Below are positions 1 through 56,801 of a stretch of DNA of 56,801 bases, in pieces. Below the pieces are notes generated by a model. That model was not told the DNA's origin. It searched no databases and saw only the letters and a program-made list of their open reading frames with translations. A program made the position numbers and the translations under genes. Positions within the stretch are counted from its first letter, which is position 1. The number at the start of each line of letters is the position of its first letter. The DNA is taken from positions 1 to 56,801 of the forward strand of contig DAHXOO010000003.1 of assembly GCA_027364845.1 (NCBI GenBank), in the 5' to 3' direction. The DNA comes from Pseudomonadota bacterium (lineage in GTDB: Bacteria; Pseudomonadota; Gammaproteobacteria; Acidiferrobacterales; UBA6901).

Positions 1-932
1 CTCATGCTGGAGGTATCACCACATCCGCTGGCGGCCAGCTCCAGCGCCGTGCCGTGATCAACTGAAGTGCGCACGAACGGCAGTCCGAGGGTGATGTTGA
101 CGGTGTTTGCGAAGTCGTGATGCTTCACTACCGTAAGACCTTGGTCATGATACATCGTCAATACGGCGTCCACGTCTTGCAGCTGTGACGGTATGAAAGC
201 CGTGTCTGCCGGAACCGGACCGCGCAGGCGCATGCCGAGGCGAGTGAGCTCGTCGATCACCGGGGTGATGACCTCCACTTCCTCGCGGCCCAAGTGTCCG
301 GATTCGCCGGCATGCGGGTTCAGGCCGCACACCAGAATCATGGGGTTCGGTATGCCGAAGCGTTCGCGTAGATCACGGTGCAAGACCGTTAGCACGCCTG
401 AAACCCGCTCCCGGGTGATCAGCGAGCTGACCTGCGCGAGCGGGACATGGATGGTAACCAGGGCAACGCGCAGGTCAGGGCACGCGAGCATCATTACTGG
501 CCGTGTCGTGCCGCTCCGCTGCGCAAGAAGTTCAGTATGTCCGGTGAACGGGATTCCGGCGTCGTTGATAATGCCCTTGTGGACCGGGCCGGTTACCAGT
601 GCGTCAAATTCTGCTCGCAGGCAGCCGTCGACCGCGACCTCTAGCGTTTTCAGTACATATCTGGCGTTGGCGGCGTCCAAGCGACCCGGTTCGACCGGGC
701 GCGCGACGAATACCGGCAAAATGTATCGGCGTGCCTTAGGGCCAGCGTGCCCTTCCCAGGCATCAAGTTGCAGGGCCAAACCGAGCCGCGCAGCCCGCTG
801 TTCGAGGACCTTCGGGTCGCAGATCAGAACCTCATGGGTCTTCGGCTGAATCTGTGCCAGTCTTATGCACAGATCCGGGCCGATGCCCGCAGGCTCGCCG
901 GGGGTGATCGCAATTACCGGTAATCTAGCCAT
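1..932 (-). CDS. pdxA: 4-hydroxythreonine-4-phosphate dehydrogenase PdxA (3' end cut by window edge)
   Basis: PdxA oxidises and decarboxylates 4-phosphohydroxy-L-threonine in the DXP-dependent vitamin B6 pathway; it is a cytosolic metal-dependent dimer. The start is an ATG giving MARLPVIAITPGEPAGIGPD, the typical N-terminus. Family motifs follow in order: a TGPVHKGIINDAG stretch, GHTELLAQ, a GLNPHAGESGHLGREE block with the metal histidine, YHDQGL with a second metal histidine, and RTSVDHGTALELA near the end. About 310 codons are present and the family usually has about 330, so roughly 20 C-terminal residues lie off the left edge. It begins 34 bp after the surA stop on the same strand and probably belongs to a lptD-surA-pdxA operon, an arrangement known in gammaproteobacteria. 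Confidence 0.95.
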   Translation of the reverse strand, partial: MARLPVIAITPGEPAGIGPDLCIRLAQIQPKTHEVLICDPKVLEQRAARLGLALQLDAWEGHAGPKARRYILPVFVARPVEPGRLDAANARYVLKTLEVAVDGCLRAEFDALVTGPVHKGIINDAGIPFTGHTELLAQRSGTTRPVMMLACPDLRVALVTIHVPLAQVSSLITRERVSGVLTVLHRDLRERFGIPNPMILVCGLNPHAGESGHLGREEVEVITPVIDELTRLGMRLRGPVPADTAFIPSQLQDVDAVLTMYHDQGLTVVKHHDFANTVNITLGLPFVRTSVDHGTALELAASGCGDTSSM

Positions 933-966
933 ATTCCCACGGGCAAGGGTGTTGCCACTCCCACGC

Positions 967-2355
967 TTAGTCGAGACCCTTGCCGAAATATTCCACATAG
1001 GCTTCGGCGCGCAGCTGCCGTACCCACTGCTCATAACGCTCGGCCGCCTTGCGCGCGTGAATCTGCTCTCGAGCATTTGCCTCGTTGAGTTGGTTAGTCA
1101 CGTCCTTCACCCGTCGCCCGAGAACTTGGATGAGATCAAAACCGTTTGATACCCGAATTGGCTCGCTGATCTGGTTGACCTTCAGTGCGTTTACGGTCTT
1201 CTCAGCCTGCGGTGCCAACTCGCCGGGACTGACCCAGCCCAGATCTCCGCCGTGCGGGGCAGAGATCGGGTCCTCGGAGTTTGCCTTGGCAAGGGCGCTG
1301 AAATGATCACCGTTCTCAATGCGGGCACGCAGCTGCTCCAGACGCGTGCGTGCTTCCTTTGGTGTAGCAAGAGCATTAGTCCGGATCAGGATGTAGCGCA
1401 CGTGGGTCTGGACAATGGTATGGATCTGTTTTCCCCCACGCCGCGCATTGAGTTTCAGGATATGGAACCCATTGGCGCTGCGCAGCACCCCACTGATTTC
1501 GCCCGGCTGCATCTTCCTGAGAGCGTTTACGAACAGCTGTGGCAGCTGGCCGGATTGCTTCCACCCGAGGTTGCCACCCTCCAGCGCGCTCTGTCCCTGA
1601 GAGTTGGCGATGGCGAGCTGCTCAAAGTTCGCGCCCGCGCGCAGCTGCTTGAGCAGAATATTCGCCTTCTGTTCGGCTTTTTGTATTTCCGCAGGCGATG
1701 CCCTGTCCGGAATGGCGATCAGGATATGTGAGACATTGTATTCGGTTGTGCCATTATGCTTGGCTTCGCTCGCCAAAAAGTTCCTGATTTCAGCTTGAGA
1801 AACGGTCACGCGGTCGTTGATTTCCTGGTTTACCAGCCGCTGGATGACCATCTGGTTGTAGATCTGCTGACGGAATCGCTGCGGATCGATGCCTTCCTTG
1901 GCCAGGGCCTTGTAAAGATCAGGAAGGCTGAGATGATTTCGGGCAGCCAGGGCCTGCAATGCCTGGCCGAGATGGGCCTGGCTGACCTTGATCCCCACCC
2001 GCTTGGCGATCTGCAGCTGCAGATGCTCCAATATCAGGTGTTTGAGCACCTGTTTGCGCAGCACGTTCTCCGGCGGTGCTTCAATATGCTGTGCCGCAAT
2101 CCTGCTTTCTACGTCCCGCAGGCGGCTGTCCAGTTCGCTGCGGGTGATTACATCGTTGTTGACGACTACGAGTATGCGGTCGACCACCTTTATCGCAGGG
2201 GTGGCGGCCGCCACGGTGGGAGGATGCACGCTGCCGAAACTCGCGGTCGGCAGGGCAGCCAGTATCAGTGCCAGCAGCACCGGCCATGCATGATTACGCA
2301 GATGGCCGAGTATGCGGGACACGAAATTGCCGGGGAAGTTGGGTCGCTTGTGCAT
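967..2355 (-). CDS. surA: Periplasmic peptidyl-prolyl isomerase/chaperone SurA
   Basis: SurA escorts unfolded outer-membrane proteins through the periplasm and is especially important for LptD, which is encoded just upstream. The 462-residue product has a basic N-terminus and hydrophobic stretch (WPVLLALILAALPTASFG) as a signal peptide. Next come the SurA N-domain (VVNNDVITRSELDSRL), a first parvulin domain (about residues 200-305, with GGNLGW), a second parvulin domain (about 310-410, with GGDLGWVSPGEL) and a C-terminal helix. The second domain carries the better parvulin consensus, as in E. coli, where it is the active one. I chose the ATG that leads directly into the signal peptide. An in-frame ATG at 2490 would add 45 residues before it and is less likely. 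No strong ribosome site precedes either start. Confidence 0.93.
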   Translation of the reverse strand: MHKRPNFPGNFVSRILGHLRNHAWPVLLALILAALPTASFGSVHPPTVAAATPAIKVVDRILVVVNNDVITRSELDSRLRDVESRIAAQHIEAPPENVLRKQVLKHLILEHLQLQIAKRVGIKVSQAHLGQALQALAARNHLSLPDLYKALAKEGIDPQRFRQQIYNQMVIQRLVNQEINDRVTVSQAEIRNFLASEAKHNGTTEYNVSHILIAIPDRASPAEIQKAEQKANILLKQLRAGANFEQLAIANSQGQSALEGGNLGWKQSGQLPQLFVNALRKMQPGEISGVLRSANGFHILKLNARRGGKQIHTIVQTHVRYILIRTNALATPKEARTRLEQLRARIENGDHFSALAKANSEDPISAPHGGDLGWVSPGELAPQAEKTVNALKVNQISEPIRVSNGFDLIQVLGRRVKDVTNQLNEANAREQIHARKAAERYEQWVRQLRAEAYVEYFGKGLD

Positions 2356-2580
2356 GTCGGTGGTTATGGGCCGGCGTTTGCCGCCGGCAGGGGTTGCCTG
2401 CTCTAAAGATAAAACGTAAGGGACATAATTGCCTAGGATATCATGATCCAACGACGCTGGCCGCACGTGGATTGCCCCTTTCAAGTTCATGCCCGTGCCG
2501 GTGGTGGCCGCCCGCCTGAAGATCTGGGGCCTGGCTTGGATCGTCCTGTGCCCGTGACCCTGCCGGCAGGGGGGTGATCC

Positions 2581-4809
2581 CTATTCAAAGATAAACTGAC
2601 CCTGCTGCAATGGGCTTTGCATGGGTGTGCCGAGTTTTCCGAGTCCGGTGAGTTCCAGTTCGAATACCACAGCGTTGTCCGCGACCCCCGTTGACAGGAT
2701 CAGGTGCTGCTTGACGATGCGGATGGCCCAGCAGCAGCTTCGGTACTGCAGCCCGAAATAGCCCTGGAGCGTACGGTGGTCGAACTGGGAGTAGTTCCAA
2801 CGTGCCAGTCCAGTCCAGCGCGCCGACAGTGGCCATTGGGCCGAGATGTCGCTTTGCAATTCCTGCCCCCGGGAGTAGCGGTATCCAACGTTGATAATGC
2901 TGTTGCTTTTTGGGTGGTATTGAACAAGGAAATCCCCCAGCTGGTTCGTGTTGCCGTGGCTGTCCCATTCCAGACCGCTGCGCAAATACCAGTTTTGACT
3001 CAGGCGTGCGCGTATCACGCCGACGCTGTTGGCGGAAGCTGCTGCGGTGCTGAAAGCAAATGGGGGCGGCAGCGTGATGATTGGCTGGCGAATGTTGACG
3101 ATTCGCCCGATGCTTAGCCGCAAGTGCTGGATTCCCGTGTCCGTCTCGAGGAACCTGCTGGTGAGGGCGAGCACGAAATGATCCGCGTCACCAACCCGAT
3201 CCGCGCCGACGAAGCGGTTATCGCGGAAAAGGTTATTGAAGCTGAAGTCCGGTTCGCCGGTATCGAACAGTGGCAGGGTGTCCTGGTTGCGGTAAGGAAC
3301 ATAGAGATAGAAAATCCGTGGCTCAAGAGTCTGAGTATAGGCCGTATGACCCAGGTTCAGGGGGCGTTCGAATTCCAGGCCGGTATCCAGGCTGTAGGTG
3401 GGCAAGGTGCGTTGCGGCGTGGCTTCGGCTGGAGCAGGGACGCCGTTCCCGCTCAGCTCGTAGCCGGTGTACCGCATTCCCACTTTCGGAATAAAAAAGG
3501 CGTAGGCATTGCGCAACGGCAGGCTGATGCTCGGACGCACATCCAGGCGTTGCCCGACGACGCTGGCGCTGCGCTGAAAGTAATCCCATTCGCCTTGCAG
3601 CTGCAGACGTAGCGAGTTGGGGGGGCTCGGGGAACTGGCCGAAAGCCAAAGCTGCGGCAACTGACTGTAAGGCTGGTCGATGGTCGGGATCGTCGGATCC
3701 AGGTTCTGGTAACCGGTCAGTGCGCTGCCGAACTGCCAGATCGGTCCTCCATAGTTTATTTGCAGCTGGCGTGGGAGATAAGTCTGCGTCGCAAAGGCGG
3801 TGCCTTCGTCCAGATCCGTGAAATAGGCGGGGTCCGACACCCATCCCAGATTAGTCGATGTGCTCCAGTATGGGGAAAGGGTCTGATAGTGATTCAGGAA
3901 GGCCGCCGCACGGTCAGTTCCGGTGGTCTGGTCATGGGGAAGGTACTCGAGCTGGGCAGTGCCCGAGTAGTCGGACCCGAGGTAGCGGAGCTGGTTCTGC
4001 AGTTGCAGGCCGCGTTTACTCATCAGCCGCGGCGTGACGGTTGCATCGTAGTTGGGGGCGATATTGAAATAATACGGCGCTGAAAAGAAAGTCCCAAGCG
4101 TGGTCGAGTTGCCAAAACTGGGCGGCAGGAAGCCAGACTTGCGCTTGTCCGTCAGCGGGAAGCTGAAGTATGGCATGTACAGGACCGGCAAGTGCATGAA
4201 CCGCAGCGTCACGTTGCGGCCGGTGCCAACGCCGGTGGTCTTGTCAAGATTGAGGCGCGAGCCACTGAGCACCCAATCTTCATTGCCTGGAGGGCAGGTG
4301 GTGTAACGCATGTCGTCAAGCTGCAGCTGGTTGTTCCCGTCGACATGTATGACCTTGGCGGTACCGCGGGCATTGTTGTGGGCCAGGTGAAAGCGTGCCG
4401 AACCGGTGTAGCCGGTTTCCTGGTCCAAGCGGTAATTCAGAATCGGAGTCGTGATGATGTCCCCGCCGTTGTTCCTAAGGGTAATATGCCCATCGGCATG
4501 CACCTGGTTGTTGCGCCGGTCGTAGGTAAGCCTGTCAGCACCGATGCATATATTGCCGCGACGCAACCTGACATTGCCGGTGAACGTGCTGGTACTTTTG
4601 ATCTGTGCTACTGCCCGGTCGGCATCGATGTAGATCAGCGTGTCCGTGCTGTTCAATGGGTATTGAGCGACGCCGGGCACGCCGCCTTTCTGCGGCTGGA
4701 TCTGGGGGCAGAAAGGCGTGGAATTCACGGCCTGCGCCCCGAAGAGAGGCTCAGTAGCGAATAAAGCCACGCACACCATGCACCACTTCAGGGGGGTACG
4801 AGGCATCAT
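2581..4809 (-). CDS. lptD: LPS-assembly protein LptD (OstA/Imp)
   Basis: LptD is the outer-membrane barrel that, with LptE, inserts lipopolysaccharide into the outer leaflet. The 742-residue product has a signal peptide (MMPRTPLKWCMVCVALFATE), an N-terminal OstA beta-jellyroll (about residues 60-200, with an IYIDADRAVAQ strand and repeated GNVRLRRG/ADGHITLR turns), then the long C-terminal beta-barrel beginning near MPYFSFPLTDKRKSGFLPP. Cysteines sit in both parts (FCPQ, TTCPPGNEDW, RSCCW near the C-terminus), fitting the interdomain disulfides known for LptD. The start was placed at the ATG pair that begins the signal peptide; an upstream ATG at 4863 would add a non-signal extension. It is divergent from amgK and heads lptD-surA-pdxA. 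Confidence 0.95.
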   Translation of the reverse strand: MMPRTPLKWCMVCVALFATEPLFGAQAVNSTPFCPQIQPQKGGVPGVAQYPLNSTDTLIYIDADRAVAQIKSTSTFTGNVRLRRGNICIGADRLTYDRRNNQVHADGHITLRNNGGDIITTPILNYRLDQETGYTGSARFHLAHNNARGTAKVIHVDGNNQLQLDDMRYTTCPPGNEDWVLSGSRLNLDKTTGVGTGRNVTLRFMHLPVLYMPYFSFPLTDKRKSGFLPPSFGNSTTLGTFFSAPYYFNIAPNYDATVTPRLMSKRGLQLQNQLRYLGSDYSGTAQLEYLPHDQTTGTDRAAAFLNHYQTLSPYWSTSTNLGWVSDPAYFTDLDEGTAFATQTYLPRQLQINYGGPIWQFGSALTGYQNLDPTIPTIDQPYSQLPQLWLSASSPSPPNSLRLQLQGEWDYFQRSASVVGQRLDVRPSISLPLRNAYAFFIPKVGMRYTGYELSGNGVPAPAEATPQRTLPTYSLDTGLEFERPLNLGHTAYTQTLEPRIFYLYVPYRNQDTLPLFDTGEPDFSFNNLFRDNRFVGADRVGDADHFVLALTSRFLETDTGIQHLRLSIGRIVNIRQPIITLPPPFAFSTAAASANSVGVIRARLSQNWYLRSGLEWDSHGNTNQLGDFLVQYHPKSNSIINVGYRYSRGQELQSDISAQWPLSARWTGLARWNYSQFDHRTLQGYFGLQYRSCCWAIRIVKQHLILSTGVADNAVVFELELTGLGKLGTPMQSPLQQGQFIFE

Positions 4810-4944
4810 TTGGAGGCGATTTTTGTATGGACATAAAATCGCATAGAATCGATGGCCCATCAAGCAGCGCGGTATCTTGCCCCCGGCAGGCGCCGGTCCC
4901 TGCAGACATTGGGTGCATTCTGCGCCGTAAAATTAAGGTGAACC

Positions 4945-5937
4945 TTGGACGACAGATTAGAGGCGCTGAGAGGCTGGGTTACCGCGACCCTTGGAAGTGC
5001 CGACTGCGATATTCGTGCGGCATCGGAGGATGCCAGCTTCCGGCGCTATTTCCGAATCACGTTCGGCGGGGGCAGCTATATCGCCATGGACGCACCACCC
5101 GACAAGGAAGACTTGCGGCCATATATCGCTGTTGCAACGCACCTTCATGCGCTCGGGTTGCATGTACCGGAGGTCTTTCGCCAGGACCTGAACCGGGGCT
5201 TCCTGTTGCTGAGCGACCTGGGCGATCGTGTGTACCTGCGGCACCTCAACGAACGGAGTGTCGATCGGCTTTATGGCGATGCGCTGGGCGCCCTGGTCGT
5301 GTTGCAGGCGGGCATCTTCACGAATAGTGCATTCCTGGCGGACTATGATTACCCGCTACTGACCCGCGAGATGGAGCTGTTCCGCGAGTGGTACCTTTCA
5401 CGACATCTGGGCGTGCAACTGAGCCCGCGGCAGCATGCGGTGCTCGATCGCATCTATGAGTCGCTCGCCCGCTGTGCGTTGGACCAGCCGCGCGTATGGG
5501 TACATCGGGACTACCACTCCCGGAACCTGATGGTTACGGCGGAAAACAACCCCGGGATTCTCGACTTTCAGGATGCGGTTTGTGGTCCGGTAACCTACGA
5601 TCTCGTGTCGCTGCTGCGAGACTGCTATATCGCATGGCCACGGGCCAGGGTCGAGGACTGGGCGCTGGGGTACCAGACGCTTGCGCTGCAGTCCGGCCTG
5701 CCGGTCTGCGCGGACGAGACCTTGTTTTTGCGCTGGTTCGACTGGATGGGTGTGCAAAGACATCTGAAGGCCGTAGGAATCTTCGCGCGGCTGAATCACC
5801 GTGACAGCAAGGCGGGGTATCTTCCTGATATCCCGCGCACCCTGGAGTATGTGTTGGAAGTTAGCGCGCGCTATCCGGAGCTCGATCCGCTGCATCAACT
5901 TTTGCGGGAGCTGGGGGTAGCTGCGGGGGCCGCATGA
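4945..5937 (+). CDS. amgK: N-acetylmuramate/N-acetylglucosamine anomeric kinase AmgK
   Basis: AmgK phosphorylates the anomeric hydroxyl of MurNAc (and GlcNAc) and feeds MurU, so cell-wall sugars return to UDP-MurNAc without de novo MurA/MurB synthesis; in Pseudomonas this gives intrinsic fosfomycin tolerance. The 330-residue protein is an aminoglycoside-phosphotransferase fold: GFLLLSDLGD hinge, the catalytic loop VHRDYHSRNLM (about residues 186-196) and the metal aspartate in GILDFQDAVCGPVTYDL. The start is TTG, preceded by AAGGTG at proper spacing; the first in-frame ATG would delete about 47 residues of the N-lobe. It overlaps murU by 4 bp (ATGA) and lies divergent from lptD, the order known from Pseudomonas. 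Confidence 0.92.
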   Translation: MDDRLEALRGWVTATLGSADCDIRAASEDASFRRYFRITFGGGSYIAMDAPPDKEDLRPYIAVATHLHALGLHVPEVFRQDLNRGFLLLSDLGDRVYLRHLNERSVDRLYGDALGALVVLQAGIFTNSAFLADYDYPLLTREMELFREWYLSRHLGVQLSPRQHAVLDRIYESLARCALDQPRVWVHRDYHSRNLMVTAENNPGILDFQDAVCGPVTYDLVSLLRDCYIAWPRARVEDWALGYQTLALQSGLPVCADETLFLRWFDWMGVQRHLKAVGIFARLNHRDSKAGYLPDIPRTLEYVLEVSARYPELDPLHQLLRELGVAAGAA

Positions 5938-6617
5938 AGGTATTGATATTGGCGGCGGGTCGCGGTGAACGCATGCGGCCGCTTACTGACCACACCCCCA
6001 AACCGTTGCTGCGGGCCGGAGGAAAGAGCCTGATCCAGTATCTGATCGAGGCGCTGGTGCGCGCGGATCTGCGGGATTTGGTTGTGAACCATGCCTATTT
6101 GGGCGAGCAGATCGTCGCCGCGCTGGGAAATGGGCGCGATCAGGGTGTCAGAATCACCTACTCGCCAGAACCCGAGGGCGCGTTGGAGACCGGGGGAGGG
6201 ATACTTCGGGCATTGCGGAGACTCGACAGCGATCCGTTTGCCGTTGTGAACGCGGACATCTGGACCGACTACCCGTTCGATCGACTGCCGCGCCACCTGG
6301 CGGGCCTTGCCCATCTGGTGCTCGTGGACAATCCGGCGCATCATTCTGCGGGGGACTTCATCCTGAAGCAGGGGCGGGTATTTGCGCCAGATAGTGATGC
6401 GGTGAGCGGTACGGCGCGGCTTACCTTCGCCGGGATCAGTGTTTACCGCCATGCATTGTTCGAAGGCTGTACTCAGACCAGATTTCCTTTGGCGCCGCTT
6501 CTGCGTTCGGCAATGGAGCGGGGTGAAGTGACGGGAGAGTATTTTTCCGGCCGATGGCGTGATATCGGTACTCCCGAACGCTTGGCCGAACTCGATCGGG
6601 AGCTGGGCCGGCACTGA
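5934..6617 (+). CDS. murU: N-acetylmuramate alpha-1-phosphate uridylyltransferase MurU
   Basis: MurU transfers UMP from UTP to MurNAc-alpha-1-phosphate and gives UDP-MurNAc directly. The 227-residue protein has the nucleotidyltransferase signature at its very start (LAAGRGERMRPLTDHTPKPL, residues 5-24), the GALETGGGILRAL substrate loop and an aspartate metal motif (AVVNADIWTDYPF, about 102-114). A second aspartate late in the protein (GRWRDIGTPERL) is also typical. Its length fits the MurU family rather than the longer glucose-1-phosphate thymidylyltransferases. The 4-bp overlap with amgK implies translational coupling. Together with the AmpG-type permease at 41.5 kb, the window carries entry and re-use steps of peptidoglycan recycling. 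Confidence 0.92.
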   Translation: MKVLILAAGRGERMRPLTDHTPKPLLRAGGKSLIQYLIEALVRADLRDLVVNHAYLGEQIVAALGNGRDQGVRITYSPEPEGALETGGGILRALRRLDSDPFAVVNADIWTDYPFDRLPRHLAGLAHLVLVDNPAHHSAGDFILKQGRVFAPDSDAVSGTARLTFAGISVYRHALFEGCTQTRFPLAPLLRSAMERGEVTGEYFSGRWRDIGTPERLAELDRELGRH

Positions 6618-6655
6618 AGGTCGCTTCCATTCCTTTAACGGCGAGTACTGATTCT

Positions 6656-7102
6656 GTGATCCGGCACGAGATCGATGTCTTGACTGAGTTTGATTCGGAG
6701 CTGATGGCGTATGTCAGAATGCGGTGGTTGCGCCTGATGGAAATCGCAGTCTGGGGGGACCTGAAGAGCCGCGGCCCCGGCTTAACCGGAAAGGTGCGCA
6801 GACGGGCGCTGGAACTGGGCGAGAAGTGGCGCTCGGTTTTCAACGACAGGACATGGATTCCGCAGGTGCGGCAGCGCGCCAAAAACTTCCTGGGCTCCAG
6901 CCTGAGCCTGCGTGACGGTTTGCTGTTGTTGGAGAAGGCCGCCAAAGATCTGGATGAAGGCGGTGATTACGCAGAGTTCACACAGATCCTGGCAGACCTG
7001 CACCAGGTGGTCGCGGGCCCGCTGTTCGAGCGCGAAAACAGACTGGCGGCAGCCTTGGAACGCCTTAACCAGGAAGCACAGGAAGATGAAGGGACCGAAT
7101 AA
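6656..7102 (+). CDS. Conserved-looking hypothetical protein after murU (148 aa)
   Basis: I do not recognise this family. The predicted product is 148 residues, soluble and mostly helical, rich in charged residues and leucine (for example LGEKWRSVFNDRTW, SLRDGLLLLEKAAKDL, LAAALERLNQEAQEDE), with no signal peptide, membrane segment or cysteine motif. The proposed start is a GTG 38 bp after the murU stop; an ATG 42 codons downstream is an alternative. Base composition by codon position resembles the neighbours, which supports real coding. It is probably the third gene of the amgK-murU transcript. A minus-strand terminator lies shortly after its stop. Confidence 0.6.
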   Translation: MIRHEIDVLTEFDSELMAYVRMRWLRLMEIAVWGDLKSRGPGLTGKVRRRALELGEKWRSVFNDRTWIPQVRQRAKNFLGSSLSLRDGLLLLEKAAKDLDEGGDYAEFTQILADLHQVVAGPLFERENRLAAALERLNQEAQEDEGTE

Positions 7103-7135
7103 CAGTGGCAACTACGATGCGTACCGGTGGGTGCG

Positions 7136-7193
7136 ATAAAAAACCGGCAGCGCCGCGCTTGAGTTAGAGACATCCGCAGCGGGGCTGCCGGTT
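7136..7193 (-). terminator. Intrinsic terminator, minus strand
   Basis: A 10-bp perfect inverted repeat (AACCGGCAGC at 7142-7151 and GCTGCCGGTT at 7184-7193) has a 32-nt loop that can fold further. Read on the minus strand the distal arm runs straight into TTTTTT, the layout of a Rho-independent terminator. It would end transcripts of the 26-codon Lys-rich gene and separate them from the converging amgK-murU transcript. Confidence 0.65.
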
Positions 7194-7282
7194 CGGTGCT
7201 GATGAAGCAAGGTGTTGGTTCGCCATGGATGTCTCCACTTTCCGGTAGTTAATTCTCCGTTCGCGAACCGTCCATAACTAGC

Positions 7283-7313
7283 GGTGGTCGCCCGATCCAT
7301 CGCGGCGACCACC
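7283..7313. other. Strong hairpin downstream of the Lys-rich gene
   Basis: A perfect 10-bp stem (GGTGGTCGCC / GGCGACCACC) with an 11-nt loop begins about 25 nt after the stop of the Lys/Ala-rich gene on the minus strand. There is no T-tract, so it is more likely an RNA-stabilising or regulatory hairpin than a terminator. The terminator further on lies at 7136-7193. Confidence 0.5.
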
Positions 7314-7337
7314 CGGACTAACCTGCCGACCGCTCAG

Positions 7338-7418
7338 CTACTTCTTTTTCTTGGCGGTCTTTTTCTTGGTGGCCTTCTTCGCGCCTTTCTTCTTCGCAGC
7401 TTTCTTCTTTGTTGCCAT
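7338..7418 (-). CDS. Tiny Lys/Ala-rich basic protein (26 aa)
   Basis: This 26-codon gene encodes a peptide beginning MATKKKAAKKKGAKKA and ending with a run of Thr/Lys/Ala: lysine, alanine, threonine and glycine only, after the Met. The evidence for translation is the ribosome site AAGGAG seven bases before the ATG, one of the best in the window, plus a clean stop. The composition resembles the C-terminal tails of histone H1-like bacterial proteins (for example AlgP or Hc1 tails), so nucleic-acid binding is a fair inference, but no domain is present. It sits alone between two tandem terminators upstream and a hairpin plus terminator downstream. Confidence 0.7.
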   Translation of the reverse strand: MATKKKAAKKKGAKKATKKKTAKKKK

Positions 7419-7452
7419 GATTTACTCCTTCGGTTTGTGTGGTAAGGGGACT

Positions 7453-7479
7453 AACAAAAAAAACGGGACCATGGGTCCC
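7453..7479 (-). terminator. Second of two tandem intrinsic terminators after nrdJb
   Basis: A 6-bp GGGACC/GGTCCC stem with a 3-nt loop (7465-7479) is followed on the minus strand by G then eight T, an intrinsic terminator. Together with the stem 30 nt upstream it should end the nrdJa-nrdJb transcript, leaving about 35 nt before the Lys-rich gene. Any promoter of that gene must overlap this terminator. Confidence 0.65.
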
Positions 7480-7494
7480 TGTTGGTGCTGCCCT

Positions 7495-7530
7495 GCAAAA
7501 AAGAAAAGACAGCCTGTGGCTGCCTTTTTA
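7495..7530 (-). terminator. First tandem terminator after nrdJb (bidirectional)
   Basis: An 8-bp stem (AGACAGCC at 7507-7514 and GGCTGCCT at 7518-7525, with one wobble pair on the minus-strand RNA) has a 3-nt loop. It is flanked by a pyrimidine-rich TCTTTTCTTTTTT on the minus strand and by TTTTT on the plus strand, so it could act in both directions. Confidence 0.6.
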
Positions 7531-7909
7531 CAACTTCTGTCAGCGGGAAACACATCTCAAATGAGGAATTGCGCGGCACCGACAACCGTCGGTTGCCGGG
7601 AGGGATTATTGCTTTCGAACTTCGCAATCGATCCAATGTGTCCTGTAACCCCGTTTGTGTCACACCTGCGCATCGTTTGTTCCGATCGCCTTGCTCCGCA
7701 GAGAACCGTCCACCGTCTTCGTACCGATTTGCAGCGACTGATGGATGTCGTGGTCCTTTAGATTCAGGTGTAGCACGATTTCACCACACGTCAAGCTCTA
7801 CTCTAATGAGCGTTTGTGAAAATTGCAAACACTTTTTGCCAAAAAAAATCTGACGATGAGGCCGTGAAGCAATCGATCATCAAGTGCAGTGTCGATCAAC
7901 GTACGCGAC
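7531..7909. other. Gene-free stretch between nrdJb and its terminators
   Basis: I see no supported gene. Short reading frames exist on both strands but have no ribosome site and no recognisable product. The 3' untranslated part of the nrdJb transcript would cross this region before meeting the tandem terminators. Confidence 0.5.
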
Positions 7910-8590
7910 TCATCCACACTTCGAGTCACCACAGTTCAGGCAAGTCATGCATCCGTCCATCTTGATCACGGCCTTCGTTGAACATTTCGTGCAGAGCTGA
8001 GCTTCTGCGGGAAAGTCACCGTTGTCACGGCCATCGGCACTTCCACTGCGTTCTTGATGGGCAGCGCGCTTTTCAGCGATGAATTTGCGTCTTCCCTCAT
8101 CCGGCTCTTCAGTGCTGATCATGCCGATCATCTTCATGTGGCATTCAATGGCGTCGCCAATCTCCGCAACCAGCGACGGAGTGTACTTGCCCTTTTTGAA
8201 GTACCCGCCACGGGGATCAAAGACGCTACGCAACTCCTCGACCAGAAATGTCGCGTCCCCACCCTTGCGGAACACGGCCGAGATGATACGGGTCAGCGCC
8301 ACGATCCACTGAAAATGGTCCATGCTTTTCGAATTTATGAAGATCTCGAACGGGCGGCGCTTCTCATGCGGGGTGCCCGGATTCAGGATAATGTCATTGA
8401 TGGTGACGTAAAGGGCATGTTCGGTAAGGGGGGTCTTGATCTTGTAAGTATTCCCCACCAGCGTCTCGGGACGCTCGAGCTTCTCGTGCATGTGCACGAC
8501 GTTCGACTCGCCGGCGCCAGCTTTCGGTGCTCCGGCCTCGTCCTTTACGACCTCGTATCCTGTAATTTTCCCGTCAATCTTGATAGCCAT
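7910..8590 (-). CDS. nrdJb: B12-dependent ribonucleotide reductase, C-terminal subunit NrdJb (TSCPD and zinc ribbon)
   Basis: In Pseudomonas and relatives class II ribonucleotide reductase is split into NrdJa (catalytic) and NrdJb (C-terminal part), and this gene matches NrdJb. The 226-residue product has a TSCPD-like domain (about residues 70-165, containing FEIFINSKSMDHFQW and SVFDPRGGYFKKGKY). It ends in a cysteine-rich ribbon (CTKCSTKAVIKMDGCMTC, then LNCGDSKCG) that would deliver reducing equivalents to the active site. The ATG at 8590 is preceded by AAGGAG at 8 bases; an earlier ATG nine codons upstream lacks this. It follows nrdJa by 68 bp on the same strand, so the two are co-transcribed. 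Confidence 0.9.
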   Translation of the reverse strand: MAIKIDGKITGYEVVKDEAGAPKAGAGESNVVHMHEKLERPETLVGNTYKIKTPLTEHALYVTINDIILNPGTPHEKRRPFEIFINSKSMDHFQWIVALTRIISAVFRKGGDATFLVEELRSVFDPRGGYFKKGKYTPSLVAEIGDAIECHMKMIGMISTEEPDEGRRKFIAEKRAAHQERSGSADGRDNGDFPAEAQLCTKCSTKAVIKMDGCMTCLNCGDSKCG

Positions 8591-8658
8591 GTCTAAATCT
8601 CCTTGGAAGCCGGGCAACCCAACCCCGAAACAGAGGGGTTCCGTTGGGCAACCGGCGG

Positions 8659-11600
8659 TCAGAATTTCCCGTAATAGCCCTCCTTCAGGGCATCGTATAG
8701 ATTCGCGGCCGAGTGGATCTCACCGTCGTACTCGATTTCCTCGTTGCCTTTCGCTTCAACAACCTCGCCGCCGTCAAGCTGGAAGCGGTAGGTCGTTTTC
8801 TCCAGATCCTTTTCCTTTACCAGCACCCCTTGGAATGCCTGCGGGTTGAAGCGGAAGGTGGTGCACCCCTTGAGACCCTGCTCATAGGCGTACATGTAGA
8901 TGTCCTTGAACTCCTCATACGGAAAATCGGTAGGTACGTTGGCAGTCTTGGAGATGGAAGAGTCCACCCATCTCTGGGCCGCAGCCTGCACATCCACATG
9001 CTGCCGTGGAGCGATGGCGTCAGCGCTGACGAAATAGTCCGGCAGCTGTGCGTCCGGGTCCTGGGAATTAGGGTCAGCCTGGGGGTTCACCAGGGTTCGG
9101 TAGGCCAGCAGTTCGTAGGAGTATACATCGATCTTTTCCTTGGTCTTGCGCCCCTCACGGATGACATTGCGGCTGTACTGGTGGGCGAACGACGGCTCGA
9201 TACCGTTGCTGGCGTTATTCGCAAGAGACAGCGAGATGGTACCGGTCGGCGCGATGGACGTATGGTGGGTGAAACGTACGCCAGTTTCAGCGATGCGATC
9301 GGTGAGCGCCTTGCTGAACTTCTGCATGTAACGGCTGTACTTCGCCAGAAGCACCTTTCCCGGTACGTTGTCGCCGATCTTGTATCCGTCGCGTTTCATC
9401 TCCGGGCGTTTGTCCAGCATCTCGGCAGTGACGGTAAAGTTTTCGAGGAGAATGGGTGCCGGACCTTTTTCCTCCGCAAGAGCGACCCCGGTTTCCCAGC
9501 CGACCTCGGCCATTTCCCGTGCGACCCGCTCCGTGAATGCAAGGGAGTCGGGATCACCGTACCTCATTCTCAGCATCGTCATGGCCGAGCCTAGCCCCAG
9601 GAAACCCATGCCATGACGGCGCTTACTGGTAATCTCCTCCCGCTGTTTTGCCAGAGGCAGGCCGTTGATTTCCACGACGTTATCCAGCATGCGCGTGAAG
9701 ATTGCTACTACCCGGTGGTAGCGGTCCCAGTCGAAACGCGCTTCCGGGGAAAACGGGTTTTCGATGAATTTTGTAAGATTCACCGAACCCAGGAGGCAAG
9801 AGCCGTAGGGCGGCAGCGGTTGCTCGCCGCAGGGGTTGGTCGCCCGGACGCTCTCACAGAACCAGTTGTTGTTCATCTCGTTGATCCGGTCGATCAGAAT
9901 GAAACCGGGTTCGGCATAATCATAGGTCGATGCCATGATCAGGTCCCAAAGGCGGCGCGCCGGCAGAGTTTTGTAGATCTTACAAGCGACCTGACCCAGT
10001 TCGTTCGTGACATAGCCTTGGGTTGTCGGCCAGTGGCGCCAGACAATGTGCGTCGCGGCTTGGTCGTGTTCGAACTGATTGGCCGGAAAAGCAAGATCCC
10101 AGGCAGCGTCGTTTTTGACCGCCTGCATGAACTCGTCCGTGATCAAGCATGATAGGTTGAACTGGCGAAGACGTCCGTCCTCGCGCTTGGCACGGATGAA
10201 GGCTGCAATGTCCGGGTGTGAGATATCGAAGGTCCCCATTTGTGCGCCGCGCCGTCCGCCGGCGGAGGAAACCGTGAAGCACATGGCATTGAAGATATCC
10301 ATGAAGGACAGCGGGCCGGAGGTATGGGCGCCGGCCCCGTTTACAAACGCCCCTTTGGGACGAAGGGTGGAAAACTCGTAGCCGATGCCGCAGTTGTGGA
10401 TGACCATCAGGCCATTTTCGCCGGCCAGATAGTTATGGTGCTTCTCGACGGTGAAGTCATAGAAGGTTTCATCGAGATCCAAATTGCGGCGCATCGCCTC
10501 GACTGGACGCAAGGTGCGGGCAAAATCGATGAGCGGGCGAAGCTGTGGGAAACGCGCACTCCAGCGATCGAGCCAGACGCGGCTAACCGTTTCCTTACGA
10601 TGGTAGCCGTGGTAGAAACCGAATGTTTGCCGCTCCTCATGGTCGAGAAGGCCTATCTCAACGCTGAGTGCTTCCTTGAGCCGGCTGGGCATGTAGTAAC
10701 GATCGTATTGCCCTGCCTGGCTGGCATGCTTGTTGATTCGCCGCCGCTTGCCGCTGTCCGCCATGAAGCCGGCTACCTTTGCAAGGAACGCCGAATCGGA
10801 GATCTCCAACATCGTCCCGCCGGTATCACGGATGGCACGGCCTCGGTAATCGTGCTCACGTGGCTTTCGGGCGGTGATCGCACCGTGTACCCCGAACAGG
10901 CCGAGCAGTCCTTTGATCTGTTCGGCGAACTCCCGGCTCCGCATCGCAACGATGGTGCTGCCACGCTCGGTGCTCACTGCCCCGTCGGCGTCGATTAGCC
11001 CCGCCAGGAACGGGAGGAAATACTGGTCCGGATGGGCCGCCACCCAGGCGGGGATTCGAAGCTCGGCGCCTTTTTTACCGGCCTGTCCATCAATCAGTTC
11101 GGCTGCCCGGCTGGCCTCGAAGCCAGCGACCGAGTAATCCCAAACGGGTGCGCCATTCACCGCGGCGGTAAATGCGATTTGTGCCCCGGAACCGCAGACG
11201 GCACGGAAGAATGCGGTGTACTGTTCAACCACCTCGTGCTCCGCGGCACGGACCTTGAAAGCAAGCCGGTGGCCCGCCGTACGAGCTGTTTCGGCCCACG
11301 TTGCACGACTGCTCTTGTCTTCGGACCGTTTCTCGTAGACGTTGTTGTCGCCGAGGCAGGCGCCGGCGAACCAGGCGCGCAGCGCCTCACTCTCATCGGC
11401 AAGCCAGGCGAAGGTATGGTGAACCAAAGCATCGCTCGGACAAACTTCGTCGGCGCGCACATAGGTGAGCTGGTCGTAGCGATAAACCAGAACCGGGTGT
11501 TTGATGGAGGTCTTCAACACCGCGCCGCCGGAGCGAATTTCGATATTTTCGTTGCGCGGCACATGAGTCGTCATGTGACGCTCAATCCGGCGCATTTCGA

Positions 11601-12105
11601 AGGATCCCGTCTCGCGGTCGTAGCAGAGCATACGTTTATGGCGCTCGATGACCGCTCGCTCCGCGGTGACCACGCCGTGCTCAGTTACGACTCTGGTCTC
11701 CGGCGCGACACAGCCTGCCTTCAGGGTCAAACCGGCCTCATGTACTGCGCTCAGAATCCCGTCCATTGAGTCGCGCACAGTGCCGGAAACGGTACAGTTG
11801 ATGGTGCTGGTGGCAGGTTTGTGATCCAGGGCTCCTGCGTTGGACGTGATGCGGCCGGCAGGGATCGCGCCATTTAGCAGCGCCCAGAGAAACCGGTCAA
11901 ACCATTCTGTTCGTTTTTCCGCAGTATCCTCGACGTCAGCGAGCGCACGTGCAATGCGGGTATAGGTTCCAAGAATATCCTGGTCGACAGGCTCGCCGGC
12001 CTTGGTCTTGAGCCGGTACTTCTTGTCCCAAATATCATGGGAAGCTGGCTGGAGGGGAATTTCAGAGCTATCAGCCTGTTGAGCCTGTATTTTTGCCGCC
12101 TTCAT
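8659..12105 (-). CDS. nrdJa: B12-dependent ribonucleotide reductase catalytic subunit NrdJa, interrupted by an intein
   Basis: Class II reductases make deoxynucleotides using adenosylcobalamin to create the thiyl radical. The precursor has 1148 residues; removing the intein (132-571) leaves a 708-residue enzyme, close to other NrdJa proteins. Catalytic parts are visible: the redox cysteine in STINCTVSGTVRDSMDGI (C104), the FSTLRP nucleotide site directly after the intein, the radical cysteine in NPCGEQPLPPYGSC (C759), its partner C770 and the PTGTISL loop. The cysteine-rich tail is supplied by NrdJb. The ATG has GGAGG ten bases upstream; an ORF extension to 12174 would start inside the promoter region. 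A palindrome resembling a NrdR box lies 60 bp upstream. Confidence 0.95.
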   Translation of the reverse strand: MKAAKIQAQQADSSEIPLQPASHDIWDKKYRLKTKAGEPVDQDILGTYTRIARALADVEDTAEKRTEWFDRFLWALLNGAIPAGRITSNAGALDHKPATSTINCTVSGTVRDSMDGILSAVHEAGLTLKAGCVAPETRVVTEHGVVTAERAVIERHKRMLCYDRETGSFEMRRIERHMTTHVPRNENIEIRSGGAVLKTSIKHPVLVYRYDQLTYVRADEVCPSDALVHHTFAWLADESEALRAWFAGACLGDNNVYEKRSEDKSSRATWAETARTAGHRLAFKVRAAEHEVVEQYTAFFRAVCGSGAQIAFTAAVNGAPVWDYSVAGFEASRAAELIDGQAGKKGAELRIPAWVAAHPDQYFLPFLAGLIDADGAVSTERGSTIVAMRSREFAEQIKGLLGLFGVHGAITARKPREHDYRGRAIRDTGGTMLEISDSAFLAKVAGFMADSGKRRRINKHASQAGQYDRYYMPSRLKEALSVEIGLLDHEERQTFGFYHGYHRKETVSRVWLDRWSARFPQLRPLIDFARTLRPVEAMRRNLDLDETFYDFTVEKHHNYLAGENGLMVIHNCGIGYEFSTLRPKGAFVNGAGAHTSGPLSFMDIFNAMCFTVSSAGGRRGAQMGTFDISHPDIAAFIRAKREDGRLRQFNLSCLITDEFMQAVKNDAAWDLAFPANQFEHDQAATHIVWRHWPTTQGYVTNELGQVACKIYKTLPARRLWDLIMASTYDYAEPGFILIDRINEMNNNWFCESVRATNPCGEQPLPPYGSCLLGSVNLTKFIENPFSPEARFDWDRYHRVVAIFTRMLDNVVEINGLPLAKQREEITSKRRHGMGFLGLGSAMTMLRMRYGDPDSLAFTERVAREMAEVGWETGVALAEEKGPAPILLENFTVTAEMLDKRPEMKRDGYKIGDNVPGKVLLAKYSRYMQKFSKALTDRIAETGVRFTHHTSIAPTGTISLSLANNASNGIEPSFAHQYSRNVIREGRKTKEKIDVYSYELLAYRTLVNPQADPNSQDPDAQLPDYFVSADAIAPRQHVDVQAAAQRWVDSSISKTANVPTDFPYEEFKDIYMYAYEQGLKGCTTFRFNPQAFQGVLVKEKDLEKTTYRFQLDGGEVVEAKGNEEIEYDGEIHSAANLYDALKEGYYGKF
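10393..11712 (-). mobile_element. LAGLIDADG intein within NrdJa
   Basis: The 440-residue insertion starts with Cys (CVAPETRVVTEHG, splicing block A) and ends HN before an extein Cys (GLMVIHN|CGIGYEF, block G). Block B is present as TSIKHPVLV (Ser in place of the usual Thr, His kept) and block F as FYDFTVEKHHNYLAGENG. The middle carries a dodecapeptide homing endonuclease: a diverged first motif (AWFAGACLGDNNVYE, about precursor 244-258) and a perfect second one (FLAGLIDADGAVS, about 366-378), each with its acidic residue. All splicing residues are in place, so self-excision is expected and the nuclease may still be active. The insertion splits a conserved active-site loop (LKAG / GIGYEFSTLRP), typical of intein targets. 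Confidence 0.93.
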
Positions 12106-12163
12106 TGGGTAAATACCTCCTTCGCGCTTGTTGGCAGAAACACGCCTATTATTAGTGTCGGGC

Positions 12164-12184
12164 ACACAATACAAGATATTGTGT
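12164..12184. promoter_or_regulatory. NrdR-box-like palindrome upstream of nrdJa
   Basis: A perfect 8-bp inverted repeat (ACACAATA, 5-nt spacer, TATTGTGT) lies 59 bp before the nrdJa ATG. On the minus strand it contains ACACAATATCTTGTAT, very close to the published NrdR box (about ACACwATATmTTGTGT). A weaker ACACAAGTTGAT lies on the promoter side, so a pair of boxes is possible. NrdR represses ribonucleotide reductase operons in most bacteria. Confidence 0.65.
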
Positions 12185-12194
12185 TAGGCCGCGA

Positions 12195-12223
12195 CTTTAG
12201 ACCCATCAACTTGTGTATGTCAA
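12195..12223 (-). promoter_or_regulatory. Probable sigma-70 promoter of nrdJa-nrdJb
   Basis: On the minus strand TTGACA (12218-12223) is a perfect -35 element; 17 bp further is CTAAAG, a weak -10. The NrdR-like palindrome lies just downstream, around the likely start point, which fits repression. Confidence 0.45.
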
Positions 12224-12296
12224 GAATTCTTATCCCGGTATTCATTAATGTTAGTCACCACTATCTGTTCCAGTCTGCCACCTAATATATATAAGG

Positions 12297-12340
12297 GTCC
12301 ATGGACTGGCCGGTGCCTCGACCCGGGCCAGCCTGGACCT
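12297..12340 (-). terminator. Long hairpin after polX, possible terminator
   Basis: Nested inverted repeats (GGTCCA...TGGACC outside, CTGGCC...GGCCAG inside) begin directly after the polX stop on the minus strand. The distal side runs into CCCTTATATATATTAG, AT-rich but without a continuous T-tract, so termination is likely but imperfect. Confidence 0.45.
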
Positions 12341-12341
12341 C

Positions 12342-14066
12342 TTATACCTTGTGCTTCAAGAGGACCCGAAGCGCCTTTAGTCTCCGCGTATTCAATATGT
12401 CGGTCTTTCCCAGCCAGCCGCGCCGGGCCTGGCCCACGCCGTAGACGAGGTTGTCGAAGTCGTGCACCGAATGTGCATCCGAGTTGACCGCAATCAGCAC
12501 CCCCTCTTCGCGTGCCATCTGGCACTGAGTATCGAGAAGGTCAAGACGCTCGGGGTGGGCATTGAGCTCGAGAAAACAGCCACAGCGGCGCGCCGTCCGG
12601 ATAATCTTGAGCATGTCTATGTCATAGGGTTCGCGGCTGCCCAGCAGACGTCCGCTTGGGTGGGCCAGCAGATTGAAATACGGATGCTCCATGGCCTTTA
12701 TAAGGCGGTCGGTTTGCCTCGTGCGTGACAGATGGAACTGGCTGTGTACCGCGCCCACGACCAGGTCAAGCTGAGCCAGAATGCTGTCCGGCAGGTCGAG
12801 CGAGCCGTCCCCGAGGATATCCACCTCGATGCCCTTGAGCAGCGTGATATTCGGAAGCTCAGCGTTGAGGTTGTTGATTTCGTCACACTGTCTGAGGAGA
12901 CGCGTCGGGTCAAGCCCGCGTGCAACCGTGAGGTGGCGTGAGTGTTCGGTGATGGCGAGATATTCAAAGCCCCGGGCCTTGGCTGCTAGGGCCATCTCCC
13001 TGAGGCTGTTGTGTCCGTCCGTGGCCCTGGTGTGGGCATGCAGGTCCCCTTTCAGGTCGCCGAGCTCCACCAGCTTCGGCAGCAGGCCGTGCTCGGCGGC
13101 CTCGATCTCGCCGCGGTCCTCACGCAGTTCCGGTGGTATGAACGGCAGTCCTACGCTCCGGTACACTGATTCTTCCGTGTCCCCGGCAACCTTGGTGTTC
13201 CCCCTGAACACTCCATATTCATTGATCTTTAAACCATGTTTCTGACCGAGGCGGCGGATTGCAATATTGTGCGCCTTCGAGCCGGTAAAATAGTGCAGGG
13301 CGGCTCCAAATGAGTCCGGCGTGACAACGCGCAGGTCGACCTGGATGCCGGAATTGAGGATTACCGTAGATCGGGTCTTGCCCTTTGAAAGTATCTCGCG
13401 CACCTCATCGTAACCCACGAAGCTAGCGATGACGGCAGTGGTGTCGTCGGTAGTCACCAGAATATCGAGATCGCCCACTGTCTCTGACATGCGCCGGACG
13501 CTACCCGCCACCACGGCATCTTTGACTCCCCGTGTATTCCGCAGATATCTGATCAGGGTCCTGGCGTACTGGTCCGCCACCGCAAGCTTGAAGCGCGCCG
13601 TCGCGCCGGCGTGCGCGGTGATGGCTTCAAGAATTCGCTGCTCAGTCTTGGGACCGAATCCGGGAAGCTCGCTCAGGCGATGATCCCGCGCCGCACGGTT
13701 CAGCTGCTCGACAGTCTGAATATCGAGATCGTGCCACAGTGCCCTGACGCGTCTGGGCCCGAGCCCAGGCAGGTTCAACAGTTGCGTGACGGAGGGCGGG
13801 ACCTGCTTGTGCAGCTTGTTAAGCGTCGCGCAGTTGCCGGTTTCCAGGATCTCTTGGATTTTGGCAGCCAGGTCCCGGCCGATTCCCGGCAGCCCAGTGA
13901 GTTCCATCCCTTCTTTTACAAGTTCGCCGAGTTCCTTGCCCAGTTCTCCCACCACGCGTGCGGCATTGCGGTAGGCGCGAATGCGGAATGGGTTTTCTCC
14001 CTGGATATCCAAGATGTCGGCGATCTCATTGAGCACTGCAGCGACATCGGCATTGTGTACAGGCAT
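12342..14066 (-). CDS. polX: DNA polymerase X family with PHP exonuclease domain (PolX)
   Basis: Bacterial PolX fills short gaps and, through its PHP domain, has 3'-5' exonuclease/AP-endonuclease activity; it acts in base-excision-type repair. The 574-residue protein has an N-terminal 8-kDa helical domain with helix-hairpin-helix turns (TGLPGIGRDLAAKI, LPGLGPRRVRALW, LPGFGPKTEQRI), a polymerase core with the catalytic GDLDILV aspartates (about residue 200) and the third in QVDLRVV. The C-terminal PHP domain follows, with its metal ligands visible (GDLHAHTRATDGHNS, EHSRHL, EVDIL, HSQFH, LAHPSGR, NSDAHSV). It starts 24 bp after pncB and is probably the last gene of the archease-rtcB-pncA-pncB-polX operon. 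Confidence 0.93.
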   Translation of the reverse strand: MPVHNADVAAVLNEIADILDIQGENPFRIRAYRNAARVVGELGKELGELVKEGMELTGLPGIGRDLAAKIQEILETGNCATLNKLHKQVPPSVTQLLNLPGLGPRRVRALWHDLDIQTVEQLNRAARDHRLSELPGFGPKTEQRILEAITAHAGATARFKLAVADQYARTLIRYLRNTRGVKDAVVAGSVRRMSETVGDLDILVTTDDTTAVIASFVGYDEVREILSKGKTRSTVILNSGIQVDLRVVTPDSFGAALHYFTGSKAHNIAIRRLGQKHGLKINEYGVFRGNTKVAGDTEESVYRSVGLPFIPPELREDRGEIEAAEHGLLPKLVELGDLKGDLHAHTRATDGHNSLREMALAAKARGFEYLAITEHSRHLTVARGLDPTRLLRQCDEINNLNAELPNITLLKGIEVDILGDGSLDLPDSILAQLDLVVGAVHSQFHLSRTRQTDRLIKAMEHPYFNLLAHPSGRLLGSREPYDIDMLKIIRTARRCGCFLELNAHPERLDLLDTQCQMAREEGVLIAVNSDAHSVHDFDNLVYGVGQARRGWLGKTDILNTRRLKALRVLLKHKV

Positions 14067-14090
14067 GGGGTTTGAAACTCCCTTGTTCAG

Positions 14091-15440
14091 TCAGACCGGC
14101 CGGGCATCGAGGGTACGCGCAAGCTCGTGCAGCGACGAAGAGACAGTGACGGGATATCGCGCGCCACCTGCGGAAGTCCGTAATTCGGGCGGCAGCCGTG
14201 CAATCTCTGAAGCAGCATGTTCGCGTGCCGTTGCCAGTGTCGCAGACGGCAGTACGCACCGGCCGGCGCGCATCACGGGCTGTAGCAGCGCAACGCCATC
14301 GATGTCCTGCCCTTCAAGACCAAGCACATCGCCACGCATGATCCCGGTGCTACCAAGGCGGCGATACACCTGCTTTATCCCTGGCCATGTCGCCTTGCCT
14401 TCCGAGCGTTTGCGTCGCGAGCGACCGGCGTACTCTTGCAGCTTGTATGCGCAGTCGAGAAAAGGCGAGTCGGACGAGGTATCCATGTGGGTCCCGACGC
14501 CAAAGCCATCAATTGGAGCCCCATCTGCCAGCAGTCGGTACAGGCTATGTTCATCCAGGTTGCCGCTGGCAAAAATCGTTGTGTGCTGCAGTCCTCCGTC
14601 ATCCAGGATGTGGCGGACTTTGCGTGCATGCGCCCCGAGGTCGCCACTGTCCAGACGTATGCCCTTGACCGCAATTCCCGCTGCGGTCAGCCTGGTGGCG
14701 AGCTGCACCACCTTGGCTGCCGCGGCCTCGGTGTCGTAGGTATCGATGAGCAGGACGACATTTTCAGGAAGCGAGTGCGCAAAGCGCTCGAACGCATCGA
14801 CCTCACGCTCATGCGCTTCGATGAACGAATGTGCCATGGTGCCGAACAAAGGGATGCCGAAACGCGGCGCGGCAAGCACCGTCGCGGTGCCGGCGAAGCC
14901 TGCCAGATAGCTTGCGCGCGCGGCAAGCAGGCCGGCCTCGGCGCCATGGGCCCGACGCAGTCCGAAATCTACCAGAAGCTTTCCGGGCGCCGCGAGCACG
15001 CAACGTATCGCCTTCGAGGCGATCATGGTCTGAAAGTGCAGCAGGTTGATGATGCGGCTTTCGATGAGCTGTGCTTCGGGTAGCGGTGCTGTGACGCGCA
15101 AAATCGGCTCGTCCGGAAAGAAAACCGTGCCTTCGGGCATGGCATGAACGTCGCCCGTGAATCGCAACCTGCCGAGAAAGTCGACGAAATCCGGCCGGAA
15201 TGCTCCATAGTGGGCGATCCAATCCAGCTCTTGCGCACCAAAGCGCAGGTTTTCCAGAAAACCGATGACTTGCTCCAACCCAGCCGCGACGAGAAAATGG
15301 CGGTTCGTCGGCAGCGTGCGCACGAAGAACTCGAAGACGGCGGTATCGTGCATATCATGCTCGAAGTACGCCTGCAGCATGGTCAGCTGGTAGAGGTCCG
15401 TAAGCAGGAGACTGATCTCGGCATCGAATCGGTCTGTCAT
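14091..15440 (-). CDS. pncB: Nicotinate phosphoribosyltransferase
   Basis: PncB makes nicotinate mononucleotide from nicotinate and PRPP, the committing step of NAD salvage by the Preiss-Handler route. The 449-residue protein starts LLLTDLYQLTMLQAYF, has the GTATVLAAPRFGIPLFGTMAHSF stretch that contains the autophosphorylated-histidine region, and the phosphate-binding GFGVGTHMDTSSDSP near residue 310. The C-terminal part has the usual GQDIDGVALLQPVM segment. Its ATG overlaps the pncA stop by 4 bp, so the two are translationally coupled: nicotinamidase makes the substrate used here. polX follows after 24 bp. Confidence 0.93.
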   Translation of the reverse strand: MTDRFDAEISLLLTDLYQLTMLQAYFEHDMHDTAVFEFFVRTLPTNRHFLVAAGLEQVIGFLENLRFGAQELDWIAHYGAFRPDFVDFLGRLRFTGDVHAMPEGTVFFPDEPILRVTAPLPEAQLIESRIINLLHFQTMIASKAIRCVLAAPGKLLVDFGLRRAHGAEAGLLAARASYLAGFAGTATVLAAPRFGIPLFGTMAHSFIEAHEREVDAFERFAHSLPENVVLLIDTYDTEAAAAKVVQLATRLTAAGIAVKGIRLDSGDLGAHARKVRHILDDGGLQHTTIFASGNLDEHSLYRLLADGAPIDGFGVGTHMDTSSDSPFLDCAYKLQEYAGRSRRKRSEGKATWPGIKQVYRRLGSTGIMRGDVLGLEGQDIDGVALLQPVMRAGRCVLPSATLATAREHAASEIARLPPELRTSAGGARYPVTVSSSLHELARTLDARPV

Positions 15441-16030
15441 GCGCCGATCACCTCGCGCGTCATGGGTCTCGCACTGTGCTTGTGCATTTGTGCCAGCGTT
15501 TTAGCGCCGTCGCCCGCAGAGAACTCGACGGCACGTACCGCATCCTCGAGCAGAAAGGTCTCATAGCCCAAAGCCAGGGGGTCGATGACGGTATTGAGCA
15601 CGCAATAGTCAGTTGTCAGGCCACCGATGAATGCCCGCCGCACCGAAGCTGCCCGCTGTTGCGCGTCCAGATCGCTATCTTCAATGTCTGAATAGGCATC
15701 CTTGTTCCTCGTCGTGGCTTTGGAGACTACGTGCATCGACGCAGGTAATTTCAGGCCAGGCGCGAACTCCGCGCCGGCCACACAATGGGACGGACGGGGC
15801 CCGCCCTGCTGGCGGAAGGAACAGCGATCGGGTGGATGCCAGTCGCGCGTCGCGAATACCGGCAGATCGCGGGTGGAGAAGGTTGCGGTGTGATGATTGA
15901 GTACGGCGACGACCTCGTCGCCTTTTAATGCCACCAGACTGCCTCCAGAAAGAAAGTCGTTCTGCACGTCCACGACAATTAGTGCATCGCCGGGCCCGAT
16001 CGATAGCGATAAGAACTTGTTCGCAGCCAT
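15437..16030 (-). CDS. pncA: Nicotinamidase
   Basis: PncA hydrolyses nicotinamide to nicotinate and ammonia. The 197-residue isochorismatase-fold protein shows the catalytic triad: Asp in VVDVQNDFLSGGS, Lys in HVVSKATTRNKDAYS and Cys in LTTDYCVLNT. The metal site is indicated by RDWHPPDRCSF and PSHCVAGAEF. It begins 10 bp after the rtcB stop and overlaps pncB by 4 bp. The pairing with an RNA ligase upstream is unusual, and the tight spacing suggests one transcript. Confidence 0.92.
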   Translation of the reverse strand: MAANKFLSLSIGPGDALIVVDVQNDFLSGGSLVALKGDEVVAVLNHHTATFSTRDLPVFATRDWHPPDRCSFRQQGGPRPSHCVAGAEFAPGLKLPASMHVVSKATTRNKDAYSDIEDSDLDAQQRAASVRRAFIGGLTTDYCVLNTVIDPLALGYETFLLEDAVRAVEFSAGDGAKTLAQMHKHSARPMTREVIGA

Positions 16031-16039
16031 GACCCGACC

Positions 16040-17470
16040 CTATCCTTTGATGCAGATCACTGGAACGAGCTTTGCAACCTTGCGCGCGATGCCAGCAGCG
16101 TCGGCGGCGTCCACGACGGCGGTGACATCTTTGTACGCTCCCGGTGCCTCTTCCGCGACGCCGCGCGTCGATGGGCTGCGGATGATGATTCCGTGCTGTG
16201 CAAGGTCGTCGATGACCTGTCGTCCGCGCCACTGCCGGCTTGCTTGGTGACGGCTCATGGCGCGGCCCGCTCCGTGGCATGCGGATCCGAAGGAAAGCGC
16301 CATGCCCTGGGTGGTGCCGGCCATGATGTAGGAGGCCGTGCCCATGCTGCCGCCGATGAGCACGGGCTGTCCTGTCGCGCGCAGCGCTTCAAGTAGCTGG
16401 GGGTGGCCGGGGCCTAGGGCCCGGGTCGCTCCCTTGCGGTGCACGAACAACCGGCGGCTTACTCCATCCACCGAGTGCTCCTCTTCCTTACAGGTATTGT
16501 GGGAGACATCATACAGAACGCGCAGACCGGCACGTGGCAGCACTGCAGCGAACACTTCCCGTGTGAGGTGAGTGATGATTTGCCGGTTGGCGAGCGCGCA
16601 GTTGATTCCGGCGCGCATTGCACCAAGATAGTCCTGTCCCAGCGGCGAAGATATCGGGGCGCAGGCAAGCTCGCGGTCAGGCAGCTCAATGCCATACCCG
16701 CGCGCCGACACCACCATTTTTTTCAGAAATTCGGTACCAATTTGATGGCCGAGGCCGCGCGAGCCGCAGTGGATGCTGACCATGATCTCGTCTTCGTGTA
16801 GGCCAAAGGCGGCACCCGCTTCAGCATCGCAGATTTCGGCCACGCGCTGGACCTCGAGGTAATGGTTGCCGGAGCCGAGTGTGCCCATCTGGTCGCGCTG
16901 GCGCTTTTTCGCGTGTTCGGAGACGTTTTCTGGAACCGCGCCGAGCATGCAGCCTTCCTCCTCGGTGTGCATCAAGTCCTCCCAGCTGCCATAGCCCAGT
17001 GCTACCGCCCAGCGCGCACCGCCGGCGAGCATGGCGTCCATATCCTCGTGCTCCAGGTGCATGCGGCCGGTGCTGCCGAGTCCCGCGGGAATCTTGAAAA
17101 AGAGCATGTTCGCGAGATCGTTTTTCACTCCTTCGATGTCTGTGAGGTCGAGTCCCGTGTGCAGGGTGCGCACCCCGCACGAAATATCGAACCCTACGCC
17201 GCCGGCGGATACTACCCCGCCCATATTGGGATCGAAGGCGGCCACTCCGCCGATGGGAAAGCCATAGCCCCAGTGGGCATCGGGCATGGCATAAGATGCT
17301 TGCACGATACCGGGCAGCATGGCGACATTGGTGACCTGGTCGTACACCTTGCTGTCCATATCCCGGATGAGCTGTTCGTTCGCGAATATCACCGCTGGAA
17401 CGCGCATTTTGCCCCGTGGCGCGATTTCCCACCGGTAATCGTCGTGGCACGCAAACAACGAGAGGTCCAT
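16040..17470 (-). CDS. rtcB: RNA-splicing ligase RtcB
   Basis: RtcB joins a 2',3'-cyclic phosphate (or 3'-phosphate) RNA end to a 5'-OH end, using GTP and manganese. The 476-residue protein has the metal cysteine in GFDISCGVRTLHTG, GSGNHYLEVQ, the metal histidines in HCGSRGLGHQIG and YDVSHNTCKEEEH, GGSMGTASYIMAG, and the guanylylated histidine in SACHGAGRAMSRHQAS. All residues needed for catalysis appear intact. Archease, its turnover factor, lies 190 bp upstream on the same strand. No RtcR-type sigma-54 activator is seen nearby, unlike E. coli. Confidence 0.95.
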   Translation of the reverse strand: MDLSLFACHDDYRWEIAPRGKMRVPAVIFANEQLIRDMDSKVYDQVTNVAMLPGIVQASYAMPDAHWGYGFPIGGVAAFDPNMGGVVSAGGVGFDISCGVRTLHTGLDLTDIEGVKNDLANMLFFKIPAGLGSTGRMHLEHEDMDAMLAGGARWAVALGYGSWEDLMHTEEEGCMLGAVPENVSEHAKKRQRDQMGTLGSGNHYLEVQRVAEICDAEAGAAFGLHEDEIMVSIHCGSRGLGHQIGTEFLKKMVVSARGYGIELPDRELACAPISSPLGQDYLGAMRAGINCALANRQIITHLTREVFAAVLPRAGLRVLYDVSHNTCKEEEHSVDGVSRRLFVHRKGATRALGPGHPQLLEALRATGQPVLIGGSMGTASYIMAGTTQGMALSFGSACHGAGRAMSRHQASRQWRGRQVIDDLAQHGIIIRSPSTRGVAEEAPGAYKDVTAVVDAADAAGIARKVAKLVPVICIKG

Positions 17471-17571
17471 GGGCTCACCTACAATTTCCGGAACTTAAGT
17501 GATGGGTTCCGGGTTCGCTGTAGTTCTGAGGTTCGGCTGGCTGTCAAATGGTTTGGTAACGGCCGACCGGG

Positions 17572-17601
17572 TCTGCGTTCACTGCCGCCGTGCAACGCAG
17601 A
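17572..17601. other. Hairpin in the archease-rtcB spacer
   Basis: A perfect 8-bp inverted repeat (TCTGCGTT / AACGCAGA) with a 14-nt loop lies in the 190-bp gap between archease and rtcB. No T-tract follows on either strand. Its role is unknown; a processing or translational-control hairpin is possible. Confidence 0.3.
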
Positions 17602-17660
17602 TTCCCCGTCTTCTGGCCGCCGGTAAAAGCGGTGGTGCCGATGGCCTGGCTGGCATCTCG

Positions 17661-18095
17661 CTACACGTCCACCACGCATTGCGCCTTCCATAATCCGTCA
17701 GGATTCTGCTCTACGGAAAGGCTGGTGTAGGTGGCGCCCTTCACCTCGACTGCCGGTCGATGGCGTTGAAGATCAATGTGCTCGCCGAACGCGGCGCCGT
17801 CAAGTTGGTGGTCGTCGAAGTGCACTTCAAAACGGCTGAACGGCATTTGACGTGTTGCCATTTCGTATACCAGGGCATTCAGCCAATCGACGAGCAAGAT
17901 CTCGTCGTCAGGTGCCTGGCAGACGATATTCACCCGCTCCCGCCCTTCCACCCGGTCTGCGTCCGTAATGACCTGAGTCATGGCCAGCGCTGTCTGCTCG
18001 AAGGCCTCGGCCTTCGAGCGTCCAATGCCCCGGACTCCGATATCGGCTCCATGTGAGAAATGTTCCCAACGTGGTTCCGCATGTCCGTGCGCCAT
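17661..18095 (-). CDS. Archease (RtcB cofactor)
   Basis: Archease speeds the guanylylation and multiple turnover of RtcB. The 144-residue protein begins with the family hallmark [19 protein letters not shown], has the metal aspartate in [14 protein letters not shown] and a conserved [11 protein letters not shown] near the C-terminus, with the acidic end (VVDV) typical of the family. It reads toward rtcB and is the likely first gene of the operon. The 190-bp gap before rtcB is longer than usual and contains a hairpin. Confidence 0.92.
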
Positions 18096-18751
18096 GGAAT
18101 CATCTTGCGCCCGCCAGCGCGACTGATCAAGCTGTGGAGACTATGAAGTTCGGACTTTCGCAAGGCATGGATTCTGCGCTGCCAATCAGACACTTTCGGT
18201 AACCAGCGCAGGTCTGCGAATGTCCGAGTAGACTCGCTGCGAAGTCTGAAAACGAACTCTCCGGTTTTATCGGCGGTATGGATGCCAGAGGGGGAAAGCC
18301 GTAGCTGCGCAGCGGGGTTGGTGCAGGTTCCGGTGCACCGCCGCCCGATTTCCCGGTGCTCAATGTCCTGGTGTTATTCTTCGGCGCTGCATCCGGTTGC
18401 CTTGTATGCAACCTAGATTGGTGTTGTCAGAACCGGCAGCTCCTGTCTGGCTGGATCCATAAGCGGCTGGCTGGCGTCGGGCCAGAACCTTGCGTTCGCT
18501 GTCCACGGACATGGCGTAAAATGAATGGATACGATGCGATCAGTCGGTGCATGCCTAGAAGCTGGGCAAGCAGCGCCGGATCCAGCGCGATTCCTGCTTG
18601 GCAATGGCCGATGTGGCCAGATCCGGCGAAGTATTGGCTCAGCATCCGGTGAATCCCGCTGGCGTCAGCGTAGCGATAGCGGAATCGGGTCGCCCTGAAG
18701 CTGCCAAGCCGCGCTGCCGGCAGGACGGTCCCCGGGATGCGCCGGGCGCGC
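18096..18751. other. 656-bp gene-free region between cbbO and archease
   Basis: No gene can be supported here. Minus-strand frames of 60-95 codons are present (for example one with the peptide FVFRLRSESTRTFADLRW near 18190-18260), but none has a ribosome site or a domain I know. The region is larger than most spacers here and may hold a decayed gene or an intergenic repeat. The promoter of the archease operon is expected near 18100-18200. Confidence 0.5.
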
Positions 18752-20887
18752 TCAGGTGGTAAGACGCCGGTAGATTTCCGAGACCTTCAGCGGCAACCTG
18801 CGGACGTCGTCGATGAGCGTCCAGTTCACGGTTCCATACATGTGCGGAAGATAATCCCGTGCTTCGGTGTCGATTGTAATGCAGAAGGGGTGAATCCCGT
18901 CGCGCTTGGCTTCGATCAGCGCCTGGCGCGTGTCCTCAATTCCATAGTCGCCGCGATAGCCGTCGTAGTCATCGGGTTTTCCGTCGGATAGTGTGATGAG
19001 CAGCTTGGTGCGCGCCTCGACTTGGTTCAATAACTGGGTCAGGTGGCGGATGGTGACGCCCATGCGCGTGTAGTCTTCCGGCTTGATTCCGGCAATGCGT
19101 GCCCGCACGAGATCCGAGTACGGTTCGTCAAAGCGTTTGACGCGGTAGAGCTCACAGCGCTTGCGTGTGATGCCGGAGAACCCGTATATCGCGTAGCGAT
19201 CACCCAGGACCTCCAGTGCTTCACACAACAGCACCAGTGCCTCACGCTCGGCATCGTTTATCCATCCTTTGGTGGAACCGCTCATGTCGACCATGAACAT
19301 GACGGCTATATTGCGCTCCAGCTTGTGCAGCTTTGTTAGCACGCGCTCGCTCATTTCCATTCCGTGACGCATGTCGGCATAGGCCTCGACCAATGCATCG
19401 AAATCGATGTTGTCCCCGTTATTCTGTTTTTTCATAAGCCTTTCCTCGCCTCGGAGCGCCTCAAAGGTTTTGCGTAAACTGGCGATAGGGGCCGCGTATT
19501 TCTGCCGGGTACGGGCAACGAAGTCGCTATCCAGCGGATGGACGTCGATCTCGCGCAGGACGCACCAGTGCTTGCGGTAGTGTTGGCGCCGAAAGTCCCA
19601 CTCGTTGTAAAGAAAGGCTCCTTCCTCGTGATAAGTCCCTTTCCAAACATCATCAGGATTCTTCTCCTCGCCGTCGCGGCGGTAACCACCATCTCCCGCC
19701 GCCACCAGATAGTCGTCGGGGATATCACCAAGGTCCTGAATGATGGAGCCCATCATGGCTTTGACGTCCTGCGGTGGAGCGACAAGCTGACCATCGAGGG
19801 TCAGTTCGTAGCGCGATCTTTCGGGCCGGTCCGGATCGGGGGTGTGCTCCAGGCGAAAGCGATCGGTGCTGGTGTTCGGCTCGCCATCGAGTCCGGCATG
19901 CTCCGCACGTCTGCCCTTCTCGTCGAGCAGGCGCGCGAGTGCGGCGCGGAACTGCTCTTTCTCACGCTCCAGGCGTTGGGCCATGATCTGTTCGACACGT
20001 CCCGCCTGAAGCGTTCCCTGATAGCACAACGCGGCGGGCAAAACGTCATCGTACAGGGCATGCAGGGCATCGATCGTCGTCTGCACCGAAGCTCCGGGTA
20101 CGCGCAGCGCGCGCAGCTGTTCCTGCCACGTATCGGGGTAGGCAATCTCTCCGAGTGTTTCCCGAAGTTGCTGCATGTCCCGATGCAGTCCTGGCAGATC
20201 GGTCGAGAGACGCGCGTCCAGGCGCACGGTCTCGAGCGCATGAAAGAACCGCGCCGCCCTGTCCTGGTCAGGAAAGCCTGCAAACACCTCACACAGATCG
20301 AGGCGAAAAGTTCCATACCAGGTCTGCGCCCACTGGTGCGCGGTCATCGCTTTGTACAGGCAAAAATTCTGATCCTTGTTCGGGAGGAGGGCGATGCTGG
20401 ACGGCAGAAACAACGTGCTGGTGTCGGTATAGGCCTGTTCGCCCGGCTCCAGCTTGAGCGGCCGACCAGACAATCCGCGCACGAAGATCTCCAGAATTCC
20501 AGAGACGTCTTCGAACGACACGCCACTGACCCGCGTGCGTGCCCGTGCGGCGTAGACCGTGCCTTCGTGAAATACCGCGCTTGCCGGATAAAGTCCCATT
20601 TTGTCGTAGGTATCCATGGCCTGGATGATCCACGATTCGATGTCGTCCGGGACCATCAGGCGCAGGCCCTCGGGCACCTGCGCGGCGAACTGATAGGCAA
20701 GCTCGGCGTTGGTTTTAGCGATAATGCCGATCCAGCGCAGCACGAATTCCTGCTGATTACGGTTGAATTCCGCGAGCGCTGCGGCCAGGCCCGTGGCGGT
20801 GCGACGCGATGACAGCACCGGATCGAGATACTCGTCGAGCTTTTCCTCGAGGTCGGTGGCGGACAGCGATGCGGATGGTGTTGTCAT
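18752..20887 (-). CDS. cbbO: RuBisCO activase adaptor CbbO (von Willebrand A domain)
   Basis: CbbO is the VWA-domain adaptor that links the CbbQ AAA+ ring to RuBisCO and helps remove inhibitory sugar phosphates from the active site. The 711-residue protein has a long helical N-terminal region and a C-terminal VWA domain with an intact MIDAS: VDMSGSTKGW (about residues 540-550), the threonine in EDYTRMGVTIRHL and the aspartate in TLSDGKPDDYDGYRGDYG. This domain order (helical part, linker, VWA) fits CbbO/NorD proteins; pairing with CbbQ and the autotrophic context favour CbbO over NorD. It follows cbbQ after a short gap. RuBisCO itself is not in the window. Confidence 0.85.
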   Translation of the reverse strand: MTTPSASLSATDLEEKLDEYLDPVLSSRRTATGLAAALAEFNRNQQEFVLRWIGIIAKTNAELAYQFAAQVPEGLRLMVPDDIESWIIQAMDTYDKMGLYPASAVFHEGTVYAARARTRVSGVSFEDVSGILEIFVRGLSGRPLKLEPGEQAYTDTSTLFLPSSIALLPNKDQNFCLYKAMTAHQWAQTWYGTFRLDLCEVFAGFPDQDRAARFFHALETVRLDARLSTDLPGLHRDMQQLRETLGEIAYPDTWQEQLRALRVPGASVQTTIDALHALYDDVLPAALCYQGTLQAGRVEQIMAQRLEREKEQFRAALARLLDEKGRRAEHAGLDGEPNTSTDRFRLEHTPDPDRPERSRYELTLDGQLVAPPQDVKAMMGSIIQDLGDIPDDYLVAAGDGGYRRDGEEKNPDDVWKGTYHEEGAFLYNEWDFRRQHYRKHWCVLREIDVHPLDSDFVARTRQKYAAPIASLRKTFEALRGEERLMKKQNNGDNIDFDALVEAYADMRHGMEMSERVLTKLHKLERNIAVMFMVDMSGSTKGWINDAEREALVLLCEALEVLGDRYAIYGFSGITRKRCELYRVKRFDEPYSDLVRARIAGIKPEDYTRMGVTIRHLTQLLNQVEARTKLLITLSDGKPDDYDGYRGDYGIEDTRQALIEAKRDGIHPFCITIDTEARDYLPHMYGTVNWTLIDDVRRLPLKVSEIYRRLTT

Positions 20888-20928
20888 GGTCAGACGCGAT
20901 GATCGGGAGGTTCCCTGCCGTAATCCGC

Positions 20929-21044
20929 CTAGAACAGCGACGCATTTAACTCATTGATGGCTGCAAGCATCTCGGCATCGTCGGTGAGTGCCTCGGAAAT
21001 TGCGCCGCGACAATCGCGGCGAGCATTTCGGGGTCGTCGGAGAG
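20929..21044 (-). repeat. Two diverged copies of the CbbQ C-terminal coding end, second one out of frame
   Basis: Two 33-bp segments (21012-21044 and 20956-20988) match at about 25 of 33 positions and encode LSDDPEMLAAI and LTDDAEMLAAI. The first is in frame with cbbQ. The second is in another frame, where it continues to INELNASLF and a TAG at 20929, a normal-looking CbbQ ending. Most differences between the copies are synonymous. Confidence 0.75.
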
Positions 21045-21797
21045 GGCGAGCGAAAGCGCCGCGGCGCAGGCGGGGCGCGGCGCCACGCCGCGCTGCATCA
21101 GTTGCGCCGCGTGCACCAAGAGGCGCGTGCTGGCGCCTTCGTCCAGGCCGTTACCTTTCAGATTGCGCGTCATTCCGGCGAATTTCACTAACTTGTCCGC
21201 GATCTCTGCACCTACGCCGGACTCGTGCACGATGATGCGCCGCTCCAGCTCCGAGGCAGGGTAATCGAATTCTATGGCGATGAAGCGCTGGCGCGTGCTC
21301 TGCTTGAGATCCTTGAGCACGCTTTGGTAGCCGGGGTTGTAGGAGATGGCGAGACAGAACTCCGGTGTTGCCTCGAGCAGCTCGCCGGTCTTTTCCACCG
21401 GCAGAACGCGGCGGTCGTCAGCCAGTGGATGGATTACGACGGTGGTGTCCTTGCGTGCCTCGACGATTTCGTCAAGGTAGCAGATTGCACCGATTCGGAC
21501 GGCGCGCGCGAGCGGACCGTCCACCCATGCGGTTTCTGCGGCCGTGATGAGGTAGCGGCCAACCAGGTCCGAAGCGGTAAGATCATCATGGCAGGAAACT
21601 GTGACAAGTGGCCGACTGAGACGCCAAGCCATATGCTCCATGAAGCGCGTCTTGCCGCAACCGGTCGGGCCTTTCAGCAACACCGGGATCTGGTTGCGAT
21701 ATGCTGCCTCGAACAGGGCGATCTCATCGCCCTGGGGTTCATAGTAGGGTTCCCTCTTGACCAGGTATCCCTCGGTACTCACTGCATGTGCTTTCAC
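20946..21797 (-). CDS. cbbQ: RuBisCO activase AAA+ ATPase CbbQ, with altered C-terminus
   Basis: CbbQ is a MoxR-type AAA+ ring that, with CbbO, reactivates inhibited RuBisCO. The 283-residue product has Walker A GPTGCGKT (about residues 39-46), Walker B ICYLDEIVEA, the sensor-like ISYNPGYQS and the CbbQ C-terminal helical domain. The start is GTG with AGGGGAA eight bases before. The first copy of the C-terminal motif (SDDPEMLAAIV) sits at the usual family length of about 263 residues. The frame then runs about 20 further residues that do not look like the family, because it enters a second, out-of-frame copy of the same 3' end. cbbO begins 58 bp after the stop. Confidence 0.88.
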   Translation of the reverse strand: MKAHAVSTEGYLVKREPYYEPQGDEIALFEAAYRNQIPVLLKGPTGCGKTRFMEHMAWRLSRPLVTVSCHDDLTASDLVGRYLITAAETAWVDGPLARAVRIGAICYLDEIVEARKDTTVVIHPLADDRRVLPVEKTGELLEATPEFCLAISYNPGYQSVLKDLKQSTRQRFIAIEFDYPASELERRIIVHESGVGAEIADKLVKFAGMTRNLKGNGLDEGASTRLLVHAAQLMQRGVAPRPACAAALSLALSDDPEMLAAIVAAQFPRHSPTMPRCLQPSMS

Positions 21798-22145
21798 GAT
21801 TTCCCCTAATAATAAAGCAAGTATAACGCTGTGCGGGCGCGGTGATTCCGGTAATCAGCGGGCGGTGATTCGACCCCCAGTATGCCAAAAAATCACGCGC
21901 ATGAAAAAAACGATTGACGCCCCTCTATCGCATCTCGGAAAATGGGCCGATTTTGCCACCGCGTTTGGCGGATGGTTGATATAGACAATCTATCCAGGCA
22001 TACAAAATTTGAATTCGTTTATGAGGCGTCAGGCAGTAGCGTGAAGCAGGGTGGACACAGTATGTTTAGCCTCCCAATTCATTGCTGAATCTTGCAGCGT
22101 CTTGCCCAGGTTCCCAGAAGATCCGAAGGTGATGGAGGTTAGTCA
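21798..22145. other. Divergent spacer between cbbQ and qmoA
   Basis: This 348-bp spacer should carry promoters for both the cbbQ-cbbO transcript (minus) and the qmo-hdr transcript (plus). A short inverted repeat, TAGA-CAA-TCTA, lies near 21982-21992 in an AT-richer stretch and might be a regulator site. qmoA has GGAGG seven bases before its ATG. I could not identify convincing -35/-10 pairs. Confidence 0.4.
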
Positions 22146-23432
22146 ATGACGGGCGCAGTCGCGACAAACGAGACCATCCTGGTCGTAGGCGGGGGCATCA
22201 GCGGTGTGACCGCGGCCCTCGAAGTTGCCGAATGCGGCAAAGACGTGGTGCTGGTGGAGAAAAATCCATCGCTCGGCGGGCGCGTCAGTCAGCTCTACAA
22301 GTATTTCCCGAAGCTGTGCTTCCCCACCTGCGGTATGGAAATCAATCTGCGGCGTATCAGGGCGAACAAGCGCCTGCGCGTGCTGACCATGGCCGAAGTC
22401 GACAAGGTTGAAGGCCGCCCCGGCGATTACACCGTGACGATCCGGCTCAGCCCGCGTTACGTGAATGAAAACTGCACGGCCTGCGGCGCCTGTGCTGAGG
22501 TGGTCGGCACCGAGATCGACAACCCCTTCAATTACAACCTCAGCAAGATGAAGGCGGTGTACCTTCCCTTCAACATGGCCTACCCGCAGCGCTATGTGAT
22601 CGACCCCAGCATCATCGGTACTCCGGAGGCAGATAAGGCCAAAGCTGCCTGTAAATACGACGCCATTGATCTGGGCATGAAGGAACAGACCATGACGCTC
22701 AAGGTCGGCGCCATCGTATGGGCCACCGGCTGGCGTCCCTACGACGCCGCGAAGATCCAACCGTACGGCTATGACCGCTACGACAACGTCGTCACCAGCG
22801 TCGAGTTCGAGCGCATGATGGATCCCTTCGGGCCTACCGCCGGCAAGCTGCTGCGCCCGTCCGACGGCAAGGAGGCGAAGCACGTGGCCTTCATCCAGTG
22901 TGCCGGTTCACGCGACCGCAATCACCTCACACACTGTTCGCGCATCTGCTGCATGGCTTCGCTCAAACAGTCCACCTATGTGAATGAACAGTTCGGCGAT
23001 CAGGCGGAATCGACGATCTACTACATTGATATTCGTGCCATCGACCGCCTCGAGGATTTCTATCAGAAGGTACTGGCCAATCCGACGGTGAAGTTCGTTA
23101 AGTCGAAGGTGGCGAACATCACCGAAGACCGGGACAGTGGCGACGTCATACTGCACGGTGTGGACACCGAGGGATATCATCGCTATGACAATCGCCACGA
23201 TCTGTGCGTTCTGGCGATCGGAATGGAGCCAAGCGTCGATGCTCGCGGCATTCCCGGCGGTGTGCACGCCGATGCGAGCGGTTTCATCGAGGCCGATGCT
23301 GCGAATGGCGCCATCTTCGGGGCCGGCTGCGCCACCAACGCGCTGGATGTGAACCGAGCGGTCCAGAGCGCCACGGCCGCATCGCTGCGTGCCATACAGG
23401 TGATCAATAAGGTATCCGGGGCGGAGGTTTAG
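22146..23432 (+). CDS. qmoA: QmoA-like FAD/iron-sulfur subunit of the APS reductase electron-transfer complex
   Basis: QmoA is an HdrA-like flavoprotein that trades electrons with APS reductase. In sulfate reducers the flow is to AprAB; in sulfur oxidisers it is thought to run the other way. The 428-residue protein opens with the FAD dinucleotide fold VVGGGISGVTAALEVAE, has the CFPTCGMEIN cysteine pair, CTACGAC, the QCAGSRDRN segment and a second FAD-binding end (DASGFIEADAANGAIFGAG). The ATG has GGAGG seven bases before. It leads a tight plus-strand series, with the qmoB ATG 2 bp after its stop. Confidence 0.9.
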   Translation: MTGAVATNETILVVGGGISGVTAALEVAECGKDVVLVEKNPSLGGRVSQLYKYFPKLCFPTCGMEINLRRIRANKRLRVLTMAEVDKVEGRPGDYTVTIRLSPRYVNENCTACGACAEVVGTEIDNPFNYNLSKMKAVYLPFNMAYPQRYVIDPSIIGTPEADKAKAACKYDAIDLGMKEQTMTLKVGAIVWATGWRPYDAAKIQPYGYDRYDNVVTSVEFERMMDPFGPTAGKLLRPSDGKEAKHVAFIQCAGSRDRNHLTHCSRICCMASLKQSTYVNEQFGDQAESTIYYIDIRAIDRLEDFYQKVLANPTVKFVKSKVANITEDRDSGDVILHGVDTEGYHRYDNRHDLCVLAIGMEPSVDARGIPGGVHADASGFIEADAANGAIFGAGCATNALDVNRAVQSATAASLRAIQVINKVSGAEV

Positions 23433-23434
23433 AC

Positions 23435-25660
23435 ATGGCAGACATCAAGATCGGCGCCTACGTATGCAAGGGGTGCGGTTTGGGCGAGCGCCTGAACACA
23501 GCACAGCTTATTACCGTTGCCCAGCGCGAGGGCAAGGCCCAGGTGGTGCGCGAACATGAATTCCTGTGTAGCGGCGCAGGGGTCTCCATGATCAGACAGG
23601 ATATCGAGAAGGAAGGGGTCAACCATGTGGTTATCGCCGCCTGCTCGCGGCGTGCCAAGACGGAGGCCTTCGGATTTGACAACGTTGCAATCTCCCGCGC
23701 TAATCTGCGCGAGGGCGTGATCTGGGTGCAGCCCGACACCGAAGAGGCCAAGGAGGTTACCCAGGAGATGGCGGCCGACTACGTTCGCATGGGCTGTGCC
23801 GAGGTCACGAAGATGCAGGCACCGCAGACCAATCCAAGCCACGGCAACAACAAGCGTATCCTGATCGTCGGCGGTGGTATCAGCGGCATGACCTCGGCGA
23901 TCGAGGCAGCCAAGGCTGGCTACGAGGTGTTGTTGGTCGAAAAAACCGGGGCGCTCGGCGGCTGGGTGGCAAAGCTGCACAAGCGCATCCCGTCGCATGA
24001 ACCCTATGCCGACCCAATGGAAACTGGGGTGCCGGGGCTGGGCAGGCAGATCGAGGCAGACAAACGTATCAAGGTGTACCTGAATTCCACGGTCAGCCGT
24101 ACGAGCGGCGCGCCAGGCCAGTTCAGCGTCGACATTTCCAAGGAATCCGGTGGAACCAGTACCGAAAACATCGGTTCCATCATCATGGCGAGTGGCTTTG
24201 AGCTCTACGACGTCAACAAGCTGCCCGAGCTCGGCGGCGGCAAGAGCCCGGACGTCGTGGATCAGGCGGGGCTGGAGAAGCTTGCACGTGCGGCCAATGG
24301 TGCGCCCATCAAACGTCCGTCCGATGGCAAGGAAATAAAGAGTGTCGTCTTCGTGCAATGTGCCGGCCAGCGCGATCCCAGCGGCAAGCATCTGGCGTAT
24401 TGTTCCGGCCATTGCTGCAATACCAGCATCAAGCAGGCCATGTACTTCAAAGATTCCAACCCGAACGTGGACACGATGGTGATCTACACCGATCTGCGCA
24501 CACCGGGCAATGGTGAGGATTTCTACCGCAGCGCCCAGCGCAAGGGTGTGACCTTTATCAAGGGCACGGTCAGCGAAGTCGTTCCGGGCGCAGAGCTGCA
24601 GGTGAAGTTCAAGGACCTTATTCTGAATGACGATGCCGTAGCCAAGGCCGATCTCGTCGTCCTTGCCACTGGAATGGTAGCCAACTCCGGAGTTGACATC
24701 GATGCCGCCGAAGGGGCTCCCAATATCCAGGGACAGGGTGCGGGTAGCGAGGCTAAGACGGTCTCGATTCTCAATCTGACCTATCGCCAGGGCAAGGATC
24801 TGCCCTTGCTTAAGCACGGTTTTAACGACTCGCATTTCATCTGTTTCCCGTACGAGACCCGGCGAACTGGAATCTATTCCTGCGGGCCGGTACGTCGTCC
24901 GATGGACGCCCAGCAGGCGATTGAAGATGCCACTGGCGCCGCACTCAAGGCGATTCAGGCGGCAGAGAACGCGGCCCTTGGGCGCGCGGCGCATCCGCGC
25001 TCGGGTGATCTCAGTTTCCCAACGTTCCGGCGCGAAGGATGCACCCAGTGCAAGCGCTGCACGGTGGAATGTCCGTTCGGCGCGATCGATGAGGATGAGC
25101 AGCGTTATCCCCAATTCAACGAGTCCCGCTGTCGCCGGTGCGGCACCTGCATGGGAGCTTGCCCGGTGCGCGTGATCTCGTTCGAGAACTATTCTGTCGA
25201 CACCGTTGGCTACCAGCTCAAATCGGTGGATATGCCGGATCAGTTCTCGGAGAAGCCGCGCATCCTGGTGCTGGCCTGCGAGAACGACGCGTATCCGGCG
25301 CTCGACATGGCTGCCATGAACAAGATCCAGTACAGCGCGTTCGCGCGCGTCATTCCGGTGCGCTGCCTAGGCAGCGTCAATACCATCTGGATCAACGACG
25401 CATTGACCAGTGGCTACGACGGTGTCGTGCTCATGGGCTGCCAGAAGGGAGAGAACTACCAATGCCACTTTGTGAAGGGTTCGGAAATTGCGCAAACCCG
25501 CATGAGCAAGATCGACGACACCCTGAAGGGAATGTCTCTCGAGGTTGAGCGTGTGCGGACCTGCGAGGTCGCGATTACCGATATCCAACGGGCGCCGAAG
25601 ATCATCAATGAAATGGCCGAGACGATCCAGAAGATCGGTCTGAGCCCCATGAAGTTCTAG
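23435..25660 (+). CDS. qmoB: QmoB-like HdrA/MvhD fusion flavoprotein
   Basis: QmoB is a larger HdrA-like flavoprotein fused to an MvhD-type [2Fe-2S] domain. The 741-residue product has an N-terminal cysteine motif (VCKGCGLGERL), a full FAD fold (ILIVGGGISGMTSAIEAAKA, about residues 145-164), the QCAGQRDPSGKH and YCSGHCCNTS cysteine region, two ferredoxin-type clusters (CTQCKRCTVECPFGA and CRRCGTCMGACPVR, about 535-580) and a C-terminal MvhD-like domain beginning LVLACENDAYPALD. The qmoA stop codon sits between the ribosome site GGAGG and this ATG. It is the central part of the electron-transfer complex paired with AprAB. Confidence 0.9.
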   Translation: MADIKIGAYVCKGCGLGERLNTAQLITVAQREGKAQVVREHEFLCSGAGVSMIRQDIEKEGVNHVVIAACSRRAKTEAFGFDNVAISRANLREGVIWVQPDTEEAKEVTQEMAADYVRMGCAEVTKMQAPQTNPSHGNNKRILIVGGGISGMTSAIEAAKAGYEVLLVEKTGALGGWVAKLHKRIPSHEPYADPMETGVPGLGRQIEADKRIKVYLNSTVSRTSGAPGQFSVDISKESGGTSTENIGSIIMASGFELYDVNKLPELGGGKSPDVVDQAGLEKLARAANGAPIKRPSDGKEIKSVVFVQCAGQRDPSGKHLAYCSGHCCNTSIKQAMYFKDSNPNVDTMVIYTDLRTPGNGEDFYRSAQRKGVTFIKGTVSEVVPGAELQVKFKDLILNDDAVAKADLVVLATGMVANSGVDIDAAEGAPNIQGQGAGSEAKTVSILNLTYRQGKDLPLLKHGFNDSHFICFPYETRRTGIYSCGPVRRPMDAQQAIEDATGAALKAIQAAENAALGRAAHPRSGDLSFPTFRREGCTQCKRCTVECPFGAIDEDEQRYPQFNESRCRRCGTCMGACPVRVISFENYSVDTVGYQLKSVDMPDQFSEKPRILVLACENDAYPALDMAAMNKIQYSAFARVIPVRCLGSVNTIWINDALTSGYDGVVLMGCQKGENYQCHFVKGSEIAQTRMSKIDDTLKGMSLEVERVRTCEVAITDIQRAPKIINEMAETIQKIGLSPMKF

Positions 25661-25669
25661 GAGCCGATC

Positions 25670-26293
25670 ATGAGCGAACTTAACAAAGTGATGGTGGAGA
25701 AGTATCGCAATGACTTCCTGAAGGAAGTCGAGGCGAACGTGGAGGAAGGAAACTGGGTCAAGATGTGCATGCAGTGCGGCGTGTGTTCGGGCTCCTGTCC
25801 CTTCGGGCCGTACTGGGAACACCCGCCCCAGGAGCTTTTCATGATGATCCGCGCCGGAAAGCGCGAGGAAGTGCTCGCGAGCGAATCCATGTGGATGTGC
25901 ACCTCCTGCTACAACTGTATTGTGCGCTGTCCGCGTGAGCTTCCCATTACCCACATCATGCATGGGCTCGCGAACTATGCTCACCGTCTCGGGATTGCGC
26001 CGAAAATGAACCCGACGCGTCGCTTCGCCAAGCTCTTTTGGGAGAACATAATCAAGGGTGGACGCGTGAATGAGCTCAAGCTGTCGATCGGGCTTTATTT
26101 CATGGATGGGTTCTCGAATGGCGTAAAGAAGGGTCTCGAGATGCTGCCGGTGGGGCTCGGGATGTTCAAGACCGGGCGGTTGAACCCATTCGGCCTGCTT
26201 AGCGGGGGGAAATGCAAGGGCGCGGGCGACATCCACAAGATGCTGAAGAAGGCCAAAGAAATCGAGAACCGACGCAAGGGTTTTGCGCCGTAA
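25670..26293 (+). CDS. hdrC: HdrC-like iron-sulfur protein replacing QmoC N-terminal part
   Basis: The 207-residue protein resembles heterodisulfide reductase subunit C: two [4Fe-4S] motifs, CMQCGVCSGSCPFG (about residues 33-46) and CTSCYNCIVRCPRELP (about 78-93), followed by a helical C-terminal part without membrane segments. In classical Qmo complexes a single QmoC protein combines HdrC-like and haem-b membrane domains; here the HdrC part stands alone and soluble. AGGAG lies seven bases before the ATG, and the gene follows qmoB by 9 bp. It would connect QmoAB to the HdrB-like subunit encoded next. Confidence 0.88.
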   Translation: MSELNKVMVEKYRNDFLKEVEANVEEGNWVKMCMQCGVCSGSCPFGPYWEHPPQELFMMIRAGKREEVLASESMWMCTSCYNCIVRCPRELPITHIMHGLANYAHRLGIAPKMNPTRRFAKLFWENIIKGGRVNELKLSIGLYFMDGFSNGVKKGLEMLPVGLGMFKTGRLNPFGLLSGGKCKGAGDIHKMLKKAKEIENRRKGFAP

Positions 26294-26303
26294 GGAGCGT
26301 ATC

Positions 26304-27221
26304 ATGGCGAAAAAAGAATATTCCTTTTATCCCGGGTGCTCCTCGGAGCGCAAGGCCTCCGCGTCCAATTACATGGTTTCCGTCGAATCCATGTGCAAGA
26401 CGCTGGACATCAAGCTCAACGAGATCCCCGACTGGAACTGCTGCGGAGCGTCTATCGGCTATGCCGAGGGCGGCGAGTTGCCGCGCCACGCGATGAATGC
26501 GCGCAACATTGCGCTGTCGGAAAAGCACAATCCTGGCCAGGACATTGTTGCCACCTGTGCCGCCTGCTGGCTGGGGGCGAAGGAGACGCATGAGCGTCTG
26601 TCGGCGTCCGAACAGATGCTGGCTGATACCAGAGAGGCGTTGAAGGAAGCCGGGCTGGATATGGACTACAAGGGCGAAGTTGAGATACGACACATGGTCG
26701 AAGTGCTGATCGAGGATTTCGGATACGATCAGCTTGCCAAGCCGGTGGTCAAGCCGCTCGAGGGCGTCAAGATTGCGGGCTACGTCGGATGCCAGACAAA
26801 TCGCCCTTTTGGTGTTGTGGGTGAGTCGTTCGAGAACCCGAAGTATCTCGACAAGCTGACCGAGATCATGGGTGCTGAGCCGGTCGAGAAATATGACCAG
26901 AAAGTCACATGCTGTGGCGGTGCGCTCGCGTTCAGTGAGCCCGAGAAGAGCCAGGCACAGATCAAGAAGATCATCGAGTCGGCCTATGACTTCGGGGCCG
27001 AAATGATCGTGACACCCTGTCCCGTGTGCCAGATGAACGTCGAGGTTTATCAGGGCCAGATCAATAAAAAATATGGCACCAAGTTCCACATCCCGGTGAC
27101 CTATTACAGCCAGCTCATGACGGTGGCATACGGCGGCAGCGCCAAGGAAGCGGGGCTCGACGGCAACATTGTCCGCGCGACGAAACTCGAGGAAATTGCC
27201 GCAAAGCCCGTGAAAAGATAG
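26304..27221 (+). CDS. hdrB: HdrB-like subunit with two CCG domains
   Basis: HdrB-type proteins carry two CCG (cysteine-rich) domains that bind unusual [4Fe-4S] clusters and catalyse disulfide or electron-transfer chemistry. This 305-residue protein shows them: YPGCSSER with DWNCCGASIGY and TCAACW in the first, and YVGCQTNRPFG with VTCCGGALAFSEPEK and CPVCQMN in the second. The ATG at 26304 has AAGGAG seven bases before; an ATG seven codons earlier overlaps hdrC and is less likely. With hdrC it takes the place of QmoC, an organisation reported for some sulfate reducers and sulfur oxidisers. No transmembrane helix is visible, so the quinone link must lie elsewhere. Confidence 0.88.
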   Translation: MAKKEYSFYPGCSSERKASASNYMVSVESMCKTLDIKLNEIPDWNCCGASIGYAEGGELPRHAMNARNIALSEKHNPGQDIVATCAACWLGAKETHERLSASEQMLADTREALKEAGLDMDYKGEVEIRHMVEVLIEDFGYDQLAKPVVKPLEGVKIAGYVGCQTNRPFGVVGESFENPKYLDKLTEIMGAEPVEKYDQKVTCCGGALAFSEPEKSQAQIKKIIESAYDFGAEMIVTPCPVCQMNVEVYQGQINKKYGTKFHIPVTYYSQLMTVAYGGSAKEAGLDGNIVRATKLEEIAAKPVKR

Positions 27222-27290
27222 AGATAGCATAGCAAGCGCTCGCTTTCAGTAGACAGCTGAATCGGCGGGCAGTCCCTACCGCGGCTTCCA

Positions 27291-27620
27291 ATGGATGTGG
27301 TCGCTGGCCAACCCATGATTTTCCTTCACTGGCCGGCTATTGTTGACAAGGCCCTTGGGCTGGAGTACCTCTGTCCTCAGGATTTCAGCATCCATTTCCG
27401 GAATCAGGAGGGCGTTATGCGGATTGAGACTACCGACCCCATTACGGGTAATACGATCAAGGATCCGGAGGGACATCTCTTTATCGTCGAAGGCATCGGC
27501 GATGGGGCATTGAGGATCTACTTCGAATCCGAAGAAAGCAGACGGACGTACCAGGATATTGAAGTTGGACACCCCGGGAAGGATTTCAAGATCAACCTTG
27601 ATAATCCCGCTCCCAGATAG
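27291..27620 (+). CDS. Small protein of unknown function after hdrB (109 aa)
   Basis: I do not recognise this family. The protein (109 residues, or 101 if it starts at the ATG at 27315) is acidic and probably all-beta: MIFLHWPAIVDKALG, HFRNQEGVMRIETTDP, DPEGHLFIVEGIGDG, LRIYFESEESRRTYQDIE. It has no cysteine pair, signal peptide or membrane segment. It lies 69 bp after hdrB on the same strand and its codon use resembles the neighbours. Position suggests an accessory to the Qmo/Hdr complex, but that is inference. No strong ribosome site precedes either start. Confidence 0.6.
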   Translation: MDVVAGQPMIFLHWPAIVDKALGLEYLCPQDFSIHFRNQEGVMRIETTDPITGNTIKDPEGHLFIVEGIGDGALRIYFESEESRRTYQDIEVGHPGKDFKINLDNPAPR

Positions 27621-27697
27621 TCCGGCCCCCCTGGGCGACGACGCACGCAGCTAGCCCATTACGCACACGTGGCGGGGCGTTTCCTTGCGCGAAGTGA

Positions 27698-27719
27698 CCT
27701 CCCGCCTCGCGGCGGGAGG
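27698..27719. terminator. Hairpin between converging genes
   Basis: A perfect 9-bp stem (CCTCCCGCC / GGCGGGAGG) with a TCGC tetraloop lies 14 bp beyond the tusA stop and 78 bp after the small plus-strand gene. Neither strand has a T-tract, but placement between converging genes suggests a transcription-end or RNA-stabilising hairpin. Confidence 0.45.
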
Positions 27720-27733
27720 GAGAAGAGGCGTGT

Positions 27734-27964
27734 TTATTGACGTCCCTTGGCAATCACGAAAGTATAGCGTTGCGCATCCTGGCGGCTTTCAATCAGCGTG
27801 TTTCCGGTTTGGTTGGTCCACGCCTGAACGTCCTTGATCGAGCCGGGATCGGTCGCGATCAATTCGATGCGGTCGCCGGCGCCGACCGAATTGATCGCCT
27901 TAGAAAGCCGGAGTATCGGGAGTGGGCAGTTCAAGCCGCTGCAGTCAAGACTCGTGGTGCTCAT
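27734..27964 (-). CDS. tusA: TusA family sulfur-carrier protein
   Basis: TusA-family proteins carry sulfane sulfur as a persulfide on a single cysteine; in sulfur oxidisers they hand sulfur to the Dsr or sHdr oxidation systems. The 76-residue protein has the signature LDCSGLNCPLPILRLSKAI with the CPxP active cysteine at about residue 13, and the beta strand IELIATDPGSIKDVQAW. AAGGAG lies seven bases before the ATG. It follows the frameshifted small gene and tetR on the same strand, so TetR may control a sulfur-carrier transcript. No DsrE or rhodanese partner is seen next to it. Confidence 0.92.
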   Translation of the reverse strand: MSTTSLDCSGLNCPLPILRLSKAINSVGAGDRIELIATDPGSIKDVQAWTNQTGNTLIESRQDAQRYTFVIAKGRQ

Positions 27965-28018
27965 GTTTTCTCTCCTTGCCGATTGTGTTGACGATATCGA
28001 AAGCGCGTCATGCCGCCT

Positions 28019-28373
28019 TCATCTGCTTTCGCCGTTCACCGCGCGTTGATAGTGGTCTAACGGCGCCTGGTTCTCGATGGAACCATGGTGGTACACCTGC
28101 CGACAGTGTCCGGAAGGCTTGCGAAAGATCCGGTTGGTGCGTATGGCGAGATCAGACTGCGCATCGTCGCAGCAGACGTAGCCGCGCTCGCGGCCGATCG
28201 CGCAGATGATCTCAGGTGTTTTGTGCAGGCTGTAGTCGTGGACTTCACGTCGATGACCGCCGCTCTGGCAAACAGGCGAGCGTATACTTCGCGTATTGCT
28301 GGCCACCGTGGCCGCTTGGCGTTAGCCCAACCGACAGTTCCTCGCCGGTCAGGCGTGTCTGCTCATACCTCAT
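28019..28373 (-). pseudogene. Frameshifted small gene between tetR and tusA
   Basis: An ATG overlapping the tetR stop, with AAGGAG nine bases before it, opens a frame giving MRYEQTRLTGEELSVGLTPS and stops after 42 codons at 28245. Another frame takes over at the same place and stays open to 28019, with good coding character (VHDYSLHKTPEIICAIGRER, YVCCDDAQSDLAIRTNRIF). Joined by one frame change between about 28250 and 28310, the product would be about 115 residues. I do not recognise the family. Conserved-looking Cys and His residues suggest metal or thiol chemistry. It may be a real pseudogene, a base error in the assembly, or a programmed frameshift. Confidence 0.6.
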
Positions 28374-29010
28374 TGCCGCTTTCTCCTTCATGGGTACGGA
28401 TGCCACGCAGGAACGTTGCGACATGCACAGTCGCAGCTGCGCGCGGCGGGTCGAGGCGGTAACGGGGGTCGCGTGCGACCGTGCGCATCACGCTCAGGCC
28501 CAACAGTCCCGCAAAAAAGTCGCGCGCAAGGAGCCGGGCGTCGCCAGCCTTGAACTTGCCTGAGTGCTGCCCTTCAGCGACCTCATAGGCGACGTAATCG
28601 ATGATGCGTTGGAAATGTTCGTCGATCAGATCAGCGGCGCCGTCGTCCTGCTCCAGCGCTGCGTAAAGGGTCAGTCGCAGCCATGCCGGTTCGGCCTCGG
28701 TCTGCTCCATCACCCAGGTCGAGAGGCGCTGAAGCACGTCTTCGACGTCGTATTCTGGTGCGTAGTAAAGAAGTTGCTCCACCTCGGTGAAATGTCTGCG
28801 CGCACAGAGCTCGTCGAGAATTGCGTCATACAGATCGCGCTTTGTGGGAAAATGCTGGAACACCAGTGCGTCGCTTGTGCCCACCCGTTCGGCAATGTCC
28901 TTGACGCGCGTTGCGCGAAAGCCTTGCTGCGCGAACAGCTCAATTGCCTTGTGCACAATGAGGCTGCGTCGTTCCGCTGCAGAAAGTTTGTGGCGCACAG
29001 ACTTAGTCAT
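28363..29010 (-). CDS. TetR family transcriptional regulator
   Basis: The 215-residue protein has an N-terminal TetR helix-turn-helix (about residues 10-57: IVHKAIELFAQQGFRATRVK, DIAERVGTSDALVFQHFPTK) and a helical ligand-binding C-terminal domain whose ligand cannot be guessed. I placed the start at MTKSVRHKLSAAERR; an ATG 12 codons earlier would put coding sequence across the likely operator. The 3' end overlaps the start of the following small gene, and tusA comes after that. Inverted repeats around the start codon suggest autoregulation. It may control sulfur-carrier supply, as inferred from position alone. Confidence 0.85.
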   Translation of the reverse strand: MTKSVRHKLSAAERRSLIVHKAIELFAQQGFRATRVKDIAERVGTSDALVFQHFPTKRDLYDAILDELCARRHFTEVEQLLYYAPEYDVEDVLQRLSTWVMEQTEAEPAWLRLTLYAALEQDDGAADLIDEHFQRIIDYVAYEVAEGQHSGKFKAGDARLLARDFFAGLLGLSVMRTVARDPRYRLDPPRAAATVHVATFLRGIRTHEGESGNEV

Positions 29011-29033
29011 AACTAACTTTGTAATCACTAAGT
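29001..29033. promoter_or_regulatory. Likely TetR operator
   Basis: A 7-bp inverted repeat (ACTTAGT at 29001-29007 and ACTAAGT at 29027-29033) surrounds a nested TTAGT-CATA-ACTAA repeat (29003-29016). The site overlaps the tetR start codon, the normal place for a self-repressing TetR operator. Confidence 0.55.
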
Positions 29034-29097
29034 ACTGTTTTGTCAAGCCTGGACGATCATTGTCTTCCGGAAAAGTTGGATGAAATGTTCAAATTGT

Positions 29098-29110
29098 ATT
29101 GTATTACAAT
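29098..29110. promoter_or_regulatory. AT-rich palindrome upstream of tetR
   Basis: ATTGTA-T-TACAAT is a perfect 6-bp inverted repeat with a 1-nt centre in the divergent tetR/fnr spacer. It may be a second regulator site; its owner is unknown. Confidence 0.35.
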
Positions 29111-29483
29111 GTGATAGATGAATCTGAACACTACCAGGAGCAACCCCTCCAGTATTAACTACTCGATTGTTCAATGACGGCGTGGCGCGCCGGCGGCGCA
29201 CGATGGCCAATGGACAGCAGGTTTCGCCATAAGCGAGATCGGATCGTCTGCGCCAACTGGGGCGTCTCTGGCTGATGTAGAAATTTGACACCGGGCGTTT
29301 CGCGGCTCCCCTTTGCCCGGGGTGCGCATGGCATCCCCTTGGCCATCCTTAACTGACCTCCGGCTGTCGGGTCGGGTCTGTGCCCAGCAAAAATGCCCTT
29401 TGCAGGGGGGTTGCTACCCGCAACTCAGTGGCTCTCACGGGCGATCGTCGAGCCCCCATCAATTCACTTTTTCATCGATGTTA

Positions 29484-29573
29484 GCGGAAATACGGCCGGC
29501 GAAAGGGTGGCAAAGGCTGCCCCGCAGGCCAGTCTGTGGCATACTAATATGTAGGTAGGGTGCTGCTTTCCGC
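29484..29573 (+). ncRNA. Candidate structured leader upstream of fnr
   Basis: A 90-nt block is closed by a perfect 7-bp pairing (GCGGAAA / TTTCCGC) ending 18 nt before the fnr ATG. Inside are GGCC / GGCC arms, GCGAAAGGGTGGCAAAGGC and a small CATA-CTAA-TATG hairpin followed by GTAGGTAG. Parts recall the cyclic-di-GMP-I (GEMM) riboswitch, which has a GAAA tetraloop, a GCAAAGCC segment and GGTAGGTAG in the V. cholerae example. The expected stem around GAAA does not form well, so identity is doubtful. It could also be coincidence. Confidence 0.25.
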
Positions 29574-29591
29574 ATCAAAGCGCAGTAGTCG

Positions 29592-30374
29592 ATGTCTAGA
29601 CGGCCTATGCATAAAGACTCGGTAATACCACAATTTGATTTCCCCAAGTTGAAAGTTGCCTGTCGGGAATGCACGCTCTTTCAGTTGTGCCTGCCGGTGG
29701 GTGTATCCGAAGATGATCTCGATCTTCTCGAAAATATCATCAAGCGCCGCCGGCCGGTGCAACGTGGGGAGTATCTGTTTCAGATGGGCGAGTCATTCGA
29801 GTCTATCTATGCCGTGCGGTCCGGCTCGGTCAAGACCTATACGTTGACTGAGGATGGTCGCGAGCAGGTTACCGGTTTCCACCTGCCGGGAGAACTGGTC
29901 GGCCTTGATGCCATCGGTGGTGGTCGACACGCCTGCACGGCTAAGGCGCTGGAAACGACGAGCGTGTGCGAACTCCCTTACGGGCAGCTTGAGGACCTGT
30001 GGTCGCGGATTCCAAGCCTGCCGCGCCAGCTGCTACGCATCATGAGCAGGGAGGTGCTGCAGGATCAGATCCTGATGACGCTGCTCGGCAAGAAATCCGC
30101 TGAGGAGCGCCTGGCCTCGTACCTGCTGAGTCTGTCGACCCGACTGGGCCAGCGCGGATTCTCCTCGCACGAGTTCAATCTGAGCATGTCCCGGAACGAC
30201 ATCGGCAACTATCTGGGGTTGGCCGTAGAGACGGTAAGCCGCGTGTTCACGCGCTTCCAGGACGAGAAAGTTCTTACCGTGCAGCGCAGGAATGTCCGGA
30301 TCCAGGACCTAGCTGCGCTGAAACGCATTTCCAGCAGTTCGAACATCTCACGCATTTGCCCGTCCACCGCGTGA
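29592..30374 (+). CDS. fnr: FNR-type oxygen-sensing transcription regulator
   Basis: FNR/ANR proteins bind an oxygen-labile [4Fe-4S] cluster and activate genes for low-oxygen metabolism. The 260-residue product keeps all four cluster cysteines at FNR spacing: C24, C27 and C33 in ACRECTLFQLC, and C126 in ETTSVCELP (93 residues from C33, as in E. coli). The cyclic-nucleotide-type fold (FESIYAVRSGSVKTYTLTEDG, ITGFHLPGE-like VTGFHLPGELVGLDAIG) and the DNA-reading helix (IGNYLGLAVETVSRVF, with E-x-x-S-R) follow. An ATG five codons on is an alternative start. It is divergent from tetR and converges on the apr region, so it could tune sulfur oxidation to oxygen. Confidence 0.92.
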   Translation: MSRRPMHKDSVIPQFDFPKLKVACRECTLFQLCLPVGVSEDDLDLLENIIKRRRPVQRGEYLFQMGESFESIYAVRSGSVKTYTLTEDGREQVTGFHLPGELVGLDAIGGGRHACTAKALETTSVCELPYGQLEDLWSRIPSLPRQLLRIMSREVLQDQILMTLLGKKSAEERLASYLLSLSTRLGQRGFSSHEFNLSMSRNDIGNYLGLAVETVSRVFTRFQDEKVLTVQRRNVRIQDLAALKRISSSSNISRICPSTA

Positions 30375-30599
30375 CCTGACCGCTTTCGCGGCCAAGGTTC
30401 CGATATTTGAATTTGTCCGGGGAACATAGGACGGCCGCTACGTATGCCGGTACTTGAAGTTTGGCGCGGTGTCGACCTGGGCGCCTTAAATCCCTGTCAG
30501 CCGAGCCCAGGACGAGTCGGCACCGAACGTTCCGGGGATGACGGCCTTAAAAAATGTTCCGCGGGCATGGCCAATCAAAGGCGGTAGTTCTCCGCGTTG

Positions 30600-31496
30600 C
30601 TACTTCCCTGAAGAATCGGGTGGCGCTCCGGCCTCCGTCTCTCGGCGCAGATCCTGCCGTTGCTGCTCAATGACCATGCGCTTGCGCGCAGCGCGTTTTT
30701 CCAAGGCATCCGGCTTGACCGGGATTATGTTCTCGCCGAATAACGCCTGCTTCAGGAAGCGGAACCCGAATTTCATCAGCTCTACCTCGTCCGCCATGAG
30801 GGTGTCCATCAGATCCGATCCGACTTCGTAGACGGTCTGGAAGCTCGGGCTTTTGATGAACTCGCGGAAGCTGTCGAGATCGTAGCTGCACATGAAAAAC
30901 AGTTGGAAGCTGCGATCGGAGGGTTTTCCGATCGTTGGTCCGCAGGAGCGTTTCTTGAGGACGATCTGCCGCCATTCGCGGTTCATCTCATCGTGCACAT
31001 CGACCCCTTGCTCCGTGCGGTAGGCGCGTATCGTCTGTGACTTGGGCTCAAAATGCCCCAAACAATGGTCTTCCTTGACTATGAAGTAATGGTCTTCGTC
31101 GCTTGGCGAGTCCTTGGCGCGCATTGACATCATGCCGAGGGCGTAATAGCGGCAGGCGGTCGGGCGGTCGGCATAGACGCTGCAGCCCTCGTCAGTGACA
31201 AATTGGCACGCCATGGTGTCGTCGCGTGTCTTGAGCTTCAATCCCGGCATGCCATGGCCGTCCATTTCAAACGGGACGGTATGCTGATGGAGAAATTCAA
31301 ACGACTTGAGCCCCAGATGATTTTTCAGGCGCAGGACATCGTAGGGAGTGAGCGTTATGTCGATGCTCTGGCAGCATTTGTTGAAACAGGCAATGCCCTT
31401 GTGGCAATTGAACTCGAATGTGTCGTCGAGTTCGAGCCTGATTGGGGTGATGGGGCTCTTGGCCAGGAGATCGGAAAAATCGAACTTGTCTTGCAT
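30600..31496 (-). CDS. YkgJ-family cysteine-cluster protein downstream of aprA
   Basis: The 298-residue protein has the cysteine pattern of the YkgJ/UPF0153 family of putative metal-binding proteins: FNCHKGIACFNKCCQSIDI (about residues 29-47), then ACQFVTDEGCSVYADRPTAC (about 96-115), with further cysteines in DHCLGHF, RSCGPTIG and FMCSYD. Family members are suspected to bind Zn or an Fe-S cluster, but no reaction is established. The start ATG has GAGGG before it. A strong terminator separates it from aprA, so it has its own promoter or depends on read-through. The C-terminus is a charged coiled stretch. Confidence 0.75.
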   Translation of the reverse strand: MQDKFDFSDLLAKSPITPIRLELDDTFEFNCHKGIACFNKCCQSIDITLTPYDVLRLKNHLGLKSFEFLHQHTVPFEMDGHGMPGLKLKTRDDTMACQFVTDEGCSVYADRPTACRYYALGMMSMRAKDSPSDEDHYFIVKEDHCLGHFEPKSQTIRAYRTEQGVDVHDEMNREWRQIVLKKRSCGPTIGKPSDRSFQLFFMCSYDLDSFREFIKSPSFQTVYEVGSDLMDTLMADEVELMKFGFRFLKQALFGENIIPVKPDALEKRAARKRMVIEQQRQDLRRETEAGAPPDSSGK

Positions 31497-31603
31497 GACG
31501 AACCCTCAACTTGGCCTGATTGGCCTGAGAACGGTTTGACTCTGGACACCGGGCAACGTGGTACGCCGGGGGTGCAAAGGCAAAACGTCCAGACTATCCA
31601 GAG

Positions 31604-31635
31604 AAAAAAGGGTCCGGGCAGTGCTGCCCGGACCC
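31604..31635 (-). terminator. Strong intrinsic terminator after aprA
   Basis: A perfect 11-bp stem (GGGTCCGGGCA / TGCCCGGACCC) with a 4-nt loop is followed on the minus strand by six T. It starts 26 bp after the aprA stop and should end the sat-aprB-aprA transcript. Confidence 0.9.
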
Positions 31636-31661
31636 TTGTACTGCGCAGACTACCCGACGGC

Positions 31662-33587
31662 TCAGTGGCCGGTGGCGGTGGGCTTCGCTACCAGGTCCAC
31701 GTGCGGTTTCTTGAAGACTGTCCACTTCTTGGACTTCCTGTCGTAGGTGGAGTTTACGAAGCACTTCCAGTTCTTCTCATCGATGAAGTTGAAGTCCATG
31801 CGATAATAGAAGCCAGGGTAGCGCGACTCCTCGCGGAACTGAATATGCTTCATGTGCGCCTCAGCGGTGAGAACGCGGTGGTAGTTCTCCCATGCGCGAA
31901 GCAGTTCATGCAGGTCCTTGGCGCGCATCTTGAGTGCGTCTTCCTTCAGCATTTCAAGCTTTTCCTCGCACACCCCGAGCATCTTGGCGTTGGTCTGGTA
32001 CCAGGTCGCCACGCCCGCGCAGTACTCGTCCATGATCTTCTGCAGACGGAACTGCAGCATTTTGGGCGTGATGTAGTGCGGGTTGATGTCGATTGCAGTG
32101 GTGTAATCCTTGTGCTGCAGAAAGGTGCGCACCGGCCGGTAGATCTCTTCCACCAGATCGTTGACCGGTGTATCCAGCTCTGGCTTCCAGCTCTTGTTGT
32201 CGAGCGCGAACTTGATCATGCCCTTGGCCGCGATACGGCCCTCAGCATGTGAGCCGGAGGAGAACTTGTGACCGGATGCGCCCACGCCGTCACCGGCAGT
32301 AAACAGACCCTTTACAGTGGTCATGGAACGGTAGCCCCAGCTCCACTCCTTCGGTGCTCCCAAGTCTTCCGGGCCGGAGACCCAGATCCCGCAGCAGCCG
32401 GAGTGAGAACCCAGCAGGTACGGTTCGGTAGGCATGAGCTCGGAGGGCTTCTTCTCGGGTTCGATGTTTTCGCCGGCCCATACGCCAGCCTGGCCGATGC
32501 ACATGTCGAGAAAATCTTCCCAGGCCTCGGCCTCGAGATGCTTGATCTCTTTCGGAGTCATGGTCTCAGCGAGCTTGGCAAGCGCCGCCGGGGTGTCCAT
32601 GTAGATCGGGCCGCGGCCTTCCTTCATCTCGTGCATCATCAGGTGATTGCGCAGGCAGGATGCCGGCACCGCCGCCAGGCCGTAGGGCGGGTACTGCTTG
32701 AGCATCTCCTTGTTCTTGTCCATGTATACTTCGCCGAAGGCGTTGACGGCTTTGGCTTTGAACAACAGGAACCAGGCGCCCACCGGGCCGTAGCCGTCCT
32801 TGAAACGAGCGGGCACGAAGCGGTTTTCCATCATGGTGAGCTCCGCGCCAGCCTCAGCGGCCATCGCGTAGGTCGAACCGGCATTCCACACCGGGTACCA
32901 GGCGCGGCCCGTGCCTTCGCCCACGGAACGTGGACGGAAGATGTTCACGGCGCCACCGGCGGCCAGCAGGCAGGCCTTGAACTTGTACACGAACACCTTA
33001 TGCTCGCGCACGGAAAAGCCTACGGCGCCTGAAACGCGCTGTGGGTCGTTCTTGTCGTTGACGAGCTTGACGATGAAGACACGCTCCTGAATGTTGTCCA
33101 TCCCCAGAGCTTTTTTAGCGGCTTCGGCGACGATCACTTTGTAGGACTCGCCATTGATCATGATCTGCCACTTGCCGGAGCGCACCGGCTTGCCGCCGTC
33201 CTTGAGCAATTTGCCTTCGTCGCCGGGTTGCTTCCAGATCGGCAGACCCCATTCCTCGAACAGATGCACGGAGTCATCGACGTGGCGGCCCACGTCATAT
33301 GCCAGATCGTCACGGGTGATTCCCATGAGATCGTTGGCGACCATGCGTGCATAGTCGGCGGGGTCCTGACCACCCATGTAGGTGTTGATCGCGGACAGGC
33401 CCTGAGCCACTGCACCGGAACGGTCCATGGCAGCTTTGTCGACCAGCTTGATCTTCAGGCCAGTGCCTTCAGTCCAGCGCATCATCTCAAAGGCGCAGCC
33501 GCACGCGGCCATGCCGCCGCCGATAATGAGGAGGTCGACTTCCTCCTCAACTACCTGCGGGTTCCCAAAAGTTGCTTCTGTAGACAT
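31662..33587 (-). CDS. aprA: Adenylylsulfate (APS) reductase alpha subunit
   Basis: AprA holds the FAD at which sulfite and AMP form APS in sulfur oxidisers (the reverse in sulfate reducers). The 641-residue protein has an N-terminal FAD fold (DLLIIGGGMAACGCAFEMMR), fumarate-reductase-like substrate loops (MDRSGAVAQGLSAINTYMGG, AAGGAVNIFRPRS), the FAD-capping GDGVGASGHKFSSGSHAEGR segment and a long helical C-terminal domain. The ATG at 33587 has AAGGTGG six bases before; an earlier ATG 13 codons upstream is less likely. aprB lies just upstream. The AprBA pair with Sat and QmoAB/HdrCB forms the APS branch of sulfite oxidation. Confidence 0.95.
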   Translation of the reverse strand: MSTEATFGNPQVVEEEVDLLIIGGGMAACGCAFEMMRWTEGTGLKIKLVDKAAMDRSGAVAQGLSAINTYMGGQDPADYARMVANDLMGITRDDLAYDVGRHVDDSVHLFEEWGLPIWKQPGDEGKLLKDGGKPVRSGKWQIMINGESYKVIVAEAAKKALGMDNIQERVFIVKLVNDKNDPQRVSGAVGFSVREHKVFVYKFKACLLAAGGAVNIFRPRSVGEGTGRAWYPVWNAGSTYAMAAEAGAELTMMENRFVPARFKDGYGPVGAWFLLFKAKAVNAFGEVYMDKNKEMLKQYPPYGLAAVPASCLRNHLMMHEMKEGRGPIYMDTPAALAKLAETMTPKEIKHLEAEAWEDFLDMCIGQAGVWAGENIEPEKKPSELMPTEPYLLGSHSGCCGIWVSGPEDLGAPKEWSWGYRSMTTVKGLFTAGDGVGASGHKFSSGSHAEGRIAAKGMIKFALDNKSWKPELDTPVNDLVEEIYRPVRTFLQHKDYTTAIDINPHYITPKMLQFRLQKIMDEYCAGVATWYQTNAKMLGVCEEKLEMLKEDALKMRAKDLHELLRAWENYHRVLTAEAHMKHIQFREESRYPGFYYRMDFNFIDEKNWKCFVNSTYDRKSKKWTVFKKPHVDLVAKPTATGH

Positions 33588-33663
33588 ATTTCCACCTTCC
33601 AATTTGTTCGCGCCCGGCCGGGACAACTACGGCCCCTCTTGGCCGGTCACGGGTTGAAAAACC

Positions 33664-34131
33664 TTACTTGGCGTGCAGCAGCTGGCTGCGGTCGCACTTG
33701 TACGCAGCTCCCTCGGTGAACAGGACCGGAGTGTTGATGTCCTTGATTTCCGGCTTGGGCTTGTTCGCGTAGGGGTTGATCGAACCCTCTGCAGTGGTGC
33801 GGATCGGGAACTTGAAGCGCTTCATGTTGCCGTTGCGGAACTTGATCGTCCACATGATTGAATCCGTGCCACGCAGCGGCTGCACCGAACCGCCAAGCGG
33901 GACGACATCGGCGTAGTGACGCACTTCGATCGCATTCTGCGGGCAGATCTTGACGCAGGAATAACACTCCCAGCACTGTTCCGGCTCCTGGTTGAACGCC
34001 TTCATGGCATGGCCAGTCATGGAACCGTCCTTGTCCAGCAACATCAGGTCATGCGGGCAGATGTACATGCAAGCGGTCTTGTCCTGACCCTTGCAGCCAT
34101 CACATTTGTCAGTACGTACGAATGTTGGCAT
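33664..34131 (-). CDS. aprB: APS reductase beta subunit (ferredoxin-like)
   Basis: AprB passes electrons between the AprA flavin and the membrane-side Qmo complex through two [4Fe-4S] clusters. The 155-residue protein has both cysteine sets: CDGCKGQDKTACMYICP (about residues 10-26, with the AprB-specific insertion) and CWECYSCVKICPQNAIE (about 44-60). The C-terminal extension that wraps AprA follows (GGSVQPLRGTDSIMW, RFKFPIRTTAEGSI). GGAGAG lies before the ATG. It sits between sat and aprA in an uninterrupted minus-strand series. Confidence 0.95.
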   Translation of the reverse strand: MPTFVRTDKCDGCKGQDKTACMYICPHDLMLLDKDGSMTGHAMKAFNQEPEQCWECYSCVKICPQNAIEVRHYADVVPLGGSVQPLRGTDSIMWTIKFRNGNMKRFKFPIRTTAEGSINPYANKPKPEIKDINTPVLFTEGAAYKCDRSQLLHAK

Positions 34132-34231
34132 GGTTACTCTCCATCTTTAGGTTGAACTTAGGTACTGGCCTGTATCTGTTCCGGAATCGCGCCTCGTGGG
34201 CGGCTTTTCGCCTCAGCTGACGGCTTCCGGG

Positions 34232-35446
34232 TTACTTCGCCGAATGGCCGCTCAGCTTGACTTCGACACGTTCATGATCCTGAAGGCCGGCGTAATATTT
34301 GCGCAGGATTTCCAGCACTTCGGGACGGCTGAACTCCGCCGGAACCGGTGCGCCCTCGGACAACGCCTTGCGCAGTTTCGTTCCGGATAACAGCAAGCGA
34401 TCACCAGCCTCATGCGGGCAGGTGCGTGCGCTTGCCATACCGCCGCACTTGAAGCACCAGAAGGTCCAGTCGATCTTCAGAGGCTTGGTCTGCAGTGCGT
34501 TCTTCGGGATCTCGTCGAAGATCTTGTGGGCGTCGAACGGTCCGTAGTAATCGCCGACACCAGCGTGGTCGCGGCCGACGATCAGATGCGAGCAGCCGTA
34601 GTTCTGCCGGAACAGCGCATGTAGCAGTGCCTCGCGCGGGCCGGCATAGCGCATGTCGAGCGGGTAGCCGGACTGCACCACTGTATTCTTGACGAAGTAT
34701 TTGTCAATCAACGTGGAGATGGCGTCAGAACGTACTTCTGCCGGGATGTCGCCGGGCTTGAGTTTGCCGAGCAGCGAATGAATCAGCACACCATCCAGGG
34801 TCTCCACAGCGATCTTAGCAAGGTATTCGTGCGAGCGGTGCATGGGGTTGCGCGTCTGGAACGCCGCAACGGTTGACCAGCCCTTTTCCTCGAACAGTTT
34901 GCGGGTCTGGGCCGGAGTCATGTAGTTGGGGTATTTCTTGGGGAATTCACCCTCGGAAAGAACCTTGACCGGTCCGGCAAGGTTCACTTCTCCCTGCTCC
35001 ATGACCATTTTAACGCCGGGGTGCTCGAGATCGGTGGTCTTGTACACCATCATGCATTCGTGGGCCTTATCGATGGCGTATTTCTCGGTGACTTTCATCG
35101 TGGCCATCGTTTCGCCCGAATCCTTGTCGACCAGAGCGATGTCCGAGCCGGTCTTGATGCTGTCGGCGGTCGCCTTATCCGTAGACAGAGTGATCGGGAT
35201 TGGCCAGAACAGGCCATTGGCCATTTTCATGCCATCGCAGACGCCTTCCCAGTCGGCGCGGGTCATGAATCCTTCGAGGGGAGTGAAGCCGCCGATGCCA
35301 ATCATGATCAGGTCACCGGTTTCACGCGAGGAAATCTTCACTTTCGGCAGAGATTTCGCGTGCTCCAGCCCGGCCTTGAGCGCAGCGCCCTCGAGCAACA
35401 GAGGTTTGAGGGTGTCGCTGCCGTGCGGTTTTACCAGTTTTGCCAT
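34232..35446 (-). CDS. sat: Dissimilatory ATP sulfurylase
   Basis: In sulfur oxidisers Sat converts APS and pyrophosphate to sulfate and ATP, a substrate-level phosphorylation step. The 404-residue homo-oligomer type lacks an APS-kinase domain. Active-site motifs are [13 protein letters not shown] (residues 197-209, HxxH) and [16 protein letters not shown] (near 285-300). A late cysteine group ([18 protein letters not shown]) matches the zinc site known in sulfur-oxidiser Sat. GAGG lies before the ATG. It is the first gene of sat-aprB-aprA, which has a 560-bp AT-rich upstream region. Confidence 0.95.
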
Positions 35447-36009
35447 CTATTTATTTCCTCGTTACGACGCCAGTTACACGGATGAACTCACCACCGTTCT
35501 CGAAAATGGGAGCAAGAACCCTTTGCCGGAATCCAACCTTGCCCTGGGCAAAGGACTTCGAATCGGAGGCGAAATAACAGGTGACTTTATAGCGTTAAGT
35601 GGTCCAAAACTAATTAGTATTACTGCGGTCGTACATAAAGCACGTTTATTTATAGTTATTTCAAACTTGAGGCTATTTTACTGAGGGTCGGAAACCGGCC
35701 AGTTATCCCAAACACCACTTGTAAGAACCGGCAGTTTAGCGCATTTTGCACAAGTGACCGAAATATGTAGCGACTGGTCCTTAGTATAAAAAAGGTCGGG
35801 GAAGGCCGCGACGTGAGTCAAGACGGTGTGTGGCCCCCAGCTATACTTCCTCGTAAGTCAATGAATAGACTGCGGGACAAAGTCCGGGAACCGCCAAAGC
35901 GAATCCGTGCAGAAACCCGGTTCGGCGCCGATGGCACCTCTTTTCTCGGATAGGAACGATGTCAAACAAGCTGTCCCGCCGAGATTAAGCTCCAGACAGG
36001 TATTGATCC
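35447..36009. other. Divergent spacer between sat and moaD
   Basis: This 563-bp spacer holds no supportable gene. The half next to sat (35570-35680) is distinctly AT-rich and should carry the strong sat-apr promoter; it contains the palindrome at 35609-35618. The half next to moaD is GC-rich with several short possible stems (for example GGAC-AAA-GTCC near 35877). I could not match the known molybdenum-cofactor riboswitch consensus. Confidence 0.45.
35609..35618. promoter_or_regulatory. Perfect palindrome in the sat promoter region
   Basis: ACTAATTAGT is a 10-bp perfect palindrome about 165 bp before the sat ATG, in AT-rich DNA. Its arms resemble those of the TetR operator at 29001-29033 (ACTAA/TTAGT) but in the opposite arrangement. 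This is a weak hint of a shared regulator at most. Confidence 0.25.
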
Positions 36010-36252
36010 ATGAATACCATCAACGTGCGTTATTTCGCAGGTATCCGTGAAAAGTTCGGGAGGGGCCAGGATGTTGTTAACGCAGACGGGATCCGGTGCG
36101 CGGCCGATGTTTGGCACCGCGTCTCCGGTGTTTCCAGCGTCTCCGCTCCGATCAATGTCCTGGTGGCAGTCAACCAGGAATATGCACCGATGGATCATCC
36201 CGTACGCGCCGGCGATGAAGTGGCCTTTTTCCCTCCGGTGACAGGGGGCTAA
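36010..36252 (+). CDS. moaD: Molybdopterin synthase sulfur-carrier subunit
   Basis: MoaD is the ubiquitin-like small subunit whose C-terminal Gly-Gly thiocarboxylate supplies sulfur to make molybdopterin. The 80-residue protein starts INVRYFAGIREKFG and ends DEVAFFPPVTGG with the required double glycine. It is followed after 2 bp by moaE, the large subunit. Molybdenum enzymes that would use the cofactor are not in the window. Confidence 0.92.
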   Translation: MNTINVRYFAGIREKFGRGQDVVNADGIRCAADVWHRVSGVSSVSAPINVLVAVNQEYAPMDHPVRAGDEVAFFPPVTGG

Positions 36253-36254
36253 AG

Positions 36255-36680
36255 ATGGTTCGAGTGCAGCGACATCCCTTTGATCCATGGGCAGAAATCG
36301 CCGCCCATGAGCGCCAATACCCACAGTGGGCCGGCAAGTACGGTGCGACTGCGGTTTTCGTGGGAAGCCTAAGGGACTTTAACCAGGGGCATACGGTGGC
36401 TGCGATGACTCTGGAGCACTACGCCGGCATGACGGAAAAGCACCTTGATAAGGTGAGCCGAGAAGCGATCGCCCGGTGGGAGATTTTGGACCCCCTGGTT
36501 ATCCACCGTTATGGGCCGTTAGCGCCTGCCGATCCCATTGTGTTGGTGGCGGTCTGGTCTGCCCATCGTGATGGAGCCTTTCTGGCCTGTCGCTATATTA
36601 TCGATGAGCTCAAGACCCGTGCCCCATTCTGGAAACACGAGGAAACAGACATCGGTCGACGCTGGGTGGTCCCGGAATAG
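36255..36680 (+). CDS. moaE: Molybdopterin synthase catalytic subunit
   Basis: MoaE binds precursor Z and takes sulfur from two MoaD molecules to form the dithiolene of molybdopterin. The 141-residue protein shows AVFVGSLRDFNQG, the LEHYAGMTEKHL segment, VIHRYGPLAPADPIVLVAV and the C-terminal APFWKHEETDIGRRWV with the catalytic lysine region. moaD-moaE is a tight pair; other moa genes are not near. Confidence 0.93.
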   Translation: MVRVQRHPFDPWAEIAAHERQYPQWAGKYGATAVFVGSLRDFNQGHTVAAMTLEHYAGMTEKHLDKVSREAIARWEILDPLVIHRYGPLAPADPIVLVAVWSAHRDGAFLACRYIIDELKTRAPFWKHEETDIGRRWVVPE

Positions 36681-36702
36681 TGCCGATTCGACTGCGCCCG
36701 CA

Positions 36703-37371
36703 TCAGGGTGTTGCCACGGTCGTGTCGGCCGTCGGGTTCAGGGGTGATTTCTTGAGTTGACGGTAACGTGCTAAGTCAGCCGCGGCCTGCTGGCGGACTG
36801 CTGCTTCCTCCTGCTGTTCCTTTTCGATGGTTGCCTCATGGGTGGCGATCTGTGCCCGGGTGTCGGCGATAATCGTGGCTGTGCCGGCCGCAGCGGCCTT
36901 GTTCCGGGACGCTTGCGCGGTTTCCTCTGCCTGCAACCGCGGAAGAGTTGCACGCAAGGATTTCAGCGTGTCTTTTTCACCCTCGATTAACCCCTTGATA
37001 TCAGAAATTTTGCGGTCGCGTACGTAGGTAATGTCGTTCTCGCTGGCGTACATCGACAGCAGTATACGGTCCTTTCTCGCCTGCGCCCTGACTTTTTGTG
37101 TCGCTTTTTCCGTCTTTGCCAACGTGGCGGCGTGTTCCTTGAGCTGCGTGGGTGTCAGGGGTGCAGCCAGCTCTTTGGTCTTGACTCCGGAATTAGTGAT
37201 CTCGATCACCTTGGAGTGCGCGCAAGCCCGACCGGCGGTGTCCCCGTAATGCCACTCGCCGTTGGCGTCGCGGCACTTTTTGATGACGAAGCCCGGTTCG
37301 GCGAAGCCTGGCTTCAGCCCCAGTGTTACCAACAGGAAACAGACCGCAACTATGGTATGTTTGAAGTTCAT
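36703..37371 (-). CDS. Exported DUF4124-like protein with long coiled coil
   Basis: The 222-residue product has a signal peptide (FKHTIVAVCFLLVTLGLKPG, then AEPG), a short DUF4124-like segment (FVIKKCRDANGEWHYGDT, with a second Cys in RACAHS), and a long Ala/Gln/Glu-rich coiled coil (about residues 75-205). DUF4124 modules occur in many gammaproteobacterial envelope proteins of unknown role. It would act in the periplasm, perhaps as a spacer or scaffold. It converges on moaE with a 22-bp gap. No strong ribosome site was seen. Confidence 0.75.
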   Translation of the reverse strand: MNFKHTIVAVCFLLVTLGLKPGFAEPGFVIKKCRDANGEWHYGDTAGRACAHSKVIEITNSGVKTKELAAPLTPTQLKEHAATLAKTEKATQKVRAQARKDRILLSMYASENDITYVRDRKISDIKGLIEGEKDTLKSLRATLPRLQAEETAQASRNKAAAAGTATIIADTRAQIATHEATIEKEQQEEAAVRQQAAADLARYRQLKKSPLNPTADTTVATP

Positions 37372-37552
37372 GGACAGGATTGTTCTCTCAGTGGCCCGCT
37401 ACTCAAGACTAGGGCCACGGACTAAAAAGTCAACGGCTGGAGACCCCAATCCGCCGACCGTGCAACGGCAGCCGCCGGGCGTGGAGACGGCTGCGGGTTG
37501 GCAAGGCCCATTGCCACTGCCGTTGGTGCAGGCAGGTCGGTAACCTGTCCGC

Positions 37553-38308
37553 ATGGGCGCGTGGTCACAGCAGGTCCTGCTGTTGCTTGTGGCGTTGGCG
37601 GCGAACAGTTTTGCCGCGTTCGCCGGAGGCGGGGCGGGCCTGCTGCAGTTTCCGGCACTGATATTGCTGGGGCTGCCGTTTGCCGTCGCGTTGGCAACCC
37701 ACAAAGTGGCGACTGTGGCGCTGGGTATCGGTGCGACGCTGCGCCATCTGCGCGAGCGCTCGCTCGATCGACGCTTCTCACTGTTCATTCTGGCCTGCGG
37801 CATGCCCGGGGTCGCCTTGGGTGCAGTTGCAATCCTGCACGTTCCTGCGGGCGTTGCGCAAACGCTGCTGGGCGTGCTGACCATCGGGCTTGGAATCTAT
37901 TCACTGTCCAATCGTCGGCTCGGGCAGGAATACACGCTGCGTAATCGCGATGTTCGCGGCTGCATTGGCGGTGGTGCGGGCCTGTTCGTGATCGGTTTCC
38001 TGAACGGTTCTCTCACATCTGGCACCGGGCTTTTTTGCACGCTGTGGCTGATCCGGTGGTTCGGGCTGGACTACCGCAGGGCAGTTGCCTATACGCTGGT
38101 CCTGGTAGGGGTTTTCTGGAACGGAACAGGCGCATTTACCTTGGGTGCGCTCGGGCAGGTCCGCTGGTCCTGGGTTCCGGCGCTGCTCGCAGGTTCGCTG
38201 CTGGGAGGTTATCTTGGAGCGCACTGGGCAATTACCAAAGGTAATCGCTGGATCAAGCATGCCTTTGAAGCGATCACGATTGTGGTTGGCATCAAGCTTC
38301 TGACATGA
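37553..38308 (+). CDS. TauE/SafE family membrane permease
   Basis: TauE/SafE proteins are anion exporters, several linked to sulfite, sulfoacetate or related organosulfur compounds. The 251-residue protein has about eight hydrophobic segments and two copies of the family's glycine-rich turn (AAFAGGGAGLLQFPAL near residue 22 and FLNGSLTSGTGLFCTLW near 147). In a sulfite-oxidising organism sulfite handling is a sensible role, but substrate is inference. The gene stands alone, divergent from the DUF4124 protein. Confidence 0.82.
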   Translation: MGAWSQQVLLLLVALAANSFAAFAGGGAGLLQFPALILLGLPFAVALATHKVATVALGIGATLRHLRERSLDRRFSLFILACGMPGVALGAVAILHVPAGVAQTLLGVLTIGLGIYSLSNRRLGQEYTLRNRDVRGCIGGGAGLFVIGFLNGSLTSGTGLFCTLWLIRWFGLDYRRAVAYTLVLVGVFWNGTGAFTLGALGQVRWSWVPALLAGSLLGGYLGAHWAITKGNRWIKHAFEAITIVVGIKLLT

Positions 38309-38404
38309 ATTTGTGCCACCGGTGCGGCATGCGTTGCGTTCATGCCGCTTTCCTCTTACTCTTTGCGCGGTTCCAACTGCATCCGGTCGGGGTGAAGGTC
38401 TTCC

Positions 38405-38821
38405 ATGTTTGATTGGCTTTTCCGCTGGCGCCGGCGTAGGCGCACGCTGGATCGCACCGGCGAGTTCCGCAATGTTCTGGGTACCGGTGCGGTGTTTCGC
38501 GGCAGTTGGATGGGTGCCGAAAACAGCACTGTGTACGGTACCGTGGAAGGCGACGGCGAGCTAGAGGGTAGTCTGGTGCTGGCGCCAGGTTCGCATTGGA
38601 AGGGCGCCATCACGGCAGTCCATGTACTTGTCGCTGGACGGGTCGACGGGGACGTGGTGGCGCATGAGAAGCTTGAACTTGCCCCTAGCGCGCATGTTGT
38701 TGGTAACCTGACGAGCCGCAGGATCGCTATTGCCGAGGGCGCCGTCTGCGAAGGCATGATCCACGCGCTGCAGGATACTAGCACCACCCATTTCCGCGAG
38801 CGTCGCAACGCGACTGGTTGA
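38405..38821 (+). CDS. Bactofilin (polymer-forming cytoskeletal protein)
   Basis: Bactofilins self-assemble into membrane-bound filaments that position cell-wall or motility factors. The 138-residue protein has a basic N-terminal membrane-targeting stretch (MFDWLFRWRRRRR) and a right-handed beta-helix core of glycine/valine repeats (VYGTVEGDGELEGSLVLA, HVLVAGRVDGDVVAHEKLEL, HVVGNLTSRRIAIAEGAV). An AAGG ribosome site precedes the ATG. No metallopeptidase partner is adjacent, unlike many bactofilin loci. Confidence 0.88.
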   Translation: MFDWLFRWRRRRRTLDRTGEFRNVLGTGAVFRGSWMGAENSTVYGTVEGDGELEGSLVLAPGSHWKGAITAVHVLVAGRVDGDVVAHEKLELAPSAHVVGNLTSRRIAIAEGAVCEGMIHALQDTSTTHFRERRNATG

Positions 38822-38873
38822 TGCACACGGCGCCAGCATGGGCAGTACTAGCGACGGCGCGCGCTGGCAGGAT

Positions 38874-39518
38874 TCAGGCACCGTAAAGCGTGCGGTAGGC
38901 GCGGATGGCCTCCAGGTGCCGGTGCAGCACCGCGTCTGAGGCAAGATAATCCACCAGGGTATCGAGTGTGATGATACTCGCGATCCTCAGGCCGTAACGC
39001 GTTTCCGCTTCTGCAACTGCCGAGACGGTTCCGAACCCACGTTCCTGCCGGTTCAGTGCAATGACTACCCCGGCTGCGAATGCGCCGGCGCTCCGGATGA
39101 TTTCCACTGATTCCCCGATGGAAATGCCAGCGGAGATAACGTCATCGACGATCAGCACCGCTCCCTGCAACGGCGACCCCACGATCATTCCGCCCTCGGC
39201 ATGATCCTTGGCTTCCTTGCGGTTGAAGGCGTAGGGAACGTCGCGCCCATGGTGATCGGCAAGCGCAATGGCAATGGAGGCCGCCAGCGGGATACCCTTG
39301 TAAGCAGGTCCATAGATCATGTCGAACTGCAGTCCGGAATCCAGGATTGCATGCGCATAGAAACGACCGAGCTGTGCCAGGCGGTGGCCTGTATTGAACA
39401 GGCCGGTATTGAAAAAGTAGGGGCTGCAGCGTCCGGACTTGAGCGTGAACTCGCCGAAGCGCAGTGCCCCGGAACTGACGGCGAAGTCGAGGAATTCCTT
39501 CTGATAGCCGCGAATCAT
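38874..39518 (-). CDS. pyrE: Orotate phosphoribosyltransferase
   Basis: PyrE couples orotate with PRPP to give OMP in pyrimidine synthesis. The 214-residue protein ([13 protein letters not shown] start, aligned with E. coli MKPYQRQF) has [27 protein letters not shown] and the PRPP-binding [20 protein letters not shown] motif near residue 122. An ATG four codons upstream is a possible alternative start. It converges on the bactofilin gene and stands apart from the pyrR-pyrB-pyrC' cluster. Confidence 0.95.
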
Positions 39519-40257
39519 CTTGAGCCCCATAGCTGCTGCTGCTGGTTTCTTGGTGTCGGATTATAACCGGCGACAGGTGTCAGCGTGCGACTGCCTATGG
39601 ACTCGGTCCAAAGGCTAGGAGGTGCTGCTGGCGATCTGTCCAACCACCTTTCCGTCCAAATGTCGCGGCGCTACGCGCGATATCCGGGTTCCGGTAGCGC
39701 AAGTGAAGGCAGGGTCGCCGGTTTGACGGGAATGCATGCTGAGCCTTCCAGGCCAGAATAGGATGGTGCAGCGCTTTATGGCTGGGTGACCATCAGTCTC
39801 TGCTGCCTGAGAGCTGTGCAGACCACAGGACTAAGGGCCGGACCTGGACGACGTTTTGCTTGAGTACCCGGGCACAGTCGGGAATTACCTGGCCGGTGAA
39901 GGTTGTGGCAAGGATGTCTGCAGCAGCACCCCGCAACGTATTCGCGCCAGGATCGTGGCCGCTGCCGCAAAAAAATTCAGCGCACTCCATGTATATGCCG
40001 GATCAGCATGTCCAGCTGGTCAGGCGGATTGTGGAACGATACCAGTAGCCAGTCTGTCACTGAAGCCGGTATGGGTCTCGAGTTTTGAGCGCGCACCCCC
40101 TGTCCGGCGGGACGTACCTTGCATCGTTGCCGACTTTGGCGATTTCCGTGTAGCCCCGGTGAACAAAAGGCGTGCCGGGCGTAAACTGGAGATTCCGGGT
40201 GCTGTTCGTCAGCGATTCCTGCATCTCCGAACAGGGTAATGAGCTGCAAGAGGAAGG
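39519..40257. other. 739-bp gene-free region between pyrE and xthA
   Basis: No gene can be supported on either strand. Frames of 60-130 codons exist (for example plus 39856-40239), but none has a ribosome site, a domain or neighbour-like codon use. The divergent promoters of pyrE and xthA must lie here. Confidence 0.45.
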
Positions 40258-41031
40258 ATGAAAATTATCACCCTCAATGTCAACGGCATCCGCTCCGCGG
40301 CGTCCAAGGGGCTTTTTTCTTGGCTCGCGCGTCAGAGGGCGGATGCGGTTTGCGTCCAAGAAATCAAGATCCAGGAGGACCAGCTTACGCCGCAGATGCG
40401 CGCGCCGGGAGGTTATCGCGGTTTCTTCAGTTTTGCCGAGAAGAAAGGCTACGCTGGGGTAGGCCTTTATAGCAGGAAGCCGCCGGATCGTGTGCACTAC
40501 GGATTTGGTTCCAGTGAGCACGACGGCGAAGGGCGCTATCTCCAAGCAGATTTCGGTGCACTCAGCATCGTTTCGTTGTATCTGCCGTCGGGCTCCGCCG
40601 GTCCCCATCGACAAGAATCCAAGTATCGATTTATGGAGCAGTTTCTGCCACACCTAAGGAAATTGCGCACGGACGGCCGCGACTATGTTCTGTGCGGTGA
40701 CTGGAACATCGCGCACAAAGAGATAGACTTGAAAAACTGGCGCAGCAACCAGAAGAACTCGGGATTCCTGCCCGAGGAGCGTGCCTGGCTCTCAACGGTG
40801 TTCAATGAGATCGCATGGGTGGATGTTTTCCGCAAGCTCAACGCCAGACCGGATCAGTATACCTGGTGGTCCAACCGCGGCCAGGCCTGGACCAAGAACG
40901 TCGGCTGGCGCATCGATTACCAGATCGCTACGCCCGGCATTTCCGCAAAGGCGATGAAGGAGCGCATATACAAGGAAAAGCGTTTTTCCGATCATGCTCC
41001 ATTGATTATCGACTACGAGTGGGAGCTGTGA
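40258..41031 (+). CDS. xthA: Exodeoxyribonuclease III
   Basis: XthA is the main AP endonuclease and 3'-repair exonuclease. The 257-residue protein has the EEP-fold residues: LNVNGIRSA (Asn7), VCVQEIKIQED (catalytic Glu), VSLYLPSG, LCGDWNIAHKEIDL (Asp/Asn), WRIDYQIATPG and the terminal SDHAPLIIDY histidine. AGGAAGG precedes the ATG. Glutaredoxin follows 91 bp later. Confidence 0.95.
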   Translation: MKIITLNVNGIRSAASKGLFSWLARQRADAVCVQEIKIQEDQLTPQMRAPGGYRGFFSFAEKKGYAGVGLYSRKPPDRVHYGFGSSEHDGEGRYLQADFGALSIVSLYLPSGSAGPHRQESKYRFMEQFLPHLRKLRTDGRDYVLCGDWNIAHKEIDLKNWRSNQKNSGFLPEERAWLSTVFNEIAWVDVFRKLNARPDQYTWWSNRGQAWTKNVGWRIDYQIATPGISAKAMKERIYKEKRFSDHAPLIIDYEWEL

Positions 41032-41122
41032 CAAGCTGTGTGTGTCGACACCCGCAGCTTGCAATATTTCAGGAAAAGCAGATTCCCTGGCGCGCGAGTT
41101 GTAAGAACCTGAAGGTATACCG

Positions 41123-41401
41123 ATGACCCGTGTGAAATTATACAGTACCGGAATTTGTCCCATCTGCCAGAAAGCCAAAGGACTGCTCGAGAAGTGGAAT
41201 ATCCCGTTCACCGAGGTGCGCATCGATCAGGACCGCGCTGCAATGCGGGAATATTCCCAGGTTACCAACGGCGCGCGCACTGTTCCGCAGATTGTCATTG
41301 ATGGCCGATGCATCGGCGGATTCACGGAATTGACCGAGCTGCACATGGAAGGTGCGCTGGATACGCTCATGGAGCGGGCACGAGACGATGCTGTGGGTTG
41401 A
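41123..41401 (+). CDS. grxC: Glutaredoxin (GrxC type)
   Basis: A dithiol glutaredoxin that reduces protein disulfides and mixed glutathione disulfides. The 92-residue protein has the active site CPIC (residues 12-15 in YSTGICPICQKAKGLL), the cis-proline TVPQIVIDG and the GGFTEL glutathione-binding motif. A GAAGG ribosome site lies before the ATG. It may share a transcript with xthA. Confidence 0.9.
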   Translation: MTRVKLYSTGICPICQKAKGLLEKWNIPFTEVRIDQDRAAMREYSQVTNGARTVPQIVIDGRCIGGFTELTELHMEGALDTLMERARDDAVG

Positions 41402-41452
41402 AGCTGCGCGGGTGCACATTTGCCCAGACGCGATGCATCTTTTTCTGGACAG

Positions 41453-43045
41453 TCAGTGCATGGCCCTGCCGGATGTGGTTCCTGCATTCTGCGCTGCGCG
41501 CACGCGTGCCACGGCGATCGCTGCCACGACAAGTCCGGAAAGTATCGAGAAGACCACCACTGCAAAGAGCTCTATCCAGTCTCCAACGTGCCCGGGATGG
41601 AGCAGACCGGTCAGCGGTGCGACCAGGTTGAATCCACCGGCCGGTGCGTGATGCAGTGATCCCAGGGCCTTGAGTGTCGCAAACGATAGCGCTGCCAACG
41701 CAAAGGCTATCAGGCCACCGCCGAGGCCACGCATTATGATTGCCCCGAGGGTCAGCGTGCGTGCAGGCGCGGTGGCCAGCGCATCGATGCACGGCTCACG
41801 TGCGCCCAGCGGTGAAAAGCGCTGCAGCATGATCAGGCCCGGTATTCCGATCACCATCGTGAACAGGAAGAAATCGCGCCAACCAAGCGTTGCCACCATG
41901 ATTCCGGTCACGGGTCCGGCAAGGATGCGCGGTAGTGCGAAGATGCTCGAGAACAGGGCATACTGCGTTGCCGAATATTCCTTTTGCGTCATACGCAGCA
42001 ACAGCACGCTGAATGCGCCCGTGCCCATGCCGGTGGCGAGGCTCTCGAACCCTATGGAGCCGTACATGACCCAGCGATTGACACCGATAATGGCTACCAG
42101 CACGTAGCCGAAGTTCGATAGCAGCTGCAACACACCAAATGTCCACAACGCATTGCCCAAGCCCATCGCCGTGGTCAGCGCCCCACCAAAGAACGTTCCC
42201 GCGAGGGTCGCGGCCAAGCCAATGGTGGCTGTCGCTACGCCGACGTCGAAATCATTGAACCCCACCTGCACCAGGAACGGCCGCACCAGGGCGCCTGAGA
42301 AATTGTCGGCGAGCTTGTAGAGGATCAGGAACGCCAGCAGCTCCAGTGCCCGTTGTTTCGCCAGGAACCCGACCAGCGGCTCCCACACCGCGGCCCGCAG
42401 CGTCTGCGGTGCGTGGATCTTGTCGGTTCCGCTAGCCGGCGAAAACCATGTCACGAACATCATCGGTATGTACAGTGCCGCGATTACGCAGAACATGATT
42501 GGCCACGACCACAGTCCGGCGAGGGTAATGGTTAACCCGCCGGCGACGAACATGGCGGCGCGATAGATTGCGATACGTGCGCCCACCGCAATCCCCTGCT
42601 CCTCCGGGCGTAGGATCTCGACCGCGTATGCGTCGATTGCAATATCCTGGCTCGCCGACGCGAAAGCGATCGCGAGCGTCAGGGCGCCTGTGATCCAGAT
42701 TGCATCCGCGCGCGCGGCCACGCCACCGAGCAGCAGGGTGGTCAGCAGAAGCATGATCTGCCATAGGAGGGTCCAGCCCAGTTTGCGGCTGAGTCTGGGG
42801 ATGGGGAGGGTGTAGCGGTCGATCAGGGGTGACCACAGGAATTTGAAGCTCCACGGTGCCTGCGCGAGGGTGAAAAGACCGATGACCCTGATGTCCACCC
42901 CTTTGCGCGCAAGCCATGTAGGGATGGCGATCCAGACGAGACCAAGTGGAAGGCCCGAAGCAAAGGACAGTAGGCTCACTGCGGCGGTGCGCCGGCTGCG
43001 CGTTGCCAGCCAAAGTGCCTGCCAGGTACGCGGACGGTCAGGCAT
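41453..43045 (-). CDS. ampG: AmpG-family muropeptide permease
   Basis: AmpG is the inner-membrane MFS permease that imports GlcNAc-anhydroMurNAc (peptides) for recycling. The 530-residue protein has the AmpG opening (SFASGLPLGLVWIAIPTWLA), the WSFKFLWSPLIDRYTLP loop between the first helices and about 12-14 hydrophobic segments with the family's extra C-terminal helices. It supplies cytosolic muropeptides that would be used by AmgK and MurU at 5-6.6 kb. It converges on the glutaredoxin gene; no strong ribosome site was seen. Confidence 0.9.
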   Translation of the reverse strand: MPDRPRTWQALWLATRSRRTAAVSLLSFASGLPLGLVWIAIPTWLARKGVDIRVIGLFTLAQAPWSFKFLWSPLIDRYTLPIPRLSRKLGWTLLWQIMLLLTTLLLGGVAARADAIWITGALTLAIAFASASQDIAIDAYAVEILRPEEQGIAVGARIAIYRAAMFVAGGLTITLAGLWSWPIMFCVIAALYIPMMFVTWFSPASGTDKIHAPQTLRAAVWEPLVGFLAKQRALELLAFLILYKLADNFSGALVRPFLVQVGFNDFDVGVATATIGLAATLAGTFFGGALTTAMGLGNALWTFGVLQLLSNFGYVLVAIIGVNRWVMYGSIGFESLATGMGTGAFSVLLLRMTQKEYSATQYALFSSIFALPRILAGPVTGIMVATLGWRDFFLFTMVIGIPGLIMLQRFSPLGAREPCIDALATAPARTLTLGAIIMRGLGGGLIAFALAALSFATLKALGSLHHAPAGGFNLVAPLTGLLHPGHVGDWIELFAVVVFSILSGLVVAAIAVARVRAAQNAGTTSGRAMH

Positions 43046-43711
43046 GGGTATTGCGGGAGTCCAGCCAGTGATTGGTGGAGTGACTATTGGCGGCGTCGCC
43101 GACGGCTGCGTGCCGTGGGTCCTCGTGCGTCATATGCATCCGCATGATGGGCAGGACGTGTTGTACCATTCGGACTCGACCAAGTAAATGTGGCTGGGGC
43201 AGCCATATCGGTCCATGCCGTCTGCAGATTTTGGATCAGCCCGGATCTCATCGGCCGAGATCAGTAGGATTTGAGAAGACCCTGTCTGACTTGTATTCGC
43301 CCGGCCGTGGCGGTACTCAAAACCATTTGAAACCCTATCAATGTGCGGCACCCTTCCCAGCCGTATTAAGCCCGGAAGAGGAAGTTCGGTGACGTTCGCG
43401 AATGATGTGATTGTACCGTCCCCTGCCTCAGCCACAGAATCTGGGCGTTCCACTGCGACGATTTGTGATGCGCCTGCGGGGCTGGCCGATGCGGACTTTC
43501 GCCTCGCAGCGCTGCAGATTCCAGGTATTTCCTTTCTAAAGCCGTACGCCTGTCCGATGGCCCCACTCAATGTACTGAAGCCCTGTCGGCGTTACCACCG
43601 CGTTATGAACGGGGAGCCTTATCTCTGATCTCTGAATAAGCAGTTGGTGGCCACTTCAGTGTCAGTTCCGGCCATTTTCCATCGATTTTCTCAGTAGGGT
43701 TGAAATCAGTG
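43046..43711. other. Gene-free region upstream of the Sel1 gene
   Basis: About 670 bp between the ampG start and the sigma-54 promoter have no supportable gene. Such a long upstream region fits a sigma-54 promoter, whose activator binds 100-200 bp upstream, but I could not name an enhancer site. Confidence 0.4.
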
Positions 43712-43729
43712 TTGGCATGGCCTTTGCTT
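43712..43729 (+). promoter_or_regulatory. Sigma-54 (RpoN) promoter of the Sel1-repeat gene
   Basis: TTGGCATGGCCTTTGCTT matches the -24/-12 consensus (TTGGCACG-N4-TTGCT): GG and GC are exactly 10 nt apart, with one mismatch in the -24 block. The expected start point is near 43738, about 42 nt before the ATG at 43780, leaving room for the GGAGG ribosome site. Confidence 0.8.
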
Positions 43730-43779
43730 TTCCTTGGAATAACACAAGATTGGTGGCATCGGGCCATTGGAGGTCTTCA

Positions 43780-44556
43780 ATGAGATTTCCGAACTTCTCT
43801 ATGAGAGTGATTGCTTACTATCACGAAAACACTGTTCTGGCTAGAACTGGGTTTATGGCAGTTGGTTTCTGGTTGGCCGCTTTGGCAATAATGGCCACCC
43901 CAGCCGGAGCATCCGATGCTCCGCTTGCAAGTACGACTGTCAATTTACCGCTGTTCACGCAGAGCTCAGCATCTGGCGACCGTCTGTATCAGCAGGCGCT
44001 TATGCAGTTCAACAAAGGTCATCATGACCGGGCAGCGCTATTGTGGCGGTTGTTGGCCAAGGACGGCAATCGCGATGCCCAGTTTGCGCTCGGCGAACTT
44101 TATGCCAATGGTGACGCCCAGGCGGGCATAGACCGTAACCTAGGCATGGCCGCTCAATGGTACCGGCGTGCAGCGAAACAGGGGCATATCACTGCGCAAT
44201 ATAACCTCGGGGTGTTTTATGCCAGTGGTGCCGGCGTGCCATATGACTTGCGCCAGGCGGCGCGGTGGTGGCGCCTGGCCGCACTCCAGGGCCATATTCA
44301 GGCACAATTCAACCTCGGGCTGCTGTATGCCCAGGGTACCGGTGTCGATCCGAATCCGGCAGAGGCTGTGCGGTGGTGGGGCATGGCCGCGGAACATGGT
44401 TATGCTCCCGCGCAATTCAATTTGGGACTTATGTACATCATGGGAGAAGGTGTGCAAGAAAGCCGCACTCAGGCCGTGCATCTGTGGCAGTTATCCGCCA
44501 GGCAGGGTTTCGGGCAGGCGATACAGGCCCTGAAAGTCCTGAAATCTCCTCGGTAA
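43780..44556 (+). CDS. Exported Sel1-repeat protein
   Basis: Sel1 repeats are TPR-like helical pairs used for protein contacts. The 258-residue product has an N-terminal hydrophobic segment (MAVGFWLAALAIMATPAG, ending AGASD) and then about five Sel1 units, with repeated consensus such as AQYNLGVFYASGAGVPYD, AQFNLGLLYAQGTGVDPN and AQFNLGLMYIMGEGVQES. The chosen ATG has GGAGG six bases before and lies about 42 nt after the predicted sigma-54 start point; the earlier in-frame ATG at 43717 falls inside the promoter. It probably works in the periplasm. A nitrogen-, motility- or envelope-linked RpoN activator would control it; none is nearby. Confidence 0.85.
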   Translation: MRFPNFSMRVIAYYHENTVLARTGFMAVGFWLAALAIMATPAGASDAPLASTTVNLPLFTQSSASGDRLYQQALMQFNKGHHDRAALLWRLLAKDGNRDAQFALGELYANGDAQAGIDRNLGMAAQWYRRAAKQGHITAQYNLGVFYASGAGVPYDLRQAARWWRLAALQGHIQAQFNLGLLYAQGTGVDPNPAEAVRWWGMAAEHGYAPAQFNLGLMYIMGEGVQESRTQAVHLWQLSARQGFGQAIQALKVLKSPR

Positions 44557-44804
44557 TTCTCCAAGCTGCTCTAGGGGAATACTGAAAAATATTTATAATA
44601 CATACTGTTACATAGAAACGGTTGGCTTCTGCTTGTCCCCACGATACCGTCGCCAGCAGCTGCGGCGGCGGTTACACCTTCTTCCATGTTGCGGTCCGAC
44701 GCAGTTCGCAGCAAAATGGGACCCGTCACACGAAGCGTCAGGTCTTAGCCCTGCGCGATAGCCACAATATTTCCACTTGGAAAACTAAATGAGAGGAGAA
44801 GGAC

Positions 44805-45863
44805 ATGACAATAAGATCTATCACGCGAGGCAGCGTAGCGCTTGGTCTTGCGCTTGCTATCATGGGGTGGTGCGTGAACGCCCTGGCGTCGGAGAAGTAC
44901 GGGGTCTTCGAGCGCATACTTGATGCCTCGGGCAACTTTGCCCAGACGAACCAAGCCCTAGAGAAAAGTCTCGCGGCGTCCCACTTGGTCCTGCATGCGA
45001 CGGATAATATCGCAGTACCTCATAACATCCAGCAGGCACGGGTTTATATCCTGACCTCGCCCACGTACGAAAATGCTGCCAAGGACATGGCGCCCAATAC
45101 AATCTCGGCCCAGATTCTGCGGGTTGCGGTCTACACCTATGGCCCCGGCAAGAAAACCGAGATTGACATGGCAAACCCAGTTGCCTTGGCGATGGTGTAT
45201 TACGCCAAGTCGAAGGAGTACGAGCAGATGATCGCGGCGGCCAAGGCTGCGTCGCAGGAGATCATGAACGCCGTGGACCAGGTGCCGGGAACGCCAGTCG
45301 CGATCCAGCTCGCTCCGCTACGTTCTGCCAGTGACCTCAATAGTTTCGATGGCGATGGCCCGGCTAAAATGATGGCCGATTGGGACAACTGGCATGAGAG
45401 TCAGGATACTGTTTTCAAGGCCAAGTCGGAAAACTTCGCGGCGACCGTCGCTAGGGTTTCCGCTGCGCTGAACGCCAGTACCCAGGGTGCGGATAAAGCG
45501 GACAACTCCGACGCTTGGCACGTTGTTGCAGAGGTTCCCGTGGGGCCCAACGCTGTCTGGTTCGGAATCGATAATGCCTATACCCAGAACAAGTGCATCC
45601 GGATTAACTCGCAATTCCGCAGCCGCGGCAAGACTAAGGATGCACCTTTCCCTGGCGTAGACCATGCACCGGCGCTGCCGCTTGAGGTGCTGGTGATCAA
45701 CAACGGGAAACACGTGCAGGTGGCGCAGTACGGCGAGATGTGGCGCATGCAGCTGTACTTCTGGGATTCCGGGTACCTGGCATTTGCGACGAACACGCTG
45801 ATACCCAGCACCATCTACGGGTCGATCAAGCATGCCCTGACCGCGACGGTCGCGAGCAAATAA
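44805..45863 (+). CDS. Secreted protein of unknown function (352 aa)
   Basis: I do not recognise this family. The product has a clean signal peptide (VALGLALAIMGWCVNALA, cut before SEKYG) and a globular 320-residue body with few cysteines (one in NKCIRIN). The N-terminal half (ASHLVLHATDNIAVPHN, ARVYILTSPTYENAAKDM, LRVAVYTYGPGKKTEI) resembles a ligand-binding alpha/beta fold of the DUF302 kind, but this is only an impression. GAGAAGG precedes the ATG. A strong terminator follows the stop, so it is probably a single-gene transcript. Confidence 0.8.
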   Translation: MTIRSITRGSVALGLALAIMGWCVNALASEKYGVFERILDASGNFAQTNQALEKSLAASHLVLHATDNIAVPHNIQQARVYILTSPTYENAAKDMAPNTISAQILRVAVYTYGPGKKTEIDMANPVALAMVYYAKSKEYEQMIAAAKAASQEIMNAVDQVPGTPVAIQLAPLRSASDLNSFDGDGPAKMMADWDNWHESQDTVFKAKSENFAATVARVSAALNASTQGADKADNSDAWHVVAEVPVGPNAVWFGIDNAYTQNKCIRINSQFRSRGKTKDAPFPGVDHAPALPLEVLVINNGKHVQVAQYGEMWRMQLYFWDSGYLAFATNTLIPSTIYGSIKHALTATVASK

Positions 45864-45877
45864 CGCGGGCGGTTTGA

Positions 45878-47890
45878 TCAGAGTGCGGTGATACCTGGGC
45901 CGGAGATCTCCTCCGGCCCTTTTTTTTGTTCCTCGTGCCCGTCGTTGTCTGAGGTGGTCGCGGTGACTGCCGGGTTGATCTTCCCGAGCATTGTCCGGGT
46001 GATGCGCTGCTGGTCTTGCAAGGCCCGGCGTGTGGCCTCCAGTTCAGCAATGCGATCGCCGAGGTTTTCGAGGTTGTCACGGATCTTGTTGAGATTCTGG
46101 AGACGGTGCTCCATCAACATCCTATGTTCCCGGATACGGGTCATCATCGGGGTCAATATGGCCTTGCTCCACGCTTTTGCGCCACCGTTGCACTGCTCAA
46201 AGATGCCACGTGCTCGGCTGACCAGCGTGATGAAGAATTTCTTGATGACAAAGTGTTGCTCGGTCATCATCATGGCGGGACTGTTTCGGAATGCCTCGGC
46301 ATCGTCCTGTAGCCGCTGCAGTTCGCTGCGGTAGGTCAGCAGCGAAAATCCGACGGGTTTCAACCTCGCGACGTCCTGGCCGACATCAAATTTCCTGTAT
46401 ATCGCCTCTACCAGACCCTTGATCTGGTGAGCCTGTCTATTGACCTTTTCCATCGATTCCGCGATGCCACTAAAGAACCCAGCCATTCCGGCCTTGATGC
46501 CGTGGGTTGTCCAGCTGTCTTGCATATCGTTTCGTGTGTGCGCGATAAGCCTGTCGAAGCTCGACATGCTGAGGTATTCGAGCAGGATACCGATCTGGTC
46601 CGACAGGACAGAGCGCACCGATTGGAAGTTTTCAAGTTTTCCGTCGTATGTCTCTTTCTCGGTTTCCAGACGACTTGCCAGCATCTGGATGACGTCGCGG
46701 CTCTTTCCTCCGAGGTTTTTGAGTTCGTTGAGCTGATTGTCGGTGGCGGCCAGACGCGTGGCGACGAGCGCTTCGGTGCCGCGAACCATATCTCCGATCT
46801 CGCGCGCAACCATCTCGCGCAGATAGAGTTCCCTGGAAGGAACGAGATCTTCGGCGAGGCTGGCCTCCAGCGCCAGCAAGCCACTTCTCTCAATTAGGGC
46901 ATGATCCGCCTTGATCTTGGCAAGCAGACCTTTTTGCGCCGATACCGGAAACACCCGGCTTCTGCTTATGCCCAGGGCCCGGGCCGTCTCCAGCGCCTGG
47001 CGCGATATGGTGGCCGCGATCGCATCCTCGCTGCGCAACTCGTCCCATAGAATGTCGATCTTGTTGAGCAGCGCGAGACATCCGCTTTTTTCCGCTCCCC
47101 TGGTGACGCGCACATGGTTGTTCCATAGTTCCAGATCAGTTTTTGTGACACCGACATCCGCCGCCACGACGAACATCACCGCCTGCGCATTGGGCAGCAT
47201 GCTCAAGGTGAGCTCGGGCTCAGTTCCGAGCGAGTTGAGACCGGGCGTGTCGAGAATGACCAATCCTTGCTTGAGCAACGGATGTGGATAATTCACGATA
47301 GCATGTCGCCACAGCGGAATTTCCATCATCCCGGTGGTGCTCGCCGACGCGGATTCGCGATCATTCTGCGGTCGGAAAAGACCCAGCTCGCGTGCCTCAC
47401 GCAGGCCTACCATCTTGGTTCTCGTGATCTCCTGGAACGTTTTGGCCATTTTTCCTGGCGAGTCGATCTCTAACGGAAGCGTCGTCCACTGGATTGGTAT
47501 GCGCTTCAATTCAGAAATGGTGAGCGTGGAACTACGCGTTTCTATCGGCAAAAGCCTGAGGCATGGAGGTAAGCGTTCGTCGAATAGGAGTTCCGTCGGG
47601 CACATGGTGGTGCGGCCGGCATCGGATGGAAGCAGCTGGCGCTTGCTGTCGGCGAAGAACAGGGCATTGATCAGCGCAGTCTTGCCGCGGGAAAGCTCCG
47701 CGACCATCGCCACCGTGAGTTTGTCAGCCTTGAGGCTGTCAATCAGCTCGTAGATTCGCAGATCATCCTCGCCGCTGCCGAACCCCTGCTGCTCCGCCCA
47801 GTTCTGGTATTCGCCGATGGCGTCGATCAGGTCGTCGCGCCACTTACGATAGTCCGCCAAGCGCCTGGAAAAGGTGTTGGTCACAGCCAT
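45878..47890 (-). CDS. Dynamin-like GTPase
   Basis: Bacterial dynamin-like proteins bind and remodel membranes. The 670-residue product has a GTPase domain with a slightly altered P-loop (VAELSRGKTALINALF, residues 63-78; Ala where the family usually has Gly), a switch threonine in DAGRTTMCPTELL, G3 LDTPGLNSLG and G4 LLNKIDIL. Long helical stalk regions follow, with a hydrophobic patch (GIKAGMAGFFSGIAESM) that may touch membrane, and a C-terminal coiled coil. I took the ATG at 47890, with GGAGG upstream; 71 preceding codons in frame look non-coding and reach into yggU. The 3' end overlaps the terminator of the converging gene. Confidence 0.85.
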   Translation of the reverse strand: MAVTNTFSRRLADYRKWRDDLIDAIGEYQNWAEQQGFGSGEDDLRIYELIDSLKADKLTVAMVAELSRGKTALINALFFADSKRQLLPSDAGRTTMCPTELLFDERLPPCLRLLPIETRSSTLTISELKRIPIQWTTLPLEIDSPGKMAKTFQEITRTKMVGLREARELGLFRPQNDRESASASTTGMMEIPLWRHAIVNYPHPLLKQGLVILDTPGLNSLGTEPELTLSMLPNAQAVMFVVAADVGVTKTDLELWNNHVRVTRGAEKSGCLALLNKIDILWDELRSEDAIAATISRQALETARALGISRSRVFPVSAQKGLLAKIKADHALIERSGLLALEASLAEDLVPSRELYLREMVAREIGDMVRGTEALVATRLAATDNQLNELKNLGGKSRDVIQMLASRLETEKETYDGKLENFQSVRSVLSDQIGILLEYLSMSSFDRLIAHTRNDMQDSWTTHGIKAGMAGFFSGIAESMEKVNRQAHQIKGLVEAIYRKFDVGQDVARLKPVGFSLLTYRSELQRLQDDAEAFRNSPAMMMTEQHFVIKKFFITLVSRARGIFEQCNGGAKAWSKAILTPMMTRIREHRMLMEHRLQNLNKIRDNLENLGDRIAELEATRRALQDQQRITRTMLGKINPAVTATTSDNDGHEEQKKGPEEISGPGITAL
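45897..45927 (+). terminator. Intrinsic terminator of the secreted-protein gene, inside the dynamin coding end
   Basis: A perfect 9-bp stem (GGGCCGGAG / CTCCGGCCC) with a 5-nt loop is followed by eight T on the plus strand, 33 nt after the stop of the secreted-protein gene. The same bases code for part of the last dozen or so residues of the converging dynamin-like gene (QKKGPEEISGPG). Confidence 0.9.
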
Positions 47891-48041
47891 GGAATGAACT
47901 GTCTCCTCCCGGTTCCGCAGGTCCGCCGGCCGGTTCAGTGCGGAAATATTGCCAAGCATCCCGCCAGTATCGTTCAACCCTACGCATGCAGCAGCATGCC
48001 AGTCGGTGCTGCCCGGTAAAAAGCAGCACCGGTCAATAACA

Positions 48042-48350
48042 TCACTTTGTGCCGACGGGGCCGAGTTCCGGCGGTAGCCGCACCGGCGACCGAATGCGCG
48101 CAAGCTTGATTTTGGCGCTGTGACCGCGAACCAACGTGACGCAGCTTCGGCTCACCCCAAAGCGCTCGGCCAGATAGGCTATCAGTTGTGCATTTGCTAG
48201 GCCGCTTACCGGTGCTGCACCGATGCGCACTTTAACGCAATCGCCCTGAGTTCCAAGGATCTCATTGCGGCGCGCCCGCGTCTGGACCCTTAGACGCAGA
48301 AGCAGGTCTGGTCCGTCCCAGCTCGCCGCAGCGGCTAGGCGCTCAGCCAT
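48042..48350 (-). CDS. yggU: YggU family protein (DUF167)
   Basis: YggU proteins are small conserved proteins of unclear role, nearly always encoded with yggT and proC. The 102-residue product has the family core LLLRLRVQTRARRNEILG, VKVRIGAAPVSGLANAQLIA and GHSAKIKLARI. It overlaps the end of yggT by 16 bp, indicating coupling. The dynamin-like gene follows after 151 bp. Confidence 0.9.
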   Translation of the reverse strand: MAERLAAAASWDGPDLLLRLRVQTRARRNEILGTQGDCVKVRIGAAPVSGLANAQLIAYLAERFGVSRSCVTLVRGHSAKIKLARIRSPVRLPPELGPVGTK

Positions 48351-48934
48351 GCGGGCGCTGATGCCAAAGCCATTTGCGCAATGCTCAGTGCCAGATGATC
48401 GATGAACATTACAGCTAACTGTAGCAGGATGAGTACTACGATCGGAGACAGATCGAGTCCGGAGATCGGCGGAATCACGCGCCGTGCCGGCCGGAGCAGC
48501 GGTTCACTCAGGCTTATCAGCAAGTGTGTGACCGGGCTGCGCGGGTAAGGCGCAACCCAGCTGAGAATCACCCGGGCCAGAATAGCGAACAGAAAGACGT
48601 AGATCGTGAGATCCACGATCTGGGACAGCGATAGCACAGCGAGCATCAGTGCTGTGAGCCGATAGCCACGCAGCCAGGCAATGAGGTACTGCTCGACCGC
48701 CTCGAGTGCAAACAGCAATACAATGGACGCCCAGTCGATGTTCCACAGGCCGGGAATCACCCGCCGCAGCGGAATAAGTACCGGATTGGTGACCGTAACC
48801 AGGAACTGTGCGAACGGATTGTAGAAGTCGCCGCGCACTTCTTGCAGAAGGAATCGCACCAATACCGCAAGAATATACATTCCGAACAGGGTATTTACGA
48901 GTAGCTCGCCGGCCTGTGAGAAGAAGCTGTCCAT
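48335..48934 (-). CDS. yggT: YggT family integral membrane protein
   Basis: The 199-residue protein contains two YggT repeats, each two membrane helices with the NPxLxPxRRVIP-type loop (TNPVLIPLRRVIPGLW near residue 50, and SEPLLRPARRVIPPISGLD near 145). Members are linked to osmotic tolerance and turgor in some bacteria; in E. coli the function is open. It starts one base after the proC stop and overlaps yggU at its end. Confidence 0.92.
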   Translation of the reverse strand: MDSFFSQAGELLVNTLFGMYILAVLVRFLLQEVRGDFYNPFAQFLVTVTNPVLIPLRRVIPGLWNIDWASIVLLFALEAVEQYLIAWLRGYRLTALMLAVLSLSQIVDLTIYVFLFAILARVILSWVAPYPRSPVTHLLISLSEPLLRPARRVIPPISGLDLSPIVVLILLQLAVMFIDHLALSIAQMALASAPAWLSA

Positions 48935-49762
48935 TTATTGTTTTCCCAGAATTTCCGCAAGCTCGCGCGCGCGTTTGATCGCGGCGGTCACGGCATCATC
49001 GAACAGACGCCCAATGTGCCCATCTTCAAGTACCTGGACCGCACGTTCCGTCGTTCCCCCAGGCGAGGTGACCCGGTGACGCAGTTGGACAGGGTCTTCG
49101 CTTCCCTCGAGTGCCATCTTGGCGGCGCCATAGGCGGTTTCAATTGTCAGCAGTCGCGCGGTTGCAGCGTCAAGTCCATGCCGCACCGCCGCCCGTTCCA
49201 GTTCCTCCATCACCAAGAAAAAATACGCTGGTCCGCTGCCCGAAATGGCGGTAACAACGTCTATGAGGCTTTCGTCCTGGAGCCAGACGGTCACTCCAAC
49301 TGCGCGCAAGATGGATTCGGCCTCGTCCCGCTGTGCCTGAGTTACGAACCCATTCGCAAAGAGTCCGGCGGCACCTGAGCCGATGAGCGCCGCGGTATTG
49401 GGCATTACCCGTACGATGGCTAGCCCCCCGCCGAGCCAGCGCTGAATATCATCCACCCGTACGCCGGCGGCGATGGAAATGATCAACGGCTTGGTCTCTT
49501 GCACGCTAGTGGCAATGCCGCCTGCCACGCTTTTAAGCATCTGCGGCTTGACAGCCAGCACGACTACGTCCGCGCGGGCGGCTACCTCATCATTATTCTG
49601 GCAGGCAACAAGACCGAGCGTTTCAGTGACCGCCTGCCGCTGGCGCAGGTCCGGATCCGAAAGAATCAGGTCCTGCTTCTGCCAGCCGTTGGCGACCAAG
49701 CCGCCCGCAAGGCTGCGCGACATGTTGCCCGCACCGATAAATCCGATTAAATGATGGCTCAT
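48935..49762 (-). CDS. proC: Pyrroline-5-carboxylate reductase
   Basis: ProC reduces pyrroline-5-carboxylate to proline with NAD(P)H. The 275-residue protein has the Rossmann start IGFIGAGNMSRSLAGGLVAN, VVLAVKPQML, ISIAAGVRVDDIQRWL, the substrate-binding VTAISGSGPAYFFL and the C-terminal VTSPGGTTERAVQVLE. It is the first gene of proC-yggT-yggU. In most gammaproteobacteria a yggS gene lies between pilT and proC; here the 290-bp gap to pilT has none. Confidence 0.95.
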   Translation of the reverse strand: MSHHLIGFIGAGNMSRSLAGGLVANGWQKQDLILSDPDLRQRQAVTETLGLVACQNNDEVAARADVVVLAVKPQMLKSVAGGIATSVQETKPLIISIAAGVRVDDIQRWLGGGLAIVRVMPNTAALIGSGAAGLFANGFVTQAQRDEAESILRAVGVTVWLQDESLIDVVTAISGSGPAYFFLVMEELERAAVRHGLDAATARLLTIETAYGAAKMALEGSEDPVQLRHRVTSPGGTTERAVQVLEDGHIGRLFDDAVTAAIKRARELAEILGKQ

Positions 49763-49977
49763 TAGTTATTCAAAGAAATCCGTCCACCCGTTTTCCCAGT
49801 GTAGAACGACATGAGGGCCGAGCGAAAGCCCGCCATTTCTATGTCCGAGGAGCGCCGCAGCCGTGTCCGGCCCCAATCGACCATGGGCCCTGTCCAGGCC
49901 CCCGCTCATGGCCGAGCGACGGGGCCACGGTGGCGACCGCAGACCGACCGGCGGGTAGCACAGGGCCGCAGTCAGCC

Positions 49978-50005
49978 TTGTTTGTGAGCCTGCGCCCGTT
50001 ATACT
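49978..50005 (+). promoter_or_regulatory. Probable promoter of pilT-pilU
   Basis: TTGTTT (49978-49983) and TATACT (50000-50005) are separated by 16 bp, a fair sigma-70 promoter about 50 bp before the pilT ATG, followed by an A/T-rich initial stretch and AGGAG. Confidence 0.5.
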
Positions 50006-50052
50006 AAAAAAATACTCCACTATCAGAATACTCCGCCGACAGGAGATTATGC

Positions 50053-51132
50053 ATGGACATCGCCGAGTTGCTGGCGTTTGCCTACAAGCAGAATGCCTCG
50101 GATCTGCATTTATCCGCGGGTTTGCCACCCCTTATTCGTATCGATGGTGACGTTAAGCGTATAAATGTGGACCCGCTGGATGACCGTACTGTCCACAACA
50201 TGATCTACGATATCATGACGGACAAGCAGCAGAAGGATTACGAGGAATTTCTGGAAACTGATTTCTCGTTCGATCTGCCCAACATCTCCCGATTTCGCGT
50301 CAATGCCTTCAATCAGCAGCGTGGCCCGGGCGCCGTATTCCGCACCATTCCGTCCAAGGTCCTGACGCTGGAGCAGCTGGGGACTCCACCCAGCTTCAAG
50401 GAGATCTGCGACCAGCCTCGCGGCATCGTCCTGGTGACCGGTCCGACTGGTTCCGGCAAGTCCACCACGCTTGCGGCCATGGTCAACTACGTCAACGATA
50501 GCCGCCATGAGCATATCCTCACCATCGAGGATCCGATCGAATTCGTGCACGTAAGCAAGAACTGCCTGATCAACCAGCGCGAAGTGGGGCGCGACACCCT
50601 CGGTTTCAATAATGCGTTGCGCTCAGCCCTGCGCGAGGATCCGGACGTGATTCTCGTCGGAGAACTGCGCGATCTCGAAACCATCCGTCTCGCGCTTACT
50701 GCTGCTGAGACCGGGCATCTGGTATTCGGCACGCTGCATACCAGCTCGGCAGCCAAGACCGTGGATCGAATCGTAGATGTCTTTCCGGCGGCGGAAAAGG
50801 ATATGGTCCGCGCCATGCTTTCCGAGAGTCTGCGCGCTGTGATATCGCAAAGCCTGTTGAAGAAGCTGAGCGGGGGACGCATCGCGGCCCACGAGATCAT
50901 GATAGGGACACCTGCGATCCGGAATTTGATCCGGGAAAACAAGATCGCGCAGATGTATTCGGCAATGCAGACCAGCCAGGGGTTGGGCATGCAGACGCTG
51001 GATCAGTGCCTCATGGAAATGGTTCGCAATCGCCTGGTTAGCCTTGAGGAAGCCCGCTCATACGCGGCAAACAAGGACAACTTTGCTGGCGCCACGATGA
51101 GTAGCGGTACCGCAACCGGAGGAAAACGATAG
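50053..51132 (+). CDS. pilT: Type IV pilus retraction ATPase PilT
   Basis: PilT is the hexameric motor that depolymerises type IV pili, driving twitching motility. The 359-residue protein has the PilT N-domain (ASDLHLSAGLPPLIRIDG), Walker A GPTGSGKST (about residues 135-143), the Asp box and Walker B (DPDVILVGELRDLETI), the His box (GHLVFGTLHTSSA) and the retraction-specific AIRNLIRE motif. AGGAG precedes the ATG. Its stop is directly followed by pilU. Confidence 0.95.
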   Translation: MDIAELLAFAYKQNASDLHLSAGLPPLIRIDGDVKRINVDPLDDRTVHNMIYDIMTDKQQKDYEEFLETDFSFDLPNISRFRVNAFNQQRGPGAVFRTIPSKVLTLEQLGTPPSFKEICDQPRGIVLVTGPTGSGKSTTLAAMVNYVNDSRHEHILTIEDPIEFVHVSKNCLINQREVGRDTLGFNNALRSALREDPDVILVGELRDLETIRLALTAAETGHLVFGTLHTSSAAKTVDRIVDVFPAAEKDMVRAMLSESLRAVISQSLLKKLSGGRIAAHEIMIGTPAIRNLIRENKIAQMYSAMQTSQGLGMQTLDQCLMEMVRNRLVSLEEARSYAANKDNFAGATMSSGTATGGKR

Positions 51133-52245
51133 ATGATCTTCAGCGACCTCCTGAAGCTCATGGTCCACAAGAAGGCCTCGGACCTGTTTATTACTGCCGG
51201 TGTCCCTCCATCAATTAAGATTGACGGGAAGGTCACACCGGTCACGAAGCAGGCATTGACGCCGGAACAGGCGCGCGCTTTCACCTATGGGATCATGACC
51301 GAGGAGCAGCGCCGCCAGTTCGAGGCGACCAGCGAATGCAACTTTTCGATCAACCCCAAGGAAATCGGCCGGTTTCGCGTCAATGTGTTCATGCAGCAGG
51401 GCTATGTGGGTATGGTGCTGCGGACTATCGAGAGCAAGATCCCCCGCTTTGACGAGCTCAATTTGCCCAAGGTGCTCGCCGACATCGCACTCACCAAGCG
51501 CGGCTTGGTGATCTTTGTCGGTGCGACGGGTTCTGGAAAGACCACATCGCTCGCCGCCATGATCGGCTATCGCAACGAATACAGCTACGGCCACGTGATA
51601 ACCATCGAGGACCCGATCGAGTTCGTGCACGAACCCCGTAACTGCATTATCACGCAGCGTGAGGTAGGCGTGGACACAGAGTCTTTTGACGCCGCGCTCA
51701 AGAACACGTTACGCCAGGCGCCAGACGTGATTCTGATCGGTGAGATTCGTTCGCGCGAGACGATGGACTATGCCATCGTTTTTGCCGAGACTGGACACCT
51801 GTGTTTGGCAACACTGCATGCAAACAGCGCGAATCAGGCGCTTGATCGCATCATTAACTTCTTCCCCGAGGACCGACGCAGCCAGTTGCTGATGGACCTG
51901 TCGCTCAATCTCAAGGCGGTAGTGTCGCAGCGCCTGATCCCGATGAAGGTGGGGAAAGGGCGGGTTCCGGCAGTCGAGGTCATGATCAACTCGCCGCTCA
52001 TTGCCGACCTGATCCTGAAAGGCGAGGTCCATGGCATCAAGGAGCTGATGGCGAGGTCGACCGAGATCGGCATGCAGACCTTTGACCAGTCGCTGTTCAG
52101 CCTTTACGAGAGCGGTCTCGTCAGTTATGACGATGCCCTGCGTAATGCCGATTCTGTCAACGATCTGCGGCTGCGCATAAAGCTCGAAGGCAAGGAGGCA
52201 AAGGGCCAGGAGTTGGGTGATTCTATGCGCAATGTGACCTATTGA
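51133..52245 (+). CDS. pilU: PilT-dependent retraction ATPase PilU
   Basis: PilU is a PilT paralogue that adds force to pilus retraction. The 370-residue protein has ASDLFITAGVPPSIKIDG, Walker A GATGSGKTTS, the Asp box IEDPIEFVHEPRN, Walker B APDVILIGEIRSRETM, His box GHLCLATLHANSA and a long C-terminal tail (LRLRIKLEGKEAKGQELGD) usual for PilU and absent from PilT. Its ATG follows the pilT stop without a gap, so they are one transcript. A hairpin follows the stop. Confidence 0.94.
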   Translation: MIFSDLLKLMVHKKASDLFITAGVPPSIKIDGKVTPVTKQALTPEQARAFTYGIMTEEQRRQFEATSECNFSINPKEIGRFRVNVFMQQGYVGMVLRTIESKIPRFDELNLPKVLADIALTKRGLVIFVGATGSGKTTSLAAMIGYRNEYSYGHVITIEDPIEFVHEPRNCIITQREVGVDTESFDAALKNTLRQAPDVILIGEIRSRETMDYAIVFAETGHLCLATLHANSANQALDRIINFFPEDRRSQLLMDLSLNLKAVVSQRLIPMKVGKGRVPAVEVMINSPLIADLILKGEVHGIKELMARSTEIGMQTFDQSLFSLYESGLVSYDDALRNADSVNDLRLRIKLEGKEAKGQELGDSMRNVTY

Positions 52246-52259
52246 TTGGAGCGCGATGC

Positions 52260-52280
52260 CTGCCGGCGCCACGCCGGCAG
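52260..52280 (+). terminator. Hairpin after pilU
   Basis: A perfect 9-bp stem (CTGCCGGCG / CGCCGGCAG) with a 3-nt loop begins 14 bp after the pilU stop. No T-tract follows, so termination by itself is uncertain. Confidence 0.45.
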
Positions 52281-52519
52281 CGGCGGTCGGCAGGGTGTAG
52301 CCACGAAATTCGGTTCAGAGCGACAGCTATGCGGCCCCGGCCCGGGGCGGAACTGGCGGGCGACACCCAGTCACGCAGTTGCCGGCCGATTTATGCGGTG
52401 GTGGTGAATTTTCCGATAAAGATCACGCTGTGCCGCGTCTTATCCCGGCGCATTCAGAATGCGGTGCGGCCGGGTTGGCTTGACCCAAAAGGGTTAGACT
52501 GCGATGTCGGGGCTGGACG

Positions 52520-53800
52520 TCACTTGGCTTCGAAAACGAGTTTTCCGCCAACCAGGGTATGGGTTACCGTGCCGCGGAATTCCCATCCTAGAAAGGGGCT
52601 GTTGTGCCCACGGCTCGTGAACCGGTCGACTGACTGGATCCATCGAGCCTCCGGATCCAGTATGCACAGGTCTGCGGTAGCACCGATACCGAGATGACCG
52701 GCGTCGATGCCAAGAATCTGGGCAGGTTTGCTGGTGAGCAGGGCAATCGCCTCGACTAAACTCAAAATCCCCTGATCCACCAGTTTGAGGGTGAGTGGCA
52801 AAAGCGTCTCCAGGCCCGAAATTCCAGGTTCCGACTCGGCGAACGGGGCAAGCTTGGCATCCGGTTCGTGCGGCTGGTGATCCGAGCAGATGGCCGATAT
52901 AACGCCACTCTTCAATGCTTGCCGCAGGCCGTCCCGATCGCGACCTGCGCGCAGTGGTGGAAGCACATGGCACTGTGTGTTGAAGAATCCGATGTCGTGC
53001 TCAGTCAGATGGAGGTGGTGGGCGGTCACGTCCGCGCTGACCGCCAAGCCTTGTTCCTGGGCTGCCGCGACCATCGCAACGGCGCGCACGCTGGACAGCT
53101 GGCAGAAGTGGGCACGCACCCCGGTTTGCTCGACCAGGGCCAGATCGCGTGCCACTCCGGCTGTTTCCGCTGCTTCGGGTATGCCGGGCAGGCCAAGACG
53201 CGTACTCACCTCCCCTTCGTGCACGCAACCGCTGTTGCGCAACCATGGATCTTCCGGATGCAGGAACACTGTCAGATCGAAGCTCGCCGCGTATTCCATG
53301 GCACGTCGCATGACGAGGGTGTCGGTGACAGGCTCAAGCGCGTTGCTGAAGCCCACACAACCGGCTTCGTCAAGCGCGGCCATGTCTGTGAGCAGTTTTC
53401 CCTGCAGTCCTTGGGTCAGGGCGCCGAGCGGATGCACGAACGCAAGGCCGAAACGCCAGGCACGCTGCTGGATCATCTGGGCCATGGCCGGGGTATCGAT
53501 TACCGGATAGGTGTCGGGCGGGCAGCACAGGGTGGTGATGCCGGCGCACACTGCGGCGCGAGTCTCGCTCTCTATCGTTGCCTTGTACTCCAGGCCAGGC
53601 TCGCGCAGACGTGCACGCAAATCAATGAGACCCGGAAACACCAGCTTGCCGCGGGCATCCAGGGTTTGCTCGGCGCGGAATCCTATTGGTGCTGTGCCGA
53701 CACCCACGACGAAACCCTGTTCGCCGATAAAGAGGCCACACTCCCCATCAACACCGTTAGCGGGATCGACGACGTGTCCGCCGGTGATTGCGATTTTCAT
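52520..53800 (-). CDS. pyrC': Dihydroorotase-like PyrC' (probably inactive partner of PyrB)
   Basis: The 426-residue protein has the class I dihydroorotase fold, but the usual metal motif HxHxREPG reads [10 protein letters not shown], so both histidines are arginine (R62 and R64). Later motifs are partly kept: [21 protein letters not shown] and [14 protein letters not shown]. In Pseudomonas an inactive PyrC' of this sort is a structural partner of PyrB, and an active dihydroorotase is encoded elsewhere. It overlaps pyrB by 4 bp (ATGA), supporting a PyrB-PyrC' complex with dodecameric architecture by analogy. Confidence 0.9.
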
Positions 53801-54792
53801 TCCGTGCGCCTCGTTTCTGCTGGCGCCGGGCTGGCCGCAGGCCCGCCCATGATGAGGGCCATGATCGCCATGCGCACGGCTATGCCATTGGTCACCTGCG
53901 GGAGGATGACCGATTGAGGACCATCTGCGACTGCGGAATCGATCTCCAGCCCACGGTTCATTGGCCCCGGATGCATGACAATGACGTCCGGCTTGGCAAA
54001 GGCGAGTTTCTGCGGTGTCAGTCCGTACAGGTTGAAGTATTCTTGTTCGCTCGGAATCAAGGCGCCGTTCATGCGTTCACGCTGAAGTCGCAGCATGATG
54101 ATGACATCAACGCCGTCCAGGCCGGACTTTATGTCGGTGAATACCCGCACTCCTAGTTTTTCGATCGCAGTAGGCAGCAGTGTCTTTGGAGCCACTACCC
54201 GTACTTCGGCAGCGCCGAGCGTGGTAAGAGCGTGGATCTGGGAACGCGCCACGCGTGAGTGCAGGATGTCACCCACAATGGCGACCTGCAGATTCTCAAA
54301 CGGCCCCTTGTAGCGACGGATCGTAAACATGTCGAGCAGTCCCTGAGTCGGGTGCGCGTGGCGACCGTCACCAGCGTTGATAATATGTACATGCGCGGGA
54401 ACGTGCTGGGCGATCAGGTGTGCGGCGCCGGACTCCCGGTGACGCACCACGAACAGATCGGTATGCATCGCCTCCAAATTGCGTACCGTGTCGAGCAGGG
54501 TTTCCCCTTTGGTGGCGGAAGAGGCAGCGGGATTGAGGTTGATTACGTCGGCCGACAGTCGCTTGGCGGCTATCTCGAAGGTTGTGCGTGTCCGCGTGCT
54601 GGACTCAAAAAAAAGATTCACCACGGTTTTGCCGCGCAGCAGCGGCAGCTTCTTGATCTCGCGCTCGCCTACCGAGATAAACGATTCGGCTGTGTTGAGA
54701 ATCTCGACTATTGTCTGTCGCGGAAGTCCTTCAATGGTAAGCAGGTGGCGCAGGCGGCCCTGGCCGTCGAATTGCAGGTCACTGCGCGTCAA
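53797..54792 (-). CDS. pyrB: Aspartate carbamoyltransferase catalytic subunit
   Basis: PyrB joins carbamoyl phosphate and aspartate in pyrimidine synthesis. The 331-residue protein has the carbamoyl-phosphate loop [19 protein letters not shown] (about residues 60-78), [22 protein letters not shown], the aspartate loop LRLQRERM and [12 protein letters not shown]. It sits between pyrR (4-bp overlap) and pyrC' (4-bp overlap), so all three are translationally coupled. Confidence 0.95.
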
Positions 54793-55286
54793 TCGGCCAC
54801 CTGCTGGAGTGTGAGCACGAGGGGTTCGGGACCAACAAGCTTGATATGTTCACTTTTCCCGAGTTTCAACGTGTGTCCGATCACCTGGGCTTCAATCGGC
54901 AGCTCGCGTCCGTCGCGGCAGATCAGCACCGCCAGGCTCACCGATGCGGGACGGCCATAGTCGAAAATTTCGTTCAGCGCGGCGCGCACGGTTCGCCCGG
55001 TGTGCAACACGTCGTCCACCAGAATCACGTGGCGGTCCTCCAGGTTCACCGGCAAATTGGAGGTTTTCACCTGGGGATTGACGCCTACCCGGGTGAAGTC
55101 GTCTCGGTAAAACGAAATGTCCAGGGTTCCGAGGAGGTCGGTCAGACCGAGGGCCCGGTGCAGGCGCGTCGCGACCCAGACCCCGCCGGTATGGACCCCG
55201 ATCATAATGGGGTTGAGCGCAAGCCGCGGCTTGAGCTCGTCTGCCATGTATGCCAGCGTGGCTTCGATATCAATGGTCTGAAGCAT
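54789..55286 (-). CDS. pyrR: PyrR bifunctional pyrimidine regulator/uracil phosphoribosyltransferase
   Basis: PyrR proteins bind pyr mRNA to control attenuation in Gram-positives and have weak uracil phosphoribosyltransferase activity; their role in gammaproteobacteria is less clear. The 165-residue protein has [30 protein letters not shown] and the PRPP motif [21 protein letters not shown] took the ATG giving [14 protein letters not shown], which aligns with the Pseudomonas start; ATGs three or seven codons earlier are possible. The start lies inside the 3' end of ruvX. Confidence 0.9.
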
Positions 55287-55713
55287 GTCTTGCATCTCTC
55301 TGCTCATCGAGAAACGCCTGCAAAATCGTTTGCGCCGCCAGCATGTCAAGTTTCGATTTGTGCTGTTTCGCGGGCACGCCGGCTTCCACGAGAACGTACT
55401 TTGCCGCCACCGAGGTGAGCCGCTCGTCAACCATATGCACAGGGAGATTGTATCGGGCCCGCAACCGATTACCAAACTTCTTCGCGGCACGCGTCATGTC
55501 GTTCTCGCTGTCGTCCATGTTTAGCGGCAGCCCAACCACCAGGGCGCACGGCTGCCACTCTTCGATCAATCGCGTAATGTGGGTCCAGTCCGGCAGTTCG
55601 TTGCGTGCGGCAACCGTATCCAGTGCTTGGGCTAGGCGTGCCGCAGACCGGCCGACCGCCACGCCAATGTGTTTCTTGCCAAAATCGAAGCCGAGATAGG
55701 TGCTGACCTTCAA
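55270..55713 (-). CDS. ruvX: Pre-16S rRNA nuclease / Holliday-junction resolvase-like RuvX (YqgF)
   Basis: YqgF/RuvX is an RNase H-fold protein needed for maturing the 5' end of 16S rRNA. The 147-residue protein has the catalytic Asp in YLGFDFGKKHIGVAVG, the second acid region VVGLPLNMDDSEND and VHMVDERLTSVAA, followed by HKSKLDMLAAQTILQAFL. It overlaps yqgE by 4 bp at its start and pyrR at its end, the classical order. Confidence 0.94.
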   Translation of the reverse strand: MKVSTYLGFDFGKKHIGVAVGRSAARLAQALDTVAARNELPDWTHITRLIEEWQPCALVVGLPLNMDDSENDMTRAAKKFGNRLRARYNLPVHMVDERLTSVAAKYVLVEAGVPAKQHKSKLDMLAAQTILQAFLDEQRDARHASDH

Positions 55714-56276
55714 GCGTGGCCCGCTTCTTCGGACAGAGCCGCGAGGTCTATTATGCCCAGCAGGTTTGCTGCGGCCCCCCAGCGCTGTTCCGGCGGCATG
55801 TCGAATAAAATCGACCGGTCTGCCGGTCCGCTGAGCCAGGCGTTCTCGGCAATTTCGCGTTCCAGCTGGCCCGGCGCCCAGCCGGCGTAGCCGAGGGCCA
55901 GAAAGGAACGCCGTGGTCCGCGGTTCTGGGCAAGAGCCACCAGTATGTCGCGCGAGGTCGATACGCCGAGCGTATCGGAGACGGGGAGGGTGGATTCCCA
56001 GTTCCCGAGCGGCTCATGCACGACGAAGCCGCGGTTGCCCTGTACCGGTCCTCCGAGGTGCACAGGGAGACCCAGCGGCGCTGTCTCGTTGTCCTCGATG
56101 TCCATTTGCTGGAGGATCTGGCGCAGGTGCAGGTCGGCTGGGCGGTTGATGATCAGGCCCATGGCGCCGTCCCTCGAGTGCTCGCAGATTAGCGTCACCG
56201 TGCGGGAGAAATTCGGGTCCGCGAGGTTCGGCATCGCGATCAGAAAATGGTTCGCTAGAGAAGCTATGTCGTTCAT
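55710..56276 (-). CDS. yqgE: YqgE/AlgH family protein
   Basis: YqgE (AlgH in Pseudomonas) is a conserved cytosolic protein of uncertain biochemical role that has been linked to regulation of alginate. The 188-residue protein has NHFLIAMPNLADPNFSRTVT, the GAMGLIINRPADL motif, PVHLGGPVQGNRGFVVH and LALGYAGWAPGQLE. The ATG at 56276 gives MNDIASLANHF; one two codons earlier is equally possible. It is coupled to ruvX by a 4-bp overlap. Confidence 0.92.
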   Translation of the reverse strand: MNDIASLANHFLIAMPNLADPNFSRTVTLICEHSRDGAMGLIINRPADLHLRQILQQMDIEDNETAPLGLPVHLGGPVQGNRGFVVHEPLGNWESTLPVSDTLGVSTSRDILVALAQNRGPRRSFLALGYAGWAPGQLEREIAENAWLSGPADRSILFDMPPEQRWGAAANLLGIIDLAALSEEAGHA

Positions 56277-56329
56277 GGGCATAGTATCGGACAGGGCGCG
56301 GCACTGGCGCAAGTCGCGTGGCGGCCGCG

Positions 56330-56801
56330 CTAGGGCTTCGCACTCGTAACGGTCGCATCCGCGAACTTCCAGGTACGGATAATGTGCAGGATATCCGTGT
56401 CGACGCGGATATTTGGCGGTAGCGGTGCAAATGGTGCTGCCAGACTGACGATCCGGATGGCGGCATCGTCCAGCACTTTGTGTCCCGAACTGCGCAGTAC
56501 CCTGACCCGATAGAGGCTACCGTTAGAACGGATTGCCACATCCAGCACCAAGTCGCCCGAGATATGCCGCTGAATTGCCTGCGCCGGATAGTTCAAGTTG
56601 CCTATACGTTCGACCTTTGCGACCCACGCATCCATATAAGCCGCGTACTTGTATTTCAGCGTGCGCGCGTCGATGTACTTCTGGCGTGGAAGTTTCTCGT
56701 ATTGCTGCCAGGAATGGCTGATCTCTGCGCTCAGGTGGGCGCGCTCTCGCTCCAGCTGCGCCAGCTCGGTAAGACCGGGGGAGGCGTGACCGGTTTGCTT
56801 G
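56330..56801 (-). CDS. TonB C-terminal domain protein (5' part beyond window)
   Basis: About 156 codons are visible before the right edge. The C-terminal 100 residues are a TonB-type energy-transducer domain (IGNLNYPAQAIQRHISGDLV, LDVAIRSNGSLYRVRVLRSS, HKVLDDAAIRIVSLAAPFAP, IIRTWKFAD). They are preceded by a charged helical linker (ELAQLERERAHLSAEIS, QKYIDARTLKYKYAAYMDAW). The membrane anchor lies off the edge. TonB proteins transmit proton-motive force to outer-membrane transporters; this one is often found beside yqgE. The stop is 53 bp before the yqgE start. Confidence 0.88.
   Translation of the reverse strand, partial: KQTGHASPGLTELAQLERERAHLSAEISHSWQQYEKLPRQKYIDARTLKYKYAAYMDAWVAKVERIGNLNYPAQAIQRHISGDLVLDVAIRSNGSLYRVRVLRSSGHKVLDDAAIRIVSLAAPFAPLPPNIRVDTDILHIIRTWKFADATVTSAKP

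Follow-up and report, generated by a model that had tools for sequence, protein, structure and literature searches.

The window analysed here, a 56,801-nt stretch of a genome from Acidiferrobacterales, an order of Gammaproteobacteria whose members are related to sulfur- and iron-oxidisers, carries on its minus strand a real gene of only 26 codons that encodes a peptide made largely of lysine and alanine. The gene, its neighbours and the observed or predicted parts of its unit are, in the direction of its transcription:

7910–8596, minus strand: nrdJb-like gene with a TSCPD domain, the constant upstream neighbour outside one family, f4
7819–7838, minus strand: upstream element CAAAAAGTGTTTGCAATTTT, a possible UP element or activator site
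7767–7794, minus strand: predicted promoter, with a -35 box TTGACG at 7789–7794 and an extended -10 region TGTGC-TACACC, its hexamer at 7767–7772
7620–7636, minus strand: conserved leader motif TTGGATCGATTGCGAAG, nearly invariant across several families
7504–7528, minus strand: first leader hairpin AAAAGGCAGCC-ACA-GGCTGTCTTTT, terminator-like, a possible attenuator
7456–7479, minus strand: second leader hairpin GGGACCCATGGTCCC, terminator-like, with G and T8 behind it, its position kept and its sequence changed in relatives
7432–7450, minus strand: conserved end of the leader, TCCCCTTACCACACAAACC in the window and TCCCTTAACCACAACC as order consensus, just ahead of the ribosome site
7425–7430, minus strand: ribosome-binding site AAGGAG, 6 nt before the ATG; AAGGAG or AGGAG is kept across the relatives' loci
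7338–7418, minus strand: 26-codon Lys/Ala ORF MATKKKAAKKKGAKKATKKKTAKKKK, ATG start and TAG stop, kept in relatives and under purifying selection
7194–7337, minus strand: 3' untranslated region, with a strong GC hairpin in the window genome (z -1.86, not decisive)
7138–7193, minus strand: 3' intrinsic terminator AACCGGCAGC...GCTGCCGGTTTTTT (-31.4 kcal/mol, z -3.96)
6656–7102, plus strand: convergent downstream gene of 148 aa, without a Pfam, NCBIfam or PHROGs family

Further upstream, the nrdJ catalytic gene (8659–12174, minus strand) is split by an intein-like insert, with NrdJ_Z matching two stretches of the product and an intein C-terminal splicing model matching residues 553–577.

The encoded peptide comprises 15 Lys, 6 Ala, 3 Thr, 1 Gly and 1 Met, begins MATKKK and ends KKKK, and among the window's 870 ORFs that reach 20 aa, its ORF alone exceeds 30% Lys. 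A preliminary description had called it Lys/Ala-only, which is slightly loose given the Thr, Gly and Met residues, and had likened its composition to a histone H1 tail, which stands; the observation as a whole is confirmed, and frame, start and ribosome site recur in relatives. ORFs of such short length escape ordinary gene finders, and comparison of the peptide with Pfam, NCBIfam, PHROGs and PDB sequences gave no match, as is to be expected of a short, low-complexity query. A 136-codon antisense ORF (7351–7761, plus strand) overlaps the gene and mirrors its Lys codons.

Conservation of position provides the first line of evidence. A protein search found the nrdJb-like neighbour in 35 of 60 related genomes, that of the window included, and at the equivalent place after nrdJb a Lys/Ala ORF is present in 34 of these 35 (29 of the loci L022–L051, together with L011, L013, L021, L054 and L045), always on the same strand, about 0.45 to 0.83 kb beyond nrdJb and with an AGGAG-type ribosome site; the remaining genome, G008, retains no more of nrdJb than 105 bases at the edge of a contig. 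Since the L045 ORF runs into a contig end, 33 ORFs are complete, 27 of them 14–30 aa long and six 79–98 aa long, the 49-aa ORF of genome G033 being left out of this number and counted under family f4. Lys (309) and Ala (141) together make up 450 of the 493 residues that follow the start in the 27 short ORFs (up to 30 aa). The Lys codon choice across the 34 ORFs (64% AAG) carries no weight for or against a gene. No orthologue was found in five genomes of the order (G006, G008, G038, G044 and G050), all of which are at most 89% complete; G008 carries an unlinked 141-aa Lys-rich ORF.

Equally important is the pattern of substitution. Among five sequences of the same genus, 3, 1 and 9 columns (of 25 each) vary at codon positions 1, 2 and 3, respectively, so that nine of the 13 variable columns fall on the third position (hypergeometric P = 0.004), and pN/pS amounts to 0.119 within the genus, to 0.140 among six ORFs of 16 aa from family f7, and to 0.28 in looser same-length groups, where the comparison is ungapped and not a true codon alignment. 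Moreover, one 16-aa peptide, MAAKKKAKKKAAKKKK, is common to four genera (L036, L040, L047 and L050) with synonymous codon differences. Because pN/pS is low and an identical peptide is kept across synonymous differences, the peptide, and not the DNA alone, is under selection. Within the genus, identity reaches 0.919 in the ORF, 0.908 in the hairpins and ribosome site, 0.857 in the promoter, 0.773 in the 3' region and 0.767 in the leader, with 0.56 and 0.52 in the flanks. A spurious low-complexity ORF, an explanation to which the low complexity itself and the missing database match would be congenial, is ruled out by the conserved frame, start and ribosome site and by the synonymous bias, and its probability is negligible. 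The preliminary description had named a frame or ribosome site not conserved in relatives, or substitutions without synonymous bias, as grounds for abandoning the gene; the test was run and the gene survived it. Support was also obtained for a free-standing gene that looks translated and that relatives keep in the same place after nrdJb, whereas the binding to nucleoid or RNA proposed in that description is a possible function.

The unit is also larger than that description had seen: a predicted promoter of its own opens it, about 340 nt of leader with a terminator-like hairpin follow, and a conserved terminator closes the 3' region. A fixed-spacing pattern, TTGAC-N14-TGnTA, occurs 264–443 bp upstream of the ATG in 32 of the 35 loci read, the exceptions being L047, L048 and L051, in which it was not recognised; from this pattern we infer the promoter. 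A simple consensus scanner reported no promoter, because it demanded T at the last -10 position. Where the pattern is present, a TTTGCA-type element with A/T tracts usually lies 30–36 bp upstream of the promoter, and in L023, L024 and L025 it is palindromic (GTTTGCAA-TTT-TTGCAAAC). A promoter directly upstream of the ribosome site was considered and rejected, as no fixed-spacing pair is found there and the distance between the two conserved boxes GCAGTACC and TCCCTTAACC varies. Mere membership of the nrdJ operon is also ruled out, because the gene has a predicted promoter of its own and, in family f4, is present where nrdJb is absent.

The leader, which starts just after the promoter, is a candidate for a new regulatory RNA element. 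In its first hairpin, 96.3% of cells are paired, covariation is 0.301 versus 0.221 in shuffled alignments, and ten two-sided changes compare with a mean of 3.2 after shuffling; in slid controls, 44–68% of cells pair, a comparison biased in favour of the hairpin, as it was derived from the same sequences. Close to the gene, TCCCYTAACCACAACC precedes the ribosome site in the leader. At the other end of the unit, the corresponding terminator stem is kept with compensatory pairs in the f7 relatives. Rfam gave no match to the window at the gathering cut-off, and a search of eight loci at E up to 5 returned only LOOT, at 25.3 bits versus a cut-off of 46.4. This sub-threshold match (L027, 2939–3072, minus strand) lies antisense to the 3' region and is probably due to chance.

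Longer versions of the gene are found in family f4, where the ribosome-site pattern for a MAxKK gene is present in 18 of 18 genomes, and a protein search found nrdJb absent from all 18. The 14 f4 genes read encode basic proteins of 49–99 aa, rich in Lys, Ala, Ser and Thr. Among the longer f4 orthologues of 83–99 aa, the same promoter architecture, a TTGAC-type promoter together with an element resembling TTGTTTGCAAATG, recurs in all five upstream regions read, and it is also present in G033, the box being shortened to CTGACA in one of the five (L197). Furthermore, a homologue of the convergent gene at 6656–7102 is convergent in nine of nine f4 loci tested (46–52% identity), and this shared neighbour speaks for an orthologous locus that is either older than the linkage to nrdJ or a survivor of its loss. 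Against HC2 (PF07382), an f4 orthologue scored 14.1 bits (E 0.052; gathering cut-off 40 bits, not reached), and against hist_H1_lk_Burk (NF038053; cut-off 80 bits, not reached) the f4 and G033 orthologues scored 18.5 and 12.2 bits; the window peptide matched neither HC2, at E up to 1, nor hist_H1_lk_Burk, and some longer members had no score in Pfam or NCBIfam.

Two further sets of loci show similar arrangements. In genome G020 the leader end is present a second time (L072, G020:C327), there ahead of a basic product of 67 aa that looks coiled (MAKKRKAARSPALIKAEAILKK...), which suggests duplication of the unit with a new product. Lys-rich, H1-like ORFs of 136 and 157 aa, counted from the ATG, follow nrdJb after a long upstream gap of their own in one other family of the class (L234 and L239); these two were found among 27 nrdJb loci of other families, taken as the best-scoring of 133 matching genomes outside the order, an uneven sample.

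In composition (Lys/Ala-rich, low-complexity and basic) and in length variation by repeat number, the gene products agree with the broad bacterial H1-like kind. Chlamydial Hc2 (HctB) and Hc2-like proteins, Bordetella BpH1 and Burkholderia hist_H1_lk_Burk are likewise Lys/Ala-rich and repetitive, their repeat part lacks a globular domain, and we know of no conserved leader and promoter for their genes. The H1-like proteins known to us are all far longer than 14 aa, and a peptide this small could act differently. In Hc2 and its relatives, length varies by repeat number over about 150–237 aa (PMC2848022), whereas the products near nrdJb here span 14–98 aa. The genome of the window encodes, at a separate locus (L002, G000:C15:2643-2677), a more typical H1-like protein of 117 aa that also starts MATKKK behind a good ribosome site; it matches HC2 (E 6.3e-8) and hist_H1_lk_Burk (58 bits), both below the cut-offs, and differs from the window gene product in its length and its proline-containing end. 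The suggestion in the preliminary description of a new class is therefore too strong, because the longer orthologues within the order resemble ordinary bacterial H1-like proteins: the kind is known, and what is new is the miniature form together with its leader.

The reading that we favour, and hold to be reasonably probable, is that of a gene that stands alone between a promoter and a terminator of its own and encodes a tiny polycationic peptide, which would amount to the bare tail of an H1-like protein and bind polyanions; conservation, purifying selection, the promoter, the covarying leader hairpin, the terminator and orthology to longer H1-like proteins, all read from sequence, speak for it. 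In such a scheme, transcription from a housekeeping-type promoter would give about 620 nt of RNA, the terminator-like leader hairpin would halt part of it and render expression tunable, the strong ribosome site would have the peptide made, and the peptide would be expected to bind DNA, RNA or polyphosphate by charge, so that it probably coats nucleic acid or polyphosphate. If charge density and dose, rather than a fold, are what counts, the peptide may be free to vary in length, and in some lineages the gene of an H1-like protein would have been reduced to a bare polycationic tail. Set against this, a simple structural peptide would hardly seem to call for so elaborate a leader, three loci have no recognised promoter, and the longer members without any Pfam or NCBIfam score fit it less well. 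A bolder version, possible and rather more doubtful, would add H1-tail-only microproteins down to 14 residues under leader/attenuator control, possible autoregulation by the peptide, and stepwise shrinkage from about 90 aa.

The elaborate leader could alternatively be the point of the locus, with the structured leader and 3' region as the main product of a dual-function RNA and the short ORF secondary or regulatory: both regions are conserved and structured, the predicted transcript of about 620 nt in the window compares with as few as 14 codons in relatives, and the leader hairpin could set free a small RNA some 250 nt long. However, selection acts at the level of the peptide, the ORF is the best-kept segment within the genus and grows to 79–98 aa in other families, and no Rfam family is matched, so we consider this explanation unlikely. 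The Lys codon runs, followed by a hairpin and a T-run, would also suit a lysine-sensing leader peptide that attenuates a downstream gene, yet beyond the terminator the next gene runs towards the unit, not only in the window but also in G012 and nine f4 loci, and the ORFs reach 98 aa; as convergent neighbours leave no same-strand gene downstream to control, such a peptide was ruled out as a candidate, and we hold it to be very improbable.

Other readings concern the partner of the peptide. bTHX is a very small cationic 30S ribosomal protein, similar in size and charge, and a ribosome-associated peptide analogous to it might be imagined here; however, bTHX has a defined sequence and site, whereas the present peptides are of low complexity and variable length, and a range of 14 to 98 aa is unsuited to a fixed ribosomal site, which makes this analogy highly improbable. 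The window peptide, a short query of low complexity, matched no PDB chain at E up to 10. A peptide that organises polyphosphate and not nucleic acid, as AlgP does, is decidedly unlikely too, although the tails of Pseudomonas AlgP and PhaF have a similar H1-tail-like Lys/Ala composition and, in AlgP, the tail binds DNA, the protein localises to polyphosphate granules and spaces them, and the K/P/A-rich tail is needed for this spacing (PMC9239181). The 124-aa alpha-helical N-terminal domain and the KPAA repeats of AlgP are both missing here, and proline is almost absent from the present peptides.

Should the bolder version be true, these peptides would be among the smallest known proteins that organise nucleoids or polyanions, and the lineage would record a histone-like protein shrinking to a charge block. 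The series from 14 to 98 aa at one orthologous locus raises the question of how much of a histone-like protein is required and if charge can suffice by itself. Although conserved, the gene can be as short as 14 codons and is probably absent from most annotations; it was found through its unit of promoter, leader, ribosome site and terminator, and not by homology search; a literature search found nothing on it. Searching 369 genomes of the class with the leader/ribosome-site pattern gave six matches, two within the order, of which G012 is the gene itself, G017 a different 67-aa protein and the other four ordinary proteins. Patterns for Lys-ending ORFs of 6 to about 25 aa, which require AGGAG, ATGGC and a KKK end, place the 26-aa window ORF just outside their range and match 19 of 19 short ORFs of the order as a control, gave eight matches in 398 genomes of the phylum, none of them a Lys/Ala microprotein by its matched sequence; microproteins built in another way would escape such patterns. 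Stand-alone Lys-rich ORFs with good ribosome sites, apparently independent, occur in a Deltaproteobacteria MAG (23 aa; L149, near 5000–5110) and in Vicinamibacterales (37 aa; L076, near 540–646).
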